From positions 808,501-872,500 of the forward strand of contig NC_134032.1 of NCBI RefSeq assembly GCF_964204645.1: a DNA stretch of 64,000 nucleotides. Direction: 5' to 3'. Each line of letters opens with the position of its first letter. The first letter of the stretch is position 1. The notes under the pieces were generated by a model. That model made no database searches. It saw only the letters and a list, made by a program, of their open reading frames with translations, and was not told the origin of the DNA. Of this stretch, positions 1-64,000 are shown piece after piece. The position numbers and the translations under genes were made by a program. The stretch comes from Tubulanus polymorphus. Lineage: Eukaryota > Nemertea > Palaeonemertea > Tubulaniformes > Tubulanidae.

Positions 1-126
1 TGCATTCCATGACACGAGTCCAATAAACTTCGATTCAAATCAGATTCTATTGGGTATATTGCCTGTTCGAACCTTGCGATTTCAAACGCAACACTTGACT
101 ATCATATCAGCGTTCCTTGAAATAGT

Positions 127-165
127 TGTGCCAGTCATATCAGATTCGAATCCCGATAATCCGCA
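127..165 (+). repeat. tRNA-like fragment (SINE remnant)
   Basis: The stretch contains a B-box-like gattcgaatcccga next to tgccagtcat. A similar combination occurs at 56465-56505. No complete cloverleaf is visible, so this is read as a remnant of a tRNA-derived SINE. The rest of 1-594 shows only a candidate poly(A) signal for the minus-strand gene that follows (AATAAA on the minus strand at 424-419). Confidence 0.35.
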
Positions 166-594
166 ATCTATTTTTCCATTTTGATAATTCACTTTATTTA
201 CGTATCAAGCCTAGATGTTTTGGGCAGAAAACCCGTTATTGTTGTTACAATTTGTACTGCTTGCTTAAGACTATTCGAAGTCAAGGGTAAAACGCGGAAC
301 TGGAATTGATGGTAAATGTTTTTCTCGCCGCGTATGGAACGGTGCAATTATTGCCCACTTTGAAAATCTACACTGACAAAAATCATAAACAGTTAACAAC
401 CCGATCACTACTAGCAGTTTTATTGAATCTAATTATAACACGATATTTGACGACTGAGATACAAATATAGATTAAATTCGAGTGTCTTCTGTTTATAGTT
501 AGTGAGTAAACTGGCTGTAGTTCAGTTTCATAATCGGATATTTCCCAAACCACCACAAGTATATCCCATTATAAACCAGCATTATCACCAGCGA

Positions 595-922
595 TTAGGA
601 TAAACAGTTTCCGGCCCAACATTTCTTTTTGCAACAATCACTATCTTCGGAACACGTTCCCGTTATTTTCACGCAACCTATATATGTATATATATATATT
701 TTCGTAAAGCATGAAATTAACGATGGAATTATTGAATTTACCTCAATTGAAAAGAAATAATTGGGAATAGATGTTTACTGATAATCGCTACATTAATCTA
801 TAGTAATCATGGAACCCGATGTATTAGTTTTTTTTCAAATGTTACTCACCTGCGGCAAATGATGCGGCACTGACCATGATCACAACAATAGTACACACGC
901 GTGTTGTCAGATAAGCGAGCAT
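595..922 (-). CDS. Small secreted cysteine-knot-type peptide, two coding exons
   Basis: Coding exons are 922-850 and 677-595; the intron 849-678 has a GTGAGT donor and an AG acceptor and splits a glycine codon in phase 1. The product would be 51 aa. The first 24 residues form a hydrophobic signal peptide ending in small residues. All six cysteines lie in the last 26 residues, spaced C-x6-C-x5-CC-x3-C-x4-C, which is the inhibitor-cystine-knot pattern found in venom peptides, enzyme inhibitors and antimicrobial peptides. There is no propeptide between the signal and the knot. An acceptor-like ttttag at 937-932 just before the ATG suggests a non-coding first exon upstream. The spacing and splice sites are directly visible. 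Whether it acts as toxin, defence peptide or signalling ligand cannot be told from sequence. Confidence 0.72.
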
Positions 923-1003
923 TTTCTTTTCCTAAAATGTGAATTAATTTCATCAGCGAATTGATATCTTTGGAAATCCCAAAATCTAATCATTCAACGG
1001 TTT

Positions 1004-1174
1004 TCATCGGGATCTCGATGAATAAACTTTTGTCGGAAAATGCACCAGCTTTAGAATGCCGCGAGCTTCCTGCTTTGCTGGCTTGCACGCTGTACTGTGA
1101 GTTTCGTCAAAATTAGTTTCATCAGTTCTTATAGTGAAAATGAATTTTATTATTAATACAGCGAACATTAACAT
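1004..1174 (-). CDS. Possible short secreted ORF, weak
   Basis: From the ATG at 1174 an open frame of 56 codons starts with a hydrophobic segment and then becomes polar and basic with a single cysteine. It lies just upstream of the cysteine-knot gene on the same strand. No homology is recognised and it could be chance; it could also overlap that gene's 5' exon. The remaining sequence to about 1950 shows nothing I can interpret. Confidence 0.15.
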   Translation of the reverse strand: MLMFAVLIIKFIFTIRTDETNFDETHSTACKPAKQEARGILKLVHFPTKVYSSRSR

Positions 1175-1952
1175 TAATCTCGATAATCTAATTCCCACCT
1201 CATAAGAAAAATTTGGTAGTTAATTTCATGCAGCTTAAATTGAAATCTTTATTTGGTAGAATAATTAGAATGTACTACTATTATAATAGACGGTATAACC
1301 AGTGACACGTCGTCAAACAATTCCCCACTATCACAATTCGTATGTTATCTATCTACTTACGGTTTGCGTTCGTATCATTAACGTTTGGTTGCTGCATTCA
1401 ATATAGAAACCTGTTTATGTAGAACTTTCGCTCGTGAATTTGACACTTCAGATATTGAATACACTATTTACTTTTCAATTCAATTCTCTCAACTTGTCGG
1501 GTGTGTAAATTGTACTGTACCTGAATCCCGAGTGGGATCGAGTGAAATATGAAACTATTTCGTCTGGTATATGAAATTTGATATTTTGATATATGGAATG
1601 TCTTATTTCGGTGAAATACAAGGTACTATTCTACTTAACTTGATCTTGGTTTATCTAAGCATTTCTTTCTGTTTCATAAGCTTTCCCATTTATTTGAAGA
1701 GGCCAGAGCCACATCGGCATTTTCCTGACCTTTCTCATTTATTCATACGGATACCTTTGATCAGGAAACTATGAATTCAAAATCAGTAATCTCATAATTA
1801 CTTCTAATTAACCAATTTAACGAATTGTAGTTTTGCCTGCAACTAATTGACCATATCCGCCACTTACATTTGAATCGTATAGCAACGACAATGGAGTTGA
1901 AATCGATAATGTCGACTATTTTATATTTTCTAAGATATTAAAGTACCATTCT

Positions 1953-2270
1953 CCACCGGCAGGGATTCGAACCTGATGGCACGGTACAAAACCCTGTCAC
2001 ACTAGACCGAGTGCGCAGTTACACGCGCAGCTTAGATGATGTCATTATCATCCAATCAGATATCCCGTTTTTTATTTCAGGCCGGGTTTTCCCGTTTATA
2101 GTTCTTCCGTTAAATTTACCTCAGCGATTATACAACGAGCAATCTGATTGGTGCCGCCAGTTTTCGTTCGGAAAGCTGCGCATGTACCTGCGCACCCGGT
2201 CTACTGATGCAGGGGTTCGTGCCGTGGCTGAGTGTAGCGATGTCATCAGGTTCGAATCCCTGCCGTGGGA
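1953..2270. repeat. Inverted pair of tRNA-like sequences (fold-back SINE-type unit)
   Basis: At 1958-2013, cggcagggattcgaacctga is followed by actagaccgagtgcgcag. At 2161-2270 the reverse complement appears: a tgcgcacccggtcta stretch and then caggttcgaatccctgccg. Both arms carry an A-box-like and a B-box-like (GGTTCGAATCC) motif, about 150 bp apart. This is best read as two SINE heads inserted head-to-head or as a fold-back element. Confidence 0.5.
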
Positions 2271-2447
2271 GGATGGTAAATGGGAGGCTGATATATCGGG
2301 GATGTTTTACTATGTATTTGTATAGAAATGTACATTGAGAAAACCTCGCGGTAGGCTGGGGTGACGGTATATGGGATGGCGGTATATCGGGGGATGATGA
2401 CTGTATGTCTCGGGTGAACTCTTAATCAAGGAACATTTGTAAATTCC

Positions 2448-3297
2448 GGGGCCGGTTTCACAAAGGGTAATTAACCCTTAATTATGATTAAATCACTAAT
2501 CATGATTGAATTATCATGATTTAATCAAGTTAGGTGTTTCACAAAACGTAATCAACTTAAATTATAATTAAGTTAACTACAAAATTTAATTCTCCTCTAG
2601 AGTGTAATTAAACCATTTAATCATCATTAGTTTATTATTAAAAACAAAAAGCTGCAGATATTATTCATGGAATTTGGTGTTTATTAATTGACGACGGCAC
2701 TTATTCAGTTTTTCAGATTGTTTGGCTCAAATAATTTGGATTTTTTTCTTTTTGTAAAAAAGGCATGTCAATACTCTAAATTCTATTGATTTATTTTCAA
2801 AAATCAAACGTCCTATGTTTTTGTCAGCACGACCACCACATACTTAGAAGTATTGAATTAATTGATTTTGTCCAAACATATGATAGATTTCTGTCAGTAG
2901 AGTACATATCTATGGAGTTAGTGTTAACAAGTGCTAATCACTGCTCGGAAATAAACCCCATTTACGAGGATTTTATTTTGCTGACTGGAGGTGAGTTTCC
3001 ACTGGTTCCTGAGACCTTTCAGAGCAATCTTTAACTCCCAAAGGAGTGAATTTCTCTTCCTCTAAACAAGGAAGGTTGTTGATGCTTGGACAGTAAATGG
3101 CTGTCTAAAGTTCCGCCATTTTGATACAGTTAAATTGTAATTAAGTTGCCTAATTATGTAATTAGTTAATTTTGTAATTAAACCCTTTCGTGAAACCGAA
3201 TTTTAATCGTAATAAACTAATCATGATTAAGGAAATTTAATCATGATTTAGGTCCTAATTATAATTAAAGTTAATTATGCTTTGTGAAACCGGCCCC
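2448..3297. mobile_element. 850-bp fold-back MITE, GGGGCCGGTTTCACAAAG ends
   Basis: The element begins GGGGCCGGTTTCACAAAG and ends with its exact reverse complement. The inverted repeats continue imperfectly for about 60 bp as runs of TAATTA/TTAATCATGATT. The interior is A+T-rich and holds no convincing protein; the open frame at 2786-3034 matches nothing I know. No target duplication is obvious. It is non-autonomous. Confidence 0.75.
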
Positions 3298-3563
3298 AGA
3301 TGTCGTCAAAACACTGGCTTCAAACGTACAGACACATGCGTGAGACAAGTTTCTATAACCATTAGATAAATCAACTAAACTCACGAAGACAATTCTTAAA
3401 TAGCGTTGAAAGATGAAATTATATTTTTTTCAGAATTCAAACCGAAATACGAATAGTTTTAATCAGCGAGAATTGATTAGAATAAATTGAAAAAAAAACA
3501 AAAGAAATACTGAAGAATTCAAACGGCATCTTTGCGTTTCTACACCAATGGTTCGTCCTCGAT

Positions 3564-4392
<829 letters not shown>

Positions 4393-4819
4393 CGTTGATA
4401 ATCCTGGAAAATATGTTCGAAATTATTAGGATATGAAATTGGAACCACAGCCTAAGAATTGTCGTAGTGAAAATTGTCACATGGACACAGAATCAGAAAC
4501 TGAAACTGAAAATAATAATCATAATTCATTGATAACTTACGCGTTCGGGAGAACTAACTGAATTCAGCTGTGAATCTCATTCTGATGGGGGCTATTATAA
4601 ATCGCCAGCCAGACAAGTGTTTTCTCAGCGGTAGTAACTCGATATAACAATGCATATTAACAGCTTGTTCAATTTTCGAAAATGAAAGGAATTCGAATCC
4701 ACTTTATAAATCGATTAGAACAGTTCAACAAATTCAGCTGGTTCGAGCTCTGTCTTTGTTTACTGTATATTTTCTATATGTTTTAGCTAATGAATGCCTA
4801 CTATAACAAAACTCACCCT

Positions 4820-5505
4820 CTAATATCTGGTGTTTGTAGTTCATTTTCAATTAGAAATGTCTCAGATGAAGTTCTGAACACATGCGAAGTGTGGACGATC
4901 AGTTTATGAAAGTGTTCTGATAAAATGTCTAATATTGGGGGTTTGTAGTTCATTTTCAATTAAAAATGTCTCAGATGAAGTTCTGAACACATGTGAAGTG
5001 TGGACGATCAGTTTATGGAAGTGTGCTGATAAAATGTCTAATGTCTGGTGTTTGTAGTTCATTTTCAATTAGAAATGTCTCAGGTGAAGCACTGAACACA
5101 TGTGAAGTGTGGACGATCAGTTTTTGAAAGTGTGCTGATAAAATGTCTAATATCTGGTGTTTGTAGTTCATTTTCAATTAGAAATGTCTCAGGTGAAGCA
5201 CTGAACACATGTGAAGTGTGGACGATCAGTTTTTGAAAGTGTGCTGATAAAATGTCTAATGTCTGGTGTTTGTAGTTCATTTTCAATTAGAAATGTCTCA
5301 GGTGAAGCACTGAACACATGTGAAGTGTGGACGATCAGTTTTTGAAAGTGTGCTGATAAAATGTCTAATGTCTGGTGTTTGTAGTTCATTTTCAATTAGA
5401 AATGTCTCAGGTGAAGCACTGAACACATGTGAAGTGTGGACGATCAGTTTTTGAGAGTGTGCCGTTAAAATGTCTAATGTCTGGTGTTTGTAGTTCAGGT
5501 GAAGT
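4820..5505. repeat. 109-bp tandem array, six full copies
   Basis: Units starting ctaat..ctggtgtttgtagtt recur at 4820, 4929, 5038, 5147, 5256, 5365 and, partially, 5474, a constant step of 109 bp. Copies three to six are almost identical and the outer ones more diverged, the usual pattern of array homogenisation. The overlapping minus-strand open frames are by-products. Confidence 0.95.
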
Positions 5506-5856
5506 TCTTAACACGATTCATGTGTTCAATAATTAGGTAGATATTCGTTTTGGGGTCTCTTTGTCCGGGTCTATCAAATAGCGCCAACCAGTCCGGTCTA
5601 TATCGCTCGAACTAAAAACTGAATTCAGTATTACATGTACATAACACCAGTCAGAGTGGACAGTTTGTTTAGTTGGATAATTCAGGTTGATCGAGCTCTT
5701 TTTTCTGTCGTGGGTCGACGAACTTTAGACTGAATATCAGCCATTGCGTTCTTGGTATGGCCCAAAAAGAGCACCGACTTTTTCAACAAAACATGCAGCA
5801 ATAGCCCCACCTATTAGCAGTTGGACGACTCGCATATAAGAAGAAACGAATGTTAG

Positions 5857-6087
5857 ACAACGGAAGTCCATAAATGCGTATTCTTTGCCGAACCCAAACT
5901 TGAACTGAAAGCCGTCATGAAAACCGTAAATGCAAATGATGATAAAGAAGTTTTTGGTAGTTTCGTACCAAAAAGTACCAAAATACCAATAAATCCATCT
6001 ATTCGTGGAAAATGTACGTGCGATCTGCGATATAAGGACATACGTAGATTCGAAATGTACAACTCTTATGAGCTACTTAGAGCTTAA
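5857..6087 (+). CDS. Unassigned open exon, 76 codons to a stop
   Basis: The frame is open from an acceptor-like tgttag (ends 5856) to TAA at 6085-6087. The translation looks protein-like: mixed charged and hydrophobic residues, and a CTC motif followed by DLRYKDIRRFEMYNSYELL. It could be the last exon of a gene whose other exons I cannot find, or a decayed fragment. No family is recognised. An interspersed repeat, also seen near 52355-52450, begins just downstream at about 6100. Confidence 0.3.
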   Translation, partial: TTEVHKCVFFAEPKLELKAVMKTVNANDDKEVFGSFVPKSTKIPINPSIRGKCTCDLRYKDIRRFEMYNSYELLRA

Positions 6088-6284
6088 CAGAAAAACCGTC
6101 ACAATAATGTTCATATACATTGATACCTAGTATGCGTTATATAAGGGGTTCTGGGTGAGTCGATGTGCACTACGTCATCAAGATTTGCGTTTCAAGTTAA
6201 CATTTACAATAACAATTACTAATTAAAATTGCGTTTGTTTTGTGATTGATTAGATTGTATGACACTTATTTCATCACTATCGGT

Positions 6285-6555
6285 TATAACGAACAGATTT
6301 TCTGCTGTCCAGGGCCCAGTTGCATAGTCGAGACTTAAGTCCAAAAGTGGTCTTAAATATTAAGACGGGTCTTAAGTTGTCAGATTGGCTATAGAACTAA
6401 GTTTGTCTTAGACTGGTCTTAAGTCTAAGTCATGACTGTGCAACCGGCCCCTGAAGTTTGTTGTAACGAGGTCCCACTGTATATAGAACAACCGGTCGTA
6501 ACGAACAGATTTCCTGTGAAGTTCGCTGTAACGCGGTTCCGCTGCCTTTTCCTAG
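6285..6555. repeat. Interspersed repeat split by a MITE
   Basis: The flanks match the roughly 70-bp unit arrayed at 38510-38870 (cgttataacgaacagatttt ... gaggttccactgtatat). A MITE interrupts the unit at 6311-6451. Confidence 0.7.
6311..6451. mobile_element. Short MITE (141 bp) of the 47-bp-unit family, nested
   Basis: It begins AGGGCCCAGTTGCATAGTC and ends GACTGTGCAACCGGCCCC, imperfect inverted repeats. Removing it restores the surrounding repeat (..ctgtcc + tgaagtttg..), which defines its ends. It holds about one copy of the 47-bp unit found in larger relatives. Confidence 0.72.
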
Positions 6556-7094
6556 ACGAAGGACGGTCAAAAAGCGGGTAAAAGTCATCTCAGTTTGTTT
6601 ACATATCGCGTCTACTCAAGGGGTACTTGAAACATCGCCTGTGATGGCTGCCTGACTCTATTTTTAATGCGTTTAGCTGCAAAAACGGAAAGCCGAGAAA
6701 AGATAAGTCTTGTAAATAAACGAGTAAATTAAAGGATTGAATTCTGGCGAGCGTATAAAAAAAAGAACGAGTATAACGTCGAGTGAGCTTGTGTCTGTTC
6801 TATTACGTGTGGCATCCTAGCCAGATATGAAGCCGCTTGTAACATCATAACAAATTGAGATTAGCCAGATCCGACTCGTGTAAACGCCGTTTTAAACACT
6901 CAGGCCGTCGCGTCCAAAACATTCGTTTCTCGAGCGGCGAGCTCCGCGGTTTTCTGCAACTCGGAAATGATTATATTATTTTCACACGCACGCGCGCTAT
7001 CGATAGTAAAAAAGGTTTGATCGTATTTATTTTCGAAAATTCATATTCAGCCGTTTTAGATTGGAACTATATAACAGAAGCCACTTGCGCTTAG

Positions 7095-7570
7095 GTTAAA
7101 TACCTGTCTCAGCTCATTAACTTAAGTCCAGTCTAAGCTCGTTTTGGTTCTATAACGACCAATCGTAGCAACTTAATACCAGCCTAAGCTCACGTATGGT
7201 TCTAAAACACCTCGCAGAGCAGTCTAAGCTCATTTTAGTTCTTTAGCCAATCTAACAACTTAAGACCGGTCTAAGCTCATTTTAGTTCTATAACCAATCT
7301 AACAACTTAAGACCAGTCTAAGCTTATCTTAGTTCTATAACCAATCTAACAACTTAAGACCAGTCTAAGAGCAACTTAGTTCTATAACCAATCTAACAAC
7401 TTAAGACCAGTCTAAGAGCAACTTAGTTCTATAACCAATCTAACAACTTAAGACCAGTCTAAGCTTATCTTAGTTCTATAACCAATCTAAAAAGACTCGT
7501 TAGATTGGTTATAGCCAGTGAAGACGAATCTAATTTCAGCTGTGGTTTGAAGACCCATTAGTTTTTGACA
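7095..7570. repeat. 47-bp tandem repeats (MITE interior), about 8 copies
   Basis: The repeat period is taacaacttaagaccagtct plus aagctcattttagttctata accaatc, 47 bp. Copies near 7320-7450 are nearly identical. This is the same unit as at 23745, 36000, 39800, 46370, 53229 and 54520. Confidence 0.88.
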
Positions 7571-9470
7571 GCTTATCTAAGAGTGTAAGTATTAAGATAT
7601 ACCGATTTCGGACTGAAGCCTGGCTTGTCGACTGGATGACTTACTTACAGACTTAAACAAATCCGAATTGTCCAAATATGGGGGGGGGGGTCAAGAGTCG
7701 TTGGTGCGGACTTTAACTTTGCTACTTCAACCGATTTCGTCAGCCACGCTTTTTTAAAAAACAACCCGAAACTTCCGCGCGGCCTTTTTAGCGGTCGCGA
7801 CTGAATCGAAACCTCGATCAAACCTCCATCGAGCTTTTTCGGCTTTGTGGCGCGCATCGATGGAAACGGAACGCTTTGAACCGCGGTTAGCGCGCGCGCC
7901 CGCGTCGCTTATCTCCGGCGAACGATTTTAGATGAAAGACGAAACGCAAATAAATTCAGCCTCGCTCGGCTGTAGTGAGCGTAGCGACCATGCTGTTTTC
8001 ACGGGGTTCTCGCCGCTGCATTCCCCGGGCCACTACGCCATTTAACACCTGCATTTTACCCTTAGTTCGATGAACTCTGGGGGGATTTATATTTTATGAG
8101 AGCGAAAACAGAGTTTGCTACAGTCACTAAAACACTTGAATCTACTTCCAAGAGTTCGAAGAATCCGATGCCTTCAATATTGCTTGACCATTTGAGCATT
8201 TTTTACGGATTTGAGATTCCGAAATCGGGAATTCATAATTTGCGAGAAAAAATTCAGAACCCGTTAAGCTATTCGGAATCCACAAGTTAAAAGTGCCAAA
8301 AATCGCCCGCGAATAAGGCTATAGATTTTGGCACTAATCAGTAATGAAACTGGTGTTGTTTTAAATGGGCTCAGAGAATGCGATAGCCTAATGTCGTGAT
8401 TACATGGCCACATAGCAGGGCCAGGTCCAGGTGTTTACATAGGGGGGGGGCAACAATGAAGTAGGACCCAAGATCCTAACGACAGCGAGGGGGGATTTGC
8501 CTCTGAAGATCTTTAAAAAGGAAGCCCGTTGGATGCATTTTAGAGGCCATATATATGTCTTGAAGTCACGGTCCTTACTTATTACACAACCACCCACTTT
8601 CAGGCAAAAACTGTGACAGATTTTTTTTAAAATCTGAATTAGTTATCAAGAACCTAACAATATGTATTCACATTCGCGCCAATCAAGAAAAAAAAACAGC
8701 TAGTAAAAATCACTATTATCCTGATTTTGGGTGTCCACCACTCACTCTCTGTCAACTCAAAATAGTATTTAAGACCATTGAATCCTATGCGCGAGAACTC
8801 TTGTTTAACACACGGGAACTAAGAACTAAATCTTTGAAGAAACAATGCGCTAAAAAGGTAAATCCAGAGATTTTTTTCCTGGCACTTTAGGGGGCAGCAC
8901 GTGACCGGCCGATGCTCTCCTAAACCCGCACTTCTTTCGTATTTACTCCAAATTCGAGATTCCTGACTATGGAGGCCACGAATGAGTATACACGACCTAT
9001 AAAGTAGGCCTTTACGGATTGGAATTTATTCTTTAATGCCTCCATAATCTCTCCATTAATCTAGCATTATTCGCAGAATTTTTGAAAGTCGTAATATCAA
9101 TTCCGCAATCTGCGCACGCGGTTTGAGCGGCTATCAATATTCGCGGCCACCATTTTTCTCTAAACCGACGCTTGTTACACGCTTAATTAAATTGTATTCG
9201 TCTTATCTATGACTACTACAAACTAGCGCTCGTTAGACTGGGGGCTTATCGGCGCTTATCGCGGCGAATTCTGTCGGTGAATTGCCGCTATTAATCAAAC
9301 AATGTTAGAACGCAATGAACAAGTCGTATATATGACCGGATCACCTGCTAGATGGAGGAATACATCGCTTTATATGAGAGGTGATGTAATACCCCGACAG
9401 TTGTTCCGCGGCCATCTGGACGTGTGGTATGCGACCAACGTTAGAGTTTTATGTGTTAAGAATGTCTTCC
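7571..9470. other. Gene-poor stretch with a GC-richer island
   Basis: About 7700-8050 is distinctly GC/CpG-richer (gcgcgcgcgcccgcg at about 7890) than its surroundings, as promoters often are. No adjoining first exon can be shown. The remainder holds only short open frames without recognisable products. Confidence 0.3.
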
Positions 9471-9481
9471 GAATCGAACCG

Positions 9482-9740
9482 CCGTTTCGCTCCGGGCAGG
9501 TGTGACTGGTGGGTTTAGCAGACGACAGAGGGAAGCACGGAAACGGGAACCGGTAACATGTTTCCCCCCGTTTCGCTCCGGGCAGGTGTGACTGGTGGGT
9601 TTAGCAGACGACAGAAGGAAGCACGGAAACGGGAACCGGTAACATGTTTCCCCCCGTTTCGCTCCGGGCAGGTGTGACTGGTGGGTTTAGCAGACGACAG
9701 AGGGAAGCACGGAAACAGGAACCGGTAACATGTTTCTTTG
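9482..9740. repeat. 86-bp tandem repeat, three copies
   Basis: ccgtttcgctccgggcaggt recurs at 9482, 9568 and 9654. The core (gtttcgctcc..caggtgtg..ggtgggttt) is also the reverse complement of part of the interspersed family at 51955 and 58805. Confidence 0.9.
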
Positions 9741-9988
9741 CGTTTCCCTGTGTCCGGTGTGTTTAGGAGAAACAAGAAACACGATTTCGGGAAACAATGT
9801 TTCCGAGATCGAACATGTCTGTTTCCGTGTTTTTGTATTTTTCTGCATGGGCCGCGAGCTTAAGGGACTTCAAATCCATGAGGGACAATCCCTATCCTAA
9901 GATAAAAAGAGAGAATGACTCCAAATATGACTTAGAAAGAAAATGAGATCCTTTCTTGTGTTGGTTGTATTCCACCTGATGAGGGTAC

Positions 9989-10250
9989 AGGCGCGGATCC
10001 AGAGAGGGTGGGGGGTTTTAGGGGTCGTGACCCCCCCTGCTCAGCTACCAAAAATTTTTTAACCGTTTTCATGGAGGAATGTACTCAAGACAAAGCGGAC
10101 GGAGAGTACCATAATCGGTACCATATCATCTTATGTTTGGCCAAACAATATGCCGTATAGGCCCCCTATCATTAGAGATTTTAGCCGGCATCTTAACATA
10201 ACCATCTTTATGAACCCCCTTCTGAAAAAAATCCTGGATCCGCGCCTTTG
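9989..10250. mobile_element. Non-autonomous fold-back element with CGCGGATCC ends
   Basis: The left end caggcgcggatccag and right end ctggatccgcgcctttg are inverted repeats. A related element with GGGGCGGATC ends lies at 63552-63880. The terminal style resembles hAT-type MITEs; a clean 8-bp target duplication could not be confirmed. Confidence 0.55.
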
Positions 10251-11349
10251 GTAACCACTCGGGTGAGGAAATATGATGCCGAATATGTCCTGTTTCGGGG
10301 ATTCAACCAGACAAATCCCTTAGGATTTTTTTTCTAATTCGCCGACAGTCCTGAAGCTTTATACTGTAAATCTTCTTTTGCGATAACAATTTGTAACTTG
10401 CAACAATGTCGAAAAAAAGTGAAACGAAATGAAACCCGTTAGAAAATTCGGTTCATGTCGGTTTTATGAGTTTTTTTCGGTCACTTTCGGAACTTCGTAT
10501 GTGTAAGATTCCTTTCTCTTCGCCTAGCGAAATAAAAATGTTGTTATAAACCAGGAACCAATTCCATCACAGCTAAAGAGGTTAGAAATCAGTTAAAAAA
10601 AATTGAAAACTTTTGTAGCGCGGTTCTTTGTTATACAGTTTATTCACTGTATCTTTGTTTATATGTGATACGCCATTTCACCGGAGTGTTATACATAAAT
10701 GTAACCTCAACTGCTGACAAAAGAAAACCTGTACACATAATTTTTCGCGTAATAGCTGATCCAATGCGAACGAGCTGGGGGATTGCATCGCGAAAATTGA
10801 GAGATATCGTTAGAGCCCCCGAGGAACGCCTCGAACTTATACAGATCTGTTACTAGTTCAAAGGCGGTGTTGACGGATGACTGGCTGACCGTAGAGCGGT
10901 TGCGCATCTGATCATGGTTACTGTGTTCGACCCGGAGCAGCCAACCGAGTTTAATTATCTGTTCGTTCGGCTGAAGCACCGGACGTTATGTAATAGATAA
11001 TCGCCTACAGTCGGTGTTCTGAAGAATGCCGCTCAGATTTGGGAGAATTTCGCATAAAACCACCCCCGCGTAATTACATAATATCTACTTTTCTTTGTTT
11101 TTAGCCTGTGATCGTTGTAAGAATATGATGAATGATCGATTTAAGAAAACTGTTTTGAAAGTTCTAATCTTAAACTTTAGTACACCAGCCTGTGGCAATT
11201 CTGAATTGTCAGTGGAATTGATAACTAGGATCTGAATTATCTGATAATTTCAGGCTTGAGACAAACTGGATTTTGGGATTCCAAAATGGAAATGGAAGTT
11301 TTATGCTTGCATGATGATTCATTCTTTGACCAGGAGGCATGTGACCGCT

Positions 11350-11604
11350 ACCAGGTGAGTAGGCCTCGGGATGCGTAGGGCAGGACCCCCTTAAATAGCA
11401 TTTGGACCCCAATGAAAGCCGCCGTGGGTTCTACAAATAAGAAATGTGACGAAAAACTTTTATGACTGAAATCCCAAGGTTCCTGGCACAAATAAAGGAT
11501 TCCCTGGAACTTTTTGCTAGAATAAGAGACACGTGATGGGGGGATTCCCTTCGATATTCGGTTGGGATGTACAGGCATACCTGTACTGGGATACCCCGCT
11601 TACT
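11350..11604. repeat. Interspersed repeat, copy 1
   Basis: It shares ordered blocks with 18290-18590: gatgcgt..gggcaggac, gattccctgga, gattcccttcgatattcgg, and a final gggataccccnc. The two copies are diverged and lie on either side of the ISL2EU element. Confidence 0.7.
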
Positions 11605-11816
11605 AGACTTATTAGACTCAATTCTATGAGACATTTTCAAAACTAAGAGAGTAGTGACGTTTAGACTCAATTCTATGAGACATTTTCAAAACTAAGAGAG
11701 TAGTGACGTTAAGACTCAATTCTATGAGACATTTTCAGAAACGAGAGTAGTGACGTTAAGACTCAATTCTATGAGACATTTTCAAAACTAAGAGAGTAGT
11801 GACGTTAAGACTCAAT
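11605..11816. repeat. 49-bp minisatellite, left part
   Basis: Units of gactcaattctatgagacat..ttcaaaactaagagagtagt repeat four times, then stop in mid-unit at the ISL2EU insertion. The array resumes at 17363, and a second array of the same unit lies at 28150-28850. Confidence 0.93.
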
Positions 11817-11960
11817 GGGGCTCGCCGCGCTGAGCGCTGCCGCGAGATGGCGCGCGCGTGTTAGTGGCCCTAGTGATTTGAATTTGAATTGTAAACAACA
11901 TTTTATTCATCTCCGCGTTCGAGCGAATTGACGATTTGAAAAGCGCTTGAATCTATTATA

Positions 11961-13663
11961 ATGCCTCGCTATTGTTGTGTACCCCTTTGTAAGTCAAGAG
12001 TAGGCGGATTTAAGTTCCCTACGAACACAGATTTGAAAATGAAATGGCTTGTTGCGATAAAACGACTACAGAGTAGCGAGAAATCTGCAAAATTATGGCA
12101 GCCATCGGATACAGCTATCGTATGCCATCGACATTTTTTACCAACGGACTATAAACAGACACTTACCGGTAAATATGGCTTTCCTATTGAGTTTTCCAAC
12201 TAAGGTGAAATAAGCGGTCAAGATCCAAGGCAGGCTGATTCGTTTAGGCCTCAGCTTGGGCCTATCGATATTATGCAATGTCGATGTTTTGAACTTTTTT
12301 TAAAAAGCCAGGCGCTTATTTTCATATCATCATAGTAGTTTGTTGATAACAGGATAATGATATAACTCAATTATGATAATAACAACAATAGGCCTAATAA
12401 TTTATGTGGTAGATTTATCTTTTTAATTTAAAGGTTGTTGACTTGACTGGCAGCTGTTGATCTTTGAGTAGAAATATGTTTTTTTCTTTATGTGTTTCAG
12501 GTTCTAGAAGAAAATTAAAAGAGAATGCCATTCCGCGTATATTTGCCTTCACACCACCAGTTTCCTCAGATTCAGAGAGAGAAAGTAGAGCCAGTCGGCG
12601 AAGATTAAAACTGGAGGAAGAACCTGTACACCATGACATAGCCACTGAAGTTGAAATAGGCCTACAACATACCAGCAATTACAGAATGGACATAATAGAG
12701 GAACCAACCAATAAAAACACTAACTTGGATAAGAATATTCAGTGTTCCCTCCTTTCAGATCAATTTTTCTGTATCGAGAGATTTATGGTGGATCCTAGGT
12801 CGATCAAATATTACACCAGTTTTAAAGACTATGAACATTTGATGATGTTTTTCAGTGTACTAGGACCTGCTGCGTACGATTTGAATTACAAATGTCAGAA
12901 ACTAACACCGGTCAATCAATTTTTCTTGACATTAATCAAATTAAGGCGTGCCAAGGAAGATATAGAACTGAGTATTCTGTTCGGCATATCAGAGAGTGTA
13001 GTTTCTAGGATTGTGTTAACCTGGGTAAACTTCATGTATTTCCAATTAAGTGAAATCAATACATGGCCAGAGAGAGAAGAGATAGACTGTTTCATGCCCA
13101 GTGGCTTTAAGCATCATTTTCCGTCAACCAGAGTTATTTTAGATGCTACAGAGATTCCAATTGAAAAGCCGTCGAATGTAAAATCTCAAACTGCAACTTT
13201 CAGCACATACAAACATAAGAACACGCTTAAAACTATGGTTGGAATATCACCGAGAGGGGTCGTTAGTTATGTAAGTGAAAGTTATGCGGGTTCAACAAGT
13301 GACCGACAAATCATTGAACGATCCCAGCTGTGTTCAAACACCTCAAAATACTTCAGCTCGAATGACAGCATCATGGCCGATAGAGGTATAATGGTACAAG
13401 ATCTTTTTGCTACCAAGAACATTAAGGTGAACACCCCAACTTTATTGAAGGGCAAGAGTCAACTTGAACCTGAACAAGTAGTTCATGATCGTAGAGTAGC
13501 CAGTAAACGCATCCAAGTAGAAAGAGTAATCGGATTGTCAAAAACTTTTCTTATTTTGAAAAAAGACCTGCCGCTTAGTAAAGTCAATATGGGTTCTAGG
13601 ATAGTTTATGTTTGTTTCAGTATAAGCAATTTCAGACCAGCTATTGTGAACGAATTTGCTTAA
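11961..13663 (+). CDS. THAP-DDE transposase of the ISL2EU element (456 aa)
   Basis: Exons are 11961-12168 and 12501-13663; the intron uses a GTAAAT donor and a tgtgtttcag acceptor and is phase 1. It splits the THAP domain and removes an early stop at 12201. The THAP zinc finger spans residues 1-87: cysteines at 5/6 and 10, CHRH at 55-58, and AIPRIF near the end, matching the C2CH plus AVPxIF signature. A helix-turn-helix follows at about 204-247. The catalytic triad is D284 (ILDATEIPIEKPS), D363 (MADRG) and E410 (QVERVIG), typical of the DDE superfamily 4 domain of Harbinger-like transposases. THAP should bind the terminal repeats and the DDE core should cut and join DNA. The start is the first ATG preceding the THAP cysteines. 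Confidence 0.92.
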
Positions 13664-14456
13664 CCTTATTGTTAATGTCTGTTAATTGATATCTAAAGTA
13701 TATATTTTTGAGTTTTGTTTTGAGATTCATCGAAACCCCTGCTTTAAAGAAACATCATTGTTTCTCTTAATAGATTATTTAGGTAAATCCCAAATTCTTA
13801 GATATCAATTATGGGCCTGGACTGTAATTAATTGTCTGTCGTTGATATTCAAAATCTGTGCGCAATATAACCTATTTCACTTTGACTTAATCCACTCTTT
13901 TGCAGTGTTTTCAATTCAAAGGACAAACTAATTTTCATTCCAGTAACAAACCCTTTTATTGATTTAAAACTGGTAAAAACCAAAAATACAACAACGCTAC
14001 ATAAAATCTTTTTAAAATGCATGATAACACAGATATTTTATGTAAAATGGAAGAGTTTGAGTTTTGGGACTAAAGCATTCATGCCATAGTCAGGCGCAGC
14101 ACATAATGAAATAATAAATAATCATGGTAATGAAATATGGTCAGAAAAGGAGTAAATCATTAATTTTCAAACTTTTGACCCACCATCGTCAGTAATTATG
14201 CATATAACTACACAACCTGACAAGTATATCTGTTTGAAATAACTATATATGATAAAAAATATTGATAATAGATGATAAAAAATATTAAAACTTAAAAGTA
14301 TCAACAAATAGTAAGCCGATATTGACATGAAATCTATATCATACAATTGGGATGTACATGTATTTACAAATTTAGTTGTATGAAGATATTAATGCCAAAA
14401 ACTATGGAATCTTCGGAAAATATCCGATCTATATCTCCAGGAATAATCTAGATGTT
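13664..14456. other. Intergenic gap between the two convergent transposon genes
   Basis: This A+T-rich spacer inside the ISL2EU element serves as the 3' end of both genes. Several AATAAA-like sequences are present; no open frame is convincing. Confidence 0.6.
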
Positions 14457-17254
14457 TTAGAACGCATGCATTGTTAAATACTTTGAATAGTACTTCCTAT
14501 AAAAGATTTCTAATTTTGGAAGCAGAGATAGTTCACAGTGTTTTTGATCATGATAAACCCTCTCTACATAAAGGTCCTTATGAGTATAAACAACGAAATA
14601 GCACATTTTCCGTTTGCAAATATGCAACTGTCCTTGAATCTGATCATAGTAATTATGCGAACGTTTCAGCTTCTTATCTTTTGCACTAAGAAACTTGAAG
14701 TATGGCCCCGGAGCAATAAGTTCATTTCTACCGCGATACGGACATTTCACTTCAACAATGGCATCCTCAGACACAAGGCCATCTGGGCTCGCGCCTAGAT
14801 AATCTATATCTGGCCTCACATGAAGTCCGCAAGGCTGTACTTTAACGGAGAATTTACCTTCAAAAGCCGCTATCGCCTTACTTTCGAATGTCTTTCCATG
14901 GCAAACAGCAGCATTTCTCAACGGAATATTATCGTGAAGAGATTTACACAATTTGTCGATATTGCGCCTTTTCGTGAGCGAAACAATTTCACCGAAACGA
15001 GATGCAGTTAATCGTAGCTGCCTTTCCTGAAACCATTGACTAGATTCTGCCTGCTTCCTAGTACTCCTTTCTAGTAATATTGCCTGTGTTTCATTTAACT
15101 GAAAAGGCAAAATGGAATATTAATTATAAGCACAGAGGGAAGGATAACATAGGTCACTCTCAGACACGTTGATTAAAAACTTACCTTAATAGAGTTTTCC
15201 ACCCAATATTCAAGCAAAGTTTTTTTCAGATAATCATGGTCAATTGCTGCTGTTTTGATATCGGCTTTCTTGTACTTATACTTGATGGGTAGGTCTAAAG
15301 ACGATACAGAGCAGTAATTAAGGACAATTCCCCGGACATAATCCTCGTATCCAGCTGATTTCCGGTATTTCACAGGCCTTGGATCCTCCATTGATACCTC
15401 GCGTTTCTTTGATTTTGATAGAGGTAAGTCACCAGCCTTGACAGGGGAACCTGTTAAGAAGTGACGGGTAAATTTAAACAAGGTCACAGCCGAGCTAAAA
15501 ATTGAAAACCAAGTACATTATGTAAAACATTGCCATTACATCAGAATTTATAAAAAATAAGATATATAGGGTACGAATTTGCTGAATGGTGGCGATGTAA
15601 CCAAACAACTTACCAGTATAAACAGACTTGGGCTTATGGAATGTTTGTAGATTTTCCGTACACGATTTAAGTATTTCGGGAGCGTTAGGCCCATCTGATG
15701 ACACAAAATTAGCAAACATCAAAAGTACAGCCGCGACATGCTTACAGGTCCCATTAGGACCCTTACCGGCAGGGCACTCACAATGGCTGTTTCTGAATTC
15801 ACCAGTTGTTTGAGACAATGATATCTGGTACGAGTATGAGATCTGCAATGAAATATAAAAATAAACTAATCAACAATGTTTGCTACATTACAACCTTTTA
15901 AGAATACAGTTGTATTGCAGATTTATGTGGATTTAAAGGAGGGAATATTGTGTTATTTTGATGAAATATAAAACTGGCCTACCTTTTTTTTCATAGCAGC
16001 ACCAACTAATCCAGTCAGATAAACAATTCCGCTTTTGATGAGAATACTGCAGGCTTGAACACGTTGCGATTCTATGAGCTGCTGACCCTTCTCAATAGCT
16101 TTAATGTCTTTGGTACAGTGGTTGTCCATTGCCATTCTATACGTGAAATATGCAGTTACTGTGTCAATATTGAATTTTGGCAATACAATCTTATGATCAT
16201 TTGTAAGCTGTTTGAAACCGCATGTGGGCCATTCCGGAACTGTTTCTTGTGGTAATGTTATGGCCGGTCCCCTAAAATCGTTGTTACGGCCGTATGCTTC
16301 TAATCTGCAATGAACACGAAATAATCATGAAATATAAACATCTAATGTCAAAAATCATTCAATCAACTAACAGAAAGTTGACCCAGAGTTGAAATGTTAC
16401 ATCGAAATGATTACTCCAAGCATGGACGTCTATACGTCCATGGTCATACAGATTTGTATTTAACTCAACTGTGTTGTGGTAAGAAGGTATATAAGTAAGG
16501 TATTCAGTTTACCGTCACCTCAAGTTGATCAGGGTTCTGACTATAATTCCAATAACATATAAAAATTCAATAGAGACTAGACACAGCAGCAGACATGTCC
16601 AATGATTTATGGATACATTGGCAGTAAAATTTGGCATCAGCTTCAATTCATGTTCGATAGATGGCGCCAGTGGTAACTCAGCTGTTGCGATGGTTAGCTG
16701 ACAAGGCGTCCTACATCCCGATAATAATCCCTACATTTCAAGATATAAACATTGCCATCTAAACTTCTCAAGGCAATCATAATATCAAATAGTGATTTAA
16801 AAAACGTTTTATCGATGACTTTTATGTGCATTATGTTTATTTTCCGGACATGAAAACCGAAAAATAATGAAAGATATCGCGGGACGGGACGCGTGGGACC
16901 GGCCATAGCCATCCTCGCAGCCCGGGCTGGTGACGGTAAACTTGTACTATACCCTGACCCACAACCCACTGAGGTTTAGCTTTCATCTCTGGATCTATTA
17001 AAACACGTTCATTTCACTTGAGCATAGGTCTAGAATCATCGATGATTTTGGCAAAAAATCACTGTTGATTCCATGATCATTGCAACATTTTTGCGCAGAC
17101 TAAACGACTGAACACCATCAACCGCATGGAAATATGATCGACATTTAAATTACCTTTCAATTAGGTTGATTTTCCTCCCATAGGTTACCGCACCTCGTCG
17201 GCTTAACTCTTGTTTCAGCTTCGGTACAGTCCATGACCCGTAATTCTCTGACAT
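14457..17254 (-). CDS. SAP-SWIM-YqaJ protein of the ISL2EU element (519 aa)
   Basis: Five exons: 17254-17154, 16304-15983, 15842-15614, 15450-15185 and 15098-14457. All introns are GT-AG and the phases agree (2, 0, 1, 0). Residues 8-43 form a SAP DNA-binding helix pair (WTVPKLKQELSRRGA, then INLIERLEAYG across the first intron). Residues 162-176 carry a SWIM zinc finger, CxC-x9-CxH (CECPAGKGPNGTCKH). From about residue 307 comes a YqaJ / lambda-exonuclease-type domain: WFQERQLRLTASRFG, then HGK..E, and the nuclease triad D412, E422, K424 in SPDG...VEVKCP. In phages YqaJ-family enzymes resect DNA for recombination; here it probably processes transposition intermediates. All catalytic residues are intact. 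Confidence 0.88.
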
Positions 17255-17362
17255 TATTACAATTTAAAAGTAGGAAATCGAGCGCGGAAGTGAGCGGAAG
17301 TCGATACGCGATGGCTACTAACGCACACACGCCACCTGGTGTCCATAGCGACGGCGAGCCCC

Positions 17363-17540
17363 ATTCTATGAGACATTTTCAAAACTAAGAGAGTAGTGAC
17401 GTTTAGACTCAATTCTATGAGACATTTTCAGAAACTAAGAGAGTAGTGACGTTTAGACTCGACTTATGAGACATTTTCAGAAACTAAGAGAGTAGTGACG
17501 TTTAGACTCAATTCTATGAGAGATTTTCAAAACTTCAATT
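17363..17540. repeat. 49-bp minisatellite, right part
   Basis: Units resume at tctatgagacattttcaaaa after the AT target duplication and continue for about three and a half copies. The last copy decays into unrelated sequence. Confidence 0.92.
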
Positions 17541-17614
17541 CCCTTAAGCTTATAGTTTTCTCGAAGTATATAATTCAATACAAGTTTACAAATTATACAA
17601 TTTATATATTTCAG

Positions 17615-17857
17615 CGTAACATCGCCTGGAGTATCCGGCGATGGCCGTTGGTATTGTTACCGTACGAGATCGGCTGTATAATGTACAGTGGTTTTTCCTA
17701 TATTACCGACCCAGGCGCCGCCGTGTCGGAGCTGCAACTGCACAGACGCCAGAATCGAATACAACAAAAGAGATTTCGCAAAAGTTTCTATATTAGCCAG
17801 GACGTTTCACAAGGAGATATTTTACAAACGGTTAATTTAGATACAAAGTGGATATGA
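17615..17857 (+). CDS. Unassigned open exon, 80 codons to a stop
   Basis: An acceptor-like atatttcag ends at 17614 and the frame runs open to TGA at 17855-17857. The stretch is GC-richer than its surroundings and reads as a plausible protein, with a hydrophobic patch near WPLVLLPYEIG and a basic segment RRQNRIQQKRFRK. No family is recognised, and the upstream exons, if any, may lie beyond the transposon. It could be a decayed gene. Confidence 0.3.
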   Translation, partial: RNIAWSIRRWPLVLLPYEIGCIMYSGFSYITDPGAAVSELQLHRRQNRIQQKRFRKSFYISQDVSQGDILQTVNLDTKWI

Positions 17858-17895
17858 ACAGATCAAATAGATTGATAAACCTATATACACGTCAG

Positions 17896-18077
17896 ATCGG
17901 CTGGTGCTGGTGCTGACGGTGCTGTGCGGTTGCGAGCCGCGCTCTGGAAACGAAATTCCGTCTGCGAAAAAAGTCGCCAACGCCGCCGAAATCGTTTCTA
18001 ACAAGACCGACCACAGACCCCCGCATGGTGGTAATCAGTCTCAAAGCGCGCGGGTTTATAATTGCCCGTCTAATGCG
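17896..18077 (+). CDS. Unassigned candidate exon with signal-peptide-like start
   Basis: The stretch is bounded by an acceptor-like acacgtcag (ends 17895) and a GTAAGT donor (18078). The frame is open throughout; it begins RLVLVLTVLCGC, hydrophobic like a signal peptide, then turns polar with two later cysteines. It starts only 38 bp after the preceding open exon, too close for a normal intron, so the two are probably not consecutive exons. No ATG is visible at its start. Confidence 0.28.
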
Positions 18078-18289
18078 GTAAGTTTGTCGATAAATAAAGG
18101 AATTCACCGAGTCCGTTTTTTGACGATATAGTATTTTCTCAAAGAAAGATAAACTGAATTCATTATCAAGTTTCACAGAATAACCTTAGAATATCTGAGA
18201 AGAAATTGGTGGCGAATTCTGCAAGCATTCTCAAATTCAAAACAGCATTACAATATCATTATATATAATCAGTGATTGAGGGCAGACCA

Positions 18290-18600
18290 CCAGGAGACCC
18301 CGCATAACCAATTGTCCCTATGGCATAGCTTCAAGATGCGTGGGGGCAGGACTCAAAAAACAGTACCTAGAATGAAAAAGGGGTCCCCATAAATACTGCC
18401 ACAGTGTTCTGGCGAATTTCGGTTATACGTGTGAAATCCATTATTCCTGAGGGACAGATTTTTGAAATAAGGGATTCCCTGGACTTTTTGGCCTGGAATG
18501 AGGGTACCGAACACGTCAGGGATTCCCTTCGATATTCGGCTCGGATGTACCGGCGCACCTGTAATTGGGATACCCCTCCTTTCTAAAGGTTTGATTATTT
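18290..18600. repeat. Interspersed repeat, copy 2
   Basis: This is a diverged relative of 11350-11604, in the same orientation and with the same block order. Confidence 0.68.
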
Positions 18601-19480
18601 CAAAAGTTAGGTCGGGTATGTGGGCGAAAACCACTTCAATGCGTAGCTAGCCTAGCAGCTACAAGCAGTAGGTTCCCCTAGATTTTAAACGGGCGAATTT
18701 TCCGGATATAGAAGATTCGGAATAATGGTCTGAGGGGTCGAAAAATTACACCAGCCATCGTTGCAATACGCGTAGTTTTGCTACTGCATTTTGACAGGCT
18801 GTTTTAACAGTTTTCGACGGGTATATTCGCGATATAACGGCTCGGTTGTTTTTAGTTGGTAAACAGTTTACAGGAAACTTCTTCAGCATCTCAACCGATC
18901 ACTCACTCGACGAATCATCGGTCTTTGTATCCGTTCGCAATCGAAACCGATTGAATTTCTCGAACGAACCTTTCCAATTCAAAGCCCTCTTTATGAACGT
19001 ACGGAAATGTCACAATTTCGAACGGCTGACTTCAGGGATGACCTCCTCGGGGCCGGATTCACGTTACAGCGTCTTAGAAAAATCTTTAACGAAAAATGAA
19101 AGTAGAATGCTTTCTGAATTTAGAGTCAGTTCTTTTGTGGTATCCTCTGAGACTAAAATGACCCCTTTTCGGTAAACATTCGACCAAATTCGTGTGCCTT
19201 CGGTTGACTGAGAACAGTTTTCGACACCAGTTCCTATATATTCGGAAGGTCATTTAGTTTTGAGAGTCTTAGCGAAATTACGTAAGGTATCCTCGAATGC
19301 GTGTATACATGTTCTGAAACGAAGACCAGTATTAACGTTAATCCAAGAGGACTGGTTTTATAGAGACTGGCATTGACTTTAACCCGGGGCTAACCAATCA
19401 TTCTTCGGGTGGAACTTAATACCAGTCTATGAACCTGTCCCGGGGGTTAATTTCTCGAATGACTGAGTGGAGTTCATCAC
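18601..19480. other. No recognisable gene
   Basis: There is a 109-codon open frame at 18846-19175 without homology or splice context. A MITE-like start, ggggccggattcacg, lies at 19050, and fold-back fragments (agactggcattgactttaac at 19366 and ttaataccagtctat at 19409). Confidence 0.3.
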
Positions 19481-19489
19481 CAGGTTAAA

Positions 19490-19830
19490 GTCCAGGATAC
19501 ATTCATTGAGCTCTGGATCTTGAGTTCAGAGTTAGCTCCAAACTCACAACTGTGGAACTGGATCCTGAATTCAGAGTTAACTCTAAGTCACAACTGTGGA
19601 ACTGGATCCTGAACTATAAGGATCCAGTTCCACAGTTGTAAGTTAGAGTTAACTGTGAACTCAGGATCCAGTTCCACAATTGTGAGTTAGAGTTAACTCT
19701 GGGTTAAGTAAAGTTAGTTCATTTTCAATGAGCTAACTCAGAGTTAAATCTTAACTCGGACCTGTGGAACTGGACCCAGAGCTTTAACTTGGAATTATCT
19801 CTAAATCGTCACCGAGGAACTGTATCTAGA
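19490..19830. mobile_element. Fold-back MITE cluster, GGATCCAGTTCCACAG type
   Basis: Several arms of the family ggatccagttccacagttgt..gagttagagttaactc occur in both orientations. The elements appear nested or rearranged. Cleaner copies lie at 25735-25844 and 61273-61365. Confidence 0.65.
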
Positions 19831-20811
19831 AGTTAAAATTTTAAATTGATGAAATTGTATTCGGTCGGTTAAAGTTCCTCTATAATTCCTTTTTGAACAT
19901 CATTTCAATATCCCATCCCTATCGAATCAGTGAACTACAAACGCGTATACAGGACCTATTACGTTTTTTTTTTATCTAAACTTTATTTATGTAAACAAAC
20001 ATCCGAGCAGTTTCTTGAATTACTGCATGAACCAAATACTGTTCACCGAATGCTGCCGCGCGCCTCAGGCCTGGTTGGCGAATGGATCGATGCGGTCTAT
20101 AGCCGGAGCTGGGATCATTTATACCCGTTCAAAAACAGCATAACTAAACTCTTGTAACCGGAGTCGATGTTCGCGAAACCTTCCGGCAATTAGAAAACCG
20201 ACATTTGGATGTTATTTGCTCCATTTGGTCCGAATAAACCGGTTCGCGCCGAGCAGTTGTGCAAGCTATCAGTGTTCCGAAGTCATAAAACTGATAGTCA
20301 TTTTTAGGACCAAACTGTCGTTTTTGTAACTGTTTTTGTTTGAAATTTTCTTAAACTAAACGCGATCACTGAAAGCTATTTCGATGTTTTCAGGAATTGG
20401 TGTGTATAGCCAGGATTTCCTAAAGGGTTTGGATTCATTTTTGATATCCGCAGACAATTGAGAAAAAACTGAGACAAGTTGATGAACTTGCTCTAATATT
20501 CTAAGAATATTTTTAGGGTACCGGTCCCCTGTCTATCTTCCCATTCAGGTGGCCCTTTTCGCCAAGACAGAAATCATTAAAACCTATTAATTAGACACTA
20601 ATCAAGTTTCGGAAATCACTGCTCAGGTTGGATTTCTTTAAAAATATCTAACCCTAGATGGAGGGACTCCGCTGGGGATTTGACTCTGCTTTATCTAAGA
20701 AATGCCTTTGCTTTTCTTCTGGACCTGGCTTCCAATTTTCTTTGAACCGCCCTTGCAACTTATTGTCAGGCTTTTCCTGAGATAAAAAAATATATTACGA
20801 TTTATATAATT

Positions 20812-20911
20812 CATAGACTGGCATTAATTTAAAAAAAAACCCGGGTGTTTAAACTCTATTGAAAATGAAATTGAAAATTAGCCCCCAGGTTAAAGTTAAT
20901 GCCAGTCTATA
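20812..20911. mobile_element. 100-bp palindromic MITE
   Basis: Starts catagactggcattaattt and ends ttaaagttaatgccagtcta, with a short interior. It is almost a perfect palindrome. Confidence 0.6.
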
Positions 20912-20919
20912 AAACCTGA

Positions 20920-22290
20920 TTTCGTACTTTTCAAATAGGTTTGGTATTGATTATAAGAAGCGCCTGTGTATAATAGCTATAGGCTCATGGCTCATAGCGC
21001 GCGTGTTACTGTTCCCTATAGTTATTTATACGTGCAACGTGCGATCGTTAGTTTTAGTATACGTAGTCCATGTGTTTCCGGGTAACCCGGCGATGAGTGA
21101 CGTTCGCTTTTCCGCGTGGTTCAATTACGCTCCGCCGTTGCTCGGCAAAGACAACAATTTTGCTTAGTAATCACGTCAGTCGTTTCGGCAGGTGTAACGC
21201 GTTGACAAATGTCCAAATGTTTAAACGAAATAGCAATAAAGCCTTAAAGCCGTAAGCTCATTCTCGGCTCGCAAATTCGTTCACATCTTTTTCGAGTTAT
21301 AGTCCATTTTGTAGAACACATATTTCGCATCGAGGAAAATTGGAAGGTCGGGTAAAGAAATTGCCAAGCATCCACGGTTTGTGCCATTTTCCGCTAAGAG
21401 GATGAGTGTCATATTTGCCGCGGGTTCTAAAGATATTTATCTCGATGAAAATAGGTAATCTCAGTTAGTAGGTACGCGCCCAGACACGCAAAATTCCCCT
21501 GCGTTGATGGGGCGGGGGGAGGGGTATCCATTACATGTCATTTCTCATCCGAAGGTTTCAAAATCTTAGCTGGTTTTAACGATATATGTCTTGACCAAAA
21601 AACGGCAAGCAACCTCTGAAAAGGCAGTCGGGGCCTATACAAAACCTGCACATAGATATGTCAGGTAATCGGCGTCTAAAATTTGTTTTCACGCCAAAGC
21701 GGCTGGATCCAGTTCCACAGTTACCAGTAAGAGTTTAAAAGAATTTTCTATGTTTTAACTCTAGTCAAAATTTGAACTCAGAGAACTTTGGAACAACGAT
21801 ACTGGTTGGCGCACTTTGCACGTACGAGACCCGGGTTCGAACCCCGGCGAGTGCGCGTTATTTTCCACTTTTCCACCTTATCGAATCAGCATCGAAAGGA
21901 CCAAGGTGATTATAATTCGCACCGGAAAAAACCGTCGGGCCACAGATTTTTATTTCTCTATCACACATAAAAATAGACGTGATTTTTGCACATGGCGCCG
22001 CGCTGTAAGAGATAAGCGATGCGCGTCATAGAGCGATAATGTTCTCCGTTATCGCGCCCTCACAAAGACAGGTGGATCATCAAAAATATATAACTATTCC
22101 TTATCAAACTGTTATCAATATAAATCGTTCGTATCGTAAATTCGTGTGCTCGGCAGTACGCCTGCTGCCTGCTGCCTGTAAAAAAAAATACCAAAGCATG
22201 CGGTGCGTGTTTCGCTGACAATGGCACGCTGATTTTTAGACGCATTACGTTTAGTACAAAAGATTCTGTCAGCCGACAAAATTAACCTCA
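20920..22290. other. Gene-free stretch with a tRNA-like T-arm
   Basis: A strong T-arm/B-box, cccgggttcgaaccccgg, lies at 21829-21846, preceded by a D-arm-like tggcgcactttgcacg. No full tRNA can be folded by eye, so a SINE head is more likely. About 21060-21200 is a GC-richer island of unknown role. A fragment of the GGATCCAGTTCCACAG fold-back family is at 21705-21790. Confidence 0.4.
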
Positions 22291-22309
22291 AGCCTAGGTT
22301 GATCCTGAC

Positions 22310-22600
22310 CCTAGCTCGTGCCTCTATCCCTTGCCCAGCTCAGGCTGACACTCTGATCTTAGCCGGACTCGAACTCGCCAGCCCTAGCGTACCAGCCGAG
22401 CGTGGTATCCACTAGACCATAGCCCGGTAGTGATTGACTGGGTTAGTAAGTTTGTCTGGTCAGGTGTGGTGCCTGGTGACCAGCCAGGCATGGTGTCTGG
22501 TGACCAGTTAGGCGGTGTTTGGTGACCAGTCAGGCGGTGTCTGGTGATCAGTCAGGTATGGTGTCGGCCAGTGACCAGTCAGGTTTGGTCGCTCCATTCA
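22310..22600 (-). repeat. tRNA-derived SINE-like element with a 25-bp repeat next to it
   Basis: On the minus strand a B-box-like region (agccggactcgaactcgcca on plus) and an A-box-like region (ccactagaccatagcccggt) sit in tRNA order. They are followed on the plus strand by about five units of ggtgtctggtgaccagtcag type. The same combination recurs at 62310-62490, so head and tail form one family. Confidence 0.55.
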
Positions 22601-22744
22601 CTAATCACCCACACTATAGACCTAGTTAGATCGGTTATGGAACCAAAATGGGCTTCTTTTGGAGAAAATAGTAATCCGCTTAAAAACAAAAAGGAAAAGT
22701 TGGACTCATCGGTCTTTTACGCTTAAAACAGTTATTTCTCCCGT

Positions 22745-22870
22745 CCTTGAAAACCCACCATAGTCACGCACCTGCCGGGATCGAATCAGCGGGTTTGATT
22801 TTGAAATCGGAAATCGAAGTACAGAATCTTGTGTTTATTAAATCGAAGTACATAATTGGAAATGGAAAGC
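22745..22870. repeat. Interspersed repeat (gtttgattttgaaatcggaa family), partial
   Basis: It shares cacctgccggga, ggtttgattttgaaatcgga and aatcgaagtacataattgg with copies at 37875-38150, 51950-52260 and 58790-59070; the reverse orientation occurs near 41140-41270. Confidence 0.7.
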
Positions 22871-23149
22871 TAAAAAAATGAAGAGGGACCAACGATCTAT
22901 AAATATTCAGATTGAAATATGATTTATATTATGGGAAAAAAGAAACATCAAATCTGCGTGGCCAGGTGGAGGGGAAATGAAAATTTCGGAAAAAGTGCTC
23001 TTTCTGCAAATTTTATTCTTGTATATTATAGAACTGCCCTTTTTGGGTCCCCCTCCCAAAAAAGAAAAATCCAAATGCTATTTACAGCCCTGAACTAATG
23101 TTTTTGAATTTTTGGATATGCAGATCGCTTGCAGCAACTTTTAGAAACA

Positions 23150-23515
23150 ATAAGTTTACGCCGGCTAAACAGAGCATAGTGAAAGCATCAGCGAGCTGTC
23201 AATCACGTTCGGCTTATCAAACCGGTGGGCTGGCACTAGCTGCTGGCTGGCGGCTCTACGAGCGATCAGGATCTCCGATAAGCCAATACGCGCATGTTCG
23301 ATACGCCTGTGTACGCTGTTCAGCTGATAATCGCTATAACTTTCTATCAGCGATGTTGAGATGAACGCCGGCAGTCTATATCTCTCGTAAGATCCTGAAA
23401 TTTTTGTCATCAAGTATTCATAAGCGGTCTTTTTCTCTTTCGAGAACACGGAGCGCGCGCAAGGTGATAATATTTTGTCGAATCGGTGATCGAGATAGGA
23501 TCCGTCGAAAAACAG
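23150..23515 (+). promoter_or_regulatory. Candidate promoter and non-coding first exon of the GATA4/5/6 gene
   Basis: The first coding exon of the GATA4/5/6-class gene starts after an acceptor at 26089, so an upstream non-coding exon must exist. The best donor nearby is aaaaacag|gtaagcc (exon end 23515) in a GC-richer unique island. Seven WGATAR sites lie at 23214, 23325, 23344, 23465, 23493, 23580 and 23593, consistent with auto- or cross-regulation by GATA factors. The exact start of transcription is not visible. Confidence 0.4.
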
Positions 23516-23744
23516 GTAAGCCATAGGCGTAGTCGATACTCTGGTGGTATTATTAATACTTTGTCAAACTTATAAAGACTTATCTTAAAGACTTATCTTC
23601 ATGACGCGGGAACGCGTGCGGGCCTCTTGTCAGGATAAGATTTTCAGTTTCGGTGAGTTAGAGATGATCTTGTATAGGATTAGTTCAGGATTTGTTGAAG
23701 GATGTTTAAGAACTTTTCATTACTTCAAGGCTTTTGTTTTGGAT

Positions 23745-24095
23745 ACCAGTTGCGCAGTCAAGACTTAGGATTGTTAAGACAAGTTAAAGTTAATTTAAGT
23801 TAATAACCAATTTAACAACTTAAGACCAGTCTAAGCTCATTTAGGTTCTATATCCAATCTAACAACTTAAGACTGGTCTAAGTTAATTTTGATTTTATAG
23901 CCAATCTAACAACTTAAGACCATTCTAAGCTCATTTTGTTCTAAAGCCAATACAACTTAAGACCGGTCTAAGATCATTTTGATTCTAAAGCCAATCTAAC
24001 AATTTAAAAACCAGTCTTAAGAACTACCGAAAGTGATCTTACTAAGGTATGATCACTTTCGAAGTTATGACTCCGCAACTGAGCCAAGAATCAAT
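23745..24095. mobile_element. MITE with 47-bp internal repeats, about 5 units
   Basis: Ends taccagttgcgcagtcaaga and tatgactccgcaactgagcc are imperfect inverted repeats of the same family as 6311-6451. Inside are about five 47-bp units. Confidence 0.72.
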
Positions 24096-24439
24096 TCAGT
24101 AATTCTGTGATCTCATGTTAGCCTTGGCGCGTTCACAATTTATCAATTTTTTTTTTTGTATATAAATTAGCTGTTTCTATATAGCTTTGTACATACAGCT
24201 CCTGTATCTATCCACTGCATTGACAAGATAAAATCTTGTTTGTCATTCACTGCACTATCATCGTATCAGATTCACCCTGACCGACCGTTCGACCTGATAA
24301 CATTAGCTGTATGTTTACATAAACAACTAATTTAAATTATTTATTCGAGTTTTGCGTATTCGACTACTAGGAATTCTGAATCTAATTTATCAAATTCTCT
24401 AATCGTTTATATATATGAATACATATCGAACTCGCTTTT

Positions 24440-25500
24440 TTGAAAAAGAAATGGAGATTTTAGGCTGAAAGAAATTGATTCCTTGCTTTTCCGCTCCGCT
24501 GAGCTTAAAAGTTGACCCGACCGGCCGCCTATCTAACCTGTACATTACCTGTTTTTAAAATCAGGTTTACAATAACAGACCCGGCAGTTATAGAAATGAA
24601 CTGATTACAAATTAGATTGCAGTTTACAAGATAACGCGGCTCATTAGGTGATAAACAAGGTATCATTTTATCTAAGCCTTATCCAGCATCAATGCAGTGT
24701 GCTAAGTAATCGGGTCCTGTGTTCCCCATAGGAATGAATGGATTTCCTAACATTTCGGTTCCGCGGCGGACCCCGCCAGATTCGGCTGATTCTTTCCCAG
24801 CCCGTAACGCTGATGGTATATATGAGTGGTCGTATCATATGTGCATCTAGCTTCAACACAACCGCATAGACAGTATCGTATCACATACCAGGCATGGAAC
24901 CTGGTTTCGACGCGAAGTTTCTATGGCCTGACCTATTCGTTCAATAATTTAGGATATCCCACCCACATCGATGGGATCTGCTTGCTCCAATGCTTCGTAG
25001 GCTATTAATTATCGAACTTACTTCCTCGCATGATTTCCTGTATAGTGATATATGTTAGATTAAATCATTTAGTTGTAAATCTCGGAAAAAATTCCTAAAT
25101 CTTGACAGGGATTTTTTTCTGAATTATAAGCGGCAATCCAAATATACCGATCTAACTTCGTTCAGATTCGCGGAAAAAATTCCCCAAATTTTTGTGTTAA
25201 TTGCTTTTCTTGTATCTCTAAGTAATTTCAATGACGACGGATTCAAACTTGATCTGGTGATTTTTTTTTAGCAAATTAAATTTGAGTCAAAATATTCGCA
25301 GACAAAAGGCAAATATATGGCCAATATTAAATGATACATATTTTCTCCTGACCGGCCGTGTCTGTTTTATGAACTCCATTTGTAAATTTGTAGATCAGTT
25401 CATTTCTGTAGCTGCCGGGTCTGTTATTGTTAGCTTGATCGCGATTTTTGAAAATTAATCTACAGGTTAGAGAGGCGGCCAGCCGGGTCAACTTTTACAA
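24440..25500. other. Intron-type sequence with fragments of the ACCTTGTTTCTC MITE
   Basis: Pieces of the family at 25544 occur near 24460-24680 and 25345-25500 (gaccggccg, aactgccgggtctgttatt). This is presumably intron 1 of the GATA4/5/6 gene. No separate coding exon is seen. Confidence 0.45.
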
Positions 25501-25543
25501 TTCCAATTCCTTAATGTAAAATAAAAAGTGGAGTACTTGTGTT

Positions 25544-25734
25544 AGGCTGAAAAATGATAAACTGATACCTTGTTTCTCCAAATCGGCCGGGTAATTGGAT
25601 AATCCGTTCATTTCTATAACTGTTAATGTCAGCTTGATTTTTTAAAAAGTAATGTACAGGGTAGATAGGCGACCGGCCGGGTCGGTTTTTAAGCTCAGCA
25701 GAAACGAGAAACAAGGTATCAAATTGTTTAGCCT
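25544..25734. mobile_element. 191-bp MITE, AGGCTGAAAAATGATA / ATACCTTGTTTCTC family
   Basis: Starts aggctgaaaaatgataaact..taccttgtttctcc and ends ggagaa-like gaaacgagaaacaaggtatc..ttagcct. The inverted ends are about 40 bp. Relatives occur at 29580-29880, 31190-31375, 50708-50925 and 56830-57035. Confidence 0.75.
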
Positions 25735-25844
25735 GGACCCAGTTCCATAGTTGTGAGTTAGAGTTAACTCTGAGTTAAAATTAGTTCATTTTCAATGATT
25801 TAACTCCGAGTTAAATCTTAACTCGGAACTGTGGAACTGGGCCC
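25735..25844. mobile_element. 110-bp fold-back MITE, GGACCCAGTTCCA ends
   Basis: Starts ggacccagttccatagttgt and ends gaactgtggaactgggccc, with gagttagagttaactctgag arms inside. It directly abuts the preceding MITE. Confidence 0.78.
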
Positions 25845-26150
25845 TGGATATTATGTAAATAAAGATGTCTTTTATGAAAATGAAAATGTTTTCAAAGCAC
25901 GTTTTTAGATCATTTTCACACACGATAGGCCTGTCTATAGGGAACAGTGTCTCGTTAGGCTCGTGAAGCTATATACATAGTAAAATGATCTTTAGACCAG
26001 ACGGTTTTATGTGATGTTGGGCAGTAAGCAAAACTTTGAGATCTGATTATTTGTTTACGTGTGTTTATATTTAATTTTATAAATTACAGATACGCAAAGA
26101 CTTGAATCGACATCTGAAAAGGGTAACTCCGAAGGCGGATAAACTCGAAC

Positions 26151-35044
<8,894 letters not shown>

Positions 35045-35635
35045 ACTGACAGAACGCACTGACATCTTTAAACTCCAACAAAAATGCAAAAGAAGTTGCA
35101 TTTCGAGTATTCGGCTTAAAGAACATTTCTATGGCTATTTTGTCGATTCTGGCATTAGGTCTGAGAGCTGTTAAATGCAGAAATGACCTTTTCGCCTAGT
35201 TTTCAACAGTTATGTGGCCATATGCACTCACAGAGGGTCTAAAACTCTCAAATAGGTGGCCACGCTCTTCTAGAGAGGCGGGAGGGTGTCGCACAACTTT
35301 TGTTACTTTCAGAATTTAAAAAGAAGCCTCTGAAAGTTAAAAAAAACACCTATTGATTATCTATCAGATCGTGAAGTGCTTGAAAGTCTGAGTCGTCAAC
35401 GGGACCCGGCAATTCTACTGTGGCAAGTGAGGATCCACCAGGTGTCGCTAGTGTATAGTAAGGGTGTTTTGAAACGGCATAATTCCTCAAATTCTGAAAA
35501 TGACGAATGAAAATCACGCTACATTCGAACCATAAATCATCTTGAGTTCATCATTAGATCTTAATTGTTGATGACGTAAATTGAAAATGAACTGATTTTG
35601 ATAAAGTTCACATGTCAAAAATTGTATTAGGGCCT

Positions 35636-35766
35636 GGGCCCAGTTTCAGAAAAAAGTTTATCTCAAATGTTGGTGTAATTGCTATTGGTTACTTCATTTC
35701 TTTAATGAGGACAACAATTCAAACTTAACCGTTTTTAGGCTTTCACTTTTTCGTGAAACCGGGCCC
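35636..35766. mobile_element. 131-bp MITE, GGGCCCAGTTTCA ends
   Basis: Starts GGGCCCAGTTTCAGAAAAAA and ends TTTTTCGTGAAACCGGGCCC, about 20-bp imperfect inverted repeats. It lies 0.6 kb downstream of the GATA4/5/6-class stop codon. Confidence 0.78.
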
Positions 35767-35999
35767 TGATGTTGGGTGGCTCCGGCCAGTCTATCCACTG
35801 TGGTCTGCTCTAAAGTTCTACTCTATGCATTCTCTATGCAAACTATGCATTCGACCGTTTCCGATTTTGATGTCGAATCGGGACGTGATTTCTTACGGAA
35901 TTTCCACATATAGATGAGTTTGTTCTTTGATAGCAACTCGTATCACTTTTTTAAGGGCGGCCAACCGTCCGTACGTTTGCGATGACAATCATTGAGATC

Positions 36000-36405
36000 A
36001 TTGGTCCAGTTGCACAGTCGTGGCTGAAGTCTGTAATCAAATCATAAAGACTGGTCTTAACTTTTTAGGTTGGCTATACTGTAGATTCAACATTTTAAAG
36101 TTAAATTTCAGATTGGTTATAGAACCAAAATGAACTTAGACTGGTTTTAAGATGTTAGATTGGTTACAGAACCAAAATGAACTTAGACTGGTCTTAAGTT
36201 GTAAGATTGGCTATAGAACCAAAATGAGTTTAGACTGGTCTAAAGTTGTTAGATTGGCTATAGATCCAAATTGAGCTAAGACTGGTCTTGATTTGTTATA
36301 GGACCAAAAATATTTTGAACTGATCTTTAAGTTATTAGATTGGTCATAGAACCACAATGAACTTGACGACTGGTCATGGCGCCTTGACTGTGCTGCTGGC
36401 CTTAT
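36000..36405. mobile_element. MITE with 47-bp internal repeats, about 5-6 units
   Basis: Ends ggtccagttgcacagtcgtg and gccttgactgtgctgctggcc are imperfect inverted repeats. The units run opposite in orientation to those at 7095 and 39800. Confidence 0.72.
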
Positions 36406-36409
36406 TGAT

Positions 36410-37860
36410 GGTATAATAATAATCATTAGTATCTGAGGCAATCAACTGCTGTTAGTTTTGTATATAAATAAAATACACGTAGCATTTTTGAATGTACATT
36501 TTTTGCAGCATTATATTTCTATATAATACATCTCTATGCACTATTTCTATTTATATACCGTTATATTATTATGTACATGTACATCTTACGATGAAACCCG
36601 CGTCTACAAAAAGATATTCTCACTCCGCAATTGCGTCTACAAGCTGCACCCGGCGCAGAGTTGCTAACGAGCCTTGAATAACTGCTGATCATGTTCTTGG
36701 TGTAGAATTTTAGAACAGAGCTTACTTACGAAAAAAATTGTATCGAATTCAACAAAAAATGTTTACTTTTTGACACAAGGGGTTTTTTCATTTTTATCTG
36801 AGGTGCATTCGACTGAAACCAGTCTCTTTCGATTGGGTTAATGTTAGCCGGTAATAAGCTTGAAACGTGCCTTACTTATGAGATGACATGTCTCACCTTG
36901 GAATCAAAAAGTGCGTACTTTTCAGAAGAACAATTCCTAACCGTTGCAAGCTTGCAACTCTGCCTGGGTCGGTTAAAATCCTTAAGTGTTCGTACGGATT
37001 AAGCCACGGGACTATAGCTTATTATTGGATGTAGACGTGTTGGCCTGGGTGAATTCACTGCGGTTGATGAAAATATGTGGGTTTATTCAGCATACGGACG
37101 CTGTATACTGCTGTAGGGTTCAGGTTTGGCGAAATGGGTAGCAAAATACCGTTAAATCAAAAAGGCGAATGAATCATGATGATTCAAGGAAGAATCTGTA
37201 TCCTTAGAAAGAGCAAGGGGCCTACAGACCTTAACATACAGGGTCCCTACGAGTCCTTGATTCATTAAAAACTACTTCAAAATGGAAAAATGCTTTTAAA
37301 CGTGCTTGAAGCTCATTTAGTAATATAAAAAAAAAATGCCTTTTAACTCCTTGGGATATGAAAGTGATGCAGACGCTTCCTCGAAATACGAAATCGTCTC
37401 CTTCGAAACTCCTTAAATTCAGAGGAACAACCGATCTGTAGGGACCCTGACGGATAGAGAAATGACTAGTTAGAAATCTAGTTAATATGCACACATTTAG
37501 TCAAACTGTTAAACTGTGTCCATATTGACTAGATTTCACACTAGTCATTTCTTAATCAGGTCTAGTAGGCGTCTCTCTTTCTGAGGGTATGCATGATGAG
37601 TGGATAAGCTAACGCCTGAAAACGGCATTTATTTAGCTGCGCCTTTAAAAGTTCAAGGTCGACACGAAATATGCTTCCCCCGACAACCCTACCCTCAAAA
37701 TACCACGTGTGATACAGCATAATCGTGAGATGTAATTTTAACGATAATAAAGAATCCGTGAAAAAGAAATCATCGTTGCTTCATTTCTTTTGATTGATCT
37801 CGATTTTCTGCTATTTTTGGTTCTTAGAATAAGGTCTGACTATTTTTATTTATTTGATCG
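36410..37860. other. Intergenic, repeats only
   Basis: An inverted arrangement around 37225-37455 (acagggtccctacgagtcct ... ctgtagggaccctga) and a palindrome at 37460-37550 (aaatgactagttagaaatct ... agatttcacactagtcattt) are visible. No gene was found. Confidence 0.4.
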
Positions 37861-37874
37861 GTAGATTTCGTTCG

Positions 37875-38150
37875 ATTCGGCGTCCCCTACAAACCCGCCA
37901 CGCCTGCGACCGGACCGAAAACAGGGGGTTTGATTTTGAAATCGGAAATCGAAATACAGATATATAGTTGTGTGATCATCGGTCGAATTTAAAGCATTTT
38001 TTTTTCTTTGCCATTCCTATGTACCTACATAATTGGAAGACGGTTCCAGTTCGTGGAAACTATCTTCCAGTCAGCCTGAACTGGTAATCGACTGACTGGG
38101 GTCAATTTTTGTCGGTTGCCTAATTCAATACATCGAAATTAGAAAACAGA
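37875..38150. repeat. Interspersed repeat, gtttgattttgaaatcggaa family
   Basis: Contains cccctacaaacccgccacgc, gggggtttgattttgaaatc and, further on, actgactggggtcaattttt and taattcaatacatcgaaatt, in the same order as at 51950 and 58790. Confidence 0.75.
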
Positions 38151-38509
38151 TTTAATTAGGAAGTAAATTTAGAATATTGATTTATTTTTTCTGGGATTCG
38201 AACCCGATGCGACGTTCAGCGATCGGCTGCTGATGTATATCGATGCGGGCGAGACGTTGTCTGGCGTCGCGACGGCGCGAATCGGATAGTTTAACGTCGA
38301 CGAACGTTCCTTCGTAAGAATGCCTGGCATATCTTCTCTCTAACCCCGCGTGTAGACAATAGCGAGTTGGGAACAACAGTAAATCAGTTTCTTTAATTAA
38401 CTGCGGTCGAGAAGGATGGGTGGTCGTTTGATATCCACATGAAACTCATTGTCGAATTAGTCATCGTTATATTCACGAATAACCAACTGACTACATTTGG
38501 AACCGCGTT

Positions 38510-38875
38510 ACAACGAACTTCACGACGGAGCCAGATAATCTGTTCGTTATAACCGATAGTTCTATATACAGCGGAACCTCGTTACAACGAACTGCATGAG
38601 ACCAGAAAATCTGTTCGTTATAACCGATAGTTCTATATACAGTGGAACCTCGTTACAACGAACTGCATGAGACCAGAAAATCTGTTCGTTATAACTGATA
38701 GTTCTATATACAGCGGAACCTCGTTACAACGAACTTCAGGAGACCAGAAAATCTATTCGTTATAACCGATAGTTCGTTATAGCCGGTATGGAATCAATTC
38801 AACATTTTCTTTTTATATTTGTTATATGCGATGAATCGTTGTATCTGAGTTCGTTATAACGAGGTTCCACTTTAT
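38510..38875. repeat. About 70-bp tandem repeat, five copies
   Basis: Unit cggaacctcgttacaacgaa ctgcatgagaccagaaaatc tgttcgttataaccgatagt tctatataca. Related single copies surround 6285-6555. Confidence 0.9.
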
Positions 38876-38919
38876 GTGTAAAATAAACCTAGCTTAAATC
38901 GGTGAGATGATCATTATTT

Positions 38920-39370
38920 TGACGACTTACACTTAACACAGTCAAACTGGCTGAAGGCGTGACGATCATATTGATGATCACTTATCCAAATTACGACTTT
39001 CGCTGAGTAAATTGAATTAGAAATAAAAATTGAGATTCAAAGATAGGGAGGACTTTAGCATTGTGACGACTTATCCAAATGGCTACTTAGACTTAGTGAC
39101 GTGAATCGGCAATACAAATTGAGACTCAAAAATAGAGATGACTTCAGCATTGTGACGACTTATCCAAATGACGATTTAGACTTAGTATATTGAATTAGAA
39201 AAACAAATTTGGACTCAAAAATAGAGATGACTTCAGTAATGTGACGACTTATCCAAAATGACGACTTACGCTTAATTGATTGAATTAGAAATACAAATTG
39301 GGACTGAAAATAAAGCTGACTTCAGAAATCTTTAACTTTTCCAAATTACGGCTTAACACTGTCGGGATAA
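38920..39370. repeat. Diverged tandem repeat of about 85-90 bp
   Basis: Blocks ttgtgacgacttatccaaat, gacttagt and gaattagaaatacaaattg recur four to five times with substitutions. Confidence 0.75.
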
Positions 39371-39799
39371 ATTATCGGTTCGTAAATTCGTTTTTAGAGT
39401 TTTATGTCTCGCAGATATACATTTCGCATAGGACAGTCTTGTATTGGTATCAATTTAAATATCAATGGTCTGTTAGTGGATGGTAAGTCTGAGTAGTACA
39501 AAGTGGACCGCCTCTAGTCACATAGTGACCATTCAAACCGTATTGTCACCGTGATATATTTCCGATGGTCAACTTGAACCAACCTTTCAAAACAGCAACC
39601 AGGCCCTGGAATTTTCGCTGCATTCAGAAAAAAATTTAAAGAAAATGGAATTTTTCAAACGATGAAACTACAGTGACAGCATATATAAATTTCATTCGAA
39701 AAAAACTGCTCGAAAAGTGTAGAACTTTTTGCTCTCTCCCTCTCTGATAAACAGTGTTACCCTCTAGAAATAATTGCATATACCAAGGGGCAGGGTACC

Positions 39800-40515
39800 A
39801 TATTCTACTCAGACTTAAGACCAGTTTAAGCTCATTTTTGTTCGATAACCAATCCAAAAATTCAAGACCAGCCTAAACTATCAACTTAAGACCAGTCTAA
39901 GCTCATTTTGGTTCTATAGCCAGTCTAACAACTTAAGACCAGTCTAAACTCATTTTGGTTCTATAGCCAATCTAACAACTTAAGACCAGTCTAAACTCAT
40001 TTTAGTTCTATAGCCAATCTAACAACTTAAGACCAGTCTAAACTCATTTTGGTTCTATAACCAATCTAACAACTTAAGACCAGTCTAAACTCATTTTAGT
40101 TCTATAACCAATCTAACAACTTAAGACCAGTCTAAACTCATTTTGGTTCTATAGCCAATCTAACAACTTAAGACCAGTCTAAACTCATTTTGGTTCTATA
40201 ACCAATCTAACAACTTAAGACCAGTCTAAACTCATTTTAGTTCTATAGCCAATCTAACAACTTAAGACCAGTCTAAACTCATTTTGGTTCTATAACCAAT
40301 CTAACAACTTAAGACCAGTCTAAACTCATTTTAGTTCTATAGCCAATCTAACAACTTAAGACCAGTCTAAGCTCATTTTGGTTCTATAACCAATCTAACA
40401 ACTTAAGACCAGTCTAAACTCATTGTAGTTATATAACCAATCTAACATTTTAAGACCAGTCTAAAGATTTTCAAGACCACTCTTTGACCCAAGTCTCGAC
40501 TAGTGAATCAGCCCC
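39800..40515. mobile_element. MITE-type array of the 47-bp unit, about 13 copies
   Basis: The largest expansion of taacaacttaagaccagtct aaactcattttggttctata gccaatc in the window. The right end, gtctcgactagtgaatcagcccctg, matches the family terminus; the left end is diverged. Confidence 0.85.
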
Positions 40516-41129
40516 TGAAAGTGTCATATTTTCGACATACATAGAATAGATCATCCAATACTTCACTCATAATGTACTCGACTATTTGTGTTAATACTTA
40601 TCCGACAGTGGCAAATATAGTAACAATAATACACAATTTCTTATCAGTAAACTTTAACTGATAACGGCTCTAGGTTTTAGGCTTTATTTTGCCGTGACAA
40701 TAGTTGCTATACGGACGTGTTGTGTCGTATTTAGCAGTTTGACCGAAGTCCATTTCGCGACAGTTCCGCATATATAAGCTGTTTTTGTGACTAAAAACGA
40801 CTTGAAAAACAACTTGAAAGTTTATTGATGCGTTGAAAAATGAAATGCTTAGCAAAGTGACCGCGGTTCGTGATAGAATTCTTGTGAAACCGCCATTGAT
40901 AAATTTCAATATATCGAAAAGACTATCAAAAGTTATTGAATTGAAAATCATGCGATAAAAGGTCAAAATTCACACGGTTATTTTGAGACGCAGATATGGA
41001 TGACATAGTAAATGTCGACTTACACATCCTAATTGCAATAAATATTCAATCAATTTAGGCACCCAACCAAATTAACAGACTTTTGGAAGATCGTTTATAT
41101 GAGAACCCGAACCGAAATTGTCAATTATG

Positions 41130-41290
41130 GATACTACCATTTAGAAATTATGTAAATTCGACCGCCGATTATTCAACTATATCTGTACTCCGATTTCCGA
41201 TATCAAAATCAAACCCCCCTGTTTCGCTCCTGGTACAGGTGTGGTGGGTTTGTAAGAGACACCAAATAAAAAAAAAAATCAAACGAAATC
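41130..41290 (-). repeat. Interspersed repeat, gtttgattttgaaatcggaa family, reverse copy
   Basis: Contains aaattcgaccgccgat and tccgatatcaaaatcaaacc, then cctgtttcgctcctggtaca, the reverse of the copies at 51950 and 58790. Confidence 0.7.
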
Positions 41291-41849
41291 TTCCAATCAA
41301 CGGGGTCAATCCCTATTTCAAGATCAAGATTCAATGATAAAATAAGATTCCTTAGAAAGAAAATAAGAGCCATGATATTTATTCAGATACAGAATTTTAG
41401 CCAAAATCCCCTCAATTGTAATCGTTATTTTGAAACGCCCCGATATTGATGACGTAGTGCACATCCAGGAAAGCATACATAATCATTTTTGCTACGGTTT
41501 TTTACGACGATCACGTTTTTGAAATTATTTAGAAATTCTTTCAGGAATTGTGTGGCTGTGGGCCGCGTTAATAACAGGACCTAAATGCTGAACAGGTGTT
41601 TATTCAGCGCTTTAAGGTGTAACACTAATTCCCAATCGGGATCGACACCCCGTTATCAGTGTGAAGGTAATTTACCTAATTAGGACCGATTACACACTAA
41701 TTGATGGGTGTAGCGTTTATTTCGTAAACAACGGTCGGTTTTGGTTTCGCTCAGTAACGCTTTGATTTTAGTGGAATTCAATTGAATGAATAGTGTTAAA
41801 AATTTCAAAATACAAAAAAGAAAAGTCAGAAAATTCAGAAAATTGGTTC

Positions 41850-42530
41850 ATTGAGCTAGTCCTAATATCGCTATATCCTAATAGTCATTCATCATCAGGA
41901 ATACTGATGTTGTCCTCATTATAACCATTGATGAAACACTCTGAGTCCGTGTTGTAAAGATAATATAAAATCCCTGCACACTAAGAATAAAAAGAGTCTG
42001 AAATGTTTCCTTGAGCTAGTGTAGTTTATTCAACGTTTCCACTATATCCTAATAGTTATCTTCAGGAATACTGATGTTGTCCTCATTATAACCATTGATG
42101 AAACACTCTGAGTCCGTGTTGTAAAGATAATATAAAATCCCTGCACACTAAGAATAAAAAGAGTCTGAAATGTTTCCTTGAGCTAGTGTAGTTTATTCAA
42201 CGTTTCGACTATATCCTAATAGTCATCTTCAGGAATACTGATGTTGTCCTCATTATAACCATTGATGAAACACTCTGAGTCCGTGTTGTAAAGATAATAT
42301 AAAATCCCTGCACACTAAGAATAAAAAGAGTCTGAAATGTTTCCTTGAGCTAGTGTAGTTTATTCAACGTTTCGACTATATCCTAATAGTCATCTTCAGG
42401 AATACTGTATTCCTTGAGCTAGTGTAGTTTATTCAACGTTTCGACTATATCCTAATAGTCATCTTCAGGAATACTGTATTCCTTGAGCTAGTGTAGTTTA
42501 TTCAACGTTTCCACTATATCCGAGATGATA
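41850..42530. repeat. 167-bp satellite array plus shortened units
   Basis: Three copies of the 167-bp unit are followed by two about 70-bp derivatives keeping ttccttgagctagtgtagtt to catcttcaggaatactgta. Confidence 0.92.
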
Positions 42531-42539
42531 GGATAAAGT

Positions 42540-44380
42540 AGAGCTAAATTTACTACTACTAGCTCACAGGATACAACGCATTTTCCCTTTTTTACAATTG
42601 TTGGATTTTTATCATCTTAACAACACGGACTCAGAGTGTTTCATTTGAAATCATTTCCAATTGAACTATTTTGAAATCATTATTTCACATACATCAGCTG
42701 CGCATCCCCTCATATTCACTATAGGCCGGGTGTGATTTTGTTTTTCTAAATTCGAAACGTACGAACGATATCATTAGTCGATTGAAATATTGTGGAAAAT
42801 GAAATTAGAGCGCATTTATTTACGACCATGATTACGTCGAGTCGCGTCTATAACGCAATAACAAAGATTATGATTTTAGGTTAATGGTAGAGAATAGCCG
42901 CTCTCAAATGTGAAGAACAGACAAATCACTTGACGATGACGACGCGAGTTCGCGAAACGTCGTCTATTTTGATTTCAATTCTTGAAAAGTAAAATTCGAA
43001 TTTTCAAATTCTGTATATATGATGGGTTTTACGCTTAATTCTAGGATAGTTGCGAATGAAGAAGCCATGTTTACCCGGGGATCAAACGGTAAACACAAAA
43101 GACAAATAATCTTTTGTAATTAAATTGTGGGGATTCTTATTTATTTATCTATTTTTTAATCTCATGAAAATATAATAAACAAAAACAAGGATAGGATTGG
43201 AGGATGAGATTGAGAATGCCAGGGACCAGATATTCTAAATTCATCGCATATCAATACGCATTTTTTCCTGCGGTTTTTATTTTTTGCGGATTCAGAAATG
43301 TTGAATAATAATAATCAGAATAATCGAACTGCCTTTTTTCTGACGGTGTGGGAATTAAGGCACCCCCTCCCCCCCCCCAAAAAACGGTTGGACAATGAAC
43401 GTGTTTACCGATTGCAAACCGGAATGTACGACTACTATTTTGAAAGTATAGTTAGGTTCTAATCTTTCAAAGAACTCAATTGCATTCCTGAAGATTACTA
43501 TTAGAATCTAGCGGAAACGTTGAATTAAATAATTAGTTAAAAAAGAAACCTTTCGGGTCTCCGCAACGAATTCAGCCCAAAACGAACAGCTCTTGAATAG
43601 ATTTACAGATGTGTATATATATTTTCGAGTAACATTTCGGGCTAAAGTTCACTTGGAAAAATATATGTACTTTGTTGCTATTGGCCGTTATCAGGCGTGT
43701 AAGCCAGACGATGGCTGAGAGTCATAAGGCATAACGTCACTCAAAATTACATATTTTTTACTTCTATTCGACAATTCTCTTTTTTCGTTGAGAATTTATT
43801 GTAGAATTTCTCTTGTATTTTCTGACTTTTTTTAATTATTATTGCGGAATTCTATATGCGCTGATATATAAGCTCATCAAATACTGCAAGAATAGCAAAA
43901 TACCTGCAAAATTAGAATAATTTCTAGTTCATTTCCAATCAAGCACCTTTTTCCCTTTTCCCCTATTTTTCTTATTTTGCTTTTTTTAAGAACTGAACTA
44001 CCAACAATATTAAAATACTCTATAATTTTAGTTCATTTTCAATTAAACACTTTTTTTCCTTTTTCCCCTATTTTTCTATAGGGCCTGACTATATATACGA
44101 CCACTATATATGCAAAGTTTCCGCTCTTTTTTAAGAGCTTAACTACGGCTCAACCAAAAATATCAAAATACTCTTTAATTAAATCGGAATAATTTCTAGT
44201 TCATTCTCAATTAAACTACGCTTTTTGTCAATTTACTTTCATTTTCTATGAAAACGGGCTGATATTAGCGTGATCCGCAATTGTGGCGTTTTTAACTTCA
44301 GTCCAAACTACGATTCAATAATAACAATATTAATACCTCGACTATGACAACACCGGCGCACGCGGGTAGTAATTATTCCG
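42540..44380. other. Intergenic A+T-rich sequence, no gene seen
   Basis: It includes a satellite remnant at 42600-42640 and pyrimidine-rich repeats around 43920-44230 (tagttcattttcaattaaac with tttttcccttttccccta). No splice-bounded open frames are present. Confidence 0.4.
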
Positions 44381-44389
44381 TGACGTCAT

Positions 44390-44830
44390 CCCGCGAAACG
44401 ATCCTATTGGTGGAAACCGGAGTAGGAAGTCGCCGGTATGAGTAGACATGCGCGTTTAAACCGTCGGTTCATTTTAACTGGATTCGCTGCGCTCTGACCG
44501 TTCCATCAGAAAGCCTTCACACGCATCTGTATACATTAAATTCGGATCATCTTAGCTATACGCGAACGAGAGAGAGAGATAGATTTTTATCAAAAGCTGA
44601 TAAGAAGGTAAGCTTTAGTGCCGTATCGGATCTTTTCCGAGTTTTATCTCGTGCGGTATCCGCCGAGAACTTATCCGCGCGAGGCCGCCGCTTATCAGGC
44701 GCGAGATCGTGTTTGACCCACAGTCGGGCCGGCACTTGTGATACGGATGATGTTGAATTGACTTTTCTCGACTTCTTATCATATCTAGATTTATCAAAGC
44801 CACTGGATAAACCGAAGATAAAATCTATAT
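44390..44830 (+). promoter_or_regulatory. Candidate promoter/enhancer with seven WGATAR sites
   Basis: A unique GC-richer island contains a reverse CCAAT box (attgg, 44405) and a donor-like gataagaag|gtaagc at 44607. Seven WGATAR motifs lie at 44587, 44598, 44644, 44692, 44776, 44791 and 44816. It lies upstream of the second GATA gene and could hold one of its alternative non-coding first exons. The splice site and motifs are visible; the function is inferred. Confidence 0.4.
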
Positions 44831-46094
44831 CATTATAAACAGTTTCTTTCCATACTCAAAGCACTACTATATCGCGCTGGAATGTGGTCAGGAAAATCTG
44901 CACAATTTCGAATAGTTTATTTCGGTTTTTTTTAATACTCGCCTTAGTTCGACTATCAGACTAAGATATGATGATAAAATTAGTCACGAAAGCAAAATAG
45001 ATTCCTCTCGGTCTATACGATATTGTATGTAGGCATATATATATATAGATATATAAAGCGAAACTGCTTTCGGAGGCAAATAAATTTTACAGTTTGGTGG
45101 CCTACATTGTTAATTGCTTGTAAACGACTGCAATTCCATCTGCAAGATGAATGATGATATATATATAGCAATGCTAGAGACATAAGACATTGATACAGTG
45201 CGTGGGTTTCGTAGTGAAAAAAAAAGTTTTTCCGAGCTGAATTCTCTGTAAACGAATTGCGCTACGAAACTTTGGAAAGCGAATAATTCTAATTTTGCGA
45301 GTATTTTCGAATTTGGGACAATAAAAAATACAGGGAATTTCTAGGATAAAGCTGCGAATTGAAAATGCGATTTCCGAGCGAGATGATTAGTTTCGGATAC
45401 GAAGATTTTACGGATTTTACGGGTAAAGCCTCTATGAGACAGGCGGGGTCCGGATCCCCGAAATGCTCCTTGTATCCGCCTGAGCCAGTGGACCAATTCC
45501 GTAGCTTTCATATAGTTTTCGCGATCCAAATCATACATTGTCACTCAAATAATGAATAATAAGTTTTCAGATGAAATTTGTATTAGTCTTGAAAGCAGAG
45601 ATATTGGCTTGATTTTAAAAGAAGGAAAGATAGGTTAGTCTCGATTGTTCCCTAATAATAAATATCGCGTTAAAAAAATCTAATTCGTTCAGTTCTCTAA
45701 TAAGTAAACTCGTTAGGACCCGCTTATTCAATCAAAACCACTACCTAATTAGTTAAGACTAATTGATACACTAATTGATAGGATTGATACGCCGTGGTCA
45801 GCGCGTGGTTCGATCACTAAACCACTGTGTTTAATTGCTTCTTAGGGCAATCTATATTTTCATTGAAATAATATTCATCCGTGTATATGTGTGATCCAAT
45901 AAATCTTTTTAGATGTTAGAAATATAACATTTAGTTGAAAATCCAACTCAAATATTACTTTAAATCATCATTAGTTTAGTATAGTTTATCATGGTGTCGC
46001 TTTCGCATTATTTGAAAGGCTTGTGAGCTACAAGTAATGCAAATATATCATCTGCATATCAATATGAACCGATCATTGGGATTGAAATAAAAAT

Positions 46095-46340
46095 GATAAA
46101 TGTTGAATAAGCTACACTAGCTCAAGGAATACAGTATTCCTGAAGATGACTATTAGGATATAGTCGAAATGTCAAATAAACTACACTAGCTCAAGGAATA
46201 CAGTATTCCTGAAGATGTCTATTAGGATAAAGTCGAAACGTTGAATAAACTACACTAGCTCAAGGAAACATTTCAGACTCTTTTTATTCTTAAAGTGCAG
46301 GGATTTGGCTCAGAGTGTTTCATCAATGGTTTGAACCTCG
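46095..46340 (-). repeat. 167-bp satellite, reverse shortened copies
   Basis: Reverse-complement units (aataaactacactagctcaa ggaa.. and tattcctgaagatgactatt aggata) with about 70-bp spacing, then one longer unit. Confidence 0.88.
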
Positions 46341-46369
46341 ACTTTAAGGAACAATATTAATGAATGGCT

Positions 46370-46930
46370 CTATGGGTCAGTTGCGGAGTGAAGACTTGTC
46401 TTTAGGACCGGTATGAGACCATGCATGTCCTAGCAACAATTTCAAACCAAGCTCACTTTTGCTCTTGAGCCAATCTAACCACCTAAAACCAGTCAAACTT
46501 CATTTTGTTTTTATAAACAATCTAACAACTTAGGACCCCAGTCTAAGTTCATTTTGTTTCTATAAGCAATCTAACAAATTAAGACGCAGCCTAAGCTCAT
46601 TTTAGTTCTATAGCCAATCATGTAACGTAAGACCAGTCAAAATCTTTTTTGGTTCTATAGCCAATCTAACAACTTAAGATCAGTCTAAGCTCATTTTGGT
46701 TCTATAACCAATCTAACAACTTAAGACCAGTCTAAGCTCATTTTGGTTCTATAACCAATCTAACAATTTGAGACCAGTGTAAGCTTATTTTGGTTCTCAA
46801 ATCAATCTAACAACTTAAGGACCAGTCTTTTTGGTTTTTAAACAAACTAACAGCTCAAAACCCATCAAAGACTTTCTTGATCCTAATGACCAAATTTACC
46901 ATTTTACCATTTTTGGACATAGGTTGCGAC
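46370..46930. mobile_element. MITE with 47-bp internal repeats, about 9 diverged units
   Basis: The left end gggtcagttgcggagtgaag and right end ataggttgcgactgcaata are imperfect inverted repeats; the units inside vary more than at 39800. Confidence 0.68.
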
Positions 46931-47114
46931 TGCAATACTTGGCGTATAATAAATAGATGATAATTTTTGTGTATATATTTACGCGACCTCGTACGGATCT
47001 ATTGTTTGTTCTAAGAAGCTGATAGCGACCTAAATCCGCTGGCCCCGACTATCTCCCTACCACACGGCGCGCGCGCGCGTATACCAATATTTGACCGTAG
47101 TCTTTATTTCATTA

Positions 47115-47499
47115 TCGCTCGCTCTGTTTCCGAGAAGTTATCAATGTTTTTCTATCATTGAGTCACATTGAATCTCTCGCCTATCTGAAACTATCTGCAG
47201 CCCTTATCTAGGCGCACACATTTCCACCCTATAACAGTCAAGATTGCGTCGGCAAACGAAGGAAATCGTTTAACGCCGCTTCGCTCGGACCCAACCAGTT
47301 GAAATCTTCGCATTGATACAGAGATAAATGTTTCGGTCGATTTAGGCTTGTTTAACGGATAATTCGACGGTTTTAGTTTTCGCAATGTTGCGGCGGCGCT
47401 TTCGGCTCCGTCTGTTCAACAGCACCATGCGACGCAGTTCCGTTTCGAATAGTTTCCCGACGTCAGGAGACGCCGCCCCGTCGCAGGGCGTCGGTTAAA
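47115..47499 (+). promoter_or_regulatory. Candidate first exon of the second GATA gene with five WGATAR sites
   Basis: WGATAR motifs at 47138, 47152, 47181, 47191 and 47204 (five in 72 bp) precede a unique CpG-richer stretch ending in a perfect donor, gttaaa|GTAAGT (exon end 47499). The second GATA gene's coding exon 1 begins behind an acceptor at 55418, so a non-coding exon upstream is required. This is the best-looking candidate, but RNA evidence would be needed to choose among several. Confidence 0.4.
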
Positions 47500-47657
47500 G
47501 TAAGTTCGCCGAGTTAGAAATTGTCATAAATCTAGTCAAATACACATCCATATTATTGGCTTAGTCACATTTAGATCCATTGCGTCGAAGTCGAAAATCT
47601 AGTCAGCTTTATTCAAATGTTTTTAATCTACCCAAAATATCATTAGGCCTATTACTA

Positions 47658-47772
<115 letters not shown>

Positions 47773-48179
47773 CATAATTTAATTTCTTATAGTCTTTGCT
47801 TAAAAGCGCAATAAGAAAAGGAGTCCCCACTATTACGTGAAAGAAAAATTTAGTCCACATCTAAGTAACGAAAAAGAAGATAATATCATTTATACTCATT
47901 GAAATTTTGAAATTGACAATTCCCATTGTTCTATCGCTTAAGCGGATTTTCTTCTAAACTATTGCTGGAAATTTTTTTTTTGAACGAATATATATTACTA
48001 GTTAAATCGATGATTTTATTACGGGTATTCCTCGCGAGAATTGCCGACATATTTTATCCGAATTATGCGTCAATTTATGTTCAGCGCAATTACGATATCG
48101 TAGATATCGCGCTATACAAGAAAATATATTATAATAATTATGATTATTATCATTATCATTATAAGTATCATAAATAATT

Positions 48180-50700
48180 ATTATTACGAATTTAAAAACG
48201 ATTTAGTTGAAAAGGACCGGTCACAAAACTACGACGTTTATGCCGAGGTGTAGGGAAAATAAATTATGCATTATAATGTATTAGTATGACGGCCTGTGCG
48301 AACAAACAATCGGCTTCCATCTTGGATTTCATCGGCGCTCGATACTTTGAAAGCTCAGATAGCCTCGGATTTCAGTTCGGACGCGACCAGATTTTGGAAA
48401 GAAAAGGTATTTTAGGACGCTTGAAAATTATCAATATCCGTATTCGATGTATGGCTTGAAAATTGCGATGGAAATTGGATCCAGCTTAAAAATCTGAAGT
48501 TGCTTAGTCGCTCGATGTAAAATTATACAAAATTATAGATCATTCGGGTTGTTCTAACTCTAAAGACGAAGTCTACCTCGCAATTGTGGAACTGGGTTTA
48601 TAATCATTGAAGAAAATTAGAGTATTCACATTTTAATAAATCGGCGCGTATAGGAATTACAGGCAAAATGAGCGCACTAGAAACCTCCAGTTAAAGCCGA
48701 ACATCTGTCCGTGAATTCCTCGCTGAACAAGACATAATGATGTTCACTAAATCTTTACGGCGTTCATCGCCAAACGGACGATTCCGTGCAGCATGTGTGG
48801 AAAATCTGCGGTCCGGCCGATTTCCCCCGCAAAAATCGGCAACTATTTCAACGGAAATCCCGTGATAAAATAACCGCAGTTGTTTTCAAGCCCGCAAATT
48901 CAAAATTTCGATTCATCGCCTGTATATTTAGTTAGATTATTCCCTAATTTATGAATATCATGATTACAGCGCGAAGTATGTACGCGGGGTGGGGGAGGCT
49001 GGGTCCTTCATCTTTTATGAACATGCCCAGATAATCATCCGCATATTCTTAATGATATAATGTTTTAAGTCACTATCGCTGCGGATGCCTGGATTTTTTT
49101 TCGGCGTTTACTGAAGTCCTCGTAATTGCTTTCAACTTCAGAAATATTCGCGCACAAGTTCACGCGGATAGCTATCTATATCGCAACGTGCTTGAAATCA
49201 CGTAGATTTAATACAAAATCTAACCGCCGAATTTTAAATCATCTTTTTCAAAGTAACAAATTTCCCATAACGCAGACATAATATTTCCTCATTCCGATCC
49301 GCGATATTTTGACCGCACGTTTGTTGTAGTTATGTTTTAGCGGGCGATATTTTCGGACATTCCCTGAAATATTTGCCAACGCGAGCCGGTCATTGTCCAT
49401 TCACGAATTGTTTAACTGAAAACATAATATAGAGCCTGGTATTTGACCAGCAAATAATACATCAAACTGGCTATGCTATTATTACTATTATTATTATAAT
49501 AATAATATCCATGCTATTGTATCTTCAAGACCCGCATACGTATATATTACAATACAGAGACCTATTATTCATTCGTGACTTTTTATGATTTATTTTATAA
49601 ATCGACTAATGATGTTAGTACGCGGATGCTGCTTCGTGTGCTATGTCGAAACGTTCGGGGTTATTGGCCCCCACGCCGTTCAGCATACTGACGGCCTTTT
49701 CATGTGATATTGGGTTTCCCGAAGAAAACTGGATAATTTTATTAGAAAAACAACGCCGCTTAATGCGTCGAATTACACAGAGGAATTCAACGCAGGTTTG
49801 CTCGCGTCCGTTTCGCCCAGAAAACAAAAGCGTCGCGTTCTAATTTGCCGATTGATATTAAGAAATTTGCCATATAAAATTCCACAATTGTTAAAAGGCT
49901 GAAAAGTATATTTAGAATACTCTAGAAATATATCGGTTGGTTCCTATTTTAGAATGAAAAAAAGTAGGTTAAAACCACCCGAAATATTTGTATATATTAT
50001 TCATACATATATATTTGTATCTAGTTTTTTAGATTTCAAAAGTTTGAGTTTTCCAACGTTTTTCAACAGGGATTTTACATTTATTGTTTGATCGCAAATA
50101 TTGTGATCTTACTAATCAAAAAGAAATTTTATTTCTAGCAATATATGTTTACAGGATCCAGTTTCACAGTTTTTGAATTAGTTCAGCGGTTCACCCGATG
50201 TCCAAAAAGGCCGGCGTTTTTTTTTAATGAAAATATTCTCAATTTACATTGAATTTCAGTTCGAAGTCTCGCGCATCAGAACTGTAACTAAAAATAAACC
50301 TGTAATAAGTTCAGGGAAATCAATTTTTCGTATGAGTAGTTTATTTATGAAAAAAATCATTTTCTGGACCACATCCCTTCATTAAGTGAAATACACGTGA
50401 ATCAAGTGAATAGAGCTACAAGGTAATTAAATTACGAACGGACATTCTCTTCTCTTAAACGAACCACCGAATTTTGGATTGCAGACGCTTATCAGGGCCT
50501 TTGTTGATTATCCATATAGCTAGCTGAAGATCAAAATATATCGCATAGAAATACATGTCAACTTAATATAAAGCAGGGAAAACTAGAAGGTTTTGGTTTA
50601 GATACAAAATGTCCTATGTATTCTATTTTTGCATAGGTGGATTTAAGTTAAGAACTGGAATTCTGAATTAAGAACGTCAGTATTCTTTTCGCAAATTTAT
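48180..50700. other. Intergenic, largely unique sequence
   Basis: It includes a TTCCATCTTGG (YY1-type CCATCTTG) at 48317-48327 in a mildly GC-richer patch and a weak open frame at 49643-49843. No supported gene is present. Confidence 0.35.
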
Positions 50701-50707
50701 GAGATAT

Positions 50708-50925
50708 AAAGCTGAAAAGAAATGATACCCTGTTCTCCTATATCGGCCGGGTCATTCTGTAAACTGGTGAAATTTGTTATCAGTTTATTTCTATACCTGC
50801 CGGGTCTGTTATTGTTAGCTTGATCAAAATTTCATGTAATGTACAGGGTAGATATAGGTAGCTGGGCGGGTCGACTTGAAGCTCAGCAGACACGAGAAAC
50901 AAGGTATCAATTTTTTCAGCCTAAA
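50708..50925. mobile_element. MITE, ATACCCTGTTCTCC / GAGAAACAAGGTATC family
   Basis: Starts aaagctgaaaagaaatgata and ends gagaaacaaggtatcaattt..cagcct. Shares ctgccgggtctgttattgtt with 25400 and 56925. Confidence 0.75.
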
Positions 50926-51949
50926 TATATTATATACAATCGTGAACAAAGACGTGATACAAACTAAGGGCTAATATACCGCATTAGAACAGTCTGAAAG
51001 GTCTGAAAGAGTTAGTAGTTTAATCGACTAATAAACATCTTCAGGAATACTATAAATGTTATAACAATATCTAGGACAAAGAGACTAATTAAGCAGTAGT
51101 GATACAAAGAAGGGGTTAATATACCGCTTAAAAACAGTTACAAAGTTGATAAATTTAAAAAAGGAGCAATATAAACGATAACGGTAATGCTGATGATAAT
51201 TACTTCGATAGATGAATATTATGATGATTATTATAATCATAAATGATTAAGTATTTCCTTTATAATTACTGTTTCTATTCTCTGCGTGGGATTTTATGTA
51301 ATAATAAAGTTAGCCGGATTAGATGGTAATAGTAGTATGAAAGGCGCTTGATGTAAAATGTTCGGTATCGCGGTGTATTCGGCGTCGGTACCTGGCCGCA
51401 TCTGGATACGATCACATGCATCAAAGTTACAAGGGATAAGTAGCATTTACCGCTGGCAGATCCACGCAATATGTGAAAACATGTTATTTTCCCGTCAATA
51501 ATGTTATCGAGCCTACTACTCATACGCCATATAGTACAAAATGGCTTCCCAAGCGGTCCATTTGAACAATATATGTATATATGAGCCTATAAGTGTATAG
51601 ATAAAGGTAACCTGCCAGGAATATATGTAACATGAAATTTTGTATCTCGTAAGCCTTTATTTAGGCCGGTTTTATTTACAAGATCATGAAATTTTACTCA
51701 ATTTCTCAATTTAACCTTTTATTCCACGATTGCAAACTGACGTAGAAATTATTTTTTCGATAATCTTGATTAAACATTCCATTTTCCCGATTTGTGGCAA
51801 TTGCATAATTATATTATTTGCTTTCGCTATTACTGATGATTCTATCAACTCTAGAACTTACTCGACAAATTATATATTTTTCAATCGTTTTGGGGACAAT
51901 TTTTGGCTCTTATATATCAAATGTATCCGAATTTTTATCATTCAGAATT

Positions 51950-52260
51950 GTTTCTTGTGTCCCTTACAAACCCACCACGCCTGCACCGGGAACGAAACAG
52001 GGGGTCTGATTTTGAAATCGGATATCGAAGTGCGGATATAGTTGTGTGATCGGCGGTCGAATTTACAGAATCTATTTTTTGATAATTACACAAAGATTTA
52101 TTTTCTTGATATAGCGCGATATCTACAAAGTAATCTTTACGCTTCACTTGAGATTAGAAAATATGAAATGGAAAATATTTTCTAAAGCTATCGGTTCCAG
52201 TTCGTGTAGACAGTATATACCGACCAGACTGAACCCGCAAGCGACTGATTGGGGTTCATT
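51950..52260. repeat. Interspersed repeat, gtttgattttgaaatcggaa family
   Basis: Contains gtgtcccttacaaacccacc, ctgattttgaaatcggatat and gttgtgtgatcggcggtcga, then ctgattggggttc. Confidence 0.8.
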
Positions 52261-52354
52261 TTTCTGCTGGCTGTTTAACTTAATGAATCGAAATTAGTAA
52301 TTTAGTAATTTTCAAAATCAAATAGTCTGAAATGTTTTTGACGCCGTTTTTACG

Positions 52355-52450
52355 ATAATGTTTGTATACATTGATACCTAATATGCGTTATTCAATTAAG
52401 GGGAGTCGGTGTGCGCTTTACGTCATCAATATTAGCCTTTTACAATAACA
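52355..52450. repeat. Interspersed repeat shared with 6100-6230
   Basis: Shares tacattgatacctaatatgc, ttacgtcatcaa and ttacaataacaattac with the stretch downstream of the open exon at 5857. Confidence 0.65.
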
Positions 52451-53228
52451 ATTACGTTTCAGAATTCTGGCGTTTATTTTCGAATTGAAAACGTTTGATG
52501 AATTTTGAAAATCGTTTTCAGAGGATGTGCACTATACGACATCCGGGGCTAGAGACTGGTTGCCGGTCAATTCAATTCAATCATCGATATTCAAATCCAA
52601 AATAACTGTATTGATCATAAGTATTATAGAAAATTCATATCGTATTTTCATAACCGACGCTATTAACCAATATATGTGTTATTTTTGCCAGGCGCCAATA
52701 AACTTTCAAGTTAGTTTTCTAGTTTCTATAGTTTTCTATATAGTCGAGTATGGGATATTGATGTTGAGTCCGCCGCGCGGGTAGGTTCTGTTCAACCGTT
52801 TCCAGTTCAGTTTGTTTGATATAGCGGTATAGAGTTTTATGTTTGTTTGGTTTCGCGTTAAATTGACAGTTTATTTTCTACGAGGTTTTTTTTTGCATAA
52901 ACGCGGCCGGCTCGGAGAGAGGGAGAGAGTAAGGGGGTAGAGATATACCGCGCGTTCATGATCTGAAAATGACGTTTCGGAGAAATAGCAGGTACCGCGC
53001 GCGCACGTTTGCACGTATTGCAGGTGCATTTTCCAGTTAGGATTTTAAAAAGAAAATGTAGAGTATGACAACATTAATATAGATTACAATTCAAAGCAGC
53101 GTTCAATCATCGCGGCTATACACTAATGTTTTGCACAGTTTTTAGATAACGTTATTGATGAAATAGCGTGTTTATTTGGCTTACCAGCCTCTCAGGATTC
53201 TGGATTCTCTGAGTGCTATTGTCAGTAG

Positions 53229-53705
53229 GGGCCGATTCCATAGTCATAGCTTCGAGTTAAGACCGTTCTAAGACGAGATTAGTTCTATAGCCAATTCGAT
53301 ATCTTAAGACCAGTCTAGTGACTTAATACTGGTCTTGACAACTTTTTGGCCGAAGTTCGACTATGGAACCGTTGTTAGGCGATCAAAATTGTTAGATTGT
53401 GCTTAGACTGGCCTTAAGCTATTAGATTGGCTTTATAACTAAAATGAACTTAGATTAGATGTAAGATTGGGTATAAAACCAAAAGTTATGACTGGTATCA
53501 AGTTAGATTGATTATTGAAACAAATGAGCTTAGAACGGTCTTGGGTTGTTAGATTGGTTATAGAACCAACATGAACTTAGACTGGCCTTAAGTTGTTAGA
53601 TTGGTTATAGAACCGAAATGAGCTTCGACTGGTCTTAAGTTGTTAGATTAGCTACAGGACTAACATAGTCTTAGACTGCTGGTCATGCAATGACTATGCA
53701 ACTGT
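53229..53705. mobile_element. MITE with 47-bp internal repeats
   Basis: Begins ggggccgattccatagtcat and ends caatgactatgcaactgtcg. An internal family end (cgactatggaaccgttg at 53348) suggests two copies side by side. Confidence 0.65.
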
Positions 53706-54264
53706 CGAACTCCGACAATAAACAATTCAATGATAATATTTTATGATAATTTATCTTTAGAAATTATATTCAGTTTTTTTTGGTTGGGGAATACCTGGAT
53801 ACAAGGTTGCTAAGCGCGGATATTAATATCGCAGCGGAGAAAAATCGTGGAAAAATATATCTTGAAAATATCATCGTTTGTTTTCGCTTTGATTGAGGGT
53901 ATTTTGAGAAACTGTTTGAAAATAAGCGAGATATTTCGGCGAAAATTGTCGAATACCTAAAATGACACTTGCTTGGATAGTTCTTAACTATCAGCCGACC
54001 TATATATCCTCCATCAGATAGCGATATTGTGTTCTAGATAAGGTCAGAAGTCCCGAAGGTTTGTTTTCTACGAGTCAGAACCTCCAAAAACCTCCGCAGA
54101 ATCGGATGGATGACCGGGCTATCTGAAGGATTACAGCTTATATACGAAACACTAACTATGACTGATTCCTGGTCGATAAATGAGCTGATTAATATCTGAA
54201 TATATGCGAGGTATGGATACGTATCTGCGCCGCGAGGAAATGTTTTGTGTCGCTGCTTATCTTT

Positions 54265-54267
54265 TTC

Positions 54268-54299
<32 letters not shown>

Positions 54300-54300
54300 C
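54265..54300. repeat. Short (TA)n tract
   Basis: About 36 bp of alternating A and T. Confidence 0.9.
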
Positions 54301-54519
54301 GGGATAAGGTCCACCTGTTTTTTTTATCGGCTGGTTATCTGCGCGATTGTGGCGCGTGCTGTCGAATAACTCGCACGCGGAATCTGGAATATCCGACGTT
54401 CTGCGAATAAGCGACGAATTCGACTCTGACTGGAGTCATTTTTACCGGGCTTGTTCTAAAGACTGGTATTTATCTAAACCCGTTAAACCCCTCTCGATTG
54501 ACAATGAACGTTCAGTGAT

Positions 54520-54800
54520 GGCTTAGATCTCTAAGACCAGTATATGCTGATTTTGGCTCTAAAACCAATCTCACAACATAAAACCAGTCTAAGCTCATTT
54601 TGGTTCTATAGCCAATCTAACAACTTTAGACCAGTCTAACCTCATTTTGTTTCTATGACCAAGCTAACAACTTAGGCCAGTCTAAACTCATAGCTTTAGT
54701 TCAATAATCAATCTAACAATTTAAGATAATTCTAAGGTCATTTTATTTCTTTATCCTATCTAACAACTTAAGGACAATGTGTTTACACAACCAGCTTCGG
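54520..54800. repeat. 47-bp repeat array, diverged
   Basis: About five degraded units of the 47-bp family lie upstream of the second GATA gene. Confidence 0.65.
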
Positions 54801-55134
54801 CGGGGCTAATCGAACAGAACCCGGGTTAAAGATGGTACCAGTCACCAGCCTCTGCTATCATGTCCAAGGTCAGATGCATTGTGTATCACATATTTGACAT
54901 CGCGGTAGAAATTTCATTCTGTTAGAATTTATCACAAAAAACGTAAACAACGCCATTTTATACGTACTCACAATTTGACAATCGTTCGCTGTGTGGAATT
55001 CAATGTTAGGGTCCCATGGTTGGTCGCCCGAACTCATGGATCCAATTTTAACCCATGGGGGCTATAAAGAGGGTTGTAATATAGATAAGTAATGAATTTG
55101 ATTTCGCTTGGCAAGACTTCGCAACATTATGGAC

Positions 55135-55215
55135 AATATTTGAACGAATGAATGAATGAATGAATGAATTTATTTCGCATCTTAAAATTACGATAATAAA
55201 ATCACAATTACGTAA
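55135..55215. repeat. Retroposon tail-like repeat with (GAAT)n
   Basis: gaatgaatgaatgaatgaat precedes ttatttcgcatcttaaaatt ac, a 3'-end style common to invertebrate non-LTR elements. Confidence 0.35.
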
Positions 55216-55430
55216 TATGGAATAAGTCTCGATATAATAATGGTCTCAAGTCCAGAGAGAAGGAAAACTAACGCTGACATAAAATTACGTTCTATGATAG
55301 AACGATTAGCATGGTTTCATGAATATCTTTTTTACAATAAGTGATAATGAAACGCTGGTGACTCAGAGAAGTAAAAAATTTATCAAAAAATATCAAGAAC
55401 TCATATTCCCGTTTTCAGGAAGACAGTAAC

Positions 55431-57188
55431 ATGGAGGAAAATCATGATTCTTCGTGGTCCGAGCATTCCGAGTCCCCGAGTCCTCAGCCCAATGATCTAA
55501 CGCAGGCGAACGCAGTCTCGAACGGGACACCGCCGCAGGCGCAGTCACCGAACCGACCAGAAAGCCGTCCACAGTCAACGCACTCCATCGCGCAAGCGCC
55601 GACCACTATACACATACCAGAGGACCAGGAGAACGCCATCGTCATCAAAAGCGAGCGTTCGGAACGGGATATTTCAGCGCTGAACAACGACGACTTGATG
55701 TCGAACCGCAGCAGTTCGGTACCGCATCATCTCCTACACTCCGGCAGCGTGCAACAACAACAACAACAACAACACCAGTTACACGCGGCGAACGAGTCTG
55801 AATCACCACCCATTCCTGAAACGGTAGCGCAACACCAACACGATATAGCGGCTACACCGCACCATCAGGTTTTCCATCACCAACACCTACAGGTACCCAC
55901 CGCCGCTGCTGCTGCTGGTGCAGGAAACCACGTGCAACACCACCACCACCATCCGAACTCTTCGATGCTACACCAGGAGGATGTGGAAACCTTCTTCAAC
56001 AGTTTAGACCGACCGCAAGCTACTAACGTGATGATCAACTCGCCGATGGCGCTGTCCGGAAGTTCGGCCAACAATTTGACGTTGCTGACCAGCGGTCAAA
56101 TGTCCGCGTCGTCGATGTATCACCATAACGGTCACATGACTACAGCTCACCACAGTCCGTCCCCAGTTGAGGCAGCTAACTACCCGCACACTCAGGTACG
56201 TGCGAAATAATCTAAGATTCGGTTCCTTCGATTGTAATTCTTCTCAACTTTTCATGGAACAGTATATAGGTTTACTCGCCTTGGGACAATGTTTTATTGG
56301 CCTGAGACACACCCGGTCCTCAATGAGTTAAAACTCCTTCAATTTTGAGAATTAGGCAATTAGAATCTTTGTCTAGATTGTAGTTGTACGGTTAACTACG
56401 CATCAATCGGTACAGGGACCAGGTCTCGTATTGTAGATTAGACTATACCAAGTTAACGTGGTAGTGCCAGTCATCGTGTCGGGTTCGAATCCCGAAAATC
56501 ATAACATTCTTTTTCGATGTGCGTATGGCTCGTCGGAAACCCGTGTTATCGCTGCTTCGCTGCCATATTGAATATCGTTTTTATTTCGACAAATATTTCC
56601 AGGTTTATCAACAATTACAGCAACAACGATCTCCCTACCCAGCGCAGTATTCACCGACGCCAGCTCAGCCGACAGGTTACTGGCCAGGTAACAGCAGCAG
56701 TCGCCTGGCGTATTCGGCGCGGCAAGCAAACCCGACCATAGCCCAACATTTATCATCACCAGTCAGCTCTCCTTCCGAAACCGCCTATAGATATGCACTA
56801 CAGGTATGTATATAAACTATGACAAAATAAGGCTTTAAAAACGATACCTTGTATCTCCTTATGTTCGTCAGGACAGATCATAAACTGCCATGGTATTTAC
56901 CATCAGTTCAATTCTATAACTGCCGGGTCTGTTATTGTTAACTGGATCATGATTTCAAAAAAATTAATGTACAGGGAAAGATAGGCGACCGGCCGGGTCA
57001 ACTTTAACCTCAGCAGAAGTAAGAAAGATTTTCTAGGCTTAATATATTATCATCATTATCATTGTTACTATTATTTCATGATTATCATAATTTATTTATC
57101 AATGGTTTTGATATCTTCAAGAATATTATCATCATTGTTATTTCTGATTATCATCGTTATTACAAAATTATTGTAATAATAATTATTA

Positions 57189-57276
<88 letters not shown>

Positions 57277-60200
57277 AGGATCAACAGGCGATCAGTGGCT
57301 ATGGCGGATACCTTCCAGCAGAAGCCTGGAATCACCACATCAATAGTCGCGTTAACATGTCCGGAATGACGACGCCCCCTGGTGGTATAGGTAGGCATAC
57401 GTTTTAGATATTACTTTCAATATCAATATCAATATTATCAGGGTCTAGATTCACAAAAAAAGTTTCATTCTTAATAATTCTTAAACTGAACTCAATCTGA
57501 AATCGACTAAATCTAAATCGATTTGATTTCTCTACATGTTTGAGATAAATCGTAAGTTTGTTTGTTACATGAGTCACTCGCGTCAGTTTGAGTTAGGGCC
57601 TTGCGAACACTATGTTCAAATCATCCTCTATTTCAAACCAATATCATCTAATGCAAAAACCCTTTGGCAGAGGTATACCCATTTGTTTAAAAGCACTTTT
57701 TGTATATAAGAAAAGGGAAATTTATATAAAACAAAGGTAAAATTTTGTCAGAAATTTGCGAAAGGGGTCAAAATGGCTGTAAGAATTACCTCTCCGGAGG
57801 TGCAGTGACCTGTACAGCTTCTAAGACTTTCAAAGCTACTTTCGTTTGACTGTTTCATTTATTCTAAGCTATCAATGCATATGTAAATCTAAGTTAGATG
57901 AAGAAAAAGTGATGATAATTATTATTTCCTAATCAATTAACATTAAATATATTTGCTTAGGCTCTAAAAACAAATCCCGACAAATTTGAAATTCTGAAAA
58001 GGTGTCAAAGGGCTGTAAGTAAGAATAATCGCCTTTTCTGATAAATTTAATCTTAAATATATTTGGTTGGACCCTAAAAACAAAGGCACAATTTTGTCCG
58101 AAATTCGGGGGATCAAAAAGGGCTGTTAGAATTAACTTTTCCTGATCATATTTGGCCTACATATACTCGGCTAGACCCTCGGATCTAACCCCTGGTAACG
58201 ACCCTGACAGCATCCGGCCGGTATATTCTCATGCGTGTATAGTATAAGTTTTGATAAATTCATATTTATTAATACGTCGAAAATCAACACAGCGGCTTCA
58301 TAAACGTGTCACTCTGCAATGTCGGCTGTTTGTATAACGTGTGATTTATACCCGGGAACTAAGGCACCTGCCTAATACAATGAATGACTAACTTCGTCTA
58401 ATGCGTAATTAGGGTTTTCTGCTGCATTCGTGGAAAATCCTGCCTTTTGCGATTTACCCTTTCCGCCGGGGTCCCAAACGATTCCTTAAGGACTCCTTCA
58501 AAACGTAAAAATCTTGAAACTGTGCAGCTCTATTTTGAGAAAAATGACAGAAACTCCTGAAAAAAAGGACCCTCAATCTTGAGAACGGTACTTCAGGAGT
58601 TGTACATTAGACTGCACCTAAATCAGTTCAGTTGGGGCCAGGATCTTTTTGTTACCCAATTAGGTAGCTTGATAATTAGAAACCAAAATTTAGTTATTGT
58701 TAATGGTAAACACTTGCTTATAAAACCACCGAATTCATGGTTTACTGAGATTTATTATCATAAAATAGGGATTGTCCCTGTTACTTATTTAGTTGGTAAA
58801 TTTTTTTTGATATTGAGTGTCCCTTACAAACCCACCACACCTGCCGGGAGCGAAACAGGGGGTTTGATTTTGAAATCAGAAATCGAAGTACAAATATAGT
58901 TGTGTGATCGGCGGTCGAGTTTATTACAGAATTTTGTGTTTAAATCGAAGTACATAATTGGGAAATTCGGTTCCGGTTCGTTCAAACAATTTTTCAACCG
59001 GTCTGAACCGGCAAGCGACTGATTGGGTGAATTCTCTTGGCTGCCTAATTTAATACATCGAAATTTTGGAAATAGCTATATCACAAGGTTGAAGATGATT
59101 TTGTCGATTTTTATATTTTTCGAGTCGTTTAGTCGTAGTTTACTGAGATAAACAGTTCTGATTTAGGAGGAGTCTACAGTAATTCGGATATATAAAAGTG
59201 GCACACACGCTTCCTCGAAATATGAAATATTCTCCTTGAAAACTCATTATATCCATGTACAAAACGTAGCTGATATGAGAGACCATTGCACGCATAACAT
59301 CCAGATTTATAGACAAAAAAAAACACCCGCGCAGTTTGTACGGGTTTTTCTGTCCCTATCGCTACCGCATATGTACATTAGAAGATAAACTGTTTAAAAC
59401 AACTTTTTGCGGTATTATCATCGCGGTTGACACAAGATTAGATGTTGTAAACCAGTCATATACATGTCAGACGCTTGTACTTTCTCCATCATCGCGATAA
59501 GGTCCGGTCTTTTTCCGAGCTGAAAGGTCGTTCGGTTCCTAATTCTAGGAGAACAATTCTTAAGATTTTGAAGTCAAATTTGTTGAAATTTGACTTTTCT
59601 TTTTTGCGGTCGAAATCGGAAATTTCAGACTTTATTAGCTAGCGATAGAAATGGTATTCGTTTCAGAGATTGAGTATTTGATGCATCTTAAATCTTCGTC
59701 ATTAGTATCGGTGAAATTTAGAATGAGTTAGTCTTTATTTTGAATGTAGGTAATAAACCCCCCCTCCCAACCCCCCTGGTAAAAATCCCCTAAGTTCAGT
59801 TTTTTTTTTTTATCAAACAAGTATTTCAAGGATTTTGACAAGGGGGATTTTTACCAGGAGGATATTTCATGCTTTATTTTCTCTTTGAAAATTCTCTATT
59901 TCGTTCGAAAAAGGTCTATATTTAGAGTAGACCTTTGCCACTTTGAACCGTGTCTATACGGCGAGCAACGAGGAACCTTTTACATCCTGGCAGCGAAGCA
60001 GATTTATTTGAACACGAAATCCGGTTTATTTCCCAGAGTTGTGTTTAGAATATCGCCGAACAAAAGCCACGAAATAATATCCCATTCCTCTTATACGGCC
60101 AGTAATACGTGCGCGTCTGCGATTTTATATTATAGGTACAGACTTGTCAAAAACAATCTGATAAGAATGTTTACCTGCACTGATAAGCGCCGGGGCTTAC

Positions 60201-61764
60201 GACTTGAAATTTCGAAACTTTACCTTTGATGGCCGTTCGGCTGATAAGCTTATTGATCCGACCCATAAATTTTGATGGCTGTCGAAATTCGCAGGGTGTC
60301 TCCGGGTTCTAATGAGTCCACAGGTCGCCGCGTAGTGTAATACATAAAATAAATTGGACGTTTTGGAGTGGGCTAACACAGAATTTTAGAAAGTCTACAC
60401 AGCCAAGACGAACTCGGCGAAACTATATTTATATGTTTAGCGACGTTTAGACTTGACTCATCTTAAACGCGTGATCTTTGAGTGATTCACGCTCGAGGCC
60501 AAAACAATCGCTACTTCAATTTTATTCGTCCGATTTCTTCCTTAAGTTTTTCGTATAAAAAAAAATGAGGTCGATCTCGATGGAACACTCCACAGAGTCC
60601 GTGGTGTAAAGATTGGTAAAAATCCCACGGTTATAAAAAGGAAAAAAAAAAAGAAAAATGTTTCCTTGAGCTAGTAGTTTTATACCAACGAAGATTTCTC
60701 TATTCCTTTAGATGACTATTAGGATATAGTTGAAAAGTTGAATAAACTACACTAGATCAAGGAAACATTTCAGACTATTCTTATTGTGCAGGGATTTTAT
60801 ATTATCTTTACAACACGGACTCAGAGTGTTTCATCAATGGTTATAATGAGGACAACATCAGTATTCCTGAAGATGACTATTAGGATATAGTCGAAACGTT
60901 GAATAAACTACACTAGCTCAAGGAAACATTTCAGACTCTTTTTATTCTTAGTGTGCAGGGAATTTATATTATCTTTACTACACGGACTCAGAGTGTTTCA
61001 TCAATGGTTATAATGAGGACAACATCAGTATTCCTGAAGATGACTATTAGGATATAGTGGAAACATTGAATAAACTACACTAGCTCAAGGAAACATTTCA
61101 GACTATTTTTATTGTTATTAGCAATTATTATTATGGTGTTGCTATAATTAATGTACTTTGTACCTGAGCAAACCTTAAACATTATAATTTTTTTTGTCAA
61201 ATAAAGTCATATATATTAAATTTAAGAAAAAAGACAGAATTTAGTAGAATTGAATTTGTAGGTCGTAAGATCTGGATCCAGTTCCACAGTTGTGAGTTAA
61301 AGTTAGTTCATTTTCAATGAGTTAGCCCAGAGTTATATCTTAACTCGGAACTGTGGAACTGGACCTTGAGTTAAAGTTAATTAGGTCGTACGAAATCTAC
61401 CAATCAAACGAATAACAAATGGCTGTTAGCTGAAACCACTGCGGTTCCATTTCAATAATTTTACCTGAAAAGAAAATGAAATCTGCTTATTGTAGCGAAC
61501 ATTCTTATTTTCTCTAATTCGAAATCAACGAAATTCTACTTTTTCGCATCTAATCGTCGTCTGAATTTGTTCTTTTTTCTAGATCAAGGTGATGGATATA
61601 CGTTATTTCCTGATATGGAAGGTCGCGAGTGCGTGAACTGCGGCGCGATATCGACGCCGTTGTGGAGACGAGACGGAACCGGTCACTATTTGTGTAACGC
61701 GTGCGGTCTCTACCACAAGATGAACGGACTCAATCGACCGCTTATCAAACCGCAGAAGAGGCTA
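55431..61764 (+). CDS. GATA123: GATA1/2/3-like transcription factor, 3' incomplete (420 aa in window)
   Basis: Coding exons: 55431-56195, 56603-56803, 57279-57390 and 61583-61764, or 61770 if the second donor is used. Splice sites are GT-AG and phases match (0, 0, 1, 0). The start ATG follows an acceptor (55418) and 12 nt of leader. The N-terminal region is Ser/Gln/His-rich and contains [14 protein letters not shown], resembling the EVDVFFNHLD motif of GATA1/2/3 proteins, and lacks the SPVYVP motif of GATA4/5/6. The N-finger (CVNC-x17-CNAC) is complete; the C-finger is not found before 64000 and should lie further on. The finger's [14 protein letters not shown] looks more like GATA4/5/6 than the usual NGQNRPLIKPKRRL, because the exon shares 138 identical bases with the upstream gene. 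Class assignment is therefore based on the N-terminus and is less certain. Confidence 0.82.
56465..56505 (+). repeat. tRNA-like fragment in intron 1 of the second GATA gene
   Basis: Contains a B-box-like cgggttcgaatcccga preceded by gtgccagtcat, as at 127-165. This is a remnant of a tRNA-derived SINE. Confidence 0.45.
56830..57035. mobile_element. MITE, ATACCTTG family, in intron 2
   Basis: Starts ggctttaaaaacgatacctt and ends cagcagaagtaagaaagatt..taggctt; interior ctgccgggtctgttattgtt and gcgaccggccgggtcaactt. Confidence 0.72.
57177..57274. repeat. (ATT)n microsatellite forming a 3' splice-site region
   Basis: The tract runs directly into tattacag (57271-57278), the acceptor of coding exon 3 of the second GATA gene. 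Confidence 0.95.
57730..58160. repeat. Diverged tandem repeat of about 110-150 bp, three copies
   Basis: The blocks attttgtc-gaaattt-g, gg-caaa-gggctgtaagaatta and ttaaatatatttg recur three times with substitutions in intron 3 of the second GATA gene. Confidence 0.55.
58790..59070. repeat. Interspersed repeat, gtttgattttgaaatcggaa family
   Basis: The best-preserved copy: tgtcccttacaaacccacca cacctgccggga, gttgtgtgatcggcggtcga, gcaagcgactgattggg, taatacatcgaaattt. Confidence 0.82.
59770..59862. repeat. Inverted repeat around a poly-T loop
   Basis: cctggtaaaaatcccc (59778) is mirrored by gggggatttttaccagg (59845). Confidence 0.7.
59880..60400 (+). promoter_or_regulatory. Candidate intronic enhancer with three TGATAAG sites
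   Basis: Unique, GC-richer sequence in intron 3 of the second GATA gene carries identical TGATAAG motifs at 60159, 60181 and 60242. The interval is free of the repeats that fill the flanks. Enhancer function is inferred. Confidence 0.35.
60700..61110 (-). repeat. 167-bp satellite, reverse copies
   Basis: Two to three reverse-complement units (tcctgaagatgactattagg, acacggactcagagtgtttc) lie 0.5 kb upstream of the N-finger exon of the second GATA gene. A diverged piece begins at about 60585. Confidence 0.9.
61273..61365. mobile_element. Fold-back MITE, GGATCCAGTTCCACAG type
   Basis: Starts tggatccagttccacagttg and ends ggaactgtggaactggacct; close to 25735-25844. Confidence 0.75.
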
Positions 61765-61844
61765 GTAGGTGTAAGTCTTGAATATCAAACTCCTTGATGA
61801 AACGCTTGTTGATGGATAGATACTAAAAGAAAAGAAAAAAATGA

Positions 61845-62150
61845 TCCTTGAGCTAGTGTAGTTTATTCAACGTTTCGACTATATCCTAATTGTCATCTTC
61901 AGGAATACTGATGTTGTCCTCATTATAACCATTGATGAAACACTCTGAGTCCGTGTTGTAAAGATAATATAAAATCCCTGCACACTAAGAATAAAAAGAG
62001 TCTGAAATGTTTCCTTGAGCTAGTGTAGTTTATTCAACGTTTCGACTATATCCTAATAGTCATCTTCAGCAATACTGATGTTGTCCTCATTATAACCACT
62101 GATGAAAAACTCCGTGTCGTAAAGATAATATAAAATCCCTGTAAACAAAA
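61845..62150 (+). repeat. 167-bp satellite, about two copies
   Basis: It begins tccttgagctagtgtagttt 80 bp after the N-finger exon of the second GATA gene and runs in the opposite orientation to the upstream copies, so the exon is flanked by inverted satellite blocks. Confidence 0.9.
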
Positions 62151-62309
62151 AATATTAAGGAATATTGATAGTGGGATAGTCGTAAAATGGAAAATAACAT
62201 GTCCTACATTGCCAATTAGTTCTTAACGGTATTTTCGTACCAAAACTTATCCCGCATCCTAGCCCTATGCTCGCTGCTCGTAAAAATAACCCAGATTGAC
62301 CATAGCCCT

Positions 62310-62490
62310 AGTCATAGCCGGACTCGAACCTGCCACCAGCCACATACTAGCCGAGCATGCTCGCCGCTAGACCATAGACCAGTAACGGTTGACGTGGTTT
62401 GTAAGTTTGCCTACTTAGGGTGGCGACCATTAAGCTTTGGTAACCAGTCAGGTGTGGTGACTGGTGACTGGTCGGGCGTGGTGACTGTAT
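62310..62490 (-). repeat. tRNA-derived SINE-like element, second copy
   Basis: agccggactcgaacctgcca and cgctagaccatagaccagta correspond to 22359-22435, again followed by ggtgactggtgactggtcgg-type units. Confidence 0.55.
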
Positions 62491-62499
62491 TCAACAAAA

Positions 62500-63545
62500 G
62501 AAATACAGGTTTAAGGTTTTACTCTGAAAAAACCACCGTCCTGCTACAGACCTGTTATCATCATTCGACCATTCTGTATGTCCTTGTGTCTTGCGCATTT
62601 CAATTAAAGTCGATTAAAAATTGTACAGTCTAATGGCGTGAAGATGATATAAAATCCCTTCAAACAAAGAACAAAAGCCTATCTAGAAATCCGGGTGGCA
62701 TCTCAGAAACTATTCGCGTGAGACTGCAGCGATAGTCTAACAGTCGTTTCCATTTCTGTATCTGTACACAATCGTTCGAGTATTTCAAAATAGCGGGTAA
62801 GGATGGGTGTGGGGGTTGCTTCATTCAACGATGGCCACCAAGCGCCAGCTATTCTGGTCGTTCTTTCATGGGATTTCAGCTAAATCACGAAAAGGACGGT
62901 TCAAACATGTTTTAGCCTAGATCTAGCTAGTAGATAATCGTATAGACTCGAAAACAAGTATATGTTTACGAAGACTTTATGCGATTAATTTCATTTTCAT
63001 TTGATAGAGTTTTAACACGCATCAAAATGATAAAAATGGGTATCTTGTGTCCATGGACGTATCTAGTTTATGCACCCATGCAGTCGTCAGAAATCTTCTC
63101 AATGAAACTCGTCAATTAGGACTCGCAATTAAACCTGTCGTTAAGATTAGAATTGAACGATTTTTTGAAATGAACGAGTATTGAATTAAGTTTAGCTGAT
63201 GTCGTCTGAACCTAAAAACTTGTCATTCAATATACATAGGATAACGTCCTAGCTAAAACTATTGTAGGTTATGGGGGATATATCGTTACCCTAACCTTAC
63301 CCTAATAATTTTACTGGTTAAATAGTGAAAGTTTTCTAATGAACAGTGTTATCTAAAATGTCTTTTTTTATGAACTCCCTGAAATACCTTTAAGTATTTT
63401 GTCGCTACGTCACATTTTTGCTCGCAATAAAAACAGTTATGCATATGTTTATTGACAGAGACTCTTAAACTCTCAAACCAGGAAGTTTGTGGACTTGAAA
63501 TAAATTTGTTTTGAAAGTCGTAAATTTGCCAGTAATTGTAGTCCC
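62500..63545. other. Intron sequence, nothing recognised
   Basis: Presumably still inside the second GATA gene. No second-finger exon was found on the plus strand. Confidence 0.4.
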
Positions 63546-63551
63546 GGGTCT

Positions 63552-63880
63552 GAGGGGCGGATCTAGGAATGTTTGAACAATTCATAATTTTGATAAATTG
63601 ACATATACCGAGTTTTTTGCTAAGAAACAGACGAAAATAAAGAATAATTTATTAGGGTTGGGCCTGGAAATTGGAATGGGAACTTTGGCAATGCGAGGGC
63701 TACATGTGAAACATCGGTGGAGGTTCTGGTGGCCCAAAAACAATTTCGGAAAAAAGGGGCTTCTCGGCCGATTTAGATTCATTTTTCTTTTTTGTTTTAA
63801 AATTTCTTTTCAAAAATGATTTTCCAGACTTGTTGGATGTCACATTAGAAATTTGAGCCCCCCTTATATCCGCCCCTGCC
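63552..63880. mobile_element. Fold-back element with GGGGCGGATC ends
   Basis: Left end gaggggcggatctaggaatg; right end tatatccgcccctgccgg. Related in style to 9989-10250. Open frames inside match nothing known. Confidence 0.5.
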
Positions 63881-64000
63881 GGTCTACTGCACCACATACT
63901 GGCCACTAACTGGGTTAGAGTTCATTAGCTACGAATTAAAAATCAAAAACTTGATGGCGATTTTATGGCGCCAGATGTTGTTGTTGCGCGGTGGTTGTAA

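Follow-up and report, generated by a model that had tools for sequence, protein, structure and literature searches.

Gene conversion is already known to affect the DNA-binding domains of linked developmental genes, and the pair of GATA4/5/6 genes described here from Tubulanus polymorphus, a nemertean of the Palaeonemertea, is most likely a fresh case. A close parallel is offered by Dlx-a and Dlx-b of Capitella teleta, which are linked spiralian developmental paralogues with a homogenised stretch on part of the DNA-binding domain, a conversion tract that GENECONV put at 150 bp (PMC3199776). The arrangement differs in that the Capitella genes lie tail-to-tail and their tract takes in some intron, whereas the Tubulanus genes are head-to-tail and 30 kb apart, with an exact, coding-only tract on a GATA finger. 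Similarly, conversion of linked paralogues in the homeobox region is on record for engrailed/invected of hexapods (Peel et al. 2006, cited in PMC3199776), although these, as cited there, are insect homeobox genes.

For the GATA family itself, the nearest counterparts are the tandem GATA456 clusters of Lottia and Capitella, which likewise consist of linked paralogues whose N-finger and C-finger are encoded by separate exons (PMC2383905). In the finger-domain trees of Gillis et al., two duplicates group together within Capitella and within Lottia, and recent duplication was suggested (PMC2383905). The term 'gene conversion' does not appear in that study, whose listed species include no nemertean. 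Long-lasting concerted evolution has been described for the mammalian pairs BMP8A/B, DDX19A/B and TUBG1/2 (PMC2720389); the screen that found them demanded a similar intron, whereas the Tubulanus genes share no intron sequence beyond repeats. Our literature searches, whose coverage lay mostly in journals outside subscription, found no work linking GATA456 with gene conversion, and for GATA factors combined with concerted evolution only work on yeasts (4 papers) and the silkmoth chorion locus (1 paper), as judged from the listing. Nothing was found on conversion in tandem spiralian transcription factors.

Two linked GATA genes and their identical tract

The window (the 64-kb stretch of T. polymorphus DNA analysed here) holds gene 1, the T. 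polymorphus 'transcription factor GATA-4-like' (database protein P0076), for which our model has five coding exons, and the first part of gene 2 (LOC141909622; database protein P0001, 583 aa, 100% identity over the query). The four window exons of gene 2 match P0001 residues 1-421. Its C-finger exon was not found in the 64-kb window and must lie past base 64000; this finger is known from P0001. The exons and the two copies of the tract are as follows.

26151..26616, + strand: gene 1 (GATA4/5/6, P0076), coding exon 1, from the gene model
31511..31677, + strand: gene 1 N-finger exon; the tract starts 20 bp in and stops 9 bp (RRL) before the donor
31531..31668, + strand: identical tract, gene 1 copy, in the N-finger exon; 138 bp, 46 codons
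32301..32426, + strand: gene 1 C-finger exon, GATA4/5/6 type, from the gene model
33352..33454, + strand: gene 1 exon 4, from the gene model
34665..35044, + strand: gene 1 last coding exon, including the stop, from the gene model
55431..56195, + strand: gene 2 (LOC141909622, P0001), coding exon 1, matching P0001
56603..56803, + strand: gene 2 coding exon 2, matching P0001
57279..57390, + strand: gene 2 coding exon 3, matching P0001
61583..61768, + strand: gene 2 N-finger exon, with its own flanks kept (PDM before the tract, KRL after)
61618..61755, + strand: identical tract, gene 2 copy, in the N-finger exon; 138 bp, 46 codons

Both genes are presumably endomesoderm regulators, given that gut and mesoderm are the expression sites of spiralian GATA456 genes (PMC2938726) and that Lineus ruber, another nemertean, expresses GATA456-a in its gut (PMC4584431). 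With P0001 residues 1-365 as the sole query, only P0001 itself was returned at E<=0.001 (1 of 6746 candidates). The N-finger of the tract is matched by 15 distinct PDB sequences. P0076 carries 24 extra residues before DGDVYFG, which are partly read-through of the presumed intron end (31464-31511); our model has the acceptor at 31510/31511. An erroneous annotation or an alternative exon may account for these residues.

Direct comparison of the copies showed that 31531-31668 and 61618-61755 are identical at 138/138 bp on the same strand and in the same reading frame, bearing out the original prediction that the identity extends to the silent positions of all 46 codons. The product is the N-terminal GATA finger, and 30,087 bp separate the two copies. 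The match ends abruptly, as extension by one base fails on either side. Before the tract, gene 1 has TTCGGT and gene 2 GATATG; after it, gene 1 continues with RRL (CGCCGCCTG) and gene 2 with KRL (AAGAGGCTA), in agreement with the earlier description of exons that differ at once outside the tract. Ungapped identity over the adjoining 30, 60 and 100 bp was 27-29% to the left of the tract and 30-40% to its right. The tract is wholly coding, its right end lying three codons 5′ of the gene 1 splice donor. When 26001-36000 was compared with 55001-64000, the only longer same-strand exact match was one of 152 bp (two placements), which belongs to a dispersed 167-bp repeat. Likewise, blastn of these two regions returned no second exon pair; the matches were the 167-bp repeat, low-complexity or other short repeats, and the tract.

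These edges bear on whether the assembly can be trusted here. If the consensus of one exon had been overwritten by the other during assembly or polishing, the identity would be an artefact. We consider this quite improbable, as the 138-bp patch sits in exons that differ elsewhere and is bordered on either side by the codons of its own gene, and an assembly duplicate would bring its flanks along. P0001 also agrees with the tract, but it derives from a genome record and so is no independent control.

Because the amino acids of the finger are almost invariant, protein identity in the tract says little and the signal sits in the silent positions. Indeed, 21 of the first 37 N-finger positions were invariant across the 206 of 210 returned GATA proteins in which our pattern located the finger, a sample biased towards conserved proteins because it was found via words common with the query. 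The null model therefore kept the amino acids identical, applied the codon usage that both genes have outside the tract and assumed saturated silent sites. The codon-usage calculation gave an expectation of 18.8 identical codons out of 46 at saturation and a probability of ~10^-19.9 for all 46. Simulation of 20,000 pairs gave a mean nucleotide identity of 77%, never above 88%; a mean of 17.5 identical codons, with 30 as the highest count; and a longest exact run of 12.5 bp on average and 35 bp at most. The tract identity is real and far above chance. The tract contains 31 silent-site equivalents with zero changes, and the 95% upper bound on the age of a conversion would be ~24 million years at 2x10^-9 changes/site/year or ~10 million years at 5x10^-9 changes/site/year, both being assumed rates that may not be this animal's.

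Silent sites could also be identical if a constraint at the DNA or RNA level, such as an overlapping signal, had frozen them in both copies. The extreme conservation of the amino acids is in keeping with such a constraint. Yet the 31 silent-site equivalents would need to have been fixed in both copies since before the nemertean class split (see below), the adjoining homologous codons (RRL/KRL) have diverged, and Rfam gave 0 families at gathering score across the window. Of the readings that we weighed, we give this one the least credence.

Class and age of the gene pair

Gene 2 had been taken for a GATA1/2/3 gene in the original prediction, which made its protein a chimera with a GATA4/5/6-like N-finger. 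The C-finger of P0001 points elsewhere. In P0001, the finger is followed by KRLVGSTGRRVGLQCANC, and gene 2 has RRVGLQCANC and RKRKPK, while the GATA1/2/3 marks (the AGT.C.NC finger start and the NRK tail) are absent. Within the first 59 columns of the C part, six columns are class-diagnostic, i.e. without overlap between 8 GATA1/2/3 rows and 29 GATA4/5/6 rows whose labels we assigned from names and sequences; gene 2 has the GATA4/5/6 state in 6/6. In agreement, the C-finger tree (38 rows) joined the 8 GATA1/2/3 rows at 100/100 with gene 2 outside. Gene 1 has a C-finger and tail of GATA4/5/6 type (...KRKPKN). By these residues, both genes are classed as GATA4/5/6, in tandem and on the same strand within 64 kb, so the assignment of gene 2 to GATA1/2/3 falls and there is no sign of a chimera. 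Two or more closely linked GATA4/5/6 genes make up a tandem GATA456 cluster, and genes 1 and 2 are such a set. Neither the C-finger nor the whole-protein trees gave a resolved orthology of the Tubulanus pair to the Lottia or Capitella copies.

Membership of gene 2 in GATA1/2/3 was rejected on the C-finger residues (6/6) and the tree (100/100), despite an AU test on 68 C-finger columns in which gene 2 joining GATA1/2/3 had p=0.126, i.e. no formal exclusion. Database names can diverge from finger type: P0003 (Lineus longissimus) is named 'GATA-2-like' and P0126 (Antedon) 'GATA-binding factor 2-like', yet both have C-fingers of GATA4/5/6 type.

Lineus longissimus belongs to another nemertean class (Pilidiophora) and has one relative for each Tubulanus gene: a GATA-4-like protein for gene 1 (Lineus a) and the GATA-2-like protein P0003 for gene 2 (Lineus b). 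The C-finger tree (38 rows) paired gene 1 with the GATA-4-like protein at 90/90 and gene 2 with the GATA-2-like protein at 88/84, both forks lying below the tool's starred level. A tree of the rest of the protein, which had been proposed as a check on the original prediction, upheld the separation: with the tract excluded, whole proteins (20 rows, 432 columns) joined gene 2 to its Lineus relative at 100/100, and the AU test rejected a clade of genes 1 and 2 (p=0.012). Gene 1 and Lineus a were not joined in this tree, and on the C-finger alone the AU test does not reject a clade of genes 1 and 2 (p=0.069). At the start of the C part, 59/60 residues are common to gene 1 and Lineus a, 55/60 to gene 2 and Lineus b, and only 52/60 to genes 1 and 2. 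Because each Tubulanus gene appears to have its own Lineus orthologue, we conclude from these protein comparisons that the pair is old and predates the split of Palaeonemertea and Pilidiophora.

These results also speak to a younger origin, in which gene 2 would have arisen from gene 1 by recent tandem duplication and then changed rapidly in every part except the tract. The tandem, same-strand arrangement and the failure of the C-finger-only AU test to reject sisterhood are compatible with it. However, gene 2 groups with the Lineus protein at 100/100, sisterhood is rejected on whole proteins minus the tract, and apart from repeats no further exon or intron is common to the genes at the DNA level. 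Recent whole-gene duplication is thus disfavoured (AU p=0.012, though p=0.069 on the C-finger alone), and we regard it as highly improbable.

The codons after the finger vary among relatives. RRL is found in Lineus a and most of the tabulated spiralian GATA-4-like proteins, and KRL/KRM in Lineus b, Potamilus 3491, Sinanodonta, Paralvinella and two unnamed entries. KRL/KRM also occurs in some arthropod and vertebrate genes, and the second gene of Liolophura has RRL. In the C-finger and whole-protein trees, the KRL/KRM second copies were not resolved as orthologues of gene 2.

Origin of the tract, direction of copying and functional effect

Recent ectopic gene conversion between two old tandem GATA4/5/6 genes is, in our judgement, very likely the explanation. 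Genes 1 and 2 would have separated before Palaeonemertea and Pilidiophora parted, and non-reciprocal copying would recently have overwritten ~138 bp of one N-finger exon with the sequence of its counterpart. The codons next to the tract (RRL in gene 1, KRL in gene 2) would have been left as they were, as would the introns and the remainder of both genes. The tract has the features expected of conversion, namely sharp-ended identity that includes silent sites between otherwise diverged paralogues. In addition, at the level of proteins only, the pair predates the species split, yet within the tract the paralogues are closer than the orthologues: genes 1 and 2 share 46/46 residues, against 45/46 for gene 1 and Lineus a and 43/46 for gene 2 and Lineus b, which also differ by an inserted residue. 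The exact tract and this reversal support the core of the original prediction, that gene conversion acted recently between anciently separated GATA genes.

A counterpoint to a single conversion is the little homology from which it would have started, since unconverted fingers are ~77% identical with exact runs of ~12 bp in our simulation. Identity of ~77% with such short runs is scant homology for an ordinary single conversion. Either earlier rounds kept the exons alike, or a mechanism needing little homology acted. The first of these amounts to chronic concerted evolution, in which the N-finger exons of tandem GATA4/5/6 genes would have been repeatedly homogenised since duplication, most recently in the round seen as the 138-bp identity. 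It is the same process drawn out over a longer time, and its probability falls within that given to conversion; taken separately, we think it unlikely, though worth more weight than the artefact. Earlier rounds would hold the exons alike, and mammalian gene pairs are reported to have undergone concerted evolution for >100 million years (PMC2720389). On the other hand, the tract is not the same in Lineus a and b, which have 42 identities there and an inserted residue, so that not all nemerteans show homogenisation, and the within-species grouping seen by Gillis et al. may reflect recent duplication, as those authors themselves suggest. If true, recurrent conversion would account for the finger-domain trees, which place duplicates together within Capitella and within Lottia and could not resolve their orthology, and Tubulanus would represent a round recent enough for zero silent-site changes.

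For recent conversion in either form, the donor may be either gene. The earlier argument that the GATA4/5/6 gene was the donor, as the tract ends NGLN...KPQ rather than NGQN...KPK, fails because gene 2 is not GATA1/2/3. Codon usage leans weakly towards gene 1 as donor: the log-likelihood of the tract was -46.3 under gene 1 usage and -48.5 under gene 2 usage, and GC3 was 0.67 in the tract, 0.63 in the remainder of gene 1 and 0.55 in that of gene 2. The residues point both ways. Lineus b, Potamilus 3491, Sinanodonta and Paralvinella likewise have the L of NGLN, and Lineus a has I in its place, which leans weakly towards gene 2 as donor; yet this L recurs in several first-copy genes, among them those of Novocrania, Lamellibrachia and Biomphalaria. 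Lineus b has an extra N that Tubulanus gene 2 lacks; if ancestral, this N would lean towards gene 1 as donor.

In either direction, conversion could alter only a few residues near the finger end. Tract residues 4, 6, 9 and 19 (E, V, G and D), which we take to be the FOG-contact positions of GATA1, were the same in 206, 205, 206 and 206 of 206 N-fingers of both classes. Altered FOG binding, which the original prediction had raised for FOG-type cofactors, is not indicated, since these residues are constant in at least 205 of the 206 N-fingers. A literature search for FOG-contact residues of the N-finger found nothing. As there is no sign of a GATA1/2/3-GATA4/5/6 chimera, a change of cofactor choice need not be invoked.

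The locus would be of interest because a gene that controls development carries a clean tract of conversion, limited to the part of an exon that encodes one GATA finger. Such tracts can mislead trees based on GATA finger domains, and linked spiralian GATA4/5/6 duplicates may appear younger than their true age.

Repeats and mobile elements in the window

The 167-bp repeat occurs in tandem and dispersed copies, in both orientations and up to 98-100% alike, and is possibly a recently spread mobile or satellite-like element. Its copies lie as follows.

33638-34605: copies of the 167-bp repeat, with the array in the last intron of gene 1 at 33709-34604, + strand
41889-42522 and 46098-46306: further copies of the 167-bp repeat
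60701-61117, - strand: inverted copy, ~465 bp upstream of the gene 2 N-finger exon
61839-62192: copies of the 167-bp repeat, with the direct copy at 61839-62154, + strand, 70 bp downstream of the gene 2 N-finger exon, holding the 152-bp exact match to the gene 1 intron array

The 152-bp exact same-strand match thus links the array in the last intron of gene 1 with the copy downstream of the gene 2 exon. That the repeat near both exons might help the loci meet is speculation, as its distance from the tract is unequal in the two genes (~2 kb in gene 1 versus 84 bp in gene 2).

Several other repeat families are present. A 47-bp tandem repeat forms many arrays throughout the window, some inverted (7108-7577, 36103-36298, 39734-40579, 46475-46944, 53419-53686 and others), and there are families of 49/50 bp, 86 bp and 109 bp. 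A 40-bp minisatellite (32360-32839) occupies the gene 1 intron directly 3′ of the C-finger exon and is part of a 210-codon open frame (32259-32891) in frame with that exon. On the minus strand, a YqaJ recombinase domain and a SWIM zinc finger are encoded by open frames at 14457-15119 and 15495-15869, which are probably fragments of a single mobile-element gene. Finally, a 400-codon open frame at 12461-13663 has DDE_Tnp_4 and HTH_Tnp_4 domains and encodes a DNA transposon transposase.
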